Assembly: GCA_024742285.1 (NCBI GenBank)
Contig: JANSYR010000016.1
Location: 62,001 to 126,000 of the forward strand
From: a bacterium
GTDB taxonomy: Bacteria; Myxococcota_A; UBA9160; UBA4427
Length of the DNA stretch: 64,000 nt
Direction: 5' to 3'
Both the position numbers and the translations under genes were made by a program. This document shows positions 1 through 64,000 of this stretch, piece by piece (position 1 is the stretch's first letter; each line of letters starts with the position of its first letter). The notes under the pieces were generated by a model. That model was not told the origin of the DNA, searched no databases, and saw only the letters and a list, made by a program, of their open reading frames with translations.

Positions 1-343
1 TCAGCTGCCGCCGCGTCTTCCGTCCGGAGACGTCCGGGAATCGCGCTCGCAGCGCGTTGCGCAGGGGCCGACTGTAGCTGCCGGCCGCGAGGCTCTCGGG
101 CGAGCCGTCCCCACGCGGATCGACGGTCGATGCGTCGAGCTCCACATCGAGGCGGACGTAGGTCTGCGTGAGCGCGTTCGAGGACTGGTAGGTGATCGAG
201 ACGAGCAGAGCCAGGAGCGCGATCAGGGCGAAGCCGATCGCCCCGACGCCGCAGGCCTGGAAGATCCGTTCCGACCGGTAGCGCCGCCGGATCCGGGCCT
301 GGACGGCCCGCGCGCGTTCGTCGTTGGGTGCCGGGCTACTCAT
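1..343 (-). CDS. pstA: Phosphate ABC transporter permease PstA (N-terminal part, runs off the window)
   Basis: Only the first 114 codons lie in the window. The protein begins MSSPAPNDERARAVQARI, has a cluster of Arg residues and then one clear membrane segment near residues 30-52 (ACGVGAIGFALIALLALL). A soluble stretch follows with VRLDVELDASTVDP. This matches the DUF3333-type N-terminal extension of long PstA proteins. The start ATG overlaps the end of pstC by 8 bp (ATGAGTAG), so the two inner-membrane permease subunits are translationally coupled. The permease core, and any pstB, would lie beyond the left edge. Identification rests on this N-terminal pattern and the position after pstC. Confidence 0.85.
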   Translation of the reverse strand, partial: MSSPAPNDERARAVQARIRRRYRSERIFQACGVGAIGFALIALLALLVSITYQSSNALTQTYVRLDVELDASTVDPRGDGSPESLAAGSYSRPLRNALRARFPDVSGRKTRRQL

Positions 344-1727
344 ATTCCTCCCGGAACTGACGAACGACGCGGAGCGCGACGAGGTTCAGCGCGAGCGTCA
401 CGAAGAAGAGTGTGAGGCCCAGGGCGAACGCGGCGAGGGTCTTCGCCGAGTCGAACTCCTGGTCCCCGGTCAGGAGCGTGACGATCTGCACCGTCACCGT
501 GGTCACCGCCGCGAAGGGATTCGCGGTCATGTTCGCCGCGAGACCCGCGGCCATCACCACGATCATCGTCTCGCCGATCGCGCGGGATACCGCCAGGAGG
601 AACGCCCCCACGATCCCGGGCAGCGCCGCCGGGACCATCACCCTGCGAATCGTCTCGGACTCCGTCGCCCCCATCGCGAGGGAGCCTTCGCGCAGCGACC
701 GCGGGACGGCGTTCAGTGCGTCGTCCGAGAGCGAGGACACGAAGGGAATGATCATCACGCCCATCGTGACGCCAGCCGCGAGGGCGCTCTCCGACGCGAC
801 CTCGAGCCCCAGCGCATCACCGAGGGCGCGCACCTGCGGGCCGAGGGTCAGGGCCGCGAAGCTCCCCCAGACGACGGTGGGAATCCCCGCGATCACCTCG
901 AGCAGGGGCTTGATCCACGCACGCGCGGACTCGGTCGCGTAGAAGGCGAGATGGATCGCTGCCATCAGGCCGATCGGACCGGCGATCGCCATGGCGATCG
1001 CGGTGATCAGGAGCGTGCCGGCGAAGACCGGCACCGCGCCGAAGGCGCCGGAGGACCCGACCTGGTCCGCGCGAAGCGCGGTCTGCGGGCTCCACTCGGT
1101 GCTGAAGAAGAACTCGAGGGGACTCACGAGCTGGAAGAAGCGGAGCGCCTCGAAGAAGAGGGAGACGACGATGCCGACGGTGGTGAGGATCGCGACGATC
1201 GAGCAGAGCAGGAGGAAGAAGTGGAGCGCCCGCTCGACGTGGTTCCGGGCTCGGAGCGCGACGGTGATCCGCTGCCGCGCGAAGAGGAGACCGCCGGCCG
1301 CCGCGACGGCGAATGCGCCGAACAGCGCCAGGTCGAGGGTCCCCTCGATCCGGGCGAGGGCCTGGGCCCCATGGACGTGGACCGGGCTCGCGTCGTCCCC
1401 TTCCAGGGTCGCCAGGCCCGATCGCAGCTCGACCAGGACCTGGTCCGCCGTCCGGGCGCCCTCGAGGAGTCCGCTCGCCTCGACCTGCGCGCCGACATAA
1501 CCGTCGACGAGCACCCCCCCGCACAGAGCCCACAGGAGCAGGACGGCGAATGGCGGCAGGGCGGCCCAGAGCAGGACGAACTGGCCGTAGTGACCGGGAA
1601 GCGAATGAAGCTCGATCCGGCCGCCCCCTTCGGACGCCCCACCCGCGAGCGCGAGCGCGCGGGACCGCCCGAGACTCCAGCCGACCAGGGCGAGAACGGG
1701 CAGCACGAGCCAGAGCAGACCGGTCAC
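336..1727 (-). CDS. pstC: Phosphate ABC transporter permease PstC (long form)
   Basis: Inner-membrane subunit of the high-affinity phosphate importer, 463 aa from the GTG I chose. That start gives the typical opening MTGLLWLVLPVLALVGWSLG, a membrane helix. The open frame extends further upstream but only into Arg-rich sequence unlike the family. The first 200 residues carry extra membrane segments and a periplasmic region, as in DUF3708-type long PstC. The C-terminal half has the permease signature around EVIAGIPTVVWGSFAAL and later SRAIGETMIVVMAAG. The gene is divergent from phoU and overlaps pstA by 8 bp. A Pho box about 240 bp upstream is oriented to drive it. No pstS is visible in the window. 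Confidence 0.93.
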   Translation of the reverse strand: MTGLLWLVLPVLALVGWSLGRSRALALAGGASEGGGRIELHSLPGHYGQFVLLWAALPPFAVLLLWALCGGVLVDGYVGAQVEASGLLEGARTADQVLVELRSGLATLEGDDASPVHVHGAQALARIEGTLDLALFGAFAVAAAGGLLFARQRITVALRARNHVERALHFFLLLCSIVAILTTVGIVVSLFFEALRFFQLVSPLEFFFSTEWSPQTALRADQVGSSGAFGAVPVFAGTLLITAIAMAIAGPIGLMAAIHLAFYATESARAWIKPLLEVIAGIPTVVWGSFAALTLGPQVRALGDALGLEVASESALAAGVTMGVMIIPFVSSLSDDALNAVPRSLREGSLAMGATESETIRRVMVPAALPGIVGAFLLAVSRAIGETMIVVMAAGLAANMTANPFAAVTTVTVQIVTLLTGDQEFDSAKTLAAFALGLTLFFVTLALNLVALRVVRQFREEYE

Positions 1728-1967
1728 GCCGCTGCCCCCTGCGCTCCCGTTTCGAGCCCGATCTGCGCGAATCCGACGCGGCGCGAAACAGCTTTCCGGT
1801 CGGCTCGGTCGCTTGCCACCGGTCCCCCTGTACGTCCCCGCATGCGGTCTTCGGCCGCGCTCTCCTCGTCGTGAGGCGTGCAACCCGGATGGGCGCATCT
1901 CGCGCCCTGACTGGGGGATTGGTCGGGCGGATTTTGCCGGATGGTGCGCGGACCGCCTTACCCGAAG

Positions 1968-1989
1968 TGTGACAGGAATGTGACGTTTC
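1968..1989 (-). promoter_or_regulatory. Pho box in the pstC/phoU divergent region
   Basis: Read on the minus strand there are two half-sites, CGTCAC and CTGTCAC, whose cores lie 11 bp apart. On plus these are TGTGAC at 1968 and 1979. A third, weaker copy (GGTTAC) sits at 1990, again at 11-bp spacing. The PhoB consensus is CTGTCAT repeated every 11 bp, so fit and spacing are good. The site lies in the 428-bp non-coding stretch 1728-2155 between pstC and phoU, which otherwise shows only an Arg-rich spurious reading frame. It probably makes pst, and perhaps phoU-phoB-phoR, respond to phosphate starvation. Confidence 0.65.
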
Positions 1990-2155
1990 GGTTACGGCGG
2001 CGCGATCGGTGTTAGCCTTCGTCGAACCGGAACCAGTGCAACCCCCTGGATCCAGAGGGTTCTCGCTCTTGCCATGGCGTCGCCACGGAATCGTCACACC
2101 CGCGGGCTATCCACGATGTGCCGGACGCGAGCGTCGCATCCGGAGGAGACCTCCA

Positions 2156-2833
2156 ATGTCCAGTGCAGTCACGATCAAGACGGGCCGCGAGGTCGACAAC
2201 CTCCGCCGGCTCGCACTCCGCATGGGTGGACTCGCCGAGGGCATCCTCGACAAGAGCCTCCGCGCGGTCTGGAACCGGGACGGCACCCTCGCCGACCAGG
2301 TCGCGGGGGACGATCTCGAGATCGATCGGATCGACGTCGAGATCGACGCCGCGGTCCTGAGCGTCCTCGCCTTGCGGGCCCCGGTGGCCTCCGACCTGCG
2401 GCAGACACTCGCGATCAAGACCATGGCGACGGACCTCGAGCGGATCGGGGACCTCGCGCGCAACATCGCGAGCTCCGCTCGCCGCCTCTCCGAGCGGCAG
2501 CCGATCAGCCCGCCGACCCTGCTCCGCGAGCTCGCCGACGACAGCCGGCGTTCGCTGAGCCGTGCACTCCAGGCCTTCGCGGACCTCGACGGCGACCTCG
2601 CACGAACGGTGCTCGGAGAAGACGACGACATCGACGCGATCGAGGGCCGCGTGATCCGCGAATCGATCGAGCGGATCCAGGCGCAACCCGGTGCATCCCG
2701 ACAGGAGATCGACCTGATCTTCATCGCCAAGAACCTCGAGCGCGTGGCGGACCATGCGACCAACATCGCCGAAGAGGTCATCCTCGCGGCGGAGTCGGTC
2801 AACCTGAAGCACGCGGAGAAGCTGGCGCCCTAG
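2156..2833 (+). CDS. phoU: Phosphate signalling protein PhoU
   Basis: 225 aa cytoplasmic regulator that links Pst transport to PhoR and damps PhoB phosphorylation. The sequence shows the two tandem PhoU three-helix repeats. Family motifs include LALRAPVASDLRQTLAIKTMATDLERIGDLARNI, with its E-R-I-G-D metal site, and the second-repeat counterpart FIAKNLERVADHATNIAEEV. I chose the ATG at 2156 because it follows a strong GGAGGAG and gives the usual short N-terminus. The open frame extends further upstream without similarity. It is the first gene of a phoU-phoB-phoR cluster, divergent from pstC-pstA across a Pho box. In many bacteria phoU sits at the end of the pst operon instead. Confidence 0.95.
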   Translation: MSSAVTIKTGREVDNLRRLALRMGGLAEGILDKSLRAVWNRDGTLADQVAGDDLEIDRIDVEIDAAVLSVLALRAPVASDLRQTLAIKTMATDLERIGDLARNIASSARRLSERQPISPPTLLRELADDSRRSLSRALQAFADLDGDLARTVLGEDDDIDAIEGRVIRESIERIQAQPGASRQEIDLIFIAKNLERVADHATNIAEEVILAAESVNLKHAEKLAP

Positions 2834-2915
2834 CCTCGCGATCCGGCCGCATAGCCTAACGATCCAGCCTCGCGACCCGCGCGAGCGCGGATCGAACGGA
2901 GAGAACCCCCTACCC

Positions 2916-3592
<677 letters not shown>

Positions 3593-3596
<4 letters not shown>

Positions 3597-4972
3597 AGCG
3601 ACTCTACTGGAAGATCTTCGCCCTCGCGGCGAGCGTCTCGACCTGTCTCGCGCTGGCGGCGGTCGCGATCGCACCGCCCGGCGCCTTCGCCGGCGTCGCC
3701 TTCCTGAAGCTCGCGGGACTGGGCCTCGCCGGCAGTCTCCTCGTCTCTTGGCTCGTCGGACGGATGAGTCTCGACCCGCTCGATCAGGTCCGTGCGCTCG
3801 CCGCCGGGCTCGCGACCGGGCGGCGCGACCAACGCCTGCTCTGGTCCTACGGCGACGAACGGGACGAGACCGCGATCTCCCTCAACCGGACCGCCGACCG
3901 CCTCGTGCGGGAGATCGACGAAGCCCACCGCGAGGCCCAGCAGCTCCAGGCCGTGCTCTCGGCCATGGTGGAGGGCGTGCTCGTGCTCGACGTGCAGGAT
4001 CGGATCGTGCTCGTGAATCCGGGCTTTCGCGAGCTCTTCCGAACCTGGGGGCCGGTTCGCGACCGGACCCTGATCGAGGTGATCCGACAGCCGGAGGTCC
4101 ACGACCTGCTGGCGGATGCGAAGACCACGCGGGATGCGGTGATCCGCGATCTGCCGCTCCGCGGCGCCGGGGATCGAACGATCCTGGCCCATGCGATCCG
4201 CTTCCCCGCCGAGGGCCCCCCGGCCGGAACCCTCGCCGTCTTCCAGGACGTGACCGAGGTCCGTCGGGTCGACAAGGTCCGTCGCGACTTCATCGCCAAT
4301 GCGAGTCACGAGCTCCGCACACCCCTCACGTCGATCCAGGGCTTCGCCGAGACTCTGGCCTCCGGCGGACTCGGTCCGGAAGACGCGGATCGCTGTCTCG
4401 AGACGATCCTCCGCAACGTCGGCCGCATGCGCGACCTGATCGACGACCTGATGGAGCTCTCGCGGATCGAGAACCAAGCGAGCGTCGCCGAGCTGACGCG
4501 CGTCGACGTCGTGCGCCTCACGCGCGAACTCCTGGTCGATCTCGGCAAGCGGCTTTCGAGCGCCGAGCTCGAGGCCGAGCTCGTCACGCGAAGCGCCCCG
4601 GACGCCTGGTGCGATCGGAGCGCGCTCGAACACGTGCTCGAGAACCTGCTGACCAACGCCATTCGCTACACGGACGCAGGCGGCCGGATCCGGATCCTGA
4701 TCGAACCGAAGGCCGAGCTCCTCGAGGTGACCGTCGAGGACACCGGAATCGGCATCCCCGAGAAGAGCCTGGGCCGGATCTTCGAGCGCTTCTATCGCGT
4801 CGACGCTTCGCGTACCCGCGCGGTCGGTTCGACCGGCCTCGGCCTCGCGATCGTGCGCCACCTGGTCCAGGCCATGGGCGGTACGATTCGCGTCGAGAGC
4901 GAGCTCGGCGTCGGCTCGCGATTCATCTTCACCATCCCCCGCGCCCGGGAAGACGCAGAGACCGGCGCCTGA
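3593..4972 (+). CDS. phoR: Phosphate regulon sensor histidine kinase PhoR
   Basis: 459 aa membrane kinase, starting at a GTG whose last two bases overlap the phoB stop. Two membrane segments (about residues 7-27 and 35-56) are followed by a HAMP-like linker and a PAS domain (about 115-225) with LSAMVEGVLVLDVQDRIVLVNPGF. The HisKA helix pair carries His239 in DFIANASHELRTPLTSIQGF. The ATPase domain has the N box (ENLLTNAIRYT), G1 (VEDTGIGIP), F box (FERFYRVD) and G2 (GSTGLGLAIVRHL). No large periplasmic sensor loop is present, as expected for PhoR, which senses through PhoU and Pst. It converges on clpB. Confidence 0.95.
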
Positions 4973-4986
4973 TCGACGCCGGTCTC
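4958..4986. terminator. Hairpin between convergent phoR and clpB
   Basis: A perfect 10-bp inverted repeat (GAGACCGGCG and CGCCGGTCTC) with a 9-nt loop spans the phoR stop codon in the 19-bp gap before clpB ends. The position suggests a bidirectional terminator, but no T-run follows on either side. Confidence 0.45.
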
Positions 4987-4991
4987 GCGCG

Positions 4992-7604
<2,613 letters not shown>

Positions 7605-7642
7605 ACGGCCCTCCTCGCGGTCTCGTCCTGCGACGATCCATG

Positions 7643-7670
7643 AGATGGGCGCGGCCCGGGCGCTGTCAAG
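7643..7670 (-). promoter_or_regulatory. Heat-shock (sigma-32-like) promoter for clpB
   Basis: On the minus strand CTTGACA (7670-7664) is followed after 13 bp by GCCCATCT (7650-7643). The sigma-32 consensus is CTTGAAA, 13-17 bp, CCCCATNT, so each box has one mismatch and the spacing fits. It lies about 40 bp upstream of the clpB start. Confidence 0.6.
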
Positions 7671-7787
7671 CGAGGAGCGCGAATTCCCTCGCGGCACGGC
7701 TCGAGCGAACGCCCGGATCGTCGCGAAGACGCGAGAACGCCGGCCCCTGCCGGGATCGGAGGGCGCGTCGCCTGGAGCTCGAACCGC

Positions 7788-8081
7788 CTAGAGCTCGAAC
7801 TGCAGCGAAGCGCGGTCCTTCAGGACCGGCGTCAGCCGCTCCTTGATGAAGGCGACGTGATCGGGGTGTTCCGCGTAGGTGCGGAAGTCGTCGGCGGTCT
7901 CGAAGTCCGCGACGACGGCAAAATCCCAGGTGCCCTCCCGGAGACCCAGATCCGGGCCGTAGGTGTAGGCCGAGATCTCGTCGATCGTCTGGGCGAGCAG
8001 GAAGAGCCCCTCCTCGAGGTGCTCGACGGCGCCCTCGGGCGCGTCGTCCTTCAGCGTGAACATGGCGATGTGTCGGATCAT
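7788..8081 (-). CDS. Dabb-family (stress-responsive A/B barrel) protein
   Basis: 97 aa, starting MIRHIAMFTLKDDAPEGAV, which matches the opening strand and helix of the Dabb dimeric ferredoxin-like fold. The middle carries TWDFAVVADFETADDFRTYAEHPDHVAFIKE, the typical strand-helix-HPxH pattern of the family. Members act in stress responses or as small cyclases and oxygenases, so no reaction can be assigned. It lies between ettA and clpB on the same strand, 29 bp from ettA. Confidence 0.85.
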   Translation of the reverse strand: MIRHIAMFTLKDDAPEGAVEHLEEGLFLLAQTIDEISAYTYGPDLGLREGTWDFAVVADFETADDFRTYAEHPDHVAFIKERLTPVLKDRASLQFEL

Positions 8082-8110
8082 GATGCGTCCTGCGGCTGGT
8101 GGCGACTCGC

Positions 8111-9820
8111 CTAGAGACCGATCTTGCGGTGCTTGAAGCTCTGGCTCTTCGCGCCGCCCTTCTCGGCCCAGCGCTTCTCGCGCTGCTCCACGTAGAAGTC
8201 CCAGGAGCCGCTGCAGAACTCGACCTCGGCGTCGCCTTCGAAGCCCAGGATGTGGGTCGCCACGCGGTCGAGGAAGAAGCGGTCATGGGTGATCACGATC
8301 GCGCAGCCCGGGTAGGCGGAGATCGCGTCCTCGAGCACACGGAGCGTCATCAGGTCGAGGTCGTTCGTCGGCTCGTCGAGGATGATGAAGTTCGACGGCT
8401 TGCGGAGCATCTTCGCCAGCTGGAGCCGATTGCGCTCCCCGCCCGAGAGGCGCCCCACCTCGGTCTGCTGGATCGAGCCGCTGAAGAGGAACCGGGCGAG
8501 ATAGTGTCGGACCGACAGCGTCTTGTCGCCGTACTCGATCACGTCGGAGCCATCGGCGACCTCGTCGTACACCGTGAGGTCGTCCCGGAGCGTCTGCCGC
8601 GTCTGGTCCACGTAGCAGAAGTTCGTCGTCTCCCCGATCTCGATCTTGCCCTCGTCCGGCGCTTCGCGACCGACGATCATGTTGACGAGGGTCGTCTTGC
8701 CGAGGCCGTTCGCGCCGGTGATGCCGACGATCGCACCCGGAGGCATGTCGAAGTCGAAGCCGTCGAGGAGCACCTTGTCTGCGAAGGACTTCTTCACTCC
8801 GCGCATCGAGACGACCTTGCTCCCGAGGCGCGGGCCGAAGGGGATCCGCAGGTCGAGCTCTTCCGCGGGCTGGATCCGGCTGGCCTTCTCGACGAGGTCG
8901 TCGTAGGCCGCGATCCGTGCCTTCGACTTGGTGCGCCGTGCGGCGGGCGTCGAGCGGATCCACTCGAGCTCCCGGGCGACCGCCTTCAGCAGGTTCGCGT
9001 CGGTCCGGTCCTGGATCTCCTGCTGCTTCTCCTTCGCCTCGAGGAAATCGGAGTAGTTCCCGTCGTAGGACCGGATCTCGCCGTGAAACACCTCGAGCAT
9101 CCGGTTCGCCACCCGGTCGAGGAAGTAGCGATCATGCGTCACGAGCGCGTAGGTGCCGGAGTAGCCGGCCAGGAAGTTCTCGAGCCAGGCGACGGTATCC
9201 GCGTCCAGATGGTTGGTGGGCTCGTCCAGGATCAGCACGTCGGGCTGCGCGAGGAGCTCCTTGCAGAGCGACACCCGGCGACGCTCGCCGCCGGAGAGCG
9301 ACGCGATGTCCCGGTCGCCGGGCGGGAGCCGGAGCGCGTCCATGGCGGCCTCGATCCGCGCGTCGAGGGCCGCGGGATCCATCGCGTCCATCGCCTCGAG
9401 CTGCCCCTGGACATCGCCCTGCTCCTCGAGGAGCTTGTCCATCCGCTCCTGGTCCTCCATCACCGCCGGGTCTTCCCAGGCCTTCAGGATCTCGTCGTAG
9501 CGCTGGAGCAGGCCGCGGACCTCACCGACGGCCTCTTCGACGTTCTCGCGCACGGACTTGTCGAAGTCGAGCTCGGGCTCCTGCGAGACGTACCCGACGG
9601 TCGCGCCCTTGGCGATGTGGAAGTCACCTTCGTACTCGGCATCGCGGCCCGCGAGGATCTTCATCAGCGTGGACTTGCCGACGCCGTTCACGCCCAGGAC
9701 ACCGACGCGATCGCCGGGCATCAGACTGAACGAGGCGCCCTTCAGGATCTGGCGATCGCCGAAGCGGCGTCCCAGATCCTTGGCGATCAGGATGGGCTGA
9801 CCGGGATTGAGTCCCTTCAT
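8111..9820 (-). CDS. ettA: EttA-type ABC-F translation factor
   Basis: 569 aa soluble protein with two ABC ATPase domains and no membrane segment, close to the E. coli EttA length (555). ABC-F factors bind the ribosomal E site and gate translation according to energy state. Domain 1 has Walker A GVNGVGKST, signature LSGGERRRVSL and Walker B VLILDEPTNHLD. The linker is rich in Arg and Lys (ELEWIRSTPAARRTKSKAR). Domain 2 has GANGLGKTT, LSGGERNRLQLAKML and FIILDEPTNDLD. I chose the ATG giving MKGLNPGQPILIAKDLGRRFG. The long upstream frame overlaps the glutathione peroxidase gene and is spurious. Confidence 0.93.
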   Translation of the reverse strand: MKGLNPGQPILIAKDLGRRFGDRQILKGASFSLMPGDRVGVLGVNGVGKSTLMKILAGRDAEYEGDFHIAKGATVGYVSQEPELDFDKSVRENVEEAVGEVRGLLQRYDEILKAWEDPAVMEDQERMDKLLEEQGDVQGQLEAMDAMDPAALDARIEAAMDALRLPPGDRDIASLSGGERRRVSLCKELLAQPDVLILDEPTNHLDADTVAWLENFLAGYSGTYALVTHDRYFLDRVANRMLEVFHGEIRSYDGNYSDFLEAKEKQQEIQDRTDANLLKAVARELEWIRSTPAARRTKSKARIAAYDDLVEKASRIQPAEELDLRIPFGPRLGSKVVSMRGVKKSFADKVLLDGFDFDMPPGAIVGITGANGLGKTTLVNMIVGREAPDEGKIEIGETTNFCYVDQTRQTLRDDLTVYDEVADGSDVIEYGDKTLSVRHYLARFLFSGSIQQTEVGRLSGGERNRLQLAKMLRKPSNFIILDEPTNDLDLMTLRVLEDAISAYPGCAIVITHDRFFLDRVATHILGFEGDAEVEFCSGSWDFYVEQREKRWAEKGGAKSQSFKHRKIGL

Positions 9821-9840
9821 TCGATTCTTCCCTCCGCGGC

Positions 9841-10329
9841 TCAGCCGAGCGCGGCTTCGATGGCCTGCTTGACTTCGGCTGCGCCGGGCTCGGTCGGCGG
9901 GGCGAATCGCGCGACGACCCGGCCCTCCCGGTCGACGAGGAACTTCGCGAAGTTCCAGGCGACGTCGCCGGCGCCGTCGGGCTTCGTCTCCTCGGCGGTC
10001 AGCCAGCGATAGAGCGGATCCGCCCCTTCCCCGTTCACCTCGACCTTCGAGAACATCGGGAAGCCCACGCCGTAGCTCGTCTCGCAGAACGTGGCGATCT
10101 CGGCCTCGGTCCCCGGCTCCTGGGCCCCGAACTGGTTGCAGGGGAAGCCCAGGACCTCGAGCCCACGCCCCTGGTATTCGTCGTAGAGGCGCTGGAGACC
10201 GTCGTACTGAGGCGTGAGTCCGCATTGGGACGCCACGTTCACGACGAGGCAGACCCTGCCGGCGAAGTTTGCGAGTTCGATCGCGTCACCGCGAATCGTC
10301 TTCGCAGAAAAATCGTGAAGAGTGCTCAT
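9841..10329 (-). CDS. Glutathione peroxidase family protein (cysteine type)
   Basis: 162 aa thioredoxin-fold peroxidase that reduces hydroperoxides with glutathione or thioredoxin. Catalytic Cys36 lies in VNVASQCGLTPQY. The rest of the tetrad is visible as Gln70 in FPCNQFGAQEPG and Trp-Asn in WNFAKFLVDREG. Position 36 is an ordinary Cys codon, so this is not a selenoprotein, even though a selD fusion occurs at 60.6 kb. It lies 20 bp upstream of ettA on the same strand and could be co-transcribed. There is no signal peptide, so it should be cytoplasmic. Confidence 0.93.
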   Translation of the reverse strand: MSTLHDFSAKTIRGDAIELANFAGRVCLVVNVASQCGLTPQYDGLQRLYDEYQGRGLEVLGFPCNQFGAQEPGTEAEIATFCETSYGVGFPMFSKVEVNGEGADPLYRWLTAEETKPDGAGDVAWNFAKFLVDREGRVVARFAPPTEPGAAEVKQAIEAALG

Positions 10330-10439
10330 GAAGGGCTCCTGATCGGTTCGGATTCGAGGGTCTCGCGCAGAAGTCGCGTCCGCGGGCCTCGCGTTCGCCG
10401 AGCCGCTCGGGCCGGCAATCAGCGTGAGCGCCCTCAGCC

Positions 10440-10456
10440 GCTGAGCTCTGCTCAGC
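10440..10456. terminator. Short hairpin downstream of pepN
   Basis: GCTGAGC, TCT, GCTCAGC form a perfect 7-bp stem with a 3-nt loop, about 65 bp past the pepN stop and just beyond the tandem repeat. It could end pepN transcription, but there is no T-run. Confidence 0.35.
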
Positions 10457-10532
10457 GAGAGAGCCCTCAGCTGATTGGCGAGAGAGCCCTCAGCTGATTA
10501 GCGAGAGAGCCCTCAGCTGACTAGCGAGAGAG
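10455..10532. repeat. 23-bp tandem repeat spanning the 3' end of pepN
   Basis: Three full units, GCGAGAGAGCCCTCAGCTGA plus TTG, TTA or CTA, start at 10455, 10478 and 10501. A 9-bp partial unit starts at 10524. The last full unit contains the pepN stop codon (10521-10523), and the partial unit encodes the last pepN residues, so the array looks like repeated copying of the gene's 3' end. Units differ at only one to two bases. This suggests recent slippage or active maintenance. Confidence 0.85.
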
Positions 10533-13196
10533 TGCGCGATGCACGATTTCGTACACGTCCTTGGAGAGTTCCCCGCGCTGGGCGATCCGCTCGAGCTGGG
10601 TCTGGATCTTCGCCTGTCGATCGTCGTCGTAGCGACGCCAGTCGTTGAAGATCGAGGCCATCCGGGAGGCGACCTGCGGGTTCGAGGCGTCGAGCGCGAG
10701 GACGTTGTCCGCGAGGAACAGGTAGCCCTCGCCCGAGCCGTCGTGGAAGCGTACCTGATTCCCGGAGCAGAAGGCACCGACGAGGGAGCGGACGCGATTC
10801 GGGTTGGTCATCGAGAAGTCCGGGTGCTCGGCGAGCTTCCGCACCCGCGCCAGCGTGTCCGTTCGCGTCGACGTGGCCTGGATCGAGAACCACTTGTCGA
10901 GCACGAGCGGATCGCGCTTCCAGCGGTCGTAGAAGGCCCCGATCACGTCGTCGCGCCGCGGGTGTTCCTGGTCCGCGAGGACGACGAAAGCGGCCTGGGC
11001 GTCGGTCATGTTGTCGGCGCTCTCGTACTGGGACCAGGCGGCCTCGATCGCCGCTTCGTCCCCGGTCGCGACGCGCAGGCGCAGGAGCACGTTGCGCAGC
11101 CGCCGCCGGTCGATCTGCCCCTTCTCGTGCGCGTAGGGACCGTCCGCCGCGAGCGCCGCCCAGGTCGATTCGATCCCTTCGCGGTGCGCCCGGGCGAGCG
11201 CCTCGACCATCGCCTCTCGCGCGGCGTGGATCGCGTCCGGGCGGATCACCGGCATCTCCTGTGCGATCACACGCTCGGCGGGCAGCACGAGCGCCTGCGC
11301 GCGGAGCGAGCCGTCGAGGCCGTCGTCGGCCAGGACCCGTCCCCAGGCTTCGGAGAACTCCGGATCCAGCGTGACCGCCTCCCCGGCTTCGGTCCGGTCC
11401 GTCGCCTCGACGAGGAGCTCGAGGGCCAGCTGCTGCCCGGCGTCCCAGCGGTTGAAGGCGTCGCCGTCGTGAGCCATCTGGACGGCGAACGCCGCCTTGC
11501 TGCGCTTCATCTCGAGCTTCACCGGCGCGGAGAACCCGCGCAGCAGCGACGGGACCGGCTCTTCCGCGAGGCCCGTGAAGACGAAGGTCTGCTCCGCCTC
11601 GGTCAGCTCGAGCACGCGCTCGGTCTCGCCCCGACCGCTCTCGCCGGCGAGCACGACCGGGAGCGCCTCGCCGTCCGCGCCGAGCAGCCCGATCCGGATC
11701 GGCATGTGGAGCGGCGCGCGGTCCGCGGCGCCGGAAATCTCGAACGCGGTCTCCGGGTAGTCCTGGGCCAGGGTGAGCCGGTACTCGCCGGTGGCGGCAT
11801 CGAAAGCCCCCCTCGCGCGCAGCCGCGGCGTTCCCGCCTGCAGGTACCAGCGCTCGAACTGGCCGAGATCCCGACCGGTCGCGTCCGCCATGGCGAAGCG
11901 GAAATCGTCGCAGGTGACCGCCTGTCCGTCGTGACGGTCGAAGTAGAGATCCATGCCTTTGCGGAAGCCTTCGCGACCGAGCAGCGCGTCGTACATCCGG
12001 ATGATCTCGCTGCCCTTCTCGTAGACGGTCGCGGTGTAGAAGTTGTCCATCGAGATGTAAGACTCGGGCCGGATCGGATGGGCCATCGGCCCCTCGTCTT
12101 CCGGAAACTGCCGCGCGCGCAGCTGCTTCACGTTGGCGATCCGATTGACCGCCTCGCTGGTCATGTCCTCGCTGAAGCGCTGGTCCCGGAAGACCGTGAG
12201 CCCTTCCTTGAGGGTCAACTGGAACCAGTCACGGCAGGTCACGCGATTGCCCGTCCAGTTGTGGAAGTACTCGTGGGCGATCACGCCTTCGATCGCTTCG
12301 TAGTCGTCGTCGGTCGCGGTCTCCGGCAGGGCGAGGACGTACTTCGAGTTGAAGACGTTCAGCCCCTTGTTCTCCATCGCGCCCATGTTGAAGTCGCCGA
12401 CGGCGACGATCATGTAGATGTCGAGGTCGTACTCGAGGCCGAACTCGTCCTCGTCCCACTTCATGGCCCGCTTCAGGCTGCGGAGGGCGTGCTCGCACTG
12501 GTCGATGTTCTGGGGCTCGACCCAGATCTCGAGCTTGACCTCGCGCCCCGACGCCGTCGTATAGCTGCCCTCGTGACGGCGCAGATCCCCGGCGACGAGC
12601 GCGAAGAGGTAGCTGGGCTTCGGAAAGGGATCTTCCCAGGCGACGCGATGACGCCCGTTCCCGAGGTCCTCCTCCGCCGTCCGATTCCCGTTCGAGAGGA
12701 GGACGGGATAGCGCTCGCGCTCGGCCTCGATCGAGACCGTGTAGCGGGCCATGACGTCCGGGCGATCGAGGAACCAGGTGATGCGCCGGAAGCCCATCGC
12801 CTCGCACTGGGTGCAGAAGTTCCCGCTCGACTTGTAGAGGCCCGAGAGCGCCGTGTTCGTCTCGGGATGGATCGCGACGACCGTACGGAGCTCGAATCGC
12901 GGCGGCGGAGCGTGGATCGTGAGCTGATCCCCCTCGATCCGATAGGCGGACTCGGCGAGGGCCTCTCCGTCGATCTCGATCTCCCGAAGCTCGAGGGACT
13001 CCCCGTCGAGCACGAGGGGCGGCGTATCGTCGGTGAGCGCGTCCTCGCGACGCCGGACCGAGAGGCGCGCCTCGACGGTCGTCTCCTCCTCGCCCAGATC
13101 GAAGGCGAGGTCGACGGTGTCGATCAGGTAGTCCGGCACGCAGTAGCTGCTTCGCAGGACTGCTTCGGGCTTGCTGCCGCTCGACGAAGCACTCAT
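10521..13196 (-). CDS. pepN: Aminopeptidase N (M1 zinc metallopeptidase)
   Basis: 891 aa, near the E. coli PepN length. It removes N-terminal residues from peptides in the cytoplasm, and no signal peptide is seen. The exopeptidase motif GAMEN is at about residues 272-276. The zinc site HEYFHN (about 308-313) is followed by NRVTCRDWFQLTLKEGLTVFRDQ, which supplies the third ligand Glu. C-terminal DUF3458 and ARM-like regions follow, typical of the bacterial PepN branch. I chose the ATG at 13196 because it follows GGGGGGATC; an in-frame TTG 15 bp upstream is the alternative. The gene's last codons and stop lie inside a 23-bp tandem repeat. Confidence 0.96.
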   Translation of the reverse strand: MSASSSGSKPEAVLRSSYCVPDYLIDTVDLAFDLGEEETTVEARLSVRRREDALTDDTPPLVLDGESLELREIEIDGEALAESAYRIEGDQLTIHAPPPRFELRTVVAIHPETNTALSGLYKSSGNFCTQCEAMGFRRITWFLDRPDVMARYTVSIEAERERYPVLLSNGNRTAEEDLGNGRHRVAWEDPFPKPSYLFALVAGDLRRHEGSYTTASGREVKLEIWVEPQNIDQCEHALRSLKRAMKWDEDEFGLEYDLDIYMIVAVGDFNMGAMENKGLNVFNSKYVLALPETATDDDYEAIEGVIAHEYFHNWTGNRVTCRDWFQLTLKEGLTVFRDQRFSEDMTSEAVNRIANVKQLRARQFPEDEGPMAHPIRPESYISMDNFYTATVYEKGSEIIRMYDALLGREGFRKGMDLYFDRHDGQAVTCDDFRFAMADATGRDLGQFERWYLQAGTPRLRARGAFDAATGEYRLTLAQDYPETAFEISGAADRAPLHMPIRIGLLGADGEALPVVLAGESGRGETERVLELTEAEQTFVFTGLAEEPVPSLLRGFSAPVKLEMKRSKAAFAVQMAHDGDAFNRWDAGQQLALELLVEATDRTEAGEAVTLDPEFSEAWGRVLADDGLDGSLRAQALVLPAERVIAQEMPVIRPDAIHAAREAMVEALARAHREGIESTWAALAADGPYAHEKGQIDRRRLRNVLLRLRVATGDEAAIEAAWSQYESADNMTDAQAAFVVLADQEHPRRDDVIGAFYDRWKRDPLVLDKWFSIQATSTRTDTLARVRKLAEHPDFSMTNPNRVRSLVGAFCSGNQVRFHDGSGEGYLFLADNVLALDASNPQVASRMASIFNDWRRYDDDRQAKIQTQLERIAQRGELSKDVYEIVHRALSR

Positions 13197-13294
13197 CCAG
13201 GATCCCCCCAAGGTTGCGCGCGCACAGTAGAAATTGGCGATAGAGGGTGCAAGGCAGTAGCTTGCGCCGTCGTGCGAAAGGGGGTTCGCCAGCG

Positions 13295-14128
13295 ATGATC
13301 GAGGATCGCCATCGACGCCATCGATGCCGCACGCTCGCGTCCCCGCCCGCCCTGCGAACGGCCCTTCTGCTCCTGGTCGCCACTCTGCTCGGCGCCACCA
13401 CCTTCTTCGGGTGTGCCGGCGGCCCCCGCCCCTTCGGCGGCCCTCCGCTCCGGGTCGGCGTCTCCCCCGACTATCCGCCGGTCATCTTCGAGCGCGACGG
13501 CGCGATCCTCGGGATCGAAGCCGACCTCGCGCGGCGTGCCGGCGAGGCCCTGAAGCGGCCGATCGAGTTCGTCCGCATCCCTTTCCCCGAACTGCTCGAT
13601 GCCCTCGAAGCGGGCGAAGTCGACGTCGTGATGAGTGGCCTGTCGATCACCCCCGAGCGCTTGGAGCGGGTCCAGTTCACGGCGCCGTACATGCAGGTCG
13701 GGCAGCTCGCGATGATCCGCAAGCGGGACATCGCGCGCTTCGGTCGCCCCCACACCATCCGCCGCGCGGGCTCGCGGGTCGGCTACCAGCGCGCGACGAC
13801 CGGCGAGCAGTTCGTCGCCGAGGCCCTGCCCTTCGCCGAGAGCTTCGCGTTCGATTCGGTCGAGGCGGGGCTACGCAGCCTGCGCGCCGACCGGATCGAC
13901 TACTTCGTCCACGACGCCCCGACGATCTGGCAGATCGCTGGCGGCCTCGACCACCGCGATCTGATCGGCCTCTATCGACCGCTGACCGAGGAATCGCTCG
14001 CCTGGGCCGTGCGTCGCGAGGACCAGCAGCTGCGCGCCGTCCTCGACGCGACGCTCGCGCACCTGCAGCGGGAAGGGATGATCGAACCGATCGTCCAGCG
14101 CTGGATTCCGGTCCGGGTGATCCGTTAG
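13295..14128 (+). CDS. Extracellular solute-binding lipoprotein, family 3
   Basis: 277 aa periplasmic binding protein of the SBP_bac_3 type, which normally delivers amino acids to an ABC importer. It starts at an ATG preceded by AAAGGGGG. The N-terminus has Arg residues, a hydrophobic helix and the lipobox FFGC, so it should be lipid-anchored. The mature part shows LRVGVSPDYPPVIFERDGAILGIEADLARRAGEAL and VDVVMSGLSITPERLERVQFTAPYM, both hallmark blocks of the family. No permease or ATPase gene is adjacent, so it is an orphan binding protein. It could serve a remote transporter or act as a sensor. It is divergent from pepN. Confidence 0.88.
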   Translation: MIEDRHRRHRCRTLASPPALRTALLLLVATLLGATTFFGCAGGPRPFGGPPLRVGVSPDYPPVIFERDGAILGIEADLARRAGEALKRPIEFVRIPFPELLDALEAGEVDVVMSGLSITPERLERVQFTAPYMQVGQLAMIRKRDIARFGRPHTIRRAGSRVGYQRATTGEQFVAEALPFAESFAFDSVEAGLRSLRADRIDYFVHDAPTIWQIAGGLDHRDLIGLYRPLTEESLAWAVRREDQQLRAVLDATLAHLQREGMIEPIVQRWIPVRVIR

Positions 14129-14150
14129 GCCGCGCCGAACGGCGACGCGC

Positions 14151-14858
14151 CTAGCGCTTGCGGTAGCGCATCGCTTGACGCGCGAGGGTTCGGATCACCC
14201 CCGCCGTCGGGTGGCTGCGACGCGCCGCTTCGAGCAGCCGCATCGCTTTCTTCCCCTGCTTCTTCTCGAGCAGGATCTCGACCGCGCGGACCCAGGCGTC
14301 GAGCTCCGCGGGAACGCGCTGCGCCGCTTCCTCGTAGAGCGCGAGAGCCTCGTCGGACCGGCCGCGCAGGCGCTTGTGGTCCGCCTCCGCCATGAGCGCC
14401 CGACCGAGTAGCCGGGTGAGGCCCCGGCGGTCCGGCTCGAGCGCCGCGAGCGCGCGGGCGGCGGCGAGGGCCGGACCGGTCTGCTTGCGATCGAGGCGCT
14501 GGGAGACGGCGCGCTCGAGCGCGCCGGCGTAGGTCTCCTGCGCCTCGGCCGAGAAGCGCGCCGGATCGACCTTCGACAGGGAGCCGAGGCTGCGCAGGGC
14601 GCCCTCGCCGTCCCGGCCGGCGAGCTGCGCCGCGGCCTGTCCATGCCAGGCACGCGCATTCCGGTCGTCACGTCGAAGCGCCTCGGCGAAATGGGTCTTC
14701 GCCGTCCGCCAGTCCCCGGCCTCGAGGGCCGCCCAGCCCTGCTCCGTCGGGGTCGGGGGCGGACCACTGGCGCAACCGGCGACGGCCACGGCCACGGCGA
14801 AGACGGCGAGCAGCGCGGCGAGCGCGCGGGACAGGCGGACGGGAGCCTGGGACGACAT
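14151..14858 (-). CDS. TPR-containing lipoprotein
   Basis: 235 aa. The signal peptide ends in the lipobox VAGC (residues about 26-29), followed by a Pro-rich linker (ASGPPPTPTEQ). The remainder is helical with tetratricopeptide-like repeats, for example GWAALEAGDWRTAKTHFAEALRRDDRNARAWHGQA and SDEALALYEEAAQRVPAELDAWVRAVEI. Such proteins scaffold envelope complexes, and no partner can be named. It lies 71 bp downstream of the M20 hydrolase on the same strand and converges on the solute-binding protein with 22 bp between the stops. Confidence 0.8.
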   Translation of the reverse strand: MSSQAPVRLSRALAALLAVFAVAVAVAGCASGPPPTPTEQGWAALEAGDWRTAKTHFAEALRRDDRNARAWHGQAAAQLAGRDGEGALRSLGSLSKVDPARFSAEAQETYAGALERAVSQRLDRKQTGPALAAARALAALEPDRRGLTRLLGRALMAEADHKRLRGRSDEALALYEEAAQRVPAELDAWVRAVEILLEKKQGKKAMRLLEAARRSHPTAGVIRTLARQAMRYRKR

Positions 14859-14929
14859 GGGCGATCCTCCTCCGACGGGGAAGCGATGTCCCGATATCGG
14901 CGGCGCGCCCGGAGCGCTTGAGGCGCGCC

Positions 14930-16102
14930 CTACCGACCCCCGGCGCCCCGGCCCGGGGTCGTCAGCAGCTGCTCGAAGATCCGCACCATCGTCTCGACCT
15001 CGTCCATCGGGACGAACTCCCGGGACGTGTGGGCGACGTCGATCGAGCCGGGCCCCAGCACGACGCCCGGCAGGTCCGCGCGTCCGAAGACCCCGGCGTC
15101 CGTGCCGAACGCCACGTGGGTCGGCTCGGCCGAGAGCCCGACGGCCCCCATCGCCTCGGCGGTGGCCCGGGTGGCGACGGCGTCGACGCTCGTCTCGAGG
15201 GGCGGCTTCTCTTCGCTGCAGGACTCGACCACGACGTCGTCGGCCAGCCCGGCGTCCTCGAGGGCGGCCGCCACCTGCTGCCGCACGCTCTCGGCGGTCT
15301 CGTCCGGCAGCGTCCGGCGGTCGACCCAGATCCGCGCCTCGTCCGGCACGATGTTCGGCGCCTGGCCGCCGCGTACGATCCCGACCGAGAGGGTCGCCGG
15401 ACCGAGCTGGGGATGCGGTCGCGTGGTGAAGACCGAAGCGCTCTCTTCGATCGCGAGGATCGCCTTCGCCAGCAGCACGATCGCGTTGCGTCCGAGGCTC
15501 GGATCCGAGCTGTGGCAGGCGCGTCCCCGGGCGCAGACCCGGGCGTGCACGACGCCCTTGTGGGCGTTGATCAGACGCAGGTCCGTCGGCTCCGTGGCGA
15601 GCACCCAGTCCGGGCGCCGGTCTCCGAGAAAATCCAGGACGTCCCGCACGCCGACGCTGCCGAGTTCCTCGTCCGCCTCGCCGACGACGAGCACGTTGCG
15701 GCGAAGCGTGCCGCGCTCGAGGACCCGCTCGAGGGCCTCGAGGAGGGCCGCCATCCCGGCCTTCGTATCGCAGGCGCCGCGGCCCAGGATCCGACCGCCC
15801 TCGACCACCGGATCGAAGGGATCGATCTCCATGCCGTCGACGGGCACCGTGTCTATGTGGCTCGCGACGAGCATCGTCTCTGCGCCCGGGCCCGCGACCG
15901 CCTCGGCGACCACGCTCGTCCGCCCGCCCTCCCCGAGCAGGGACGCGTCGAGTCCGAGGCGCGAGAGCCGCGCCGCGAGATCTTCGGCGATCGCGTGCTC
16001 ACCCACGATCTCCGCAGCGAGGTCGTCCCGCCCCATCGGGTTCACCGACGGGATCGCGATCAGGTCGCGAAGGATGCGAAGGCTGGGCGAGAGGTCGGGC
16101 AT
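14930..16102 (-). CDS. M20-family deacylase/peptidase (ArgE/DapE-like)
   Basis: 390 aa di-zinc amidohydrolase. Metal-site motifs are clear: SHIDTVPVDG (first His and Asp), GRGACDTKAGMAALLEAL (bridging Asp), GEADEELGSVG (catalytic and ligand Glu pair), ATEPTDL, and GPGSIDVAHTSREFVPMDE near the C-terminus for the last His. The dimerisation domain spans about 180-290, starting HARVCARGRACHSSDPSLGRNAI. The profile is closest to acetylornithine deacetylase, but the family mixes ArgE, DapE, CPG2 and aminoacylases. No arg or dap gene is adjacent, so the substrate is open. It is divergent from the DMT transporter. Confidence 0.85.
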   Translation of the reverse strand: MPDLSPSLRILRDLIAIPSVNPMGRDDLAAEIVGEHAIAEDLAARLSRLGLDASLLGEGGRTSVVAEAVAGPGAETMLVASHIDTVPVDGMEIDPFDPVVEGGRILGRGACDTKAGMAALLEALERVLERGTLRRNVLVVGEADEELGSVGVRDVLDFLGDRRPDWVLATEPTDLRLINAHKGVVHARVCARGRACHSSDPSLGRNAIVLLAKAILAIEESASVFTTRPHPQLGPATLSVGIVRGGQAPNIVPDEARIWVDRRTLPDETAESVRQQVAAALEDAGLADDVVVESCSEEKPPLETSVDAVATRATAEAMGAVGLSAEPTHVAFGTDAGVFGRADLPGVVLGPGSIDVAHTSREFVPMDEVETMVRIFEQLLTTPGRGAGGR

Positions 16103-16241
16103 GGTTCGGGCTCCACGCGCAGTCTATCCGCGGAGCCCACCGGACGCCCGAGGCGCTCCCGGTCTCGGCGGGCATTCCCGGCGGGCGTAGCGCGCCGACC
16201 TGCGACAAGATGGCGCCCCGCCCGGGGAGGAGTCGAGAGCG

Positions 16242-17111
16242 ATGCAGTGGGGCGTCCTGTTCATGATCGCCTCGGCGCTCGCCTTCAGCGCGATGTCCGC
16301 GCTCGTGAAGCTCGCCGGCGAGAACCTGCCGAGCCAGGAGATCGTCGTCGCGCGCGCGATCGTGAGCCTGGTGCTCAGCTGGTCGCTGCTGCGCGCCGCC
16401 GGCGTCTCGCCCTGGGGCCACGACCGCAAGTGGCTCTGGATCCGCGGTTTCCTCGGCTTCGGAGGCCTCTCGTGTCTCTACGGCGCGGTCACCCATCTCC
16501 CGCTCGCCGAGACGACGATGCTCCAGCATCTCCACCCGCCGCTGGCCGCGCTCTTCGCCGGTCTCTTCCTGGGCGAACGCGTCCCGCGCCGGATCTTCTT
16601 CGCGACGGCGGCGAGCCTCGTCGGCGTCGCGCTGATCGCGAAGCCGGGCTTTCTGTTCGGCGGGACCTCGAACCCCCTCGATCCGCTCTGGGTGGGCGTC
16701 GCCCTGCTGGGCGCCGTCTTCACGGCCGCCGCCTACGTGGTCGTCCGGAAGCTCTCCACGAGCGGCGAGGACCCGCTCGTGATCGTCTTCTACTTCCCGA
16801 TGGTCACCCTGCCGGCGGCGCTGCCGACGATGTGGCCGGACTTCGTCTGGCCGGTCGGCTTCGAGTGGGTCCTGCTCCTCGGGATCGGCCTCGCGACTCA
16901 GGTCGGCCAGGTCACGCTCACGCGTGGGCTCGCCCTCCTGCCCGCGGCCCACGGCACCGCCCTCTCCTATCTGCAGGTGGTCTTCGCCATCGGCTGGGGC
17001 GTGCTGGTGTTCGGCGAGACGCCGGATGCCTGGGCTTTCGCGGGAGGCGCCCTCGTGGTCGGAAGCGCGTTCTGGATCGCACGCGCACCGACCCGTCGCG
17101 CCCGCGTCTAG
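16242..17111 (+). CDS. EamA/DMT-family transporter
   Basis: 289 aa inner-membrane protein with about ten hydrophobic segments arranged as two EamA repeats. The first begins MQWGVLFMIASALAFSAMSALVK, with VKLAGENLPSQEIVVARAIVSL after it. The second repeat begins near VGVALLGAVFTAAAYVVVRKL. The family exports metabolites or drugs, and the substrate cannot be read from the sequence. The start follows GGGGAGGAG. The stop TAG and the opposing stop of the receiver-domain gene share the tetranucleotide CTAG, so the two genes converge with a 4-bp overlap. Confidence 0.9.
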   Translation: MQWGVLFMIASALAFSAMSALVKLAGENLPSQEIVVARAIVSLVLSWSLLRAAGVSPWGHDRKWLWIRGFLGFGGLSCLYGAVTHLPLAETTMLQHLHPPLAALFAGLFLGERVPRRIFFATAASLVGVALIAKPGFLFGGTSNPLDPLWVGVALLGAVFTAAAYVVVRKLSTSGEDPLVIVFYFPMVTLPAALPTMWPDFVWPVGFEWVLLLGIGLATQVGQVTLTRGLALLPAAHGTALSYLQVVFAIGWGVLVFGETPDAWAFAGGALVVGSAFWIARAPTRRARV

Positions 17112-17530
17112 AGCGCGGCCGGCTCGGCGGCCGGGCGAGCCTCTTCGGAGAGCCGGGCCCCACCGACGGTCCAGAGCGCGTCGCGAACAGGCTCGATCAG
17201 ATCGGCCGCGCGAGAGGTCCGGGAGTGCAGGACCCGGGCACCGACCGCCATCACCGCGCGGCGCAGGGCCGCGTCCGCGAGCTCACAGGACACGAGGACC
17301 GGCAGCCCCGTCGTCGCAGGCTCGTCGGCGATCCGCCTCGCGACGTCGAGACCATCGAGACCGGGCAGCGCGGCGGCCACGATCACGCAATCGGGACGAT
17401 CTTCGACGGCGCGCTGGAGACCGGCGAGCGCGTCGCGCGCCTCGATCACTTCGAGGCCCTCGCGTTCCAGGGTGCAACGTGCCCAGGCGCGAAAATCGGG
17501 GCAGTCGTCGATCAGGAGCACGCTCGCCAT
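17108..17530 (-). CDS. Degenerate (pseudo-)receiver domain protein
   Basis: 140 aa stand-alone receiver-like domain. The N-terminal acidic pair is present (LLIDDCPDFRAW). The phospho-acceptor position is not Asp: the strand reads PDCVIVAAALPGLDGLD where active receivers have PDLVxLDxxLP, so Asp is replaced by Ala. The switch Lys is also lost (GARVLHSRTS instead of the usual DYVTKPF type). It is therefore unlikely to be phosphorylated in the usual way and may work as a constitutive or ligand-controlled protein-interaction module. No kinase is adjacent. A disordered Ala/Pro/Glu tail (about 125-140) ends the protein. Confidence 0.75.
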   Translation of the reverse strand: MASVLLIDDCPDFRAWARCTLEREGLEVIEARDALAGLQRAVEDRPDCVIVAAALPGLDGLDVARRIADEPATTGLPVLVSCELADAALRRAVMAVGARVLHSRTSRAADLIEPVRDALWTVGGARLSEEARPAAEPAAL

Positions 17531-17907
17531 GTCCGGTCTCCATCCGAGTGGGAGGGTCCCCTCGGACCTGGCGTTCTCATCGGCGATTCCGCGAAATGCA
17601 TGATGGAGAATTCCAGGAATAGGCGAAGATTCCGATTCGGTGTCAGGTATTTTCCTGAGATCAGCCCGGATGATCCACGGAGGGTCGAAGTGATTTCCCC
17701 ACTCGGAAGACCTCCGGAGGCGTCGCCGTCGGTGCGGACCTGCGTGGCCGGCGTTCGCCCGATTCCTTTCAGAGCGAACGGCCGAAGGCGCACGTTCCGC
17801 CGCGACGTTCCAACTCGAAAAGGGGGAAGGACAGGACAAGGCGCCCCTGCGACCGTGATGACCCGCCACGACACGCGAGCGAGCCGGTCGGGGCGCGCCG
17901 ACCGCGA
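17531..17907. other. Non-coding gap between hisG and the pseudo-receiver gene
   Basis: 377 bp without a credible gene. It is less GC-rich than its surroundings at 17590-17660. A small inverted repeat TCAGG, TATTTT, CCTGA is at 17643-17658. On minus, CTGACA followed after 19 bp by TATTCC could be a weak promoter for the receiver gene. Nothing else stands out. Confidence 0.4.
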
Positions 17908-18771
17908 CTAGAGCCGGGCGTGCCGCAGCTCGGTCTCGAGGATCGCGACGCACCCGATCGCTTCGAGGCCGTCGATCACGCGCTGGGTCGTCGCCTTCTC
18001 GACGAGGACCTTCACCGAGAGCCACGCCTCGTCCTGGAGCGGCGTGATCGTCGGCGACGAGAAGCCGGGCGTGATCGCCGACGCCTCCTCGATCCGCGCC
18101 GCCGGACAGTTGTACTCGAGCAGCGTGTAGCGCGACGCCGCCAGGACGCCGTCGATCCGACGCAGCAGCTGGTCGCGAAGCTCGACGTCCCGCGGTGCCA
18201 CGCCGCCGATCAGGACGGCCTCTGCATCGAGCACCTTCTCGAGCTCGATCAGATCGTTCTCGACCAGGCTGTTCCCGGTCTCGACGATCTCGACGATGCC
18301 GTCGACCAGACCGAGCAGGACCATCACTTCGACGGCGCCCTGGATCTCGACGATCCGCACGCCGTCGGCGCCGATCGCGGCGAAGTGGTCCCGCGCGAGA
18401 TTCACGAACTTGGCGCCGACGACCTTGCCCGCGAGATCGCTCGAGCGCGAATAGGGCGCGTCCTTGTGGACGGCGACGGAGAGACGACACCGCCCGAAAC
18501 CGAGCTTGCGGTGTTCGACCACGTCCACGCGCTTCTCGAGCACCTGGTCGCTGCCGGTGATCCCGAGGTCGACGACGCCCTCGGCGACGAGGACGGGGAT
18601 GTCCGCGGTGTTCGTGAAGATGATCCGGATCCCCGTATCCGAGCAGACGGAGAAGAGGCGCCGACCGGAGACGCGGAAGCGCAACCCCGCCCGTTCGAGG
18701 GTCTCGAGGGCCGCGTCGCGGAGGCGACCCTTGGAGGGGATCGCGATGCGCAGTCGTTCGTCCGGGATCAT
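17908..18771 (-). CDS. hisG: ATP phosphoribosyltransferase HisG (long, hexameric form)
   Basis: 287 aa first enzyme of histidine synthesis, joining ATP and PRPP. It starts LRIAIPSKGRL, with FTNTADIPVLVAEGVVDLGITGSD and the PRPP-loop region EIQGAVEVMVLLGLVDGIVEIVETGNSL, all typical of HisG. The C-terminal roughly 75 residues (EYNCPAARIEEASAITPGFSSPTITPL) form the ACT-like regulatory domain of the long form. It is therefore feedback-inhibited by histidine and needs no HisZ. hisE ends 4 bp upstream, so hisE-hisG is a small operon split from the other his genes. Confidence 0.96.
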   Translation of the reverse strand: MIPDERLRIAIPSKGRLRDAALETLERAGLRFRVSGRRLFSVCSDTGIRIIFTNTADIPVLVAEGVVDLGITGSDQVLEKRVDVVEHRKLGFGRCRLSVAVHKDAPYSRSSDLAGKVVGAKFVNLARDHFAAIGADGVRIVEIQGAVEVMVLLGLVDGIVEIVETGNSLVENDLIELEKVLDAEAVLIGGVAPRDVELRDQLLRRIDGVLAASRYTLLEYNCPAARIEEASAITPGFSSPTITPLQDEAWLSVKVLVEKATTQRVIDGLEAIGCVAILETELRHARL

Positions 18772-18775
18772 CGCC

Positions 18776-19120
18776 TCAATCCTCTTCGCTCGTGCCTCGG
18801 GCGGCCTTCTCTTCCAGCCCGCCGATTCCGAAACGTCGCCCCAGCTCCGCGAAGACCGCCTTCGGATCGACGTCGCGCTGGGCCAGACCGACCCAGAGAT
18901 GGAAGAGCAGGTCCGCCGCTTCGTGGGTCACCGCCTCGTCGGGCTCGCCCGTCCCCGCTTCGACGACCTCGTGGGCTTCTTCGAGGATCTTGGCGCCGAT
19001 CGCTTCCCAGCCGCCGTCGAGCAGCTGAACCACGTACGACCCTTCCGGCCGCGCGTCGCGACGCGCGACCACGACTTCGTAGAGCCGCTCGAGGATCTCG
19101 GCCGAGGCGTCCGTCGCCAT
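18776..19120 (-). CDS. hisE: Phosphoribosyl-ATP pyrophosphatase HisE
   Basis: 114 aa all-helical MazG-like pyrophosphatase that acts on the HisG product. The metal-binding helices are clear: AKILEEAHEVVEAG (E-E-x-x-E) and THEAADLLFHLWVGL (E-x-x-D). The N-terminus has LERLYEVVVARRDARPEGSYVVQLLDGG, the usual family opening. It is a stand-alone HisE rather than a HisIE fusion. hisG starts 4 bp after its stop, matching consecutive or opposing steps of histidine synthesis. Confidence 0.94.
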   Translation of the reverse strand: MATDASAEILERLYEVVVARRDARPEGSYVVQLLDGGWEAIGAKILEEAHEVVEAGTGEPDEAVTHEAADLLFHLWVGLAQRDVDPKAVFAELGRRFGIGGLEEKAARGTSEED

Positions 19121-19260
19121 GTGCGCTCCGGTTCGTAGGGGGTCGTACGGGGGCTTGGGAGGTCGTCGTGGACCGTGGATCGAGGGGGAGGCCGCACGAC
19201 GCGCGGCTCGGGGCGCGGGAGTCTAGGCCAGAATCCCGCCCCGGCGACCGGGGCGACCGA

Positions 19261-19343
19261 GTGGCGGCTCGCCTGGGCGACCGGGGGGCGGCCGAGTGGC
19301 GGCTCGCCTGGGCGACCGGGGGGCTACCGGAGCGGCGGCTCGC
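19261..19343. repeat. 35-bp tandem repeat at the 3' end of the carboxylesterase gene
   Basis: Two 35-bp units start with GTGGCGGCTCGCCTGGGCGA at 19261 and 19296. A diverged third copy begins at 19331 (AGCGGCGGCTCGCC), which is the last coding part of the esterase. The esterase stop (19324-19326) lies at the unit boundary. Sequence before 19261 (CGACCGGGGCGACCGA) is also related. On minus the units would encode GEPPLGRPPGRP, continuing the esterase C-terminus GEPPLR. The arrangement resembles the array at the pepN 3' end, with an unrelated unit. Confidence 0.8.
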
Positions 19344-21246
19344 CGGCGCAGCCTTCCGGCGGAAGGGCGCGGTACGCGGCCGCCGAGCTCCACGACGGAA
19401 GCTCGCCGAAGACGGTTCGGTAGAGCTCGCAGCGGGTCGCGCGATCGAGCGCCGTGTCCCGGACCAGCCGATCGCGCACCGCCTCCCGGCGGAGGGTCGT
19501 GGGGGCCATCCTCGGGCCGCCGCTCGCGGCGTCGTCGAGGAGCAACCATCGACGGTCGCCCTCATCCGGCGACGCCGACCACGATTGCCACTCCGGGAGG
19601 TCCCCGCGCATCCCACGCCCGGGCCGGCCATCACGCGCGAACGCCGCCCAGTAGCTCATCATCTCGTCCGACAGGCGCTCTCGGCCGGGCCGATTCGTCT
19701 CGCGATAGAGCACGCGGGAGAGGATCGGCTCGCCCAGGTCCCAGGTCCCGAAGAGCACGGGCAGCTCGAAGCCGTGAGCCGCACCGAGGAGCCGTTGCGG
19801 ATCGAGGCCGGGAATCCGTGCCAGGTCGTCGTAGTCGAAGCGGTACGCGAACAGCCCTTCCCGGCCCGCGCGCGCCAGGGCGCCCAGGGGATCGTGGACG
19901 CCCTGGACGATCCGTCGGTCCGACAGCAGCCGCGCTCGACGCTCGAAGTCGTCGGAATCGCGAATCCGGAACAGGAGCCCGAAACGACGTCGGACGTGGT
20001 CCGGGTCGACCGCGAGGAAGAGCTTCCACTCGTCCCGCGTCGCGCCGGCGAGAACCGGCACGTCGTGAAAACGCCCGGCCTCCAGGGCCTCGAGCCAGTC
20101 CTCTTCCGGGAGCAGCGCGCCGTCGCGGAAGGGCCTGGGCATCTCGAGTCGGAGCGCCCCGTCTCCGTTGCGGTAGGCGAGCATCACCTCCCGTGGCTCG
20201 CGCGCCCGAAGGAACGCGAGGAGATCCGGCGGGGACAGCTCCGCCGCGTAGCTCCGCGCCGCCGCCGCGTCCGGAACGACACCGGCGTCGACGAGCAGTC
20301 GAACCACGACCTCGGCGCTGCTGAACGCGTGTCCCGGAGCTTCGGGATCGTCCGCCGGGTGCTCGGCTTCGGCCCGGCTGTACGCGCGGGTGCTCCCACT
20401 CTGGGCAAGGGCCCGGTGGAAGAGACCGCGCGCTTCCGGCGCCAGCATGAGCGCGAACACGTCGGTCCCCCCTGCGCTCTCGCCGAAGATCGTGACGTTG
20501 TCGGGATCGCCGCCGAACTCCTCGATGTGATCACGAACCCAGCGAAGCGCCGCGATCTGATCGAGGATCCCGAAGTTGCCGCTCGCCTCGAGCGCGTCTC
20601 CGGTCTCGGCGCGCAGCGCGGGGTGGCTGAACCAGCCGAAGGGGCCCAGGCGATAGGCGACCGAAACGACGACGATCCCCTGCGTGCCCGCCAGACGCGC
20701 GCCGTCGTACATCGCGGACCCGGGCCAACCCCGCGTATTGCCGCCCCCGTGGATCCAGACCATGACCGGGAGCCGATCGGCGCCGCCGGGCACGTCGTCG
20801 GGCTCGAAGCGCGGGGCCCAGACGTTGAGGTAGAGACAGTCCTCGTCGCCGGCGAGGCCGTCCTCGGTCTCGGCGGGCACGCCGGCCACCGGCGAGCCCG
20901 GCTGGACGCAGGGCCGCCCGAAGGTCAGGGCATCCCGGGTCTCCGCCCAGGTCTCGGGTGGACGCGGGGCTCGCCAGCGCAAGGGGCCGATCGGGGCCTG
21001 TGCATACGGCAGCCCGATCCAGGCATGGGCCTCCGCCTCCGCGGCGAATCCCACCACCGGGCCCTGTGCGAGCAGCCGCTCGGAGGAGACGTCCGCGATC
21101 GGGGTCGGCCGCTCGGACGGTGCCAGGGAGCGGAGCAGGCCGACGAGCCCGAGGACGATCGTCGCGAGGAGCGCGAGGCCGATCAGGAGGCCGGTGCGAC
21201 GAGCCGTGCGGGGCGCTCCGTCTTCGCCCTCGTCCGTCGTCGTCAT
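19324..21246 (-). CDS. Membrane-anchored type-B carboxylesterase
   Basis: 640 aa alpha/beta hydrolase of the cholinesterase/para-nitrobenzyl esterase family. An N-terminal membrane anchor (about residues 19-40, GLLIGLALLATIVLGLVGLL) places the catalytic domain in the periplasm. Family blocks are GLPYAQAPIGPLRWRAP, EDCLYLNVWAP and oxyanion-hole VWIHGGGNTRGW. The nucleophile Ser lies in TIFGESAGGTDVFALML. The acid and His come later, the latter probably in LGAAHGFELPVLFG. The length is slightly above usual because of the anchor. It sits alone, divergent from the chalcone-isomerase-like gene across a 682-bp non-coding region. Confidence 0.9.
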   Translation of the reverse strand: MTTTDEGEDGAPRTARRTGLLIGLALLATIVLGLVGLLRSLAPSERPTPIADVSSERLLAQGPVVGFAAEAEAHAWIGLPYAQAPIGPLRWRAPRPPETWAETRDALTFGRPCVQPGSPVAGVPAETEDGLAGDEDCLYLNVWAPRFEPDDVPGGADRLPVMVWIHGGGNTRGWPGSAMYDGARLAGTQGIVVVSVAYRLGPFGWFSHPALRAETGDALEASGNFGILDQIAALRWVRDHIEEFGGDPDNVTIFGESAGGTDVFALMLAPEARGLFHRALAQSGSTRAYSRAEAEHPADDPEAPGHAFSSAEVVVRLLVDAGVVPDAAAARSYAAELSPPDLLAFLRAREPREVMLAYRNGDGALRLEMPRPFRDGALLPEEDWLEALEAGRFHDVPVLAGATRDEWKLFLAVDPDHVRRRFGLLFRIRDSDDFERRARLLSDRRIVQGVHDPLGALARAGREGLFAYRFDYDDLARIPGLDPQRLLGAAHGFELPVLFGTWDLGEPILSRVLYRETNRPGRERLSDEMMSYWAAFARDGRPGRGMRGDLPEWQSWSASPDEGDRRWLLLDDAASGGPRMAPTTLRREAVRDRLVRDTALDRATRCELYRTVFGELPSWSSAAAYRALPPEGCAGEPPLR

Positions 21247-21331
21247 TTTGCCTGCGCCCCCTGCCCGACCGCTCTTCGAGCCGCGCGCAGGCTATCACGA
21301 GGACGGGCCCGGGGCGATCGCCGGTCGAACT

Positions 21332-21455
21332 GGTGCATTTCGCTCCACCGGAGCAAAACGCACCGACTCTCGAAAAATCCCTGAAACCTCATTGAAAACG
21401 GATACTTGAACTCAATGATCACGAACTCCCCTACCCAAACGGAGCAGAATGCACC
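21332..21455. promoter_or_regulatory. Three copies of a 15-bp motif (candidate operator cluster)
   Basis: GGTGCATTTCGCTCC (plus, 21332-21346) and GGAGCAAAACGCACC (21350-21364) form an inverted pair with a 3-bp centre, matching at 13 of 15 positions. A third copy, GGAGCAGAATGCACC, lies at 21441-21455, 91 bp on. The consensus is GGTGCRTTYYGCTCC. The cluster lies just upstream of the esterase start (21246) inside an AT-richer stretch. A dimeric repressor or activator controlling the esterase is one reading; the inverted pair could also fold as an RNA hairpin. Confidence 0.55.
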
Positions 21456-21545
21456 ATTCAGGAGAAGTTCTCGGCGGCCCGCGAGGGCCGCAGGAATCGC
21501 CATAAGAATCCGACAATAAAGCGGAATTCGCATCTGCGCCCCGCT

Positions 21546-21561
21546 TGGCACGCGATGTGCT
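21546..21561 (+). promoter_or_regulatory. Sigma-54-like (-24/-12) promoter
   Basis: TGGCACGCGATGTGCT carries GG and GC separated by exactly 10 bp. It matches the TGGCAC-N5-TTGCW consensus except for one T to G change. It points to the right, into the remainder of the 21247-21928 non-coding region. No reading frame with similarity follows before the TTG start at 21929. No enhancer-binding protein gene is in the window. Confidence 0.45.
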
Positions 21562-21754
21562 TTAGAAGTGCTGCGGATAACGCGGGCGCCAGCCAGCTCC
21601 CGTAGCGAAGGTCGGGTTCTCCACTTGCCATCGCGCATCCAGGTCGGCCGGAGACGGCAGACCAGCCAGAAAGCCAGGGACGAACGAAGGAGTCCGGCTC
21701 GATTGAGCACCGAGCCGGCGGTTTGAGCCACCGATCCAGAGAGCGTCCACGCCA

Positions 21755-21786
21755 AACGCCCCGCCGTCATCCGACGTCGGGGCGTT
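21755..21786 (+). terminator. Terminator-like hairpin in the esterase/CHI-like gap
   Basis: AACGCCCCG and CGGGGCGTT form a perfect 9-bp stem with a 14-nt loop, followed by CGCGTTTCC. It lies about 195 bp downstream of the sigma-54-like promoter. Together they could bound a short untranslated RNA. The 682-bp gap holds no supportable protein gene. Confidence 0.4.
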
Positions 21787-21928
21787 CGCGTTTCCGGAGC
21801 CGCTATTCGCTCGGTCTCCCAGGCACGCCGTCTAACCAGGCACGCCGTCTCCCTGGCTGAGGGAACGACCGGCGGCGTCCGGCCGTCGGAGGCTATTCTC
21901 CCCGCGCCCAACCGACCCGGAGGACGCC

Positions 21929-22525
21929 TTGCCGCGCCACCGTTCGCTTTCGCGCCCGCGTGCGCTGCTCGCCGCCCTGACGGTGCTCCTCGCCGCTCCG
22001 CCCTCGTTCGCCGCCGAGATCGAGGACGTGCCGTTCCCCGACCAGGTCACCTCCGATGCCGGCCCGATGCCCCTCTTCGGGCTCGGCCTGCTCCGCTACC
22101 GCGTCCTCTTCCGCGGCTATGTCGGGGGTCTCTACCTGCCGACCGACGTCCGCCCGAACCGGCTCTTCGAAGACGTGCCGAAGGCCCTCGAGCTCTACTA
22201 CTTCTGGGACATCGAGGGGCGCTTCTTCGGCGAGGCGGCCGACGAGCTCCTCGCGCGCTCCCTGCCCCCGGAGCGCCTGGCTGCGCTCCGGAGCCGCCTC
22301 GACCGTTTACACGCCTTGTACCGGGACGTCGAGGAAGGCGACCGCTACCGACTGACCTACAGCCCTGGCGTCGGAACGACCCTCACCCTGAACGGCGAAG
22401 CCCTCGGCACGATTCCGGGGGCGGATTTCGCCGCGGACTACTTCGGCATCTGGCTCGGGGACGACCCCCTCAATGCGCCGTTCCGTGATCAGATGCTCCG
22501 AGGTCTCTCGAAGCGACCGGAATGA
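21929..22525 (+). CDS. Periplasmic chalcone-isomerase-like protein
   Basis: 198 aa. A signal peptide (RALLAALTVLLAAPPSFA, cleavage after AFA-like SFA) is followed by a domain with EIEDVPFPDQVTSDAGPMPLFGLGLLRYRVLFRGYVGGLYLP, typical of the bacterial chalcone isomerase-like family. The C-terminal motif YFGIWLGDDPLNAPFRDQMLRG also fits. These proteins have the fold but usually not the flavonoid-cyclising residues, and their role is largely unknown (a fatty-acid or hydrophobic-ligand role is suspected). Translation starts at a TTG preceded by GGAGG with a 5-bp gap. The stop overlaps the next gene by ATGA. Confidence 0.85.
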   Translation: MPRHRSLSRPRALLAALTVLLAAPPSFAAEIEDVPFPDQVTSDAGPMPLFGLGLLRYRVLFRGYVGGLYLPTDVRPNRLFEDVPKALELYYFWDIEGRFFGEAADELLARSLPPERLAALRSRLDRLHALYRDVEEGDRYRLTYSPGVGTTLTLNGEALGTIPGADFAADYFGIWLGDDPLNAPFRDQMLRGLSKRPE

Positions 22526-23034
22526 CGCGCTGCACGCTGGAGCACATCCCGGTCGGCGGGGCCGACGCGGCCGAACACCGCGCCTGCCTCGAAGCCTGCC
22601 ACGCCCTTCGTCGCGTCGTCTTCGTGGATGAGCAGCGCGTCGATGCGAACCTCGAGTGGGACGACCTGGACGCGCTCGCGGAGCACTTCCTGGCTCGCCG
22701 CACCGGGGACGCGCTGCCACTGGGCACGGCGCGACTTCGCGTCGTCGCGGGTCGGGCCAAGGCCGAGCGCGTCGCGGTCCGCGCAGACGCCCGCGAGACC
22801 GGAGTCGGTCGCGCCCTGATGGAGGCTCTCGAGGTGCGGGCCCGAGCGCGGGGTTGTGCAGAGATCGTGCTCGATGCGCAGCTGACCGCACTCCCGTTCT
22901 ACGAGGCCCTTGGCTACGTCGCGGAGGGTCCGATCTTCGAAGAGGCGGGCATCGATCACCGCGCCATGCGCCGCGTCCTCGGCGACGACGAGCGCCCCGC
23001 GACACCGACCGCGGACGCCTCGCCTAGCGGGTGA
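22522..23034 (+). CDS. GNAT-family N-acetyltransferase
   Basis: 170 aa acetyl-CoA dependent transferase. The opening CHALRRVVFVDEQRVDANLEWDDLD matches the ElaA/YjcF-type subgroup. The acetyl-CoA loop is in ERVAVRADARETGVGRALMEALE, and the C-terminal AQLTALPFYEALGYVAEGPIFEEAGIDHRAM is characteristic. The substrate is unknown. It is translationally coupled to the chalcone-isomerase-like gene (ATGA overlap), and its last 11 bp overlap the end of pyrC on the other strand. Confidence 0.9.
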   Translation: MTRCTLEHIPVGGADAAEHRACLEACHALRRVVFVDEQRVDANLEWDDLDALAEHFLARRTGDALPLGTARLRVVAGRAKAERVAVRADARETGVGRALMEALEVRARARGCAEIVLDAQLTALPFYEALGYVAEGPIFEEAGIDHRAMRRVLGDDERPATPTADASPSG

Positions 23035-24079
23035 GGCCGTCGAAGCGATAGCGGAAGGTCCGACCCGCCCAGAACACCTCGAGCCCTTCGGGCCCGTCCC
23101 CATCGCTCTCCGGCCCCGCCCAATCCTCGCGCACGAGGGCGATCCGCTCCCGGTTCCGCGGGAGTCGGTAGAAGTCGGGACCGTGGTGGCTCGCGAAGCC
23201 CTCGAAGCGATCGAGGGCCTCCGCCTCGGCGAAGACCTCCGCGTACGACTCGATCGCGACGGGCGCGCTGTAGATCCCCGCGCAGCCGCAGCCCGCTTCC
23301 TTGGTGTGACGGGCGTGGGGTGCGCTGTCCGTCCCGAGGAAGAAGCTCGGGTCTCCGGAGGTCGCGGCGGCGACGAGCGCCTCGCGATCCCCCTCCCGCT
23401 TCAACACGGGAAGGCAGTAGTGGTGGGGACGCAGCCCGCCCTCGAAGAGCGCGTTGCGATTGAGGAGCAGGTGCTGGGGCGTGATCGTCGCGCCGACCCG
23501 CGGCGGGGCTTCGGCGACGAAGGCCGCGGCCTCGGACGTGGTGATGTGCTCGAAGACCACGCGCAGGCCGGCATGGCGCTCGACCAGCGGCGCGAGGGTG
23601 TCCTCGAGGAAGACGCGCTCGCGATCGAAGACGTCGTCCTGCGGCGCCGTCGACTCGCCGTGGACGAGGAGCGGGACGTCGTGTGCCTCCATCGCCTCGA
23701 GGACCGGCGCGAGCGCATCGAGCCCCTCGACCCCCGAAGCCGAGTTCGTCGTCGCGCCTTTCGGATAGAGCTTGACGGCGAAGACCGATGGAGAGGCCGC
23801 CGCCCGGGCGATCTCCCCGGCGCTCGTCTCGTCGGTCAGGTAGAGGGTCATGAGCGGCGTGAAGCCGGTCTCCGGCGGTGCCGCCGCCGCGATCCGCGCG
23901 GCGTACCCTTCCGCCTGGGCGATGGTCGCGACCGGCGGCGAGAGATTCGGCATCACGATCGCCCGCGCAAAGACCCGCGCGGTCGCGCAGACCACCCGCT
24001 CGAGCATCGGCCCGTCGCGCAGATGCAGATGCCAGTCGTCGGGCCGGGTGATTTCGAGTCGGTCGGGAAGCGGTGACAC
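23024..24079 (-). CDS. pyrC: Dihydroorotase, class II
   Basis: 351 aa enzyme cyclising carbamoyl-aspartate to dihydroorotate in pyrimidine synthesis. I chose the GTG at 24079, giving SPLPDRLEITRPDDWHLHLRDG at a length close to E. coli PyrC (348). The first two zinc His are in HLHLRDG, the carboxylated Lys in FAVKLYPKGATTNS, and later ligands in VHGE and FEHITTSEAA. The metal Asp is in FLGTDSAPHARHTKE, a stretch typical of class II. The gene stands alone, convergent and slightly overlapping with the acetyltransferase gene. Confidence 0.95.
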   Translation of the reverse strand: MSPLPDRLEITRPDDWHLHLRDGPMLERVVCATARVFARAIVMPNLSPPVATIAQAEGYAARIAAAAPPETGFTPLMTLYLTDETSAGEIARAAASPSVFAVKLYPKGATTNSASGVEGLDALAPVLEAMEAHDVPLLVHGESTAPQDDVFDRERVFLEDTLAPLVERHAGLRVVFEHITTSEAAAFVAEAPPRVGATITPQHLLLNRNALFEGGLRPHHYCLPVLKREGDREALVAAATSGDPSFFLGTDSAPHARHTKEAGCGCAGIYSAPVAIESYAEVFAEAEALDRFEGFASHHGPDFYRLPRNRERIALVREDWAGPESDGDGPEGLEVFWAGRTFRYRFDGLTR

Positions 24080-24178
24080 GGGCGCAGATCGCTCTCGGGC
24101 GCGCGACCCGGAAGGAGCCTGCGCGGTGGGGCGCAGTCTACCGGGACGACCCGATCGCGGCACCCGACGCGCGCCGAG

Positions 24179-27004
24179 CTAGAGCTCCCAGGAGTCGTCC
24201 TTGGCGTCCGCGTCGATGGGGATCGGGCGCGCCCTGAGTCGGTCGAGGAAATCGTCCGCAGGTACGGGGCGCCCGAAGAGGTAGCCCTGCACTTCGTCAC
24301 AGCCTCGCGCACGCAGGAAGAGCGCCTGGCGCGCGGTCTCCACGCCCTCGGCGACCACCTGCAACCGAAGCCCGTGCGCCATCGCGAGGATCGCGGACGT
24401 GAGCGCGGCATCGTCCGGATTGTCGGGAAGCTCGCTCACGAACGATCGATCGATCTTCACCCGATCGATCGTGAAGCGACGGAGATAGGAGAGGGACGAG
24501 TAGCCGGTTCCGAAGTCGTCGAGGGCGAGGCCGATGCCCATCTCCCGGAACTCGCCCAGCGTGTGCACCGTGAGCGCATCGTCCTGCATGATCGTCGACT
24601 CGGTCAGCTCGAGCTCGACCTGGCGCGGATCGACGCCGGTCTCGGCGATCGCGCTGCGGACCATCTCGAGCATCCCGGGCTCGCGAATCTGGTGACCGGA
24701 GACGTTCACCCCGATCCGGATCGACCTCCCGAGTTCGCGCTTCCAGCGCTGGGCCTGCTCGCAGGCGGTCTGGAAGACCCACTGACCGATCGGCACGATC
24801 AGGCCGGTCTCTTCGGCGACGGACACGAACTCGTCCGGCGGGACCATGCCCCCCTCGCGATCGACCCAACGCAGGAGCGCCTCCGCCGCGACGATCTCTC
24901 CGCTCTCCGCATCGAGAATCGGCTGATAGTGGAGCTGGAACTCGTCGCGCTCGAGCGCCCCGCGCAGCCGGCCCTCGATCTCGATCTGCCTCGCCTGCGA
25001 CGTGTTCATCTCTTCGGAGTAGAACTGGTAGCCGTTGCGACCGCGGCCCTTCGCGAAGTACATCGCGGCGTCGGCGTTGCGCAGGAGTTCTTCGGTGTCC
25101 CGACCGTCGTCCGGGAAGACCGCGATGCCGATCGACGTCCCCATGAAGACCTCACGACCGCCCAGCACGAAGGGCGATTCGAGGGTCTGCAGGAGCCGCT
25201 CGGCCACGAGCGCGGCGTCGCTCGGTTCCCTGATCTCGGTGAGCAGGACGGTGAACTCGTCGCCGCCGAGCCGCGAGACTTCGGATGCGGGAGCGTCGCC
25301 GCTCTGACAACCGATGTGGTCGCTCACGCGCACGACGCGGAGGAAGCGGCTCGCGACCTCCGCCAGCAAGCGGTCGCCGACGTCGTGGCCGAGGGTGTCG
25401 TTCACCTTCTTGAAGCCGTCGAGATCGAGGAAGAGCAGCGCCATACGCCGCTCGGCGCGGGCAGCGAGCGAGACAGCGCCGCGGAGCAGGTGATTGAAGC
25501 GCTGGCGATTCGGCAGGCCGGTGAGGTCGTCCCGGAAGGCGAGCCGGCGGATCTGCTCTTCCGCGAGCTTCCGCTCGATCGCCCGACCGACGAGCTCGCC
25601 GACGCGGTCGAGCACCTCGGCGGTCGAGTCCTCGGTGTGGACGGTCTCTTCCGTGAAGAACTCGAACATGCCGTAGAGGCGCGGACCGATCAGCACCGGA
25701 ACCGAGAAGGCGGCCTCGAAGCCCAGATCCTTCCACCAGGTCGTGCCCCGCGGATCGAGGGTCTCCATCCCGAGCGCGCGGAACGCGCCGGGTCCCTCGC
25801 CCACGAGGTCGACGAGCGAATCCGACGCGGCGCCTTCGGCGTAGGATTCGTCGAGCGGGAGCCCACAGAAGACAATGCCGGACGCGACGAGCCGCGTGCC
25901 CTCTTCGCCCTCGACGGATCGCAGGAACTGACCGAGGGGGACCTCCATGGTGTTCGCGACGCGAGCGAGCGCCGCCTCGAGGCCGGCGTCGATCGTGTCG
26001 GCCTCGTGGACCGCGGCCGAGACCTCGTGAACGAGCCGAATGTGTTTGGCCTGTCGCTCGTTCTCTTCCTCGACCTCGATCCGATCGGAGATGTCACGAA
26101 GAACGAGCACGCGGCTCTCGATCGCCCCGCTCACGTCGTAGAGCGCAGAGAGCTGGAGGTCGAAGGTCCGGGGCTCGCCCTTGGCCGCGAGGGCTTCCGG
26201 CGCGTAGACGCTGCGCCCGTCGATCGCACCGCTGAAGAGCTCGACGAGATCCGGATGATGCGACAGTGCGCTCTCGAGGGGCTTCACGGCGCGCGCCCGG
26301 TCGTCGAGCTCGAGGATCTCCGCCGCCGCCTCGTTGAAGTCGACGAGCCGACCGTTCAGGTCCACGACGAGCACCCCGTCGTTCATCGCCTGGATCACGC
26401 GACCGTGCTGGACCCGGTCCGTCGACAGGAGCCCGAGCCGCGGCAGGCCGTAGAGGAGCGCGAGCCCAGCCGCGGTCGCCGTGAGCGGCATCGAGACCAG
26501 ACACAAGATTTCCGGCACGCCCAACAGCCACAGGAGCGGCAGCAGGGCGAGGGTCATCAGCGAGCAGCAGACGGCGCGGAGCGCGGTCTGGAAGCCGTCC
26601 CAGCTCCGCCGCGGCATGCCGGCCAGACGGAGACTCGAGGACGCGAGGAGGAGGCCAGCGAAGACCGAGCTCAGGCCCCGGTCGTCGACGAACCAGACCA
26701 GCGCGGCGGTGCCCCAGAAGGCGCACTCGAGCGCCGCGGGGATCTCACGGTCGTCGCTCGACGCGAGCATCGCGAGTCGCGCCGCGTTGACCGTACCGGT
26801 GAGCGCGAGCGCCAGCGTGAGGCCGTCCGCCATGGGACTCGTCACGATCCCGCGCGACGCGGCGAGGCGGATCGCCGCCCAGAGTCCAATCGCGACGACG
26901 AAAGCCAGATAGGCGCGACCAATCGGCGTCTTCCCCACCCGCCAGGAGGAAAGACCGATCAGACACAACGTGGTCGCGGCGATGGCGAAACTGAGATCGA
27001 CCAT
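24179..27004 (-). CDS. Membrane GGDEF-EAL cyclic-di-GMP protein with PAS and GAF domains
   Basis: 941 aa from the ATG at 27004; an in-frame TTG 57 bp upstream is the alternative. About seven membrane segments occupy residues 1-200. A PAS domain follows (VIQAMNDGVLVVDLNGRLVDFNEAAAEIL), then a GAF-like domain (about 325-500). The diguanylate cyclase domain has LTGLPNRQRFN and an intact SRLGGDEFTVLL. The phosphodiesterase domain has AAEALLRW (EAL motif), ELTESTIMQD, LDDFGTGYSSLSYLRR, KIDRSFV and VVAEGVET. Both active sites look complete, so net activity depends on signals read by the sensor domains. A short Cys/Ser/Ala insert (CQSGDAPASE) sits just before the GGDEF strand. Confidence 0.93.
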   Translation of the reverse strand: MVDLSFAIAATTLCLIGLSSWRVGKTPIGRAYLAFVVAIGLWAAIRLAASRGIVTSPMADGLTLALALTGTVNAARLAMLASSDDREIPAALECAFWGTAALVWFVDDRGLSSVFAGLLLASSSLRLAGMPRRSWDGFQTALRAVCCSLMTLALLPLLWLLGVPEILCLVSMPLTATAAGLALLYGLPRLGLLSTDRVQHGRVIQAMNDGVLVVDLNGRLVDFNEAAAEILELDDRARAVKPLESALSHHPDLVELFSGAIDGRSVYAPEALAAKGEPRTFDLQLSALYDVSGAIESRVLVLRDISDRIEVEEENERQAKHIRLVHEVSAAVHEADTIDAGLEAALARVANTMEVPLGQFLRSVEGEEGTRLVASGIVFCGLPLDESYAEGAASDSLVDLVGEGPGAFRALGMETLDPRGTTWWKDLGFEAAFSVPVLIGPRLYGMFEFFTEETVHTEDSTAEVLDRVGELVGRAIERKLAEEQIRRLAFRDDLTGLPNRQRFNHLLRGAVSLAARAERRMALLFLDLDGFKKVNDTLGHDVGDRLLAEVASRFLRVVRVSDHIGCQSGDAPASEVSRLGGDEFTVLLTEIREPSDAALVAERLLQTLESPFVLGGREVFMGTSIGIAVFPDDGRDTEELLRNADAAMYFAKGRGRNGYQFYSEEMNTSQARQIEIEGRLRGALERDEFQLHYQPILDAESGEIVAAEALLRWVDREGGMVPPDEFVSVAEETGLIVPIGQWVFQTACEQAQRWKRELGRSIRIGVNVSGHQIREPGMLEMVRSAIAETGVDPRQVELELTESTIMQDDALTVHTLGEFREMGIGLALDDFGTGYSSLSYLRRFTIDRVKIDRSFVSELPDNPDDAALTSAILAMAHGLRLQVVAEGVETARQALFLRARGCDEVQGYLFGRPVPADDFLDRLRARPIPIDADAKDDSWEL

Positions 27005-27141
27005 GTTCTCGAATGCGAAGCAGGGAACGCCCTGCCCTCGTAGAATCGGAGGAATGCCCAAGTTCTATCGTCCCGTCGGTGCCCTGCCCCGATCGGGTCA
27101 ACCCTTGAGCAACGTCGCTAGGGACAACGCCCCGGAGAACC

Positions 27142-27636
27142 ATGAGTCGCCCTCCCATCCACGTCTGCTTCGTCTGTCTCGGCAACATCTGCCGATCTCC
27201 GACCGCCGAAGGCGTGCTGCGCCACCTCGTCTCCGGTCAGGGGCTGGAGGACCGCATCCACGTCGACAGCGCGGGAACCGCGGCGTATCACGTCGGTGAG
27301 CGTGCCGACCCCCGGGCCCGCCGGTTCGCGCGCGCCCGGGGCATCGCCCTCGACAGCCGCGGCCGCCAGTTCGAAGACGAGGACTTCGCGCGCTTCGACT
27401 TCGTCCTGGCGATGGACCGGGAGAACCTCGCCGACCTCCAGGCCCTGCCCAGCGCCGCGGGTTTCACGGGCGAGCTGCGCCTCGCCCGCGACTTCGATCC
27501 GGCCTCGACGCGCGACGCGGACGTGCCCGATCCCTACTACGGCGGCGACCGCGGCTTCGACGACGTGCTCGACCTCTGCGAGGCCGCATGTCGCGGACTG
27601 ATCGATCACCTGCGCGACGCGGGTCACCTGGATTGA
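27142..27636 (+). CDS. Low-molecular-weight protein tyrosine phosphatase
   Basis: 164 aa. The P-loop CLGNICRSPTAEG has nucleophile Cys12 and Arg18 at the N-terminus. The general acid Asp is in DVPDPYYGGDRGF near the C-terminus, with the usual two Tyr after it. The N-terminus starts directly on the first strand (IHVCFVCLGN). Low-molecular-weight phosphatases act on phosphotyrosine or, in some bacteria, phosphoarginine or sugar phosphates. The stop overlaps the TTG start of the next gene, a fructosamine kinase. This pairing matches the known neighbourhood of phosphatase and kinase in protein deglycation. Confidence 0.95.
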   Translation: MSRPPIHVCFVCLGNICRSPTAEGVLRHLVSGQGLEDRIHVDSAGTAAYHVGERADPRARRFARARGIALDSRGRQFEDEDFARFDFVLAMDRENLADLQALPSAAGFTGELRLARDFDPASTRDADVPDPYYGGDRGFDDVLDLCEAACRGLIDHLRDAGHLD

Positions 27637-28523
27637 GCGCCGACCCGCCCTGGCGAGCGGCGCTCGAGGAGGCGACCGGGGAGCAGGTCTCGCGGACCGC
27701 ACCCGTCTCCGGAGGCGACATCGGCGACAGCGGACGGGTCGAGCTCGCCGATGGACAGGTCCTCTTCGTCAAGCACTACCCGTGCGTTCCGAAGGCGGCC
27801 TCGGAGATCCCGGGCATCGCCGAGGCGGAGGCCCGAGGGCTCGAGTGGCTGGCCGACGCGCAGGTGGAGGAGCTCCGGATCGCCCGCCCCGTCGCCTACG
27901 GCGAGGACTGGCTCGCGCTCGAGTGGATCGAATCGCGCGCCCCGGCGCCCGACCACGACGAGCGACTCGGACGTGGACTGGCCCGGCTGCACGCGGCATC
28001 GCCGGGCGAGTTCGGCTTCCCGACCTCGAACTGGATCGCCCGGATCCCCTGGTCGAACGCGCCCTGCGCCGACTGGGCCGACTTCTACGCGGAACGCCGA
28101 CTGCGCCCCCTCGCGCGGCGCGCGCGGGACGACGGCGCCCTTCCGACGAACATCGCCGTCGACCTGGACCGACTGATCGACGCGCTGCCGGAGCTCGCCG
28201 GTCCGGACGAGCCTCCGGCGCGCCTCCATGGCGACCTCTGGTCCGGGAACGCGATCTGCGATTCGAACGGCGGTCCCTGCCTGATCGACCCGGCGGTCTA
28301 CGGCGGACATCGGGAGATCGACCTCGCGATGATGGACCTCTTCGGCGGCTTCGGACCGCGCGTGTTCGCCGCCTACCAGGAGGTCTGGCCACTCGCGCCG
28401 GGCGCCGAGGCCCGCCTGCCGCTCTACCAGGTGCTGCCGCTGCTGGTGCACGTCTGCCTCTTCGGCGGGCGCTACGTCGGTGGACTCGCCCGCGCGATCG
28501 ACGACGCCCTCCGCGCAGGTTGA
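27633..28523 (+). CDS. Fructosamine/ketosamine-3-kinase family protein
   Basis: 296 aa from the TTG overlapping the phosphatase stop (TTGA); an alternative start 45 bp upstream would deepen the overlap. The kinase phosphorylates sugars attached to protein amines so that the adduct falls off. Motifs are VSGGDIGDSGRVELADGQVLFVKHYP (nucleotide loop and Lys), ALEWIES (hinge), RLHGDLWSGNAI (catalytic HGDLWxGN) and LIDPAVYGGHREIDLAMMDLFGGF (DPA metal site). These are diagnostic for the FN3K family within the APH-like kinases. Confidence 0.93.
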   Translation: MSADPPWRAALEEATGEQVSRTAPVSGGDIGDSGRVELADGQVLFVKHYPCVPKAASEIPGIAEAEARGLEWLADAQVEELRIARPVAYGEDWLALEWIESRAPAPDHDERLGRGLARLHAASPGEFGFPTSNWIARIPWSNAPCADWADFYAERRLRPLARRARDDGALPTNIAVDLDRLIDALPELAGPDEPPARLHGDLWSGNAICDSNGGPCLIDPAVYGGHREIDLAMMDLFGGFGPRVFAAYQEVWPLAPGAEARLPLYQVLPLLVHVCLFGGRYVGGLARAIDDALRAG

Positions 28524-28539
28524 TGGGACGCGGGCGATC

Positions 28540-28593
28540 GGGCATCGATCCGACGCGCCTTGCCTGGATGCACGACGCGCCGAATCGATGCCC
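28540..28593. terminator. Bidirectional hairpin between convergent fructosamine kinase and PEP-CTERM genes
   Basis: GGGCATCGATCCG (28540-28552) and CGAATCGATGCCC (28581-28593) pair at 12 of 13 positions across a 28-nt loop that carries ACGCGCC twice. It is placed in the 85-bp gap between two convergent stops. There is no T-run. Confidence 0.5.
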
Positions 28594-28608
28594 ACGACCG
28601 TCGCGTCG

Positions 28609-29415
28609 CTAGCGGCGGCGCCCTCCCCAGCCGAGCCCGACCAGACCGAGCCCCATCAGCAACGCGGTCCCCGGCTCCGGCACGATGTTGAGCGCACCGA
28701 CGGCGTCGAGATCGAGAACGCTGCTCGAGAAAGGCGTCGCATAGGGGTCATAGATCGGCCGACCCATCGAATCGAAGGTCGAGCCGTCTCCGACGACATC
28801 GGTGATCCGCACGAAACGAATCGCAGAGAGATCGACGACGCCGCCGATCACGAGCGGGTCGGCGAGGAGTTCTTCGAGATCGAACCCCGTGCCGGTGCCC
28901 GCGGCATGCCTGCCGGCGAGGTCTCGCACGTCCGTCGGGTCGATCGCGCTGAAGGGACCGACCGGGGCCGGCGTGAGGGATTCCGAGGCGAAGCGCGCGA
29001 AGTTCAGCCCGTCGGAGGATACGTCGACGAAACCGAGCTCCGCGAAGAGACCTCCCCCGGACTCGAATCCGTTCTCCCACACCGCGAAATCCGCCCCGGC
29101 ATCGTTCCTGAGCAGAATGTCGAACTCGAGTGTGATCGAGCCGCCGTCGCCCAGCGAGACCAGAGAACCGTCCGCGGAGCCTGTGGCGTGGGTATCGACG
29201 CCAAACGTCGCGAGCGGACCAGCGGGGTTGGCGATGTCCTGCGGACCGCGCGCGAAGTCCGATACGCCGGAGGCCCAGGCGACCACCGAGCCGGAATCGA
29301 CGCCCGACTCCGTGAAGGGACCGGCGAGTGCAGGGGCGGCCGACAGCACGAAGGACAAGGAAGCGAGAAGCGTCGCGACGACCGTCGTCACGATTTTCGA
29401 GCTGGATCGAAACAT
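28609..29415 (-). CDS. PEP-CTERM surface protein A, cobalamin-riboswitch controlled
   Basis: 268 aa. It has a signal peptide (residues about 8-30, ending APALA) and a C-terminal sorting signal [24 protein letters not shown] (PEP, hydrophobic helix, Arg cluster), which exosortase recognises. The mature domain carries LVSLGDGGSITLEFD, DFAVWENGFE, DPTDVRDLAGRHAAGTGTGFDL, IRFVRITDVVGDGST and YDPYATPF, and is a paralogue of the protein at 31686-32498. I know of no assigned activity; the domain looks like a beta-sandwich. I chose the ATG behind GGGAGAG. The gene is the only one after the minus-strand cobalamin riboswitch, so a role in B12 binding or capture is inferred from regulation. Confidence 0.85.
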   Translation of the reverse strand: MFRSSSKIVTTVVATLLASLSFVLSAAPALAGPFTESGVDSGSVVAWASGVSDFARGPQDIANPAGPLATFGVDTHATGSADGSLVSLGDGGSITLEFDILLRNDAGADFAVWENGFESGGGLFAELGFVDVSSDGLNFARFASESLTPAPVGPFSAIDPTDVRDLAGRHAAGTGTGFDLEELLADPLVIGGVVDLSAIRFVRITDVVGDGSTFDSMGRPIYDPYATPFSSSVLDLDAVGALNIVPEPGTALLMGLGLVGLGWGGRRR

Positions 29416-29455
29416 GGAGCTCTCCCGGGCGGCATGCGATCGCACCGCCCACAGT

Positions 29456-29475
29456 GCGGCGGATGCATCCGCCGC
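29456..29475 (-). promoter_or_regulatory. 20-bp perfect palindrome in the leader of PEP-CTERM gene A
   Basis: GCGGCGGATGCATCCGCCGC is fully self-complementary. It lies between the cobalamin aptamer and the start codon, 41-60 bp upstream of the ATG. It is a candidate expression platform (terminator or masking stem) or a protein operator. Confidence 0.5.
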
Positions 29476-29662
29476 TGGGGTTCGCTTCGTTTCAGCTCGA
29501 CATCGTGGGGACCGGGAGAAGGACGGGGGTTCGCGGGCCAGCCCGTCGATCGAAGGTCGTGTGTCGTCTCGAAGACGAGACACCCGCTTCTCGCGATCCA
29601 CGGGACCGAGCGAATCCGCCGGCCTGCCGCCGCTCCTCCTGACACCGAAGAAGAACGAAGCT

Positions 29663-29867
29663 CGAGACAGGCCGGTCTTCTGGCTCCCGGATCAACCCTT
29701 CGCGAAGCCTTCCCAACCCCATCGGGTCAGTGGCATGAATTCGCGTCGGTCCCCGGTTACAGCGACGGGCTCGCGCCGGAATTGCACCGGCTTCCCGCAG
29801 TCGACCGCCTCGTCTTTCGAAGCAGCCGACCGCCCCCAGCGAGATCTGCTGGAGGACACCTGACTCG
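29663..29867 (-). ncRNA. Cobalamin (B12) riboswitch, minus strand
   Basis: Read on minus, the conserved cobalamin aptamer elements occur in order. GAAGCCGGTGCAATTCCGGC is followed by GCCCGTCGCTGTAACCGGGG, the B12 box GCCACTG (29734-29728), GGGAAGG, and AGCCAGAAGACCGGCC near the 3' end. A closing P1 helix pairs CGAGTCAGG (29867-29859) with CCTGTCTCG (29671-29663) at 8 of 9 positions. It leads into PEP-CTERM gene A with a 247-nt spacer holding a 20-bp palindrome. Binding of adenosyl- or other cobalamin should switch the gene off. Confidence 0.93.
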
Positions 29868-29879
29868 TTATGTGCCGCC

Positions 29880-29909
29880 ACTATGACACGGGCCCCGTGC
29901 GACCGTCAA
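29880..29909 (-). promoter_or_regulatory. Promoter for the minus-strand riboswitch transcript
   Basis: On minus, TTGACG (29909-29904) is followed after 18 bp by CATAGT (29885-29880). The predicted start near 29872 is just 5' of the riboswitch P1 helix. The spacer contains the small palindrome CACGGGCCCCGTG. Confidence 0.5.
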
Positions 29910-29941
29910 CGAGACCGACGACACCGGCGCTCGGCTCGGCG

Positions 29942-29966
29942 CACTCGACCGATGACCGGTCGAGTG
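29942..29966. promoter_or_regulatory. Hairpin/operator between the two divergent promoters
   Basis: CACTCGACCG and CGGTCGAGTG form a perfect 10-bp inverted repeat with a 5-bp centre (ATGAC). It lies 33 bp from the minus promoter and about 100 bp from the plus promoter. This suggests a shared protein-binding site on top of riboswitch control. Confidence 0.45.
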
Positions 29967-30069
29967 TGCGAGACCCGGTTCGTTCGCACCGAGTCGCCCC
30001 ACGCAAGAGACGAGCGAAAGGGGCCCAGCGGAACGAGAGCGGCCTGTATGTCGGCGGAGCTCGCCGAAA

Positions 30070-30098
30070 TTGCAGCCCCCACCAGTGTGGGCTACGAA
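30070..30098 (+). promoter_or_regulatory. Promoter for the plus-strand riboswitch transcript
   Basis: TTGCAG (30070-30075), 17 bp, TACGAA (30093-30098). The boxes match the sigma-70 consensus at 3 of 6 each, but spacing is ideal. The predicted start near 30106 meets the 5' end of the riboswitch P1 helix. The spacer holds CCCAC, CAGT, GTGGG. Confidence 0.4.
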
Positions 30099-30109
30099 GC
30101 ACCGATACG

Positions 30110-30376
30110 ACGGTGAAGGGTGTCCCACGTTGGAGCGTCAAGTTGGCGACCGACGGGGGGCGGGCAGGACCTGATCCTGTTCACGGGAAGCCGGTGCAAA
30201 TCCGGCGCGAGCCCGTCGCTGTAACCGGGGACGAACTGCACAGGGGCGAAGCCCCCAGCCACTGGCCGAATCCGGCTCTCTGCACCACGCATGACGTGCG
30301 GCGCAGCGACCCGAGAAGAAGCTGGGAAGGCGTGCAGCTTCGGCTGATCCGGAAGCCAGAAGACCGACCCTTCATC
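30110..30376 (+). ncRNA. Cobalamin (B12) riboswitch, plus strand
   Basis: The aptamer elements are GAAGCCGGTGCAAATCCGGC (from 30188), GCCCGTCGCTGTAACCGGGG, the B12 box GCCACTGG (30258-30265), GCTGGGAAGG and AAGCCAGAAGACC (30353-30365). P1 pairs TGAAGGGT (30114-30121) with ACCCTTCA (30367-30374) perfectly. It is the mirror of the minus-strand riboswitch 240 bp away, with almost identical core sequence but a longer peripheral insert. It leads into the DUF4465 gene and so controls the whole plus-strand B12 unit. Confidence 0.95.
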
Positions 30377-30526
30377 GGTGCTGCGTCTCTCCGAAGCAGA
30401 GAGCGCAGGGCAAGACGGAATCGACGCACGATCGCGGACACCGCCGGGACGCGGGGACCGTGATCTCTTTCGTATCTGGAACGGGGCAGCCCGACTGCTC
30501 CACGGATCGCTCTGCGGGCGGCCCGT

Positions 30527-30544
30527 GGGGAGCGCGCGCTCCCC
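30527..30544 (+). promoter_or_regulatory. 18-bp palindrome in the leader of the plus-strand B12 unit
   Basis: GGGGAGCGCGCGCTCCCC is fully self-complementary and lies about 150 nt past the aptamer and 160 nt before the ATG at 30706. A weaker stem (CTGCG-TCTCT with AGAGA-GCGCAG) sits at about 30380-30412, right after the aptamer. Either could be the expression platform. The rest of 30377-30705 holds no supportable gene. Confidence 0.45.
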
Positions 30545-30705
30545 TCTCGATCCGACGCCGAATCTCGAACCTCCCCCTGCGAATTCGTGCTCCGAGGAGT
30601 GACTCCGGACGGAAACGTCCCGGGTCGGCATCACCGAACGCCGTCCTCGATCGGCCGGAAACCCCGGCCAGCGGTCCCCGAAGCGGGACTGCGAGGAGCA
30701 CTCTG

Positions 30706-31536
30706 ATGTTGATTCGGCTCTCGTTCTCACCTGCTCTCCGTAACTCGGCGGAGCGCACGCGTCGTCCCTTCGGCGCGGCGGCCCTCGTCGCCACGCTGGC
30801 CACCCTGACTTCGACACACGCCGCAGCGCTGACGGCCACCTTCGAGGATCTCGGCCTCGACCCGTCGCCGCCCGGCGAGTTCATCGATCCGCCGACCTCC
30901 GGCGGAAGCTTCGTCTCGGGCGGCGTGACCTTCCTCAACGATGGTGGCTTCGGCGGCTTCTCCGCCTCGACGACGTCGGACACGACGACCCCCGGCTTCA
31001 CCAACCAGTACAGCAACATCACGGGGGAAGGCGCGGGGGGTTCCTCGGCCTTCGGAATCGCCTCTGCGTTCTCGCCCGTCGAGCTCGCGTTCTCGACGCC
31101 CCAGACGGTGCTGACTGCGGAGTTCACCAACACCACCTACGCGGCGCTCTCGATGCTGAACGGCGACCAGTTCGCCAAGCAGTTCGGGGGACCGACCGGG
31201 GACGACGAGGACTTCTTCTTGCTCACGATCGAAGGACTCGACGGAATCGGCGGCGTCACCGGCGCGGTGGACTTCTATCTCGCGGACTATCGCTTCGCCG
31301 ACAACGCCCTCGACTACATCGTGGACGAGTGGACGACCGTCAGCCTCGACGTGCTCGGCCAGGTCAATGGCCTGCGCTTCAGCCTGACCGGCAGCGACGT
31401 CGGGGGCTTCGGGCTGAACACGCCCGCCTACTTCGCGATCGACGATCTGGTCACGGTGCCCGAACCGGGGACCGCGCTGCTCCTCGGTCTCGGCCTGGCG
31501 GGACTCGCGGGCCGCTCGCGGCGAGCCCGCGCCTAG
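30706..31536 (+). CDS. DUF4465 PEP-CTERM protein, candidate B12-binding surface protein
   Basis: 276 aa, starting behind GAGGAG. A signal peptide ends at THAAA. The mature region shows the DUF4465 pattern: ATFEDLGL near the start, [75 protein letters not shown] and [13 protein letters not shown]. The C-terminus [26 protein letters not shown] is a canonical PEP-CTERM exosortase signal. From memory, DUF4465 proteins occur in cobalamin-controlled loci of Bacteroidota, where a B12-binding surface lipoprotein family (BtuH) is described. Here the anchor is PEP-CTERM instead of lipid. As the first gene after the plus riboswitch, a B12-capture role is the best inference. Confidence 0.88.
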
Positions 31537-31561
31537 CTCGGGCGGGGCTCCTACGGCTCGA

Positions 31562-31589
31562 GCCCGGTCGCCCGTCACGGCGACCGGGC
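31562..31589 (+). terminator. Strong hairpin between DUF4465 and PEP-CTERM B genes
   Basis: GCCCGGTCGCC and GGCGACCGGGC form a perfect 11-bp stem with a 6-nt loop, 26 bp after the DUF4465 stop. No T-run follows. It may cause partial termination or protect the upstream mRNA, giving more of the first surface protein than of the receptor. Confidence 0.5.
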
Positions 31590-31685
31590 GAAAGCCCCGC
31601 GAGCGGACGCGGGTCTCGTCGAGACGATCCCCGTAACCGATCCCGGCTGGGACGTCCGGAAGCGACGTCCAGAGGAAACGAAACG

Positions 31686-32498
31686 ATGCTCGAAGGCTCC
31701 TTCCGGCGAGGACGCGCCGTCGGCGCGACTCTGCCGCTGCTCGCCCTGCTCGCCGCGCCGGCCGGCGCTGGCCCCTGGTCCGACCCGGGCCACCCCGACG
31801 ACTCGATGGTTGCCTGGGCGACCGCGGTCGAGGCCCTCGACCGCGGACCGCAGGACATCAACACGCCCGGTAGCCCCCTTGCCACCGCCGGCGCCGGCGC
31901 CAACTCCGTCGGCCCCGCAACGGGTGATCCGGGCGACACGGTCTCCCTCGGCGATGCCGGGACCATCACCCTGTCCTTCGATGAAGCCATCCACAACGGT
32001 CCCGGAGACGACTTCGCCGTCTTCGAGAACGGCTTCTTCGATCTCTTCGGTCTCTTTGCGGAATTCGCCTACGTCGAGGTCGCGAGCAACGGCATCGATT
32101 TCGCCGAGTTCGAGACCGATACGGTGAACACACTCCCGGTCGGAAGCTTCGACACGATCGACCCCACGGACTGGGTCGGCGTCGCCGGGCGGCATCCGGC
32201 GCGGACCGGGACGGGCTTCGATCTCGCCGACCTCGCCGGCGATCCCCTCGTACTCGCCGGCACCGTCGATCTGAACGACATCCGCTACGTGCGACTCACG
32301 GACGTGATCGGCGACGGCTCGACGACGGTGACGAGCGGCGGCCCCCTCTACGACCCCTACGCGACGCCCTTTCCCTCGAGCGGCTTCGACCTCGATGCGG
32401 TCGGCGTGATCCACGCGCCGGAGCCCGGATTCGCCGGTCTCCTCGGCGCGGGCGCCTTCGCCCTCGGCGTCGCTTCCGGCCGCCGGAGCCGCCGTTAG
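31686..32498 (+). CDS. PEP-CTERM surface protein B, paralogue of protein A
   Basis: 270 aa. The signal peptide ends at PAGAG. The mature domain aligns along its length with the divergent protein at 28609-29415. Shared blocks are [82 protein letters not shown] and DLDAVG. The C-terminus [26 protein letters not shown] is a PEP-CTERM signal with a somewhat weaker helix. It lies 8 bp upstream of the TonB-dependent receptor gene and so is co-expressed with it. Function is unknown; a partner of the receptor in B12 uptake is inferred from the operon. Confidence 0.85.
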
Positions 32499-32506
32499 GT
32501 CGGGCC

Positions 32507-34489
32507 ATGTGCGTGCGACGCCCGGACCGGATCGCGATCGCTCTCCTCGCACTTCTCTGGACCGCGACGCCCGCCGCCCTCGCAGCGGAGCGCGCGATCG
32601 GACCGGAGAAGGATCCCGTCGAGGAGATGATCGTCGTCGGGGAACAGCGGCCGGCACCGGACGTGCTGGCCGGCGCCACCACCAGCGTCCTCTCCGCCGA
32701 CGCGGGCCTGCTCGAAGGCGCGCGCATCGACGAGCTCCTGGCCGACGTGCCCGGCGTCCAGATCCGCAACTTCGGCGGCGCCGGAGAGCCCGTCGAGATC
32801 TCGATCCGCGGATCCCGGCCGCAGCAGGTCCCCGTCTTCCTGGACGGCGTCCGCGTCGAGTCGACGCTCACGAGCCGCACCGATCTCTCCGCCCTCTGTC
32901 TCGACGTCCTCGACGAGATCCAGGTCACGCGAGGCGCGGGCGCGGCGCGCGCCGGGAGCGGCGCGATCGGCGGGGTGGTGAATCTCGTCTCGCGACCGGC
33001 GCAGAAAGAGCCCGAGACGAAGCTCCGCTTCTCCGGCGGTCACTTCGAGACCTACGAGGGCAGCCTCCGCCACGCCCGCCGGATCGGCGACTGGGGCCTC
33101 TCTCTCGCCTACTGCGGGTTCGGAACCGAAGGCGACTTCGAGTACCAGCGTGCGTCGACGTCGACCGGCGGCGGCTCCAATCCGGTCGAGCGGCGCGTGA
33201 ACAACGATGCCGAGCGACACACGGGACTCGTGCGCGCCGAGCGCCAGTTCGGCCGCTTCGAGCTGGGCCTGACGCAGCTGACGACGCACCTGGAACGGGG
33301 CACGCCCGGCCAGGAGCTCAACCAGCGGCTCGAAGCCCGCGACGAGATCCTGACGCTCCTCTCGATCGCGCGGCTCGAGACGTCGCTCGAAGGCATGCCC
33401 GAAGGTCAGGCGGAGCTCCTCGTCGCCCACCAGCACCAACGCGACGACTTCGAGGACCCCGTCCCCCAGTTCGGCTTCGACGGTCTCGACGTCGAGACGA
33501 CCAGTGATTCGCTGACCCCCCGGCTGACGGTCTCCGGCGCCTTCGACGCCCTCGGCGCGGATCTCGACGCGAGCGTGCTCTTCGAGGGCCGCTTCGACAC
33601 GCGGGCGAGCAATGAGGCGAATCGTCGCTCTCGCGCCGGCGGCGCCGTCCGCGTGGAAGCCACGGCCCACTGGTTCGCGGATCGCCTCCGCGTCTCCCCC
33701 TCCGTCCGCGTCGAACGCTTCGAGGATCTCGACACGGAGTGGATCCCGGGACTCTTCGTCGAGGCCGAGGCGACGGATTGGCTGCTGCTGAAAGGCTCGG
33801 CGAGTCGCAGCTACCGGGCGCCCTCGTTCGGAGAGCTCTTCCTGCCCGACAAGGGCTTCGAGCGCGGCAACGAGAACCTCGACGCCGAGTCCGCCTGGAA
33901 TTTCGAGATCGGCGGCGTGCTCACCAGTCCCTTCGCCTCGCCGCTCCTCGACTTCGAGATCGAGGGGACGTACTTCGCCGGCGAGATCGACGACTCGATC
34001 GTGTTCACGCGAATCAGCCCCTTCACGAGCTCCTTCGTGAATACGGGCCGCGCGGAGACGCGGGGTCACGAGCTCTCGGTTCGCTGGCGACCGCACGAAT
34101 GGATCCGCGTGACTGCCGCCCGGACCGTGACGGACTCGAAGGACAAGGGTTCGGGTACCCAGCTGCCCGGGATCGCACGCTCCCAGATCGACGCCCGCCT
34201 GGAGCTCGGCCCCCGCGACCGGTTCAAGCTGCTGGGCGAGCTCCAGTACACGGGCGACATCAACACCTCGCCGGGCGGCCTCGCGAAGCTCGACTCCCGC
34301 GTGCTCTACGATGCGAGCGCCAGCGTCGATCTCGCCCGGATCGAGGCGATTCCGCTGCCCGAGCGGCTGCGCTCGCTCTGGCTCGTCGTCCGCGGTCGGA
34401 ACCTCGGCAACGTCGCCACCCGCGATGCCGCGTTCTTCCCTCGTCCGGGCCGAAACGTGACGATCTCCATCGAAGGAGTGCTCCGATGA
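32507..34489 (+). CDS. btuB: TonB-dependent receptor, BtuB-type cobalamin transporter
   Basis: 660 aa outer-membrane receptor. A signal peptide (ending LAA near residue 26) is followed by a TonB-box-like EEMIVVGE. The plug domain has ARIDELLADVPGVQIRNFGGAGEPVEISIRGSRPQQVPVFLDGVRV and EIQVTRGAGAARAGSGAIGGVVNLVSR. The 22-strand barrel ends in a standard C-terminal strand (RNVTISIEGVLR). The length fits BtuB (about 600) rather than large SusC-type receptors. The cobalamin assignment rests on the riboswitch at the head of the unit; sequence alone says only small-ligand TonB receptor. It overlaps the following lipoprotein gene by ATGA. No btuF, btuC or btuD is in the window. Confidence 0.88.
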   Translation: MCVRRPDRIAIALLALLWTATPAALAAERAIGPEKDPVEEMIVVGEQRPAPDVLAGATTSVLSADAGLLEGARIDELLADVPGVQIRNFGGAGEPVEISIRGSRPQQVPVFLDGVRVESTLTSRTDLSALCLDVLDEIQVTRGAGAARAGSGAIGGVVNLVSRPAQKEPETKLRFSGGHFETYEGSLRHARRIGDWGLSLAYCGFGTEGDFEYQRASTSTGGGSNPVERRVNNDAERHTGLVRAERQFGRFELGLTQLTTHLERGTPGQELNQRLEARDEILTLLSIARLETSLEGMPEGQAELLVAHQHQRDDFEDPVPQFGFDGLDVETTSDSLTPRLTVSGAFDALGADLDASVLFEGRFDTRASNEANRRSRAGGAVRVEATAHWFADRLRVSPSVRVERFEDLDTEWIPGLFVEAEATDWLLLKGSASRSYRAPSFGELFLPDKGFERGNENLDAESAWNFEIGGVLTSPFASPLLDFEIEGTYFAGEIDDSIVFTRISPFTSSFVNTGRAETRGHELSVRWRPHEWIRVTAARTVTDSKDKGSGTQLPGIARSQIDARLELGPRDRFKLLGELQYTGDINTSPGGLAKLDSRVLYDASASVDLARIEAIPLPERLRSLWLVVRGRNLGNVATRDAAFFPRPGRNVTISIEGVLR

Positions 34490-36108
34490 GCCGAGGACAC
34501 CGCCTCGCCGCCCTGCTCGTCTGGATCGGCCTCTGCGGCTGTCCCGCCGGAGATGGCACCGACGGACCCACGCCCATCGTTCGCATCTCTTCCACGCCCG
34601 ACTGCCGGGTGATCGGGGGTGGCTTTCCCTCGGGCTTCGCGGCCCTGCCGGGCACCCTCGATCAGGCCGCCGTCGTGAAATTCGGAATTGGAGAGCTGGC
34701 CGTGATCGGCCTCGACCTCGACGGCGAGCCGCCGACGCCGCTGGTCGCGACGGCGCCGGCGTTGCCGGAGGTCGCCGGGCGCTGCCGCACGGGCCTGTTC
34801 GTCGACAGTGACAGCAACGGCATCGCCGACCGGGACGACAACGACTTGCTCGGACTCCGAAACGGATTCCCGTGCGGCCTCGATCCACAGCCGGGCAACA
34901 TCGAAGCGCTGGCTTCGGACCTCGTCGCCGTCACCACGTCGGGCTACGAGCAGATCCTCTTCTTCGACCCGCGCGATGGAGAGCTCCGGGCCGTGCAACT
35001 CGATCCTCCCCCGGCCGGCCCGGGCTTCGATCCGGCCGACTGGCGCCTCTGGCCCGCAGCGGGCGTACGCCCCTTCCAGACCGGCCTCTCGACCTGGGTC
35101 TGCGTCTACGGAGCGGGAATCCTCGACTCCGACGGCGATCCCGTCGGCGCCGATCCCCTCTGCGACCCCGGGCGGGACGGATTCCTCACTTCGTTCACGT
35201 CGGACGTCCTCCGTTCGAACGGCCGACTCTTCGTCGCGACCTCGAACCTGCTCCCGATTCGCGGGAGCCGATTCGCACCCGGCACCGTCCTCGCCTTCGA
35301 CTTCGACGAGAGCGTCTCTCCGCCACGGGCCGCGCCCGTCGCGGCCGACGCCGTCCGACCGACCACCGGGTACAATCCGACCTCGCTCGCCGCGTACACC
35401 ACGCCGTCCGGACGCGAGCTCGTCCTGGTCGGGGTGACCGGCGCCTTGACCCGCGACGGCGACCTCGTGACGCCATCGGCGATCGACGTGCTCGACGCGA
35501 CGAGCCTCGACCTGATCGCGACGATTCCGCTCGGCTTCGCCGGCCTGGGGTTCGACGGGTTCGCGATCGACGCGACGAACCGGATCGCGGTGATCGGTGC
35601 GGTGGCGAACCGTGCGCTCTACGCAATCGACCTCGCGGCACTCGACGACCCGAGCCTCGGACTCGGGCCGGAGACCCTGCCGATCGTGCTCGACGGCATG
35701 ACCCCGGGCTTTCCGGACGCGCGCGTCTACGACGCCGCGCGTCCATTCGAGCTCCCGAAGCGAGCCGACGGTCCGCTCGACAGCGTCTGCGTCGCGCAGA
35801 CGTCCGCCGCGATCCGGGACGACAACGGCTTCGTCGCCGCCACGGAATACTGCGACGGGACGATCACGCGCATCGATCTGTCGCTGCCGCTCGCGCGCAC
35901 GACACCCCTCGATCCCGATACGACGCTCCGCGTCGATACGATCTTCGAGGCGCTGGCCCCCGGCGACGCGGTCTTCGAGCCGCGGTTCCCGGGCGATGTC
36001 CTCATTCGCCCCGGAACGCCCGGGATCGACTACGACGGTCCCGACGTCCACTTCACGTTCGGCGACCCGGAAGGCGGGGTCTGCGGCCTCCGGATCGACG
36101 CGATCTGA
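34486..36108 (+). CDS. Large cysteine-rich lipoprotein coupled to btuB, possible beta-propeller
   Basis: 540 aa. The signal peptide ends in a lipobox-like LCGC with Cys19, so the protein should be lipid-anchored. The mature part is beta-rich, with repeated strand-turn units such as DLVAVTTSGYEQILFFDPRDGELRAVQLD, NGRLFVATSNLLPI, RELVLVGVTGALT and NRIAVIGAVANRALYAIDLAAL, which look like propeller blades. Eight further Cys residues would allow four disulfides. A calcium-loop-like DSDSNGIADRDDND lies at about 107-120. I do not recognise a named family. Because it overlaps btuB by ATGA and belongs to a B12-riboswitch unit, it may play the part of the BtuG propeller lipoprotein of Bacteroidota. Confidence 0.75.
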   Translation: MSRGHRLAALLVWIGLCGCPAGDGTDGPTPIVRISSTPDCRVIGGGFPSGFAALPGTLDQAAVVKFGIGELAVIGLDLDGEPPTPLVATAPALPEVAGRCRTGLFVDSDSNGIADRDDNDLLGLRNGFPCGLDPQPGNIEALASDLVAVTTSGYEQILFFDPRDGELRAVQLDPPPAGPGFDPADWRLWPAAGVRPFQTGLSTWVCVYGAGILDSDGDPVGADPLCDPGRDGFLTSFTSDVLRSNGRLFVATSNLLPIRGSRFAPGTVLAFDFDESVSPPRAAPVAADAVRPTTGYNPTSLAAYTTPSGRELVLVGVTGALTRDGDLVTPSAIDVLDATSLDLIATIPLGFAGLGFDGFAIDATNRIAVIGAVANRALYAIDLAALDDPSLGLGPETLPIVLDGMTPGFPDARVYDAARPFELPKRADGPLDSVCVAQTSAAIRDDNGFVAATEYCDGTITRIDLSLPLARTTPLDPDTTLRVDTIFEALAPGDAVFEPRFPGDVLIRPGTPGIDYDGPDVHFTFGDPEGGVCGLRIDAI

Positions 36109-36120
36109 GCGGGCGACCGC

Positions 36121-36918
36121 CTAGCGCGCGTCGCCCCCCGTGAGCCCAGCGGCGTGATAGGACACGAGCCCGGCGGCGACGGCGACGTTCAGGGATTCGA
36201 GCGGCCCGGCCATCGGGATCGAGAGCCGCTCGTCGAGCATCCCGGCGGTCGCCTCCGACAGCCCCTGCGACTCGCTGCCGAGCACGAAGACGGCGCGATG
36301 GGCAGGCTCGACTTCGAAGAGGCTGCGGGTGCCGCCCGCATCGAGTCCGTACAGCGAGAAGCCCCCGGCCTGAAGCGCGGCGAGCCCGTCGACCAGCGAC
36401 GCGCAGCGCAGGACCGGACACGCGAAGACCGAACCCGCCGCGGCCCGCACGACGAGACCGTTCACCCAGGGCTGCCCCACCGTCGGCCAGAGCAGGCCGT
36501 CGAGCCCCGCTCCGACCACGGAGCGCACGACCATCCCCACGTTCTGGGAGTTGGTCACGCCGTCGAGGGCGAGCAGTCGCAGGGGACGGCGGGCGCTGCG
36601 CCCGGTCGCTGCGGCGAGGAAGGCGTCGACCTCGGTCACTTCGAGCAGGCGGACGCGCGCGGCGATCCCCTGATCGTGGCGCGCCGCGTGGGTCCAGCGG
36701 GAGAGCTCGTCGCGAGACGTCTCCTCGAGCGGCACGTCCTCCGCGCGACAGGCCGACTGGAGGGCCTTGCGATCCTGGGGCGAGGTGCCCTTCGCGAATC
36801 GGACGAGCGAGACCTCGACGTGCTCGCTCGCGAGCGCGTCGAGGACGGGGTGGCGACCGAAGACCACGATCTCGGTCGCACCGCGATGGGGATCCCGGCT
36901 GGCCATGGGCCCAAGCAT
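36121..36918 (-). CDS. TrmH/SpoU-family RNA 2'-O-methyltransferase
   Basis: 265 aa. The SPOUT knot motifs are all present: LALDGVTNSQNVGMVVRSVVGAGLDGLLWP (motif 1, N-x-G-x-x-x-R), VFVLGSESQGLSEA (motif 2) and IPMAGPLESLNVAVAAGLVSYH (motif 3, S-L-N-V). The N-terminal part (about 15-95) is the substrate-binding domain, with EIVVFGRHPVLDALAS as in RlmB. The target is tRNA or 23S rRNA and cannot be decided here. Translation may start at the first ATG or at the Met 12 bp further on. It converges on the B12 lipoprotein gene with 12 bp between the stops. Confidence 0.9.
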   Translation of the reverse strand: MLGPMASRDPHRGATEIVVFGRHPVLDALASEHVEVSLVRFAKGTSPQDRKALQSACRAEDVPLEETSRDELSRWTHAARHDQGIAARVRLLEVTEVDAFLAAATGRSARRPLRLLALDGVTNSQNVGMVVRSVVGAGLDGLLWPTVGQPWVNGLVVRAAAGSVFACPVLRCASLVDGLAALQAGGFSLYGLDAGGTRSLFEVEPAHRAVFVLGSESQGLSEATAGMLDERLSIPMAGPLESLNVAVAAGLVSYHAAGLTGGDAR

Positions 36919-36995
36919 CCCCGATCCCCGGGCGCGCGGCGAGGCTCGGTCGTCACCGGCGGATGCGTTTCGGATGCGGGCGGCGCGACGCCGTG

Positions 36996-37784
36996 TCAGA
37001 CGCGCCAGACGAAGCGCAGCCGTCCGTCGAAGCGCTTGTTGTTCATGCGCAGGCAGACGACGTCGTTCAGGATCGGCGGAAAGCCGGGCTCCGCGCCGAG
37101 GACCTGCTTCAAGAGCTCCGCCAGATCGCGCGTCAGCTCACAGAGCGGGCGGCGTTCGTCGGGGACCTCGTCGTCGTCCCAGAGCACGAGGGCGAGGTCG
37201 AAGACCGGCGCCGGTCCGAGCAATCCGCGATAGACATCCCGGTCGAGCAGGTCGAAGCGGCGCGGCCCGACCAGCTCGATCAGGCTCGAGAGGGCGCGCA
37301 TCAGGAGCGGGTAGCCGCTCTCCCCCTCGCTGCGCTGGGCAAAGCCGAGGACCGGGAAGGGACGCGACTCGCAGGTGACCGCAGCGTAGTCGATCGTTCC
37401 GTCCTGCCGCGCGTCTCCCCGATCGCTCGGATCGGGTCCGGTCCCGCCCTCGGCGACGTCCTCGAAGTCGAGCTCGGTGGCCAGACACGTGAACGAACAG
37501 CCATCCCCCTGGACGAAGAGCTCCCGAGACGGATAGAAGAAGGCGCTCCGGTCCGCCCCGTTGCCGGAGACGACGCGGAGATCCGCCCGGTTCTCCTTGG
37601 CCTCACGGACCTCGGCGACGCTCTGGAGGACCTCGTCGACGAGGAGCGCCGGGTTCTGGAGCAGATCGACGCACTCGACCATCTGCGATTCGAGGGACAG
37701 GGCACGAGTCCGCTCTTCGAACGCTCGGAGTGCGATCGGCGGCGGCGCTTGGCCGGTACCTGCTTCCTGTCGATCTGCGCCCAT
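36996..37784 (-). CDS. Protein of unknown function
   Basis: 262 aa that I do not recognise. There is no signal peptide or membrane segment. The N-terminal 25 residues are low complexity. Helical stretches around 30-65 (SQMVECVDLLQNPALLVDEVLQSVAEVREAKEN) are followed by a mixed region with two close Cys (GDGCSFTCLATELDFEDV). A possible beta-alpha core runs to the end, with DLALVLWDDDEVPDERRP and PPILNDVVCLRMNNKRFDGRLRFVWRV. Codon use and GC match the neighbours, which supports a real gene. It lies between the methyltransferase and LLM oxidoreductase genes on the same strand, with gaps of 77 and 188 bp. Confidence 0.65.
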   Translation of the reverse strand: MGADRQEAGTGQAPPPIALRAFEERTRALSLESQMVECVDLLQNPALLVDEVLQSVAEVREAKENRADLRVVSGNGADRSAFFYPSRELFVQGDGCSFTCLATELDFEDVAEGGTGPDPSDRGDARQDGTIDYAAVTCESRPFPVLGFAQRSEGESGYPLLMRALSSLIELVGPRRFDLLDRDVYRGLLGPAPVFDLALVLWDDDEVPDERRPLCELTRDLAELLKQVLGAEPGFPPILNDVVCLRMNNKRFDGRLRFVWRV

Positions 37785-37972
37785 ACGCGGGGCCTCGAGT
37801 CCGGTGGCGGAGGGTCCGACTGTTCATCGGCCACCCCCCGCGCGGGGCTGAGCCCTCGGCGCGTCAGATCTTCGGGAAAGGCTCGTCCGGCAGAGCCGGC
37901 GCAATCGAGACGCGAGCCATGTGCAACGTCGATCGTCCGAAGCCGTCCGGCACCGCCTCGAAGCGAGAACGC

Positions 37973-38932
37973 CTAACGCGGCGCGAGGTCGCGCATCGCC
38001 TGACGCTGGTCATCGGCGTAGAGGATCGCCAGGGCGGGGGTCGTCACGCCGGCTTCGCGGTAGCGCTCGATGTGCTCGCGGCACTCCTCGGGCGAACCGT
38101 GGATCACGAGGTCGTCGACGATCTCGTCCGGGATCGCTTCGAGGGCCGCCTTCCGGTCCCCCGCCTTCCACGCGTCCCACATGCCCTTCAGCTGGTCGCC
38201 CCGCCCGAGCCACTCGTGGAACGCCGCGTAGACCGGCACGTTCAGGTAGGCCGCGGCGCCCCGGCGCGCGATCGCGCGGGCCTTCTCGCGGTCCGCCGTC
38301 GGGATCACGAAGAGCCGCGCCACGATCTCCTTGTCCGGTCCGCCTTCGTGAACGTAGGGCGCGACCGTCTTCACGTCCTCGGCCGACAGCCAGTTCAGGA
38401 TCGCGCCGTCACCGACCTTGCCGGCGAGCCGGAGCATCCCCTGGCGCAGCGCCGCGATCAGGATCGGCGGCTGCGGATCCGGCGGCGGCATCTGGAGCCG
38501 GAAGCCCTTCACGTCGAAGGAGTCGAAGGTCTCGGTCACCTTCTCGCCCGCGAGCGCCTGGCGCATGAAGTTCACGGTGTCGCGCGTCCGCTTGTAGGGC
38601 TCTTCGAAGGGGATGCCGTTCCAGTTCTCGACGATCACGTTCGAGGAGGTTCCGATTCCCATCACGAAGCGACCGGGCGCCGCCTCGGCGAGGCTGGCCG
38701 CGCTCTGGGCGAGGAGCGCCGGGCCGCGGGTGAAGGCGGGGATGATCGCGATTCCGAGACGCATCTCCGGCGCCCAGGCCGCGGCGAGGGCAAGCGGCGT
38801 GAAGCCGTCGTGCCCGCCCGCCTCCGAGGACCACAGGTCGGTGTAGCCGAGGTCGGCCAGCTCGAGGATCCAGTCGCGATGCTCGTGGAGGGGAACACCG
38901 CCGATCGGGAGAGACATGCCGAAACGCTTCAT
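37973..38932 (-). CDS. LLM-class flavin-dependent oxidoreductase (F420-type)
   Basis: 319 aa TIM-barrel of the luciferase-like monooxygenase superfamily. The start [34 protein letters not shown], the block LGIAIIPAFTRGPALLAQSAASLAEAAPGRFVMGIGTSSNVIVENWNG and the C-terminal HGSPEECREHIERYREAGVTTPAL match the F420- or FMN-dependent subfamily common in actinobacteria and environmental Gram-negatives. Cofactor and substrate are not certain. The ATG overlaps the glnS stop (TGATG), so it is translated behind glnS, an unusual pairing with no obvious pathway link. Confidence 0.9.
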   Translation of the reverse strand: MKRFGMSLPIGGVPLHEHRDWILELADLGYTDLWSSEAGGHDGFTPLALAAAWAPEMRLGIAIIPAFTRGPALLAQSAASLAEAAPGRFVMGIGTSSNVIVENWNGIPFEEPYKRTRDTVNFMRQALAGEKVTETFDSFDVKGFRLQMPPPDPQPPILIAALRQGMLRLAGKVGDGAILNWLSAEDVKTVAPYVHEGGPDKEIVARLFVIPTADREKARAIARRGAAAYLNVPVYAAFHEWLGRGDQLKGMWDAWKAGDRKAALEAIPDEIVDDLVIHGSPEECREHIERYREAGVTTPALAILYADDQRQAMRDLAPR

Positions 38933-40716
38933 CACGCGTCCCCTTCCTTCCGCTTCTTCTGCTTGTTCTTCTTCTTGCCCTGGGTCGGACCGCCGCCCTT
39001 CGCACCCCCACCCTTCGCCACCTTCGCCCAGGTATCGCGGAGCGTCGCGGTCCGGTTGAGCACGAGGACCCCCGGCACGCTGTCGGGGTCTACGCTGTAG
39101 TAGCCGAGGCGCTCGAGCTGGAAACGATCGCCGACGTTCGCCTCGCCGAGGACGGGCTCGAGCTTCGCGCCGTTGCGCACGCAGAGCGAGTCGGGGTTGA
39201 GCGCGGCCTCGAGGCCCCCCTCCCCGTCCAGGTCCGGCTCCTCGTCCAGGAAGAGCGTCTCGTAGTCGCGGATCTCGGCCTCGATCGCGTGCCGGGCGCT
39301 CACCCAGTGGAGCGTGCCCTTCACCTTGCGGCCGTCCGGCGCGTCGCCGCCGCGCGTCTCGGGATCGTAGGTGCAGCGGAGCTCGACGATCTCCCCCGCC
39401 TCGTCCTTCACGACGTCGGTGCATGTCACGAAATACGCCGCTCGCAGCCGGACCTCTCGACCCGGGGCCAGGCGGAAGAACTTCTTCGGTGGATCTTCCA
39501 GGAAGTCTTCGCGTTCGATGTAGAGCTCGCGACTGAAGGGAACGGAGCGTTTTCCGGCGGATTCGTCCTCGGGGTTGTTGATCGCCTCGAGGAACTCCTC
39601 CTGGTCCTCCGGGTAGTTCTCGATCACGAGCTTCAGCGGATCGACCACGCCCATGCGGCGCGGCACCTCCTTGTTCAGGACCTGCCGGACGTGGAACTCG
39701 AGATTCGACAGCTCGATCAGCTTCGGACTCTTCCCGACGCCGACCGCCTTGCAGAACGCGCGGATCCCCTCCGGCGGATAGCCGCGCCGGCGCATCGCCG
39801 CGAGGGTCGGCATCCGCGGGTCGTCCCAGCCACGCACGTGTCCACCTTCGACCAGCCGGCGCAGCGCGCGCTTGCTCGTGATCGTGTGGGAGACGTTGAG
39901 CCGTGCGAACTCGATCTGGCGCGGGCGCGAGGGCGTCTCGACCTGGTCGAGGAGCCAGTCGTAGAGAGGGCGGTGGTCCTGGAACTCGAGGGAGCACAGC
40001 GAGTGGGTCACCCCTTCGAGCGCGTCCGAATAGCCGTGCGCGAAGTCGTACATCGGATAGATGCACCACGCGTCGCCGGTCCGGTGGTGCGCCTTGTTCT
40101 GGATCCGGTAGAGGATCGGATCGCGCATCGCGACGACCGGCGCCGCCATGTCGATCTTCGCGCGCAGGACCTTCTCTCCGTCCGCGAACTCGCCGGCACG
40201 CATGCGCGCGAGCAGGTCGAGGTTTTCCGGGGCGCTCCGGTTCCGGAAGGGGCTGTCGGTCCCGGGCTCGGTCAACGAGCCCTGGTTGGCGCGGATCTCG
40301 TCCGCGTCCTGGTCGTCGACGAAGGCCTTCCCCTGCTCGATCAACGAGACGGCGTAGCCGTAGAGGGTCTCGAAGTAGTCGGAGGTGAAGTGCAGGTGCT
40401 CGCCCCAGTCGAAGCCGAGCCAGCGGACGTCCTCCATGATTCCGTCGACGTACTCGGTGTCCTCGGTCGAAGGGTTCGTGTCGTCGAACCGGAGATGGCA
40501 TCGGCTGTCCGGGTTCTCCGCGGCGACCCCGAAGTCGAGACAGATCGCCATCGCGTGCCCGACATGCAGATAGCCGTTGGGTTCCGGCGGAAAGCGGGTC
40601 ACGACCCGCTCGTGCTTTCCGCTCGCGAGATCCTCGGCGATGATCGTGCGGATGAAGTCGAGCCCGCTCGTCTCGGCGGTCGTCTCGTCGCTCTTGCGCG
40701 TGTCGTCAGAAGACAC
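38932..40716 (-). CDS. glnS: Glutaminyl-tRNA synthetase
   Basis: 594 aa class I synthetase charging tRNA-Gln. I chose the GTG at 40716, which puts 18 residues before [17 protein letters not shown], as in E. coli GlnS. An ATG 105 bp upstream is possible. Motifs are [18 protein letters not shown] (HIGH), [15 protein letters not shown], and [18 protein letters not shown] (KMSKS-like). The anticodon-binding beta-barrels follow (from about 340). The C-terminus carries an extra basic tail, [18 protein letters not shown] and beyond, not usual in bacterial GlnS. Having GlnRS implies at least part of tRNA-Gln charging does not depend on GatCAB. Confidence 0.95.
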
Positions 40717-40955
40717 CGTGCCCACCCCTGCCTGGGCCCTCCTCGGGGGGCGAGGGGCCCGCTCGGCCGGGAGTCTCGCACCTGTCGCGAGATCGGCAAA
40801 GTCCGGCGCGTCACTCGACACGGCTCGGGCCCCGGGTCCCCGCCGCCCAACGCGCGTGCTCGTCTCGTCGAAGTCCCGGCGCCGGCGGCTGCTATGGTTC
40901 GGCGCGCTCGCGCGGCCACTCGCCTGCCCGCTCGCGAGCCAGGAGCCCCCGAGCC

Positions 40956-42236
40956 ATGCCCGCCCTGCGATTCTTGAACGAAGCCCTCATCGAGCGGATC
41001 CGTGAACGATTCGGAACCCCGGTCTACGTCTACGACCAGGCGACCCTCGAGCAGGCCGCGCGCGAGGTGAAGGCCTTCCCCGCGCCCTGCTCCCTCGTCG
41101 GTCGCTACGCGATGAAGGCCCTGCCCAACCGCTCGGTGCTCCAGATCTTCGACGCCGCGGGCCTCCACGTCGACGCGAGCTCGGGTTTCGAAGCCGAGCG
41201 CGCCCTCGCGGCGGGCATCGCCCCGGAGCGCATCCAGATCACCGCCCAGGAGATCCCCAAGGACCTGAAGGGGCTCGTCCAGCGCGGCGTCCTCTACAAC
41301 GCGTGCTCGATCCACCAGCTCCGCACCTTCGGCGAGCTCTTTCCGGGCGGCGAACTCTCGGTCCGCATCAACCCGGGACTCGGTTCCGGCCACAACAACC
41401 GAACGAACGTGGGCGGCCCCTCTTCGTCGTTCGGGATCTGGCACGCCAAGGTCGACGAGGTCCTCGCGATCGCGGCGGAGTTCGACCTGACGATCTCCGG
41501 GCTTCATACGCACATCGGCTCCGGCGGAGACCCGGAAGTGTGGAAGCGCTGCGCCGCGTTGACCCTCGCCATCGCACGCCGGCTGCCGGAATTGAACCGG
41601 CTCTCCCTCGGCGGAGGCTTCAAGGTCGCGCGGCTGCCCGACGAGAACAGTGCCGACCTCCAGGACATCGGCCGCCACCTTGCCGAGGAGCTCGCAAGCT
41701 ACGTGGCCGGTCGCGGCGACGCCTTCCAGCTCGAGATCGAGCCCGGCTCCTACCTGGTCGCCAACGCGGGGGCGATTCTGGCGGAGATCATGGACGTCGT
41801 GGACACCCACACGCCGGCGAGTGAGCATGGCGAAGCCGCGACCGGCATGGACTTCCTCAAGGTCGACACCGGCATGACCGAGCTGCTCCGGCCCTCGCTG
41901 TACGGCGCCCAGCACCCGATCCACGTCGTCCCGCACGGGCGGGAGGCGTCGGAGGACGAGGTCGACTACGTGATCGCGGGCCACTGCTGCGAGTCCGGCG
42001 ACATCCTGACGCCCGCCCCCGGCGACCCCGAAGGCCTCGCTCCGCGGCGCCTCCCGCGCGCCCGGATCGGCGACACCCTCGTGATCGAAGGCGCCGGCGC
42101 GTACGCGGCCGGCATGAGCGCGAAGAACTACAACGCGTTCCCGGAAGCGGCGGAGGTCCTGATCGGCCTCGACGGGGAGCCCCGGCTCATCCGCGAGCGT
42201 CAGACCCTCGAGCAGGCGCTCGCCAACGAGGTCTGA
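40956..42236 (+). CDS. lysA: Diaminopimelate decarboxylase (LysA type)
   Basis: 426 aa PLP-dependent fold-III decarboxylase, last step of lysine synthesis. The PLP Lys is in [14 protein letters not shown] (about residue 53). [27 protein letters not shown] and [13 protein letters not shown] contact the cofactor. The partner-subunit Cys is in [10 protein letters not shown], and [20 protein letters not shown] closes the active site. Some spacing differs from E. coli LysA, so a related decarboxylase is a minor alternative. It is divergent from glnS, with 239 bp between the two starts. The aspartokinase of the same pathway lies 11 kb away. Confidence 0.9.
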
Positions 42237-42266
42237 CGCGTTCGCTCGGCCCGCGGCGGCGTTCGC

Positions 42267-43007
42267 CTAGCGGCGCTTCTGCTTGCGCTGGCGGAAGCCC
42301 TTGCGGGCGGGCTGGCCCTGGGCCGCTCGGTACTGCGCCGGCGGCTTCTCGAGCTGGAGGCCGAACCAGGCCATGCCGAAGCGCTTCATGTTGAGCTTCT
42401 TGCCGTTGCGGAGGCGATCCAGGTTCTCCTGGGTCGACTCGTTGCTCTTCTCGACCTTCTCGGCGGCGAGGAGCTTGTCGAGCGCCTTCTCCTTCTCGCC
42501 GTCCTTGAGCGCCATCCACGCCCACACGTGGTAGGGCATGATCTGCTTCTTGGCCGCGCGGATGCACGTATCGAGCGCGTCGTAGGCCTGCTCCTTGCGC
42601 CCCTTCCGGTAGTTGAGCGCCGCGAGCGCCATCTGCGCCTCGGTCGCTCGGTACCCGGACTGCGGGAGATGCGCTTCGGCCCGCGCCTCGTCGCCGCTCG
42701 CATAGGCCAGCAGCCCGATCTGCGCGTGGATCTGCCCCTCCAACAGGATCTGCCAGCGGGACATCGGCATGAGCTCTTCGAGGGACTGGATCGCGAGCGC
42801 CGTCTGCCCGGACTGGATCATGCGCTGGACGTCCATGAAGCGCGGCTCGACCCGGCGTGCCATCACCCGCGAGATCACGATGAAGCTCACGACCGAGACG
42901 AGGACGAAGAGCACGAGACCCATCTGCCACGTCTTCCACAGCGCGAGCGCCGTCCAGATGCCGCCGCTGGCCGCGCCGATCAGGAGTGCGATGAGGATCG
43001 TGTACAT
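42267..43007 (-). CDS. Membrane-anchored TPR protein
   Basis: 246 aa. Two N-terminal membrane helices (about 2-23 and 28-48) are followed by a soluble helical region. TPR-like units are visible: MIQSGQTALAIQSLEELMPMSRWQILLEGQIHAQIGLLAYASGDEARAEAHL, then AQMALAALNYRKGRKEQAYDALDTCIRAAKK. The C-terminal 35 residues are very basic (KGFRQRKQKRR at the end). The function is unknown; a scaffold near membranes or nucleic acid is possible. It converges on lysA with a 30-bp gap. Confidence 0.75.
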   Translation of the reverse strand: MYTILIALLIGAASGGIWTALALWKTWQMGLVLFVLVSVVSFIVISRVMARRVEPRFMDVQRMIQSGQTALAIQSLEELMPMSRWQILLEGQIHAQIGLLAYASGDEARAEAHLPQSGYRATEAQMALAALNYRKGRKEQAYDALDTCIRAAKKQIMPYHVWAWMALKDGEKEKALDKLLAAEKVEKSNESTQENLDRLRNGKKLNMKRFGMAWFGLQLEKPPAQYRAAQGQPARKGFRQRKQKRR

Positions 43008-43124
43008 GGGTCCGGGATTCCTGGCAGAGGCTCCGAAGGGCGCCCTCGAGCGGCGCGGAGCGCGCGGATCCTAGCGGATCGAGCCCGAGGGGGTCAGCGC
43101 CCCCGGACGCGCCCCCGAAACGAC

Positions 43125-43159
43125 GACGCCGCCCTCCGCGCGAGGCGGAGAGCGGCGTC
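43125..43159 (-). terminator. Terminator hairpin after the DUF481 gene
   Basis: GACGCCGCCCTCCGC and GCGGAGAGCGGCGTC pair at 14 of 15 positions with a 5-nt loop, 34 bp past the stop of the barrel gene. Read on minus it is followed by GTCGTTTCG, so the T-run is short. Confidence 0.6.
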
Positions 43160-43193
43160 CAGCGACCGCTCGCGCGGTCGGCGCGAGCCGCGG

Positions 43194-43967
43194 CTAGAAC
43201 TTGTATCCGACGCCGATCGTCGTCTGCGTCGTCAACGCGTTGTTTTCCTGGGGTGCGTCGTTCACGAACTCGGCGAGGAACCCCAGTCGAAGGTCCCAGG
43301 CCTCGGTCAGCGGAACGGCACCGCTCAGCTCGGTGCGGAGGATGTAGGCTTCGGGGCGGTTGGCCGGCATCCGGGCACTCCCCGTGTGCGTGTACTCGAT
43401 CTTGCCGTCGAAGAGCAGGTTCTTGTACTCGAACGACGCCACGATATCCGCGAAGTTGTCGGCGCTCTTGTCCGAATCGGGGTCGTTCGCGTTCCCGTCG
43501 TACTGTTCGTAGCGGTAGCCGACACCCACCAACAGGTCGAAGTGCTCCTTCGGCGCGTCCTCTCCCAGCCACGCCCGGTAGCCCGGGCCGGTGTTGATCA
43601 GGAAGCGGACGTCGCGGTCCTGCGTACCGTCCCTCGAGAGCTCGGACCCGGTTCCGACGAAGAAGCGCTCCGTGAACGTGTGCTTGTGTGTCCCGAACAG
43701 GGCCTGCGAATCCTGGGTCGTGTCGTCCACGTCGCTGCCCTTCTCCCGCGTGGTACCGAGCGTGCCCAGAAATCGGAGATCGAGTTCGTCGTTCTCCCAG
43801 GCGCGCGCGCCCTTGATGTCGAGCGTGCCGGACGTCGTGTCGATCGTGCCGGTCTGCGCGCTGAAAGAGAGGCCTATGTCGCCCGACCAGCCTTCGTCTT
43901 CCGCCGTCGCGGCAGTCGCCACGAGGAGCATCATCGCGGCCACCGCCGCCGAAATCGTTCGAATCAT
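43194..43967 (-). CDS. DUF481/YdiY-type outer-membrane protein
   Basis: 257 aa. The signal peptide (IRTISAAVAAMMLLVATAATAE) is followed by alternating amphipathic strands: WSGDIGLSFSAQTGTIDTTSG, WENDELDLRFLGTLGTTREKG, RFFVGTGSELSRDG, EHFDLLVGVGYRYEQY and LRLGFLAEFVNDAPQENNALTTQTTIGVGYKF. It ends on an aromatic residue, as outer-membrane barrels do. The DUF481 family is of unknown function. It has its own terminator downstream, and a 140-bp gap with a hairpin separates it from mscS. Confidence 0.85.
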   Translation of the reverse strand: MIRTISAAVAAMMLLVATAATAEDEGWSGDIGLSFSAQTGTIDTTSGTLDIKGARAWENDELDLRFLGTLGTTREKGSDVDDTTQDSQALFGTHKHTFTERFFVGTGSELSRDGTQDRDVRFLINTGPGYRAWLGEDAPKEHFDLLVGVGYRYEQYDGNANDPDSDKSADNFADIVASFEYKNLLFDGKIEYTHTGSARMPANRPEAYILRTELSGAVPLTEAWDLRLGFLAEFVNDAPQENNALTTQTTIGVGYKF

Positions 43968-44023
43968 CGGAATCTCCCCTGGGACGCGCGAGCGACTCGC
44001 CTACGCGCGTCCGGATGTACGAA

Positions 44024-44047
44024 GCGCCGCGGCTGTCGCCGCGGCGC
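44024..44047 (-). terminator. Hairpin downstream of mscS
   Basis: GCGCCGCGG and CCGCGGCGC form a perfect 9-bp stem with a 6-nt loop, 61 bp beyond the mscS stop. It probably separates mscS from the DUF481 gene. No clear T-run. Confidence 0.45.
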
Positions 44048-44107
44048 CCGTGTTCTAGCGAATTTCCACGCTGCGGAAAGTCGCGTTTCGTTGCTGTCGA
44101 CCCGCGC

Positions 44108-44950
44108 CTAGCGCGCCGGCATGTCGATGACGTGCACGTCCGTCTGCGGGAACGGGATGTTGCAGCCGCCCGCTTCGAGTTCTTCCTTCAGCGCGCGGGT
44201 CAGATCCCAGCGCGTGGGCCAGTAGTCGCCGGCGTTGCACCAGGGGCGCACGACGAGGTTGACCGAGGAGTCGGCCAGCTCGGAGACGGCGATCGTCGGG
44301 GCGGGATCCTTGAGGACCCGGTCGTCGGCGGTGACGACGCGCTCGATGATCTCGATCGCCTTGCCGATGTCGTCGCCGTAGCCGATGCCCATGACGAGGT
44401 CGATCCGGCGGGTTTCGTTGTAGGAGTAGTTCTTGACGATGTCGCCGTAGACCGCGCCGTTCGGGATCACGATTCGCACGTTGTCGCCGGTGTGCATGAT
44501 CGTGTTGAAGATCGCGATCTCCTTGACGGTCCCCGCCTGGCCCGCGACCTCGACGAAGTCACCGACGCGGATCGGCCGGAAGATCAGCAGCATGACGCCG
44601 GCCGAGAAGTTCGACAGCGTGCCCTGGAGCGCCAGACCGACGGCCAGGCCGGCGGTACCGAGGACGGCGATCAGCGAGGTCGTCTCGATCCCGAAGAGAT
44701 TCAGGACGGCGATCAGGACGACGCCGAGAATCACGTAGTAGAGCATGCTCGAGAAGAAGGGGATGAGAGACTGGTCCGTCCCCGCCTTCGTCAGTGAGTT
44801 GCTCAGCTTCGAGCGAGCCCAACTCGCGATCGCTCGACCGATGATGAAGACGACGATCGCGCCGATCACGCTCAGGCCGTACTCGATGATGAGGTTGCCG
44901 GTGGTCTCGACCAGACCGGTCATCATTTCGCTCGCTTCGTTCGGATCCAT
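44108..44950 (-). CDS. mscS: Small-conductance mechanosensitive channel MscS
   Basis: 280 aa, near E. coli MscS (286). Three membrane helices are followed by the soluble vestibule. The pore helix reads VLGTAGLAVGLALQGTLSNFSAGVMLLIFRPIRVGDFVEV, with the Gly/Ala packing and the Q-x-x-x-x-N-F motif typical of TM3. The beta domain contains VRIVIPNGAVYGDIVKNYS, and the C-terminal domain ends FPQTDVHVID. It opens on hypo-osmotic shock to release solutes. The 274 bp upstream, to the end of the DUF748 gene, includes an AT-rich stretch (45025-45060) that probably holds its promoter. Confidence 0.96.
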   Translation of the reverse strand: MDPNEASEMMTGLVETTGNLIIEYGLSVIGAIVVFIIGRAIASWARSKLSNSLTKAGTDQSLIPFFSSMLYYVILGVVLIAVLNLFGIETTSLIAVLGTAGLAVGLALQGTLSNFSAGVMLLIFRPIRVGDFVEVAGQAGTVKEIAIFNTIMHTGDNVRIVIPNGAVYGDIVKNYSYNETRRIDLVMGIGYGDDIGKAIEIIERVVTADDRVLKDPAPTIAVSELADSSVNLVVRPWCNAGDYWPTRWDLTRALKEELEAGGCNIPFPQTDVHVIDMPAR

Positions 44951-45224
44951 TTTCTCGATTCTCTCCTGGAGGGATGCGGTGAGGGTGCTCTCGTCCGCCC
45001 ACCGACTGAATGCGAATCAGTACGTTACCCGTCACAAGGATTCACAAAAGAAAAATCGACCGCGAGGGCACGTTTGCTTCCAATCGTGGACCCGTCGCCA
45101 AGCATGCGAAACGAAAACGTCGTAATTCTGGAGCCCTAGCCCCTCATCTCTCAGGCAGGGTCTGCAAGGTGGCCCAGCGTCAGGAACGGGCTCAGGGCAC
45201 GAACGCCGCCGCCCGGGAGCCGCG

Positions 45225-48200
45225 TCAGTCGGCCGTGAGCTCGAGCAGAGCCGTGACCGCGTCGCCCTCGGCGGCGGGACCGATCTCGACGTCGACCAGG
45301 AAGAGCCGATCCGGCGAGAGCTCGGCGGTCGCCAGCAGCGCCCCCTGGATGGCCGCCGCCCGGGCCAGCGCGAGCCGGCGCCAGTCGGCCTCCTCGAGAT
45401 CGACCTGGGCCGCGAGGGCGTCGAGGGCGGCCTCCGCGACGACCCGGTCGCGCTCTTCGCCCCGCGGCGGGAGCGCATCCGCCGGAACCAGGTCCCGGGC
45501 GCGCTGGCCGAGTCGTGCGCGAGCGAGGCGATCGAGCCCCTCCAGGCGATCCTCGGCATCGAGCTCGACGTTCGACGGATCCCTGAGGCGCTTCCGGGCC
45601 CGACTCGACATCTGCTCGTAGGCGTCGAGCCGCACCGCGGCCTCGACCTTCTCCCGGCGCAGCCCGGGCTCGTCGGCGACCGGATCCGCACGCCCCCGGA
45701 TCTCGAGGCGGAGTGCCGGGCGTTTGACCAGGATCGGCACGAGGCTGGCCAGCTGGCTGCCTTCGAGCTCGGAGAGACGCGGGGAGCCCGAGGCGAAGGC
45801 CACCTGCGCGAGGTCGTCTCCGGACGTGCCCACCAGGCCGGCCACGGCGGCGAAGGGCGACTTCGCGACCTTGGTCACGACGTTGACGAGCGCCTTCCTC
45901 AGTAGCCGGAAGACGGAGAAGCTCGGGTCGTCGAGATCGCCTTCGATCGGCAACGGGATCTCGATGTTCCCCGACGTGTCCCGCATGACGGCGACGGCGA
46001 GGCCGACGGGGAGCGACGTGGCGTCTTGGCTCTCGACCCGGCGGCCGAACTCGAACTGGCCGAGGTGCACGAGGTTCGACGCTTCGAGGTGGCGCGCATT
46101 GACCTTGTAGGCGAGGTCGAGGCCGAGCTTGCCGCGATCGATCGCGAGGCCGACGAAGCGGCCGGAGTACGGCGTGAAGGCCGGGAGCGAGACGCCCTGG
46201 ACCTCGATCTCGACGTCGGTATACGCGTCGCCCGAGAGCGGATTGATCTGCCCTGCGATCCGGATCGGCGCCACTTCGTCGATCTTGCCCGCGAGGGCGA
46301 TGCGCGCCCGGGCGACATCCTCGGAAGAGAGCCCCTCGATCGTCCCGGTCAGCGCATCGAGGGAGATCTCGAAATGCGGATCCTGGGAGAGATCGTCGAA
46401 CTCGGCCCCGATCGCATCGAGGGTGATCTTGCCGATCTCGATCCGTGGTGCGGGCGATCCGGAGCGGGCCTCGTCACTCGCCGCCTCCGCCGGCGAATCG
46501 GCCACCCCATCGCCCTCGGGCTCCCCGCCCGCGAAGATCGCACCGAGATTCGTGGCGCCGTCGGCGCCGATCACGACGTGGGCGAGCGCTTCGGACAACG
46601 CGATCTCGCCGATCCGGACCCGATCGCTCGACTCGCCGGATGCAGCGGCCGTCGCGAAGTCGAGGTCCTCGATCCGCAGGCTGTCCCACTCGAGGAAGGG
46701 GCGCTCGAGACGCCGATCGATCGTGAGCAGGTCGTCGAGCTGGACGCGCCCCGCCGCGGTGATCGCCATCGGTCCCGCCTCGCCGCTCGAGCGAACGTCG
46801 ACGTCGAGCGTCGCCGAGAGCGAAGCGCTCGGCACTTCGAGTCGCGCCACGTCTTCGAGGTAGGGCTGGTAGGGACCGAGCGCGATCGAGTCGAGCTCGA
46901 TCTCGAGCTTCGTCGCCAGCGGGTCGAGGGTGAACGGACCTGCGATCGCGAGCTTCCCGGCCTCACCCACGCCGGTCGAGAAGCGCAGCCCGAGCTCGGT
47001 GCCCGGCGCGCTCGCATACCCGGTGAGCTCGAGATCGAGTGGTCCCACGGCGAGCGAGACCGGTCGCGCGGCGCTTCGATCCTCGATCGCGACGTCGAGC
47101 GCGCGAAGGGCGATGCGATCGATCGAGATCTCCGGCGCGCGCGACGACGCGTCCTCGGGAGCCGGCTCGGCGACCTCGTCGGACGGCGCGGCCTCCGCGG
47201 CCGTTTTCGACCCGACCGGCGTGAACAGGGTGGCGAGATGGACTTCTCCGTCCGGGGCGACGTGGGATCGGACGCGTCCCCCTTCGAGCGCCACGTCGGC
47301 GACGTCGACCGAGACGAGACCTTCGGGATCGATCCGGGCCGCGATTCCGGACAGGTCGAGGGCCGGGACCACGACGACGGGTCCCTCGATCTCCGGATCG
47401 AGGATGCGGAGGTCCCGGAGACCGACGCTCGCGTCTTCCACGGTGAGATCCAGGCCTTCCGAGAGGTCGAGGTCGTAGCGCGCAGACACGGCGAGGTGTC
47501 CGCCTTCGACCTCGAACGCAAGCTGATCGGAGAGGAAGTCCCAGGGCAGGCGTAGCTCGAACCTCTCGAGCGCGAGCTCGCCCTTCGACCGGATCGGCTC
47601 GAGCCCGACGGTTCCCGTCCAGATCAGGGCCGTCTCGTCGCCGATCCGGATCGAAATCGAGTACGGGGACTCGGCCCCGGCGCGCGTCGTGAATCCCTCG
47701 ACCTCGAGATCGAGGGGCTTCACGGCGACGGCGAAGGGGCGCGTCCGGGAGAGGTCCTCGAAGCGAAAGTCGCCCCGCTCGATCCGGATCGAGCCGACGT
47801 CCACGACGGGGAGCTCGGATTCTTCCTCGTCGTCCGCTTCGACGGGGGCTTCCTCGCTCGCCTCGGGAAGGAACGCCAGCAGGTTCAACGCCCCCGCCTC
47901 GTCGATCACCGCGGAGATCCTCGGCTCGACGAGGACGACTTCTTCGAGCGCCAGGTTCGCGATCAACAGGTTCAGGATCGACACGTCCGCGGCGAACGTG
48001 GTGAAGGCGACCGCGTCTCCGCGTCCGGACGGGTCGGGGAGCGCGAAGTCGTGGAGCGAGAGGCGCCAGCCGAAGGGATCGAAGGAGACCGTCTCGAGGC
48101 TCGGGCGCGTTCCGGTCTGCTCTTCGACGACCGCGACGAGCTGGGACTCGACCACCGAAGGGACGACCAGGTAGCCGAGGGCCAGATAGAGGACGAAGAG

Positions 48201-48281
48201 TGCGGCCGCGGCGAGGCCCACCTTCCGACGGGTGGAGAGGGGCGACGAGGCGTCGCGCGCGGGCGCTTCCTGCTCGGACAT
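45225..48281 (-). CDS. DUF748 (AsmA-like) envelope protein with C-terminal OmpA-like region
   Basis: 1018 aa. One N-terminal membrane helix (about 20-45, [20 protein letters not shown]) anchors a very large periplasmic region of AsmA-like beta repeats, with [17 protein letters not shown] near the start and recurring VxIGxIxLxxxxxxFxDLS units. The DUF748 core is strongest at 640-830 ([49 protein letters not shown]). The region [21 protein letters not shown] resembles an OmpA-like fold. AsmA-superfamily proteins bridge the envelope and move phospholipids, so this is a candidate lipid-transport protein. It is divergent from nadK. Confidence 0.85.
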
Positions 48282-48486
48282 CGGAGGGGTTCCAACGAAT
48301 CGGCGGCGACGGCTGGGGGCGACGCCAGAAAGGGGGATCGGGGGCGCGCGGACGAGGACCGTCACGCGGGAGCGCGAGGATACCCGAGGCCTTCCACGAT
48401 CGGGAGAGGCGATCACACTTGCTATTCTCCGCGCGTCCGAACGAGCGGTCACCCGCACGAGCCTTCCCCAACCCGGGTCGCATTTC

Positions 48487-49299
48487 ATGAGCAACGACAG
48501 CGCAGAATCGACCGGCGACGCGAAAACCTTCGCCGACGCCGAACACATGGCGTTCGTCGCGGCCCGGACCGAGCCCGCCCAGGCCGCCCTCGCCCAGCTC
48601 GAAGCGCTCTATCCGACGAAGCCGGCGACCGACGCGGACGTGATCGTCGCCCTCGGCGGGGACGGCTTCATGCTCCAGACGATCCACCGCTTCATGGCCC
48701 AGGGGACGCCGATCTACGGGATGAACCGCGGTTCCGTCGGCTTCCTGATGAACCCGTTCTCGACGGACGACCTGCTCGGCCGGATCCGTCGGGCCGAATG
48801 CGCGCGGCTCAACCCCCTGCGGATGGTGGCCCACCTCGAAACGGGCGCGAAGGTCGAGCTCCAGGCGATGAACGAGGTCTCGATCTTCCGGCAGACGCGC
48901 CAGGCGGCGAAGCTCCGGGTCTTCGTCGACGGCGTGATCCGGCTCGAGGAGATGACCTGCGACGGGGCGCTCGTCGCGACGCCGGCGGGCAGCACGGCCT
49001 ACAATCTCTCCGCCCACGGCCCGATCCTGCCGCTCGATGCCGGCGTCCTGGCGCTGACTCCGATCAGCGTCTTCCGCCCGCGGCGCTGGCGCGGCGCGCT
49101 GATCCCCCGCTCGTCGAAGATCCGGGTCGAAGTGCTGGAAGCGGACAAGCGCCCGGTCTCCGCCGTGGCGGATTCGACGGAGATCCGGGAGGTCGTCGCG
49201 ATCGAGGTCGAAGAAGACCGGGACGTCGAGGTCCAGGTCCTCTTCGAGGCGGGGCAGAGCCTCTCCGAGCGCAACCTCGCGGAGCAGTTCAGCCTCTGA
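48487..49299 (+). CDS. nadK: NAD kinase
   Basis: 270 aa enzyme making NADP from NAD. The nucleotide motif [19 protein letters not shown] contains GGDG, and [23 protein letters not shown] is the NE motif region. [36 protein letters not shown] is the most conserved block. The ribosome-binding site before the chosen ATG is weak, but the length and N-terminus fit the alphaproteobacterial type. The stop overlaps the hemJ start (TGATG), beginning a run of closely spaced genes that continues to the rsmC-like gene. Confidence 0.95.
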
Positions 49300-49757
49300 T
49301 GAGCGCCTTCCTGATCGCGATCTACCCGTGGATCAAGGTCCTCCACGTCCTGGCCGTCATCTCCTGGATGGCCGGTCTGCTCTATCTCCCGCGCCTCTTC
49401 GTGAACCACGCGCAGGTCGAGGTCGGGACCGAGACGAGCGAGGTCTTCAAGGGGATGGAGGACCGCCTGGCGCGGCTGATCATGCGGCCGGCGATGATCG
49501 TGAGCGTCGGGGCGGGCCTCGCGATGGTCTCGATCCCGGGAACGCCCGGCTACCTCCCGCAGGCCGGCTACTGGATCTGGCTGAAGCTGCTCTTCGTGGG
49601 CGCCCTGCTCCACATGCACTTCCTGCAGATGCGCTGGCGGGACGACTTCGCCGAAGACCGCAACCAGCGCGAGCACCGCTTCTACCGCATCATGAACGAG
49701 GTGCCGACGCTGCTGATGATCGGCATCGTGATCTGCGTGATCGTGAAGCCCTTCTGA
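49299..49757 (+). CDS. hemJ: Protoporphyrinogen IX oxidase HemJ
   Basis: 152 aa membrane protein with four helices. The conserved His is in [31 protein letters not shown], and [16 protein letters not shown] and [20 protein letters not shown] follow, all typical of HemJ. It oxidises protoporphyrinogen IX in heme synthesis and replaces HemG or HemY. It is translationally coupled to nadK. The next gene, pqqB, begins 41 bp on and may share the transcript. Confidence 0.93.
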
Positions 49758-49798
49758 GCGGGCGCGCCTCCCGCTCCCCCTTCCATGGACACCCCCCG

Positions 49799-50716
49799 AT
49801 GAAGATCTTCGTGCTCGGCTCCGGCGCCGGTGGCGGCTTTCCCCAGTGGAACTGCAACTGCCCGAATTGCAGCGGTCTGCGCGCGGGCACGATCCGGTCG
49901 AGCGCGCGCACCCAGTCTTCGCTCGCGATCAACGATGGCGGCGAGGACTGGCTCCTCGTGAACGCGTCCCCGGACCTTCGCGCCCAGCTCGAGACCTGTC
50001 CCGCCCTCCAGCCCGCGCGCGCCGTCCGCGACACCGCGATCGCGGCAGTCCTGATCGTGGACGCACAGATCGACCACACGACGGGCTTGATGACCCTTCG
50101 CGAGCACACCCAGCGCCTCCCGGTCTACTGCACGCCGAGCGTCCACAGCGATCTCACGACGGGCTACCCGCTCCTGAACGTGCTCGAACATTTCCGGGGC
50201 GTCGACTGGCGTCCCGTGGATGCCGTCGGGCGCGTCCCCTTCCGGGTACCCGAGCTACCCGGGATCGAGCTCCATCCGATCCCGCTTCCGGGCGAAGCCC
50301 CGCCCTATTCACCCCGTCGCCACCAGCCCGCGGAGGACGACACGATCGGCGTGACCTTCGTCGATCGCGCGAGCGGCAAGCGCGTCTTCTATGCCCCCGG
50401 CCTCGGCGGCTGGACCGACCTCGTGATCGAGCAGGCGGAGCGGGCCGACGTCGTACTGATCGACGGCACGCTCTGGAAGGACGACGAGCTCGCGGATCGC
50501 GGCGCCGCCGACAAGACCGGCCGGGAGATGGGCCACCTCGCGCAGACCGGAGACGACGGGATGCTCGAGCGGCTCACGCCCCTCGCTGGGCGCAAGATCC
50601 TGATCCACATCAACAACACCAACCCGATCCTCGACGAGGCGAGCCCGGAACGCGCGAAGCTCGCGGCCGCCGGAATCGAAGTCGCCTACGACGGCATGGA
50701 GATCGAAGTCGCATGA
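49799..50716 (+). CDS. pqqB: PQQ biosynthesis protein PqqB
   Basis: 305 aa metallo-beta-lactamase-fold protein of pyrroloquinoline quinone synthesis. The diagnostic N-terminus is [24 protein letters not shown], with the C-x-C-x-x-C metal motif. [15 protein letters not shown] matches the PqqB variant of the His/Asp motif, and [34 protein letters not shown] is also typical. PqqB is thought to hydroxylate a Tyr-derived intermediate. It overlaps pqqC by ATGA. No pqqA, pqqD or pqqE is adjacent; the 41 bp upstream are too short for pqqA. Confidence 0.93.
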
Positions 50717-51453
50717 CCGCAGGAGCCCCGGTCCAGACCCGCGCGGAGTTCGAGGCGCGCCTGCGCGGGATGGAGCGCTTCTATCACATCCACCACCCCT
50801 TCCAACTCGCGATGAACGAGGGGGGCCTCGATAAAGAGGCGGTGCGCGGCTGGGTGGCGAACCGCTTCTACTACCAGATCCAGATCCCCCGCAAGGACGC
50901 GGCGATCCTCTCGAACTGCCCCGACCGGAACGTCCGGCGCCTCTGGATCCGGCGGATCCTCGATCACGACGGCGAGGCGGGAGACGGCGACGACTCCGGC
51001 GGGATCGAGGCGTGGCTGCGACTCGGCGAATCCGTCGGCCTGACCCGCGAGGAGATTCTCGACCAGCGACACGTCCTGCCCGGCGTCCGCTTCGCTGTCG
51101 ATGCCTATGTGCGCTTCGCGCAGACGGCGCCCTGGCAGGAAGCGGCCGCCTCGTCGCTGACCGAGCTCTTCGCGCCGACGATCCACCAGAAGCGTCTCGA
51201 CAACTGGCCGACCCTCTATCCGTGGATCGACGAAGGCGGCTACGACTACTTCCGACGACGCCTGGGCGAAGCGCGCCGCGACGTCGAGCACGGCCTCCAG
51301 CTGACCCTCGACGGCTTCGATACCCGCGCGCTCCAGGACCGCGCGGTCGAGGTGCTGCAGTTCAAGCTCGACATCCTCTGGACGATGCTCGACGCGATGT
51401 GGATGGCCTACGTCGAGAAGCGGCCTCCCTACGCCGGTTGCCCCGAGGCATGA
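50713..51453 (+). CDS. pqqC: Pyrroloquinoline-quinone synthase PqqC
   Basis: 246 aa cofactorless oxidase for the last ring-closing steps of PQQ synthesis. The helical-bundle sequence [48 protein letters not shown] is close to characterised PqqC. RRILDHDG and [37 protein letters not shown] also fit. It follows pqqB with an ATGA overlap. Next comes an rRNA methyltransferase rather than pqqD and pqqE, so the cluster is split. Confidence 0.94.
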
Positions 51454-51457
51454 CGCG

Positions 51458-52579
51458 ATGAGTCGGCGGGACCGGAAGCCCGAGGCGCTCGTCCTCGACG
51501 AAGGGGTCCTGCGCGAAGGCCCCGTCTGCGAGATCGGCGGCGCCCTCGCCGTCGAGGCCTGCGGCGGGCTCGTCGTCACGCCCTGGCGCAACCGCTACCG
51601 CGCCGCCGAGATCGCCGACCTCGAGGTGGCTTCTTCGACCGAAGGCGTGGGCGACGCCTCGTTCTCGCAGGTCGTGGTCCACCTCCAGAAGGGCCGCGCC
51701 GCGACCGCTTCGGATCTCGCCGAGGCCTGGCGGATCCTCGCGCCCGGCGGCCAGCTCCTCTTCGCCGGGACCAACAGCGTGGGCGTCACCTCCGCGGTCA
51801 AGCGCCTCGCCAAGGCGCTCGACCAGTCCCCGATCGTCGTCACGAACCGGGCCCGTGCCCGAGTCGTGCGCTTCAAGAAGGACGAAGGCCCCGGCCCGGA
51901 ACGCGAGGCCACGCCCGACATCGAGGCGTACGTCGACGCCCTCGACGGGACTCGCCACCCCCTGGCCCTCGAGACGCGCCCCGGGGTCTTCAGCGCGAAG
52001 AAGCTCGACACCGGGAGCGAGCTCCTGCTGGGCGCCCTCGCCGGCTTCGTCGGCCACAAGCCGCCGAAGCGGATCGTCGACCTCGGTTGCGGCACCGGCG
52101 TCCTGGGCCTGGCCGCCGCGACGCTCTATCGGGAGGCCGAATGCCTGTTGGCCGACGCCGACGCGCGCGCCGTCGCTTGCACCCGCGCGAACGTCGCCGC
52201 CCTGGGGCTTTCCGCGCGATGCCGGGTCGAGTGGTGGGACGCGCGGGAGACGCCGCTCGGTGACCGCTTCGATCTCGCGCTCGTGAACCCGCCCTTCCAT
52301 CAGCACGGGACCGAGGTCGACCTCGGACCGGCCCTCGCGCTCTTCCGGAGCCTCGGGACCTGGCTCGGCCGGAACGGACGCGCCCTGGTCGTCGCGAACC
52401 GGACGCTGCCCTACGAGCAGGCCCTCGCCGAAGAGGGGCAGGTCGAGACGGTGGCCTCGACGCGCGGCTACAAGCTGCTCTCGCTCAAGAGGAGCGCCCG
52501 CTCCTCCGGAGCGAGAGGACGGAGATCCCCAGGCGCCAGATCCGGCGGCAGATCGAGCGCGGCCACCCGGTCGCGGTGA
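51458..52579 (+). CDS. RsmC/RlmG-like rRNA guanine methyltransferase
   Basis: 373 aa. The N-terminal half (about 1-160) is a degenerate methyltransferase-like domain (FSQVVVHLQKGRAATASDLAEAWRILAPGGQLLFAG), as in RsmC. The C-terminal half is catalytic: KRIVDLGCGTGVLGLAAA binds SAM, and DLALVNPPFHQHGTEVD contains the NPPF motif of N2-guanine methyltransferases. The last 30 or so residues are Arg/Ser rich (SARSSGARGRRSPGARSGG) and coincide with the 112-bp tail-to-tail overlap with the pseudouridine synthase gene. It starts 4 bp after pqqC. Confidence 0.85.
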   Translation: MSRRDRKPEALVLDEGVLREGPVCEIGGALAVEACGGLVVTPWRNRYRAAEIADLEVASSTEGVGDASFSQVVVHLQKGRAATASDLAEAWRILAPGGQLLFAGTNSVGVTSAVKRLAKALDQSPIVVTNRARARVVRFKKDEGPGPEREATPDIEAYVDALDGTRHPLALETRPGVFSAKKLDTGSELLLGALAGFVGHKPPKRIVDLGCGTGVLGLAAATLYREAECLLADADARAVACTRANVAALGLSARCRVEWWDARETPLGDRFDLALVNPPFHQHGTEVDLGPALALFRSLGTWLGRNGRALVVANRTLPYEQALAEEGQVETVASTRGYKLLSLKRSARSSGARGRRSPGARSGGRSSAATRSR

Positions 52580-53226
52580 AGCGTGGTCACCGTCGCGCCG
52601 AGGGCCCGGAACATCCGGCGTACCTGATGCGTGCGTCCCTCGCGAAGGACGAGCGTCGCCCGCCCATCGTCCTCGACCACGAGCTCGGCGGGACGCGTCG
52701 GCTTGTCCTCGCCGTTCAACAGGATCCCCTCGCGGCAACGCGCCGCGGCGTCCTCGGGTAGCGCCCCCCGATACTCGACCCGATAGCGCTTGGCGACCTT
52801 GCGGGTGGGGTGGGTCATGCGATGGATGAAGTCGCCGTCGGTCGTGAGCACGAGAAGGCCCGAGGTCTCGCGATCGAGCCGGCCGGCGATCTTGAGCGAT
52901 CGCGCGCGAAGGCGCGCGTCGAGCAGGTCGAAGACGAGCGGCGCCTCCCGCTCGTCGTGGCTGCACGCGACCCCGACCGGCTTGTGCATCAGGAAGTCCG
53001 CCCGCGAGACCGGAGACTCGACCGGGGCTTCGTCGAGCGCGACGACCTCGTCGCCGATCCGCCGGCTCGCGTCCCGGCAGACCTCGCCGTCGACGGTGAC
53101 GCGCCCCTGCTTGATCAGGGCGCGGGCCTGCTTTCTCGACGCGAGACCCGCGCGCGAGAGGAAGCCATCGAGACGCGGCCCTCGCTCCCCGTTCCGTGCC
53201 TGGTCGCCCGATCCCGTGGAAGTCAT
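52468..53226 (-). CDS. RsuA/RluB/RluE/RluF-family pseudouridine synthase
   Basis: 252 aa. An N-terminal S4 RNA-binding domain (PRLDGFLSRAGLASRKQARALIKQGRVTVDG) precedes the catalytic domain. It has FLMHKPVGVACSHDE, catalytic Asp in IAGRLDRETSGLLVLTTDGDF, and EGRTHQVRRMFRALGATVTTLHRDRVAAL. The last block is the RsuA-family KxxxxQVRRM motif. The target is 16S or 23S rRNA. The 3' 112 bp overlap the rsmC-like gene on the other strand, so two rRNA-modifying enzymes converge and share sequence. Confidence 0.92.
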   Translation of the reverse strand: MTSTGSGDQARNGERGPRLDGFLSRAGLASRKQARALIKQGRVTVDGEVCRDASRRIGDEVVALDEAPVESPVSRADFLMHKPVGVACSHDEREAPLVFDLLDARLRARSLKIAGRLDRETSGLLVLTTDGDFIHRMTHPTRKVAKRYRVEYRGALPEDAAARCREGILLNGEDKPTRPAELVVEDDGRATLVLREGRTHQVRRMFRALGATVTTLHRDRVAALDLPPDLAPGDLRPLAPEERALLLSESSL

Positions 53227-53453
53227 GCGGCGACGAGTCTATCCGATGCCAGCTGCCGGCCGGTGAGGGCAGGGCCCCATCGGAAGGCGACGCGCAGGAC
53301 GGCCGGGATGCCTTTGAAAGCCATCCCGGGACGAGTACACTGCGCGCCCGATTTTCGCGCGGAGGTCGCCCTCCCCGCGCGCGTCCGAGAACCGGGGCCA
53401 CGCCGCGTGCGCTCCTTCCTTCCTCCCCTCCTCCCTCCAGTCCGGTCCTTCGC

Positions 53454-54776
53454 ATGAGCATTCGTGTCTGCAAATTCGGCGGCAGCAGCGTGGCCGACGC
53501 CGGCCAGATGCGAAAGGTGCGCGCGATCGTCGAGGCGGAGGCAGAGCGACGCTTCGTCGTCCCCTCCGCGCCCGGCAAACGAAGCGCCGACGACATCAAG
53601 GTCACCGACCTTCTCTACCGTACGAACGACGCAGCGACCGCCGGCGAATCGATCGAGCCCCTCTTCGACCAGATCGCGGAGCGTTATCAGAAGATCGTCG
53701 CGGACCTCGGCCTCGACTTCGATCTCGACCCCGCCCTCGCCGAGGTCCACGACCGGATCGCCGGCGGCGCCGGGGCGGACTACGCAGCGAGCCGCGGGGA
53801 GTACCTGAACGGCGTGATCCTCTCGAAGCTGTTGGATCGTCCGCTGATCGACCCGGCGACGATGATCCGTTTCGACGCGGACGGCCGCTTCCTCGCGGAG
53901 GAGACGCAGAAGGCCGTCGCAGAGCGGCTGGGTTCGGAGGAGACCGGGGTCGTCCCCGGCTTCTACGGCGCCCTGCCCGACGGCTCGATCAAGACCTTCT
54001 CCCGAGGTGGCTCGGACGTGACGGGCGCGATCGTGTCCCGCGGCGTCGGCGCATCGGTCTACGAGAACTGGACCGACGTCTCGGGCCTGCTGATGACCGA
54101 CCCGCGGATCGTCGATTCGCCGCGGACCATCGGCGAGCTCACCTATCGCGAGCTCCGCGAGCTCGCGTACATGGGCGCAACCGTTCTCCACGACGAGGCG
54201 ATCTTCCCCGTGCGCGAAGCGGGCATCCCCGTTCACATCAAGAACACCAACGCGCCCGACGATCGAGGGACCGTGATCGCGCGGGGCGGCCTCGAGGGGG
54301 CGCCGACGGGCCGCGTGACCGGCATCGCCGGCCGCAAGGACTTCACGATCATCGCCCTCGAGAAGACGCTGATGAACGCCGAGATCGGCTTCGGCCGGCG
54401 CCTGCTCGGCGTCCTCGAGGCCCACGGCCTGTCCTGGGAGCACATCCCGAGCGGAATCGACACGCTCTCGATCGTGCTGAAGAGCGATGCGGTCGAGGGC
54501 CGCCTCGACGATCTCCTCGAAGCGATCCGAAGGGAATGTGCGCCCGACACGATCGAGGTCAACGCGGGCATCGCGCTGATCGCGACCGTCGGGCGCGGCA
54601 TGAGCCACGTTCCCGGAACCGCGGCCCGGCTCTTCGGCGCGCTCGCCGACGCGGGCATCAACATCCGCATGATCGATCAGGGATCGAGCGAGCTGAACAT
54701 CATCGTGGGCGTCGAGAACGGCGACTTCGAGAAGACCGTGCGCGTGATCTACGACGCCTTCGTGGACGGCGCGTGA
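53454..54776 (+). CDS. lysC: Aspartate kinase
   Basis: 440 aa monofunctional aspartokinase, first step to lysine, threonine and methionine. It starts ISIRVCKFGGSSVADA-like (VCKFGGSSVAD), with substrate motif FSRGGSDVTGAIVSRGVGASVYENWTDVSGLLMTDPRIV. Paired ACT domains at the C-terminus (KTLMNAEIGFGRRLLGVLEAHGL and ALIATVGRGMSHVPGTAARLFGALADAGINIRMIDQGSSELNII) provide feedback control. The upstream 227 bp contain TACACT about 110 bp before the ATG as a possible -10 box. I see no lysine riboswitch. Confidence 0.95.
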   Translation: MSIRVCKFGGSSVADAGQMRKVRAIVEAEAERRFVVPSAPGKRSADDIKVTDLLYRTNDAATAGESIEPLFDQIAERYQKIVADLGLDFDLDPALAEVHDRIAGGAGADYAASRGEYLNGVILSKLLDRPLIDPATMIRFDADGRFLAEETQKAVAERLGSEETGVVPGFYGALPDGSIKTFSRGGSDVTGAIVSRGVGASVYENWTDVSGLLMTDPRIVDSPRTIGELTYRELRELAYMGATVLHDEAIFPVREAGIPVHIKNTNAPDDRGTVIARGGLEGAPTGRVTGIAGRKDFTIIALEKTLMNAEIGFGRRLLGVLEAHGLSWEHIPSGIDTLSIVLKSDAVEGRLDDLLEAIRRECAPDTIEVNAGIALIATVGRGMSHVPGTAARLFGALADAGINIRMIDQGSSELNIIVGVENGDFEKTVRVIYDAFVDGA

Positions 54777-54813
54777 TCGTCGCCAAGCGCCGGGCGCTCG
54801 TCGGAGGAGACGC

Positions 54814-56139
54814 GTGAGCGCGGCGGGGGCATCCGCCCCTCTTCCCTGGACCGCCGCCCCTCGCGTTCCGGGCCGTCTGCCCTGGATCGGCCCCGGGCTG
54901 TCGCTCCTGAACGACCCGACGGCCTGGTTCCAACGCCAGCGCCAGCGCCTCGGGGACACCTACGTCTTCGAGACCTTCGGGTACCGCGTCTTCAACGTCT
55001 TCTCGCCGCTCGGTGTGAAGAACCTGTGGGCGCTCCCGGAAGCCAGCGCGAGCAAGGGCGTCGGCGACTTCGCGCTCCTCTTGCACAAGGTCCCGGCGGA
55101 GCTCTTCGACGGGCGCCGGACGTTTCCGCACGGCCTCTTCGCCCGCGAGAACGTCGAGGTCTACCTCGAGAACCTGCGCGAGGCGGTCGACCTCGAGCTC
55201 GCGGGTCTCGGGCCCGGCGGCGAGGTCGAGGCCTTCGCATTCACCCGTCGTCTGGCCCATCGCATGGGGCTCGCGTCCTGGGGCTCGCCCCTCGCGACCC
55301 GGCCCGGGCGCCTCGAGCGATTGATCCCGGCCTTCGATGCCCTCGACAGCTCCGAGTCCTTCGTCCACCCGTCGAAGGGCTTCTTCACCTGGGCGACGGG
55401 CAAGCGTCGCGAGAAGGCCGCACTCGCCGAGATCGAATCGGTCTATCGCGAGATCCTCGCCGAGCGCGACGCGATCCCGGAAGCGGCGCGACAGGAGGGC
55501 TTCTTCGCCGAGCTCTGTGGAAACTGGGAGGGTGAACCAGAGGACGTGCGGGCAACCGGGATCGCCCGCGACGTGATGCTGGTCCACATGGGCAGCCAGT
55601 CGAATCTCTTCGCCGCGATGGCGTGGACGCTGGTCCATCTCCTGGAGCGCCCGCCCCTGCTCGAGCGGGTACGCGACGGCGACGAGCGACTGCTCGAGCA
55701 ATGTGCCCACGAATCGATCCGTCTGCGCCAGCGCTCGATCGTGCTGCGGCAGATCCTGCAGCCCTGCGTGATCGAGGACGAACACGCCGCCTATCAGCTC
55801 GAGCCCGGGCTCTTCCTGGCGACCATGATGTCGGTCACGAACGTGCGCGGGATCGAAGGCCTCGACCGGTTCGATCCCGAGCACTACGCGAACGGACCGA
55901 TGTTCGCGCGCCAGGGCGAGCTCCCGGCGCGGGAGTGGGTCACGACCTTCGGCCACGGCGCCCACTACTGCCCGGCGGCCCGCTTCTCGATCCGCGCCAT
56001 CTGTCTTGCGACCCAGGCCCTCGTCGACGGCTTCGCCCTCGAGCCCCGCTTCCGGGACCCCCAGCCGCGGCGGCGCCAGATCGGCGGGGTCGCGCGCGCG
56101 GATCGCGCCTGTCGGATCGGCTACACGGCGCGGGGCTGA
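54814..56139 (+). CDS. Cytochrome P450
   Basis: 441 aa heme monooxygenase without a membrane anchor. The N-terminus has a Pro-rich stretch (PWTAAPRVPGRLPWIGPGLSLLNDP). The I-helix region is VMLVHMGSQSNLFAAMAWTLVHLL, where the usual Ala/Gly-Gly-x-Asp/Glu-Thr is replaced by GSQSN, as in CYP7/8- and CYP51-like families with unusual oxygen chemistry. The K-helix ExxR is HESIRLRQRS. The heme Cys386 lies in TFGHGAHYCPAARFS. It starts at a GTG behind GGAGGA, 37 bp after lysC. No ferredoxin or reductase gene is adjacent. Confidence 0.92.
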   Translation: MSAAGASAPLPWTAAPRVPGRLPWIGPGLSLLNDPTAWFQRQRQRLGDTYVFETFGYRVFNVFSPLGVKNLWALPEASASKGVGDFALLLHKVPAELFDGRRTFPHGLFARENVEVYLENLREAVDLELAGLGPGGEVEAFAFTRRLAHRMGLASWGSPLATRPGRLERLIPAFDALDSSESFVHPSKGFFTWATGKRREKAALAEIESVYREILAERDAIPEAARQEGFFAELCGNWEGEPEDVRATGIARDVMLVHMGSQSNLFAAMAWTLVHLLERPPLLERVRDGDERLLEQCAHESIRLRQRSIVLRQILQPCVIEDEHAAYQLEPGLFLATMMSVTNVRGIEGLDRFDPEHYANGPMFARQGELPAREWVTTFGHGAHYCPAARFSIRAICLATQALVDGFALEPRFRDPQPRRRQIGGVARADRACRIGYTARG

Positions 56140-56258
56140 CGCGCTCGCCCGCGGTCGGCATCTGGGCGTCGTTCCGAAGCGAAGACGCCGCCCACCCCGC
56201 ACGGTGGACGGCGCCCGCCTCCCTCGAATGGGTGGCGTCCGGGGATGTCGGATCCGGT

Positions 56259-57614
56259 CTACTCGTCGACGGCCGTGCCGATCAGGGTCGGCACGATGCC
56301 GCCCAGATCGAGGGAGGGCACGTTGGCGTTGCCGGTGAGGTCGCTGCCGATCACGATCAGCGCGCCTTCGCCCGCGTCGTCCTGGTCGGCATCGATGGCG
56401 TCGCCGTCGTTGCCCTGGACCAGCGTCTGCAGGAAGACACCGAAGAAGCTCCCGTCACCCGCCTCCGTGAGGTCCACGCCGTCCTGGCTCAGACTGTCGT
56501 CGAAGGAGGAGCGGCTCACCTGCACGAAGAGGTTCCCGGCGTCTTCCTCGTCGATCTTGAAGCCCTCGTCCTCGTTGGCGCTCGAGTCGGTGCCGCGCAC
56601 GATCACGACCACGTCGCCGTCCCCTGCTTCGTCGAGGTCGAGACCCTCGTCCCGGTTGTCGCGGATCGAGAGCCCGATCAGCACCGCCTGCAGGTCCCCT
56701 TCGTCGGCCTCGTCGATGTCGAGGCCGTCGTCGAGGTCGTCGGTTCCGGTCTCGCCGTTGCCATGGATCTGCGTCGCGGCTGCGAACAGGGACACACCCC
56801 CGGCGCCCGTGTCGTCGAACTCGATTCCGTCCGCGAGGTTGCCGTCTACCGTGGAGAAGACGACGGAGCCGCTGATCCCGCCGTCGCCGCCGTCATCGAC
56901 GCGAATCCCGTCGAAGTCCGCCGGACAGCCGGTCAAGACCGTCTCGCCGTCGAGCTCGAAGGGCGTGCCGGTGTCGAAGCCTCCGGCGAGGGTGCCGTTG
57001 TTCGTGATCGTCGAGCCCCAGACCGAGATGTCCATGCTCGCCGCCGGGTCGACCGGATAGGGATCGACGCAGTCGGGGTGGATCACGTCGTCGGTGTTGA
57101 AGCCGGTCGTCGTCTGGCCGTCGAAGAAGACGCCGTGGAAGCGCGCGCCGTCGACGGTCACGTTCTCGAGGACGAGTCGGATCGTGCCCTCGGCGTCGGC
57201 GGGCACGAAGACGCCGATCCCGTTGTTCGGGCTGTCGTAGAAGCCCAGGCTCTGGATCCGGAGGTTCCCACCGCCGGTCGAGGCGAAGAGCCCGCCGTCC
57301 CAGGCCGGCGCCGGAAGCGCGCTCTCGGAAGCGGTCACGCTCGATCCGCGCCCGACCAACGCCAGGCTCTGCGAGCCGGTGTAGGTCACGTCGGAGTCGA
57401 CGACCACGTCGAGGCCGCGCGTGAAGACGATCCTGCGAATCGCGCCGTTCGCGTTCGCCGCTTCGACGGCGGCACGGAAGGACCCCGGACCGTCGTCCGC
57501 CCCGGTCGTCACGCGGACCGTGCCCGCGGCGAATCCGACGGACGCGGCCATCGTCGTCGCCATCGCGACCGTGGCGCCCATCCTTGCAAGATCGAACCGA
57601 ACCTTCGAGAGCAT
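56259..57614 (-). CDS. Secreted Asp-rich right-handed beta-helix protein
   Basis: 451 aa with a signal peptide (about 1-30). The N-terminal part (VRVTTGADDGPGSFRAAVEAANANGAIRRIVF) is the CSLREA/parallel-beta-helix type seen in pectate-lyase-like surface proteins. Residues about 235-415 hold seven acidic repeats with a period near 27 residues: DGIRVDDGGDGG, DGIEFDDTGAGG, DGLDIDEADEGD, EGLDLDEAGDGD, EGFKIDEEDAGN, DGVDLTEAGDGS and DGDAIDADQDDAGEG. The stacked Asp ladder suggests calcium binding. There is no lipobox or PEP-CTERM signal, and no catalytic residues are evident. It stands alone. Confidence 0.8.
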   Translation of the reverse strand: MLSKVRFDLARMGATVAMATTMAASVGFAAGTVRVTTGADDGPGSFRAAVEAANANGAIRRIVFTRGLDVVVDSDVTYTGSQSLALVGRGSSVTASESALPAPAWDGGLFASTGGGNLRIQSLGFYDSPNNGIGVFVPADAEGTIRLVLENVTVDGARFHGVFFDGQTTTGFNTDDVIHPDCVDPYPVDPAASMDISVWGSTITNNGTLAGGFDTGTPFELDGETVLTGCPADFDGIRVDDGGDGGISGSVVFSTVDGNLADGIEFDDTGAGGVSLFAAATQIHGNGETGTDDLDDGLDIDEADEGDLQAVLIGLSIRDNRDEGLDLDEAGDGDVVVIVRGTDSSANEDEGFKIDEEDAGNLFVQVSRSSFDDSLSQDGVDLTEAGDGSFFGVFLQTLVQGNDGDAIDADQDDAGEGALIVIGSDLTGNANVPSLDLGGIVPTLIGTAVDE

Positions 57615-57624
57615 GCGTCATCCT

Positions 57625-57636
57625 CCAACGCGTTGG
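57625..57636. promoter_or_regulatory. 12-bp palindrome over the beta-helix gene leader
   Basis: CCAACGCGTTGG is a perfect palindrome 11 bp upstream of the start codon, abutting the ribosome-binding GGAGG. A repressor bound here would block initiation. The rest of the 203-bp gap to the dienelactone hydrolase gene shows nothing clear. Confidence 0.4.
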
Positions 57637-57817
57637 TGTGGAGGGGAGGCTACGAGGCAACGACGGCAGGGCCGTGGCGGCGCCGTGCCACGAATGCACG
57701 TTCCCGCGAAGCGCGCATCGACGCGGGTGGCGAACGCATGGCCTCGGGATGGCGGGCGTCACACGAACGCAACACGGACGATCCCACTCGATCGGGATCT
57801 TCAGGGAGCGCGCGCGA

Positions 57818-58603
57818 TCAGGCCGATCGGAGGCGCTCCGCGAAGAAGGACATCACGCGGTCGAGGGCCGCCTTCGTCGGATGTCCCTCTTCGTCGATCA
57901 GATGACGCGTGACGACGCTGTGGGCGTCCGCCGGATTCCCGTGCGGGTTCTGCTTCGAGGAATCGATCTCGATTCCTTCGAACCCGTCGCCCAGCTCGCG
58001 CCGGAGCGTCTCGAAGCGTTCGGGCGGACACATCGGGTCGCCGGTGAAACGCAGACCGAGCACCTTGCAGCCATTCTCATCGACGCGCTGCTTGACCACG
58101 GCCAGGTCCTCGTCCGAGAGATGGAGCGCGGCGCGACGCTCCGCGCCGAACGGGAACGGCAGCGAAGGCTGGGAGAGCACGGGCGCCATCACGGCCTCGT
58201 CGACCATCATGGCGAGACCGAAGTTCCCGGTGAGGCACATCCCGATGCATCCGACGCCGGGCCCCCCGCATTCCTCATGGGCCTTGCGCGCGAGCGCGCG
58301 GAGCCAGACCGTGATCGGGCTCGACCCGCGGCTGGCGAGGACGTGGAACTCCCGCGCGATGCAGGCGCGGGCCATCGACTTCAGGGCGTAGCCGTTCGAG
58401 AAGGGCTTGCCCGGCGTCCCGATCAGGTCGGGCAGGTAGACGCGGTAGCCCGCGTCGACGAGGCGGTCGGAGAACTCGATGACGGCTTCGTAGATCCCGG
58501 GGATCTCCGTCATCACGACGATGCCGGGCCCCTCGCCGCGGACGAAGACGTCCCGGGTCAGTCCGTCGTGGGTGAACGAAGTCGTTTCGTATTGCTCGAG
58601 CAT
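57818..58603 (-). CDS. Dienelactone hydrolase family protein
   Basis: 261 aa alpha/beta hydrolase. The nucleophile is Cys in [18 protein letters not shown], as in true dienelactone hydrolases. The acid Asp is probably in [15 protein letters not shown], and the His in [13 protein letters not shown]. The N-terminus [40 protein letters not shown] is typical. The physiological substrate is uncertain since no chlorocatechol pathway genes are near. I chose the ATG at 58603; a TTG two codons upstream is unlikely. Confidence 0.88.
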
Positions 58604-58733
58604 GCGCAAAAGCCTAATTCAGCCCAGCGACGTCCGGAAGGATTCGCCGATTCCGCATGAGAGGGGACCCCTATCCGTTCGTCCTCGAAGGCTTTTTCGT
58701 GCGGCCCCGGGAGGCGCCCCCTATCCTGTCGCC

Positions 58734-60602
58734 ATGCAGGGATACCGCAGCCGCACGACGACCTTCGGACGCAACATGTCCGGCGCGCGCGCGCTCTGGC
58801 GCGCGACGGGCATGACCGACGAAGACTTCACCAAGCCGATCATCGCGATCGCCAACTCCTTCACCCAGTTCGTTCCGGGCCACGTCCACCTTCATCCGGT
58901 CGGACAGAAAGTGAAGTCGATCATCGACGGAGCCGGAGGCTGGGGCGTAGAGTTCAACACGATCGCCGTCGACGACGGGATCGCGATGGGCCACGACGGG
59001 ATGCTCTACTCCCTGCCCTCTCGCGACCTGATCGCGGACAGCGTCGAGTACATGGTGAACGCCCACTGCGCCGACGCGCTGATCTGCATCTCGAACTGCG
59101 ACAAGATCACCCCGGGCATGCTGCTCGCGACGATGCGGCTGAACGTGCCGACGATCTTCGTCTCGGGCGGTCCGATGGAAGCGGGCAAGATCGCCGGAAC
59201 CCACGACCGCGAGGGTCGCAAGCTCGACCTGATCGACCCGATGATCGCCGCCGGCGACGACGAGGTCTCCGACGCGGAGCTCCTCGAGATGGAGCGCTCC
59301 GCGTGTCCGACCTGCGGCTCCTGCTCCGGCATGTTCACCGCGAACAGCATGAACTGCCTGAACGAGGCGATCGGCCTCGCGCTACCCGGCAACGGAACGA
59401 TCGTCGCGACCCACAAGCGCCGCTGGGAGCTTTTCGAGCGCGCTTCGAAGCGGATCGTCGAGATGGCGAGGCAGCACTACGTCGATGGCGACGACTCGGT
59501 GCTGCCGCGATCGATCGCGACCTTCGAGGCCTTCGAGAACGCGATGGCGCTCGACATCGCGATGGGCGGCTCGACGAACACGATCCTCCACCTGCTCGGG
59601 ATCGCCCAGGAGGCGGGCGTCGACTACACGATGGCCGACATGGATCGGCTCTCGCGGCGCGTCCCGAACCTCTGCAAGGTCGCCCCGGCGACCGAGAAGT
59701 ACCACGTCGAAGACGTCCACCGCGCCGGCGGGATCTTCACGATCCTCGGCGAGCTCGATCGCGGCGGACTGATCCACCGGGACGTCCACACGGTCCATGC
59801 GAAGACGCTGGGCGAAGGCATCGACCAGCACGACCTCCGTCGCCCCACCGCCCTCGACGAGGCGAAGGCGTACGCCCTCGCCGCCCCCGGCGGCGTCCGC
59901 ACGAACGAGGGCTTCTCTCAGGACAAGTACTTCGACTCGACCGATGACGACGCCGAGAACGGCTGCATTCGCGACGTGGAGCACGCCTATTCGACCGAGG
60001 GCGGCCTCGCGATCCTCTTCGGCAACATCGCGGAGGACGGCTGCGTCGTGAAGACAGCGGGCGTCGACGAGTCGATCTGGCAGTTCGAAGGTCCGTGCCG
60101 GGTCTTCCACTCCCAGGACAACGCCTGCGATGCGATCCTGAACAACCAGGTCAAGGAAGGCGACATCGTCGTCATCCTCTACGAGGGCCCCAAGGGCGGA
60201 CCGGGTATGCAGGAGATGCTCTACCCGACCTCGTACCTCAAGTCGAAGAAGCTCGGGAAGGCCTGCGCGCTCATCACCGACGGGCGCTTCAGCGGCGGGA
60301 CCTCCGGCCTCTCGATCGGCCACGTGTCCCCGGAAGCGGCGGAGGGCGGCGCGATCGGACTCGTCGAAGAAGGCGATCGGATCAGGATCGACATCCCGAA
60401 CCGAACGATCGATCTGGTGGTCGACGACGAGACCCTCGCAAAGCGGCGGAAGGCGATGAACGAACGCGGCGACGCGGCGTGGACGCCCAACCGCAAGCGC
60501 GAGGTGTCCCAGGCGCTCAAGGCCTACGGGATGATGGCGACCAGCGCGGCCAAGGGCGCCGTTCGCGACATCGACCAGCTCGTCGAGCGACACAAGATCT
60601 GA
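58734..60602 (+). CDS. ilvD: Dihydroxy-acid dehydratase
   Basis: 622 aa iron-sulfur dehydratase of branched-chain amino acid synthesis, close to the E. coli length (616). Cluster Cys residues are in [11 protein letters not shown] and [48 protein letters not shown] and [30 protein letters not shown] are diagnostic. The start ATG has no nearby Shine-Dalgarno, and a -10-like TATCCT ends 6 bp before it, so a leaderless mRNA is possible. It is divergent from the dienelactone hydrolase gene. Confidence 0.97.
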
Positions 60603-60627
60603 TCCGACCGGTGCGGCGGCCCCTCCT

Positions 60628-62910
60628 TTGAACACGGAGACGAAGACGGCGACCGATCGCAAGACCGTCGTTCTGGTGGGCGGAGGCCACGCCCACGTCC
60701 AGGTGCTCCGACGCTGGGCGATGGATCCGCCGCAAGCGATTCGTCCGATCGTCGTCCTCGACCGTGCCGTCGCCGTCTACTCGGGCATGGTGCCCGGGCT
60801 CGTCGCCGGGGACTACCGCGCCTCCGAGCTCGAGATCGACGTCGTCCCCCTGGCCCGCCGCGCCGGCGCGGGCGTCGTCCTCGCCCCGGCCCTCGACCTC
60901 GACCCGGTCCGCCGCGAAATCCAGATCGAAGGTCGCCCACCGCTCCGATTCGACCTGGCCAGCCTCGACGTCGGCTCGACCGTCCGCGGCCTCGACCTGC
61001 CCGGCGTTCGCGAGCACGCCCTCGCGACTCGCCCGATCGGGCGCTTCGTCCGCGAGGTCGAGACGCAGGTGGAACGCCTGAAAGCGCTCGGCGGACGCCC
61101 CCGGATCGTGCTCGTCGGGGGTGGCGCAGCGGGCGTCGAGCTCGCCTTCACGCTCGACAGCCGACTCCGAGGCGAGGGAATCGAGCCCGAGCTGCACGTG
61201 CTCACGAGCGACGACGCGCTGCTCCGCGGCGCCGCCCCCGCCGCTCGATCGGCGATCGCGCAGGAAGCCGCCGCGCGCGGGATCGAGACCCACACCCACC
61301 GTCGCGTCCTTCGCGTGGAAGCCGGGGGCGTGGTGTCGGAGGACGTGACGGCCGCGGGCGATCGCGGGAGCGAGACCCTCGCCGCGGATCTCGTGGTCTG
61401 GGCCGCGGGCGCGGCCTCGGGCGCGTTCCCGGCGCACGAGGGCGTCTCACGGCTCGCGACCGACGACGAGGGCTTCCTGCTGGTTCGCGACACGCTCCAG
61501 GCGGAGGGCCACGACGACGTCTTCGCCGTCGGCGACTGCGCGCGGCTCTCCAGCCATCCCTGGGTGCCCCGCGCCGGGGTCTACGCGGTCCGTCAGGGTC
61601 CCGTCCTCGAGCGGAACCTGCGCGCGCGGGCCGAGGGCGGAAGGCTCCGCCCCTATCGCCCACAGCGGGACTTTCTCTCGCTCTTGAATCTCGGTGGCGG
61701 CCGGGCCCTCGGCGCGAAGTGGGGGCGCGCCGCGAGCGGTCCGTCCGTCTTCCACCTGAAGGACTGGATCGATCGCCGCTTCATGGATCGTTTCCAGATC
61801 CTCGACGACGAAGGACGGGTGCGTCCGGCGAACGCGAAGCTCGGCGCGATGGGCGACGACGAGGAAGAAGAGATGGCCTGCGGCGGCTGCGCGGCGAAGC
61901 TCGGCGCCGAGCCCCTGTCGGCGGCCCTCGCCGCCCTCCCGAAGCCCCCGCCCGACCAGAGCGTCGTGCTCGGTCTCGACGCGCGGGACGACGTCGCGGC
62001 GACCCGCGCCGAGGGCGGAGGGACGACGCTCCACAACGTCGACGTGATCCGCGCCTTCTGCGACGACCCGTGGCTCGTCGGCCGCGTCGCCGCAACGAAC
62101 GCGCTCTCCGACCTGCATGCCAAGGGCGGCCGGCCGCGTCACGCCCAGGCGATCATCGGCCTGCCCGAGCTCCCGCCTCAGGCCGCGCAGGAGGAGCTGT
62201 TCCAGACCCTCGCCGGCCTGCGCTCGATCCTCGACCCTCTCGGCGTCTCGCTCCTCGGTGGACACACGACCCTCGGCGATGCGCTCACGGTCGGCCTGGC
62301 CGTGTCCGGCGACGGTCCCTCTCCCGATGCGTTGCTCCGGCAATCCGGCGGGCGGCCCGGCGACCGACTCCTGCTCACGCAACCGATCGGCACCGGCGTG
62401 CTCCTCGCCGCGGACATGCAGGGACTCGCGACCGGCGCCCAGGTCGAAGCGGCCCACGGGGCGATGCAACACACCAACGACGTCGCCGGTCGACTCGCCC
62501 TCGAGATCGAGGGCACGCATGCCGCGACCGACGTGACCGGCTTCGGTCTCGCCGGGCACCTGTTGACCCTGCTCGACGAAGGCGCCCTCGACGGGCGCCT
62601 CGACCGCGAGCAGGTGCCGATGCTGCCCGGGGCCCGGGGTCTCTGGGAAACGGGGCTCCGATCGACGGCCCACCCGGCCAATCGGGATGCGTTCGGAGAA
62701 CGGCTCCGCGGCGCCGACGATCTCGACGAGGCCTGGCTCCTCGATCCGCAGACGGCGGGTGGCCTCCTCCTCGCGGTGGCGCCCGAGGCGGTCGACGCGA
62801 CGATCGCCGCCTTCGAAGCGGCGGGGGAGCCGTCGCCCGTGCCGATTGGCACGCTGGTCCCGTCAGCGGGCGCACGCCCGGTGATCGAGGTGGTCGACGG
62901 CGCGGCCTGA
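60628..62910 (+). CDS. selD: Fused NADH-dehydrogenase-like FAD domain and selenophosphate synthetase (SelD)
   Basis: 760 aa fusion. Residues 1 to about 400 are an FAD/NAD oxidoreductase of the type II NADH dehydrogenase kind, with VVLVGGGHAHVQVLRRW, RIVLVGGGAAGVELAF and DDVFAVGDCARLSSHPWVPRAGVYAVRQGPVL. From about 415 comes SelD, with catalytic CGGCAAKL (Cys421 and Lys424 at the positions of E. coli Cys17 and Lys20), NALSDLHAKGGRP, LLGGHTTLGDALTVGLAVSG, and ATDVTGFGLAGHL. SelD makes selenophosphate for selenocysteine, selenouridine or Se-cofactors. The enzyme uses Cys, not Sec. The start is a TTG with a poor ribosome-binding site. Such fusions are known in scattered bacteria and algae. No selA, selB, selU or tRNA-Sec is in the window. 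Confidence 0.93.
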   Translation: MNTETKTATDRKTVVLVGGGHAHVQVLRRWAMDPPQAIRPIVVLDRAVAVYSGMVPGLVAGDYRASELEIDVVPLARRAGAGVVLAPALDLDPVRREIQIEGRPPLRFDLASLDVGSTVRGLDLPGVREHALATRPIGRFVREVETQVERLKALGGRPRIVLVGGGAAGVELAFTLDSRLRGEGIEPELHVLTSDDALLRGAAPAARSAIAQEAAARGIETHTHRRVLRVEAGGVVSEDVTAAGDRGSETLAADLVVWAAGAASGAFPAHEGVSRLATDDEGFLLVRDTLQAEGHDDVFAVGDCARLSSHPWVPRAGVYAVRQGPVLERNLRARAEGGRLRPYRPQRDFLSLLNLGGGRALGAKWGRAASGPSVFHLKDWIDRRFMDRFQILDDEGRVRPANAKLGAMGDDEEEEMACGGCAAKLGAEPLSAALAALPKPPPDQSVVLGLDARDDVAATRAEGGGTTLHNVDVIRAFCDDPWLVGRVAATNALSDLHAKGGRPRHAQAIIGLPELPPQAAQEELFQTLAGLRSILDPLGVSLLGGHTTLGDALTVGLAVSGDGPSPDALLRQSGGRPGDRLLLTQPIGTGVLLAADMQGLATGAQVEAAHGAMQHTNDVAGRLALEIEGTHAATDVTGFGLAGHLLTLLDEGALDGRLDREQVPMLPGARGLWETGLRSTAHPANRDAFGERLRGADDLDEAWLLDPQTAGGLLLAVAPEAVDATIAAFEAAGEPSPVPIGTLVPSAGARPVIEVVDGAA

Positions 62911-62958
62911 CCGGGCGGTCGTCCGCGTGGAGGCGCGATCCCGCTACACTCGCGCGCC

Positions 62959-63999
62959 ATGAAGGGCATCCAGCAAGACAACCTCGACCGCTATTTCGCC
63001 GAGCACATCGCGGGCGTTGCGCCGCCGCTCCGCTTCGACATGATCGTCGGCGGCCACTCCAACCTGACCTACCTCGCCGAGGACGCGAAGGGCCGAAAGA
63101 TGGTCCTGCGACGCCCCCCGCTCGGGATGGTCCTCGCTACCGCCCACGACATGTCCCGAGAGCACCGCATCCTCGCGGGTCTCGGTGGCAGCGCCGTCCC
63201 GGTCGCGCCGGTGCTCGCGCTCTGCGAAGACGAGTCGGTGAACGACGCGCCCTTCTACGTGATGGAGTACGTCGAGGGCGACGTCCTCACGACGCCGGGC
63301 CAGACCGAGAAGACCGTCCCCGCGGACCGACGCGAAGCGCTCGGGATGCACATCATCGAAACCCTGGCGCACCTCCACGACATCGAGCCCGACGACGTCG
63401 GTCTCGGCGACCTCGGACGCCGCGAGGCGTACCTCACCCGCCAGCTCAAGCGCTGGAAGGGACAGTGGGAGAAGTCGAAGACGCGCGAGCTGGCGGCGAT
63501 GGAGGAAGCGCACGCGCTCCTCGAGTCGAAGATGCCGGAGCAGAACGGGGCTTCGATCGTCCACGGCGACTACCGCATGGGGAACTTCCTGTCGGACGGA
63601 GCGAACGGCCGGATCGCCGCGGTGCTCGACTGGGAGCTCTGCACCCTGGGCGACCCGATGGCGGACGTCGGCTACTTGATGAACGACTGGAACGGCCCGA
63701 ACGACTCGCGTCCGACCGCGAGCGGAACCGGCGAGTCGGCGATCTCCTGCGGCGGGTTCCCGACGCGGGAGGCGATGCTGGCACGCTACGAAGAGCTGAC
63801 CGGCCGGAGCACCGCCGGCGTCGACTACTACCGCGCATTCCAGTACTGGCGCCTCGCCGCGATCGTCGAGGGGGTGCTCGCTCGCTATCTCAAGGGCGTG
63901 ATGGGCGACGGCGGCGACACCGAGCGCTTCCGCAAACAGGTCGACGCCCTGGCCGAAGCCGCCGTCGAGCTGGCCAGCTCGGACGCACTCCAGGGCTAG
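62959..63999 (+). CDS. APH-family phosphotransferase (ACAD10-like kinase)
   Basis: 346 aa aminoglycoside-phosphotransferase-fold kinase. The nucleotide loop is MIVGGHSNLTYLAEDAKGRKMVLRRPP, with Lys/Arg following. YVMEYVEGDVL is the hinge, catalytic SIVHGDYRMGNFLSD contains HGDxxxxN, and AVLDWELCTLGDPMADVGYLM contains the DWE metal site. The last motif, with LGDPxxDLxxL, is typical of the ACAD10/ACAD11-type kinases, which phosphorylate hydroxyacyl groups in lipid catabolism. It is unlikely to be an antibiotic-resistance enzyme. TACACT ends 8 bp before the ATG, again suggesting a leaderless start. Confidence 0.88.
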   Translation: MKGIQQDNLDRYFAEHIAGVAPPLRFDMIVGGHSNLTYLAEDAKGRKMVLRRPPLGMVLATAHDMSREHRILAGLGGSAVPVAPVLALCEDESVNDAPFYVMEYVEGDVLTTPGQTEKTVPADRREALGMHIIETLAHLHDIEPDDVGLGDLGRREAYLTRQLKRWKGQWEKSKTRELAAMEEAHALLESKMPEQNGASIVHGDYRMGNFLSDGANGRIAAVLDWELCTLGDPMADVGYLMNDWNGPNDSRPTASGTGESAISCGGFPTREAMLARYEELTGRSTAGVDYYRAFQYWRLAAIVEGVLARYLKGVMGDGGDTERFRKQVDALAEAAVELASSDALQG

Positions 64000-64000
64000 T

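Follow-up and report, generated by a model that had tools for sequence, protein, structure and literature searches.

The closest described systems to the locus analyzed here are the vitamin B12 (B12) surface proteins of Bacteroides, in which a relay runs from BtuJ and BtuH to BtuG and BtuB. BtuJ belongs to the DUF4465 family, whose members are experimentally proven B12 binders (PMC13398666, PMC12751083). Eight divergent members bind B12, and in BtuJ1 the tyrosines singled out as key to B12 binding are Tyr146 and Tyr245 (PMC13398666). In BtuH2, Asn399 contacts the B12 phosphate (PMC8941943), and in B. thetaiotaomicron BtuG1 (8BLW_B), residues 387–476 form the start of a C-terminal BtuH domain (PMC10404256). 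The PEP-CTERM domain, IPR013424 (PMC4870267), has been counted in 88 of 824 DUF4465 proteins (Juodeikis et al. 2025, PMC12751083), and both the B12 binding of DUF4465 and its co-occurrence with PEP-CTERM are already published. A first-pass annotation of the locus had regarded B12 capture by PEP-CTERM proteins as undescribed. The published count qualifies this claim; what stands is that full-text searches of open-licence papers found no description of a locus joining PEP-CTERM or exosortase with cobalamin, B12, or a riboswitch.

The window, the whole 64 kb stretch of DNA that was analyzed, has 69% GC and comes from contig 16; the genome measures 6.55 Mb. Among the best 80 kept of at least 561 relatives, the nearest relatives of this genome are records labelled Myxococcota or Deltaproteobacteria. 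The window contains what can be read with good confidence as a B12-repressed cobamide-scavenging locus, in which exosortase-sorted capture proteins would feed a BtuB-like receptor accompanied by a propeller lipoprotein. Five genes, termed P1 to P5, make up the locus (Table 1). On the + strand, a riboswitch is followed by P2 (DUF4465), P3, P4 (TonB receptor), and P5 (lipoprotein), while P1 stands alone on the − strand behind its own riboswitch. The flanking genes, a fructosamine-kinase family gene and a TrmH-like rRNA methylase gene, are both unrelated. All five genes are kept in related genomes, indicating that the locus is not a chance assembly. The five-gene content given in the first-pass annotation is correct, but the placement is not: the gene at 28609 is one of the paralogues, and the DUF4465 gene lies at 30706. 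The two divergent cobalamin riboswitches it described are confirmed by the RF00174 covariance model; rather than flanking all five genes, the pair occupies, back to back, the interval that separates P1 (−) from P2–P5 (+).

Table 1. Features of the locus, in window coordinates.
Feature	Position	Strand	Evidence
P1, BtuH-like secreted protein, 268 aa	28609..29415	−	PF07589 tail; signal peptide by eye
PEP-CTERM sorting signal of P1	28612..28683	−	PF07589 genome scan, E 7e-6
Cobalamin riboswitch ahead of P1	29653..29848	−	RF00174, 106.9 bits
Sigma-70-like promoter match upstream of P1 riboswitch	29880..29909	−	Consensus match only; 0.2 expected by chance
Cobalamin riboswitch ahead of P2–P5	30141..30386	+	RF00174, 77.9 bits
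P2, DUF4465 (BtuJ-type) protein with PEP-CTERM, 276 aa	30706..31536	+	PF14717, E 6.6e-48
PEP-CTERM sorting signal of P2	31453..31524	+	Best PEP-CTERM match of the genome, 34.3 bits
P3, BtuH-like secreted protein, 270 aa	31686..32498	+	AF2 model, structure search, hhalign
PEP-CTERM-like tail of P3	32415..32495	+	By eye: APEPG, hydrophobic stretch, RRSRR
P4, TonB-dependent receptor, BtuB-like	32507..34489	+	PF07715 and PF00593
P5, lipoprotein, predicted beta-propeller, 540 aa	34486..36108	+	AF2 model, Foldseek

Both riboswitches score above the RF00174 gathering score of 31.5, and no further RF00174 riboswitch is found in the 6.55 Mb genome. Neither leader contains a clear terminator, and a terminator-based mechanism is unsupported, terminator-like sites being no more frequent than in shuffled sequence. 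Other genomes of the class also have divergent pairs of cobalamin riboswitches separated by a few hundred bases (G002:C217, G004:C230, G010:C60, and G011:C18), so the back-to-back layout is not unique to the window. About 50 genomes of the class possess cobalamin riboswitches without a P3 homologue.

P2 is a clear member of the DUF4465 family, matching PF14717 with 163.8 bits against a cut-off of 25 and aligning to the B12-bound structures 9HMU (E 7.6e-21), 9FCT, and 9I2L. It contains both NTTYAALS, in the DE helix, and NTPAYF, in the HI loop, and the alignment places the tyrosines of NTTY and NTPAY at Tyr146 and Tyr245 of BtuJ1 (9FCT numbering). Since divergent family members bind B12, P2 very probably does so too, judging from its sequence. 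The crystallised B12-binding DUF4465 construct D5EK51 (9HMU) ends at VPE, exactly where the PEP-CTERM of P2 begins, suggesting that the parent of this construct is probably an exosortase-sorted PEP-CTERM protein; the paper describing 9HMU does not mention a PEP-CTERM parent (PMC13398666).

P1 and P3 are 55% identical, in agreement with their earlier description as paralogous PEP-CTERM proteins, which did not recognize their membership of the BtuH superfamily. In single-sequence searches, P3 has no Pfam, NCBIfam, or PDB match above threshold, and the only Pfam match of P1 is its PEP-CTERM tail. A family profile built from 23 and then 73 members matches a single PDB chain, 8BLW_B, over residues 387–476, with the E-value going from 0.0093 to 0.0015. 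Profile–profile comparison by hhalign with 29 BtuH sequences, collected by a search of Bacteroidales genomes, gives a probability of 96% (E 4.8e-9), with negative controls at 0.3% (DUF4465) and 0.1%. The DUF4465 value leads to rejection of the idea that P1 and P3 are divergent DUF4465 proteins. When the H-domain segment of 8BLW was searched in 24 Bacteroidota genomes, one weak match was obtained, itself inside a P3-family gene.

Structure prediction, proposed in the first-pass annotation for all five proteins, gives a BtuH-like model for P3 and a propeller for P5. The P3 domain is predicted by AF2 at pLDDT 97, and a Foldseek search of the whole PDB returns 8BLW, BtuG1 with its BtuH domain, as the top match (E 1e-5, probability 1.00). 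BtuH2 (7BIZ) is listed with a probability of 0.97–0.99. The TM score is about 0.48, indicating a distant relationship. CBM32/F5-8C carbohydrate-binding domains form the secondary structural matches. By profile and predicted fold, P1 and P3 thus prove to be distant BtuH-superfamily relatives.

The residues aligned with BtuH suggest B12 binding by P1 and P3. N88 of P3 aligns with Asn399 of BtuH2 and is invariant in all 73 family sequences, and F90, aligned with Phe401, is kept in 66 of the 73, the two BtuH2 residues being contacts of the nucleotide loop; P1 has conserved equivalents of N88, F90, and D30. (By PDB chain numbering, Gln333 and Asn399 of BtuH2 are chain positions 233 and 299.) The corrin contacts of BtuH2, His476, Tyr510, Trp511, and Trp577, fall within stretches that are missing from P1 and P3 or that do not align, and BtuH-specific regions are absent from the shorter P1/P3 domain. 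P1 and P3 may therefore bind B12 differently or not at all.

P4 matches the TonB plug (PF07715) and barrel (PF00593). Among PDB chains, those of E. coli BtuB come closest to it (E 3.5e-16). The B12 receptor model TIGR01779 gives E 9e-30, with 103.7 bits against a cut-off of 599.7, and NF007926 gives 80.5 bits against 836. Both scores lie below these equivalog thresholds, and P4 scores equally to siderophore and haem receptor models, all below cut-off. P4 is therefore likely BtuB-type, without being certified as such by sequence alone; of the earlier assignment, the TonB receptor stands firmly and the BtuB type carries this qualification. P5, described earlier as a lipoprotein coupled to the receptor, bears out that description: its start codon overlaps the P4 stop (ATGA), predicting translational coupling, and a lipobox-like LCGC is seen by eye. 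In many P5 homologues the lipobox is followed by a shared Cys-x-G-(D/S)-G stretch, a possible signal for the export of lipoproteins to the surface in this lineage.

The fold of P5 had gone unnoticed. Its AF2 model is a beta-propeller (pLDDT 85.5). YncE is the first Foldseek match of this model, and BtuG3 (8OKV) appears at E 6.5e-6 alongside numerous other propellers. Propeller folds are common. P5 has no Pfam match and no PDB sequence match, and hhalign against 18 BtuG-type DUF5074-like proteins gives 13.4% over one blade, so that homology of P5 to BtuG is unsupported at the sequence level. P5 shares only layout and fold with BtuG and is likened to it on these grounds, membership of the family aside.

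The genome has four PF09721 exosortase loci, each scoring above the cut-off (best E 2.4e-65), and a PF07589 scan of it yields about 55 PEP-CTERM matches. To our knowledge, no function has been established for most PEP-CTERM proteins. PEP-CTERM signals had been assigned to all three accessory proteins of the locus. This holds above the Pfam cut-off for P1 (25.4 bits against 20.7) and P2, whereas the P3 tail is seen by eye and is unrecognized by PF07589 and TIGR02595.

Of 91 genomes of the class to which the genome belongs, 24 contain strong P3 homologues, 25 genes in total when P3 and P1 themselves are counted. The first-pass annotation had named homologues lying mostly outside B12-controlled loci as evidence against capture, and the opposite is found: RF00174 lies immediately upstream of 24 of the 25. 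Most neighborhoods in the class read riboswitch–P3–P2–P4–P5; some have P2 before P3, as in the window, and some are without P2. In nine class genomes (loci L040, L041, L042, L043, L044, L049, L051, L056, and L057), P3 and DUF4465 are fused into one open reading frame, about 530 aa long, that ends in a single PEP-CTERM. At six class loci, P3 occurs without a DUF4465 detected in the sequence examined around them.

A scan of 84,980 species genomes yields at least 561 P3 relatives, of which the best 80, biased towards close relatives, were kept; the 64 loci analyzed outside the class are those of the 80 that remain once duplicates of class genomes are set aside. A purpose-built covariance model detects a cobalamin riboswitch in 47 of the 64, and each of its 50 matches has the same strand as the P3-type gene. 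Rfam confirms seven of seven spot-checked loci, weak matches included, and adds four, for at least 51 of 64 among these best relatives. Of the 13 remaining loci, ten have less than 2.7 kb of upstream contig. Within the same sample of the best 80 of at least 561, DUF4465 is present in 31 of the 64 loci, and a BtuG-family DUF5074-like propeller gene, Pfam-checked in one case, in 19 Bacteroidota loci. Fusions of P3 and DUF4465 outside the class occur in Planctomycetaceae (L080) and, with a T9SS tail, in Flavobacteriales (L099). C-terminal signals of P3-family proteins are of the T9SS type in 21–22 of 74 and PEP-CTERM in 19 of 74. Two loci illustrate this range: Methyloversatilis (L109) has a riboswitch, a P3-type and a DUF4465 protein, each with PEP-CTERM, and a TonB receptor, and Flavobacterium circumlabens (L120) has a riboswitch, a TonB receptor, a DUF5074 (BtuG family) protein, and a P3-type protein with a T9SS tail. 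Other cultured relatives that have such a locus are a second Methyloversatilis (L135), Paludisphaera soli (L115), and Aquisphaera insulae (L110).

The genome encodes the B12-dependent methionine synthase MetH and lacks the corrin-ring marker CbiC, consistent with reliance on imported cobamide. BtuCDF genes are absent from the locus, and two FecCD permeases elsewhere in the genome are candidates for the inner-membrane step. A separate cluster (L146, G000:C3:400001-412000) contains a TonB receptor, a periplasmic binding protein, a FecCD permease, and an ATPase, and ExbB-like and ExbD-like genes and a PEP-CTERM protein are also encoded there; it has no cobalamin riboswitch and is a candidate haem or B12 ABC-type system.

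Under B12 scarcity, as RF00174 biology would suggest, both riboswitches would be ligand-free and allow expression. P1, P2, and P3 would then be secreted, and exosortase would direct them to the outer surface or the extracellular matrix, where they would trap cobamide outside the cell. The cobamide would pass to BtuB-like P4, capped by the propeller lipoprotein P5, in a hand-off modeled on the Bacteroides relay. B12 binding by P1, P3, P4, and P5, the surface location, the direction of the hand-off, and the regulation are extrapolated from the protein families and by analogy. The capture role put forward in the first-pass annotation is well supported by homology and context, with the BtuH homology of P1 and P3, the DUF4465 tyrosines of P2, the linkage to riboswitches, the adjacency or fusion to DUF4465, and the sorting signals all pointing to it.

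It is unlikely, though worth weighing, that P2 alone captures B12 and that P1 and P3 are BtuH-fold structural or docking partners that do not bind it, linking P2, for example, to the receptor or to matrix polysaccharide. Most corrin-ring ligands of BtuH2 are unconserved or unalignable in P1 and P3, P3 is often an extra domain fused to DUF4465, and its secondary structural matches are carbohydrate-binding domains, all of which would fit such a division of labor. The near-invariant equivalents of Asn399 and Phe401 argue against it, as does the occurrence of this protein type apart from DUF4465, with P1 alone under its own riboswitch and six P3 loci in the class where DUF4465 was undetected in the sequence examined, suggesting that P1 and P3 do not need P2. 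A far less probable alternative, on which B12 is only the regulatory signal and the locus imports another ligand such as a different corrinoid, haem, or a cobalt complex, draws on the equal scores of P4 to siderophore, haem, and B12 receptor models, all below cut-off; it has to contend with two independent domains of B12-binding families and two cobalamin riboswitches in one locus, and with a riboswitch linkage conserved over phyla.

How capture would work is a more evenly poised question. The PEP-CTERM proteins being released or matrix-bound B12 traps, comparable to siderophores, rather than receptor-docked partners is a possibility rated somewhat below even. BtuJ on vesicles delivers B12 in B. 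thetaiotaomicron (PMC12751083), PEP-CTERM and exosortase have been tied to exopolysaccharide export (Haft 2006, as cited in PMC12530212), and the homologues bear secretion-type tails, PEP-CTERM or T9SS. The tight operon with the receptor fits docking too, and trapping and docking are not exclusive. Capture by all three sorted proteins remains the preferred reading, and a broader proposal extending it stands at even odds: P1 and P3 would represent a multi-phylum BtuH branch forming, with DUF4465, a modular B12 trap whose anchor, be it lipoprotein, T9SS, or exosortase, is swapped by host. If so, exosortase substrates of PEP-CTERM bacteria would have a specific nutrient-capture function: they would retain B12 at the cell surface or within the exopolysaccharide matrix and deliver it to BtuB.

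Judging from the searches of open-licence full texts, the BtuH-superfamily assignment of P1 and P3, the cross-phylum riboswitch linkage, the DUF4465 fusion, and a Bacteroides-like B12 surface system in complete PEP-CTERM form are new. The locus offers a defined, testable nutrient role for PEP-CTERM proteins and would extend B12 surface capture from gut Bacteroides to environmental Myxococcota, Planctomycetota, Verrucomicrobiota, and Betaproteobacteria. The previously unnamed P1/P3 family, which has no Pfam model, gains a likely function. From the fusions, it would seem that the BtuH-like and the BtuJ-like domain act together as one capture unit.

In comparison with known families, P2 is a full member of DUF4465 (IPR027828, BtuJ; 9FCT, 9I2L, and 9HMU), sharing the NTTY and NTPAY tyrosines. 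What sets it apart is its PEP-CTERM anchoring and a gene that adjoins, or in relatives fuses with, that of a BtuH-like domain. P1 and P3 resemble BtuH (7BIZ and the H-domain of 8BLW BtuG1) in fold, profile, the Asn399 and Phe401 positions, and the riboswitch and BtuB context. They differ in the missing or unalignable His476, Tyr510, Trp511, and Trp577, in a diverged domain of about 218 aa compared with about 270 aa in BtuH, and in belonging to a family found in several phyla, with C-terminal signals of the PEP-CTERM or T9SS type. The Leptospira lipoprotein family NF033170 (LIC_13355, function unknown) is weakly matched by 39 of 74 P3-family members (best 7.7e-7), with P1 and P3 of the window falling far below its cut-off of 120 bits. 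The LIC_13355 lipoprotein may itself be a distant BtuH-like protein.

The BtuB–BtuG/BtuH/BtuJ loci 1–3 of B. thetaiotaomicron share with this locus the cobalamin riboswitch control, a TonB receptor with an adjacent propeller lipoprotein, and accessory proteins of the DUF4465 (BtuJ) and BtuH-domain types. The present locus belongs to a Myxococcota-type lineage rather than Bacteroidota, is without BtuCDF, and encodes a 540 aa lipoprotein, P5, that shows no sequence homology to BtuG. Its accessory proteins carry PEP-CTERM (exosortase) tails where those of B. thetaiotaomicron carry a lipobox.
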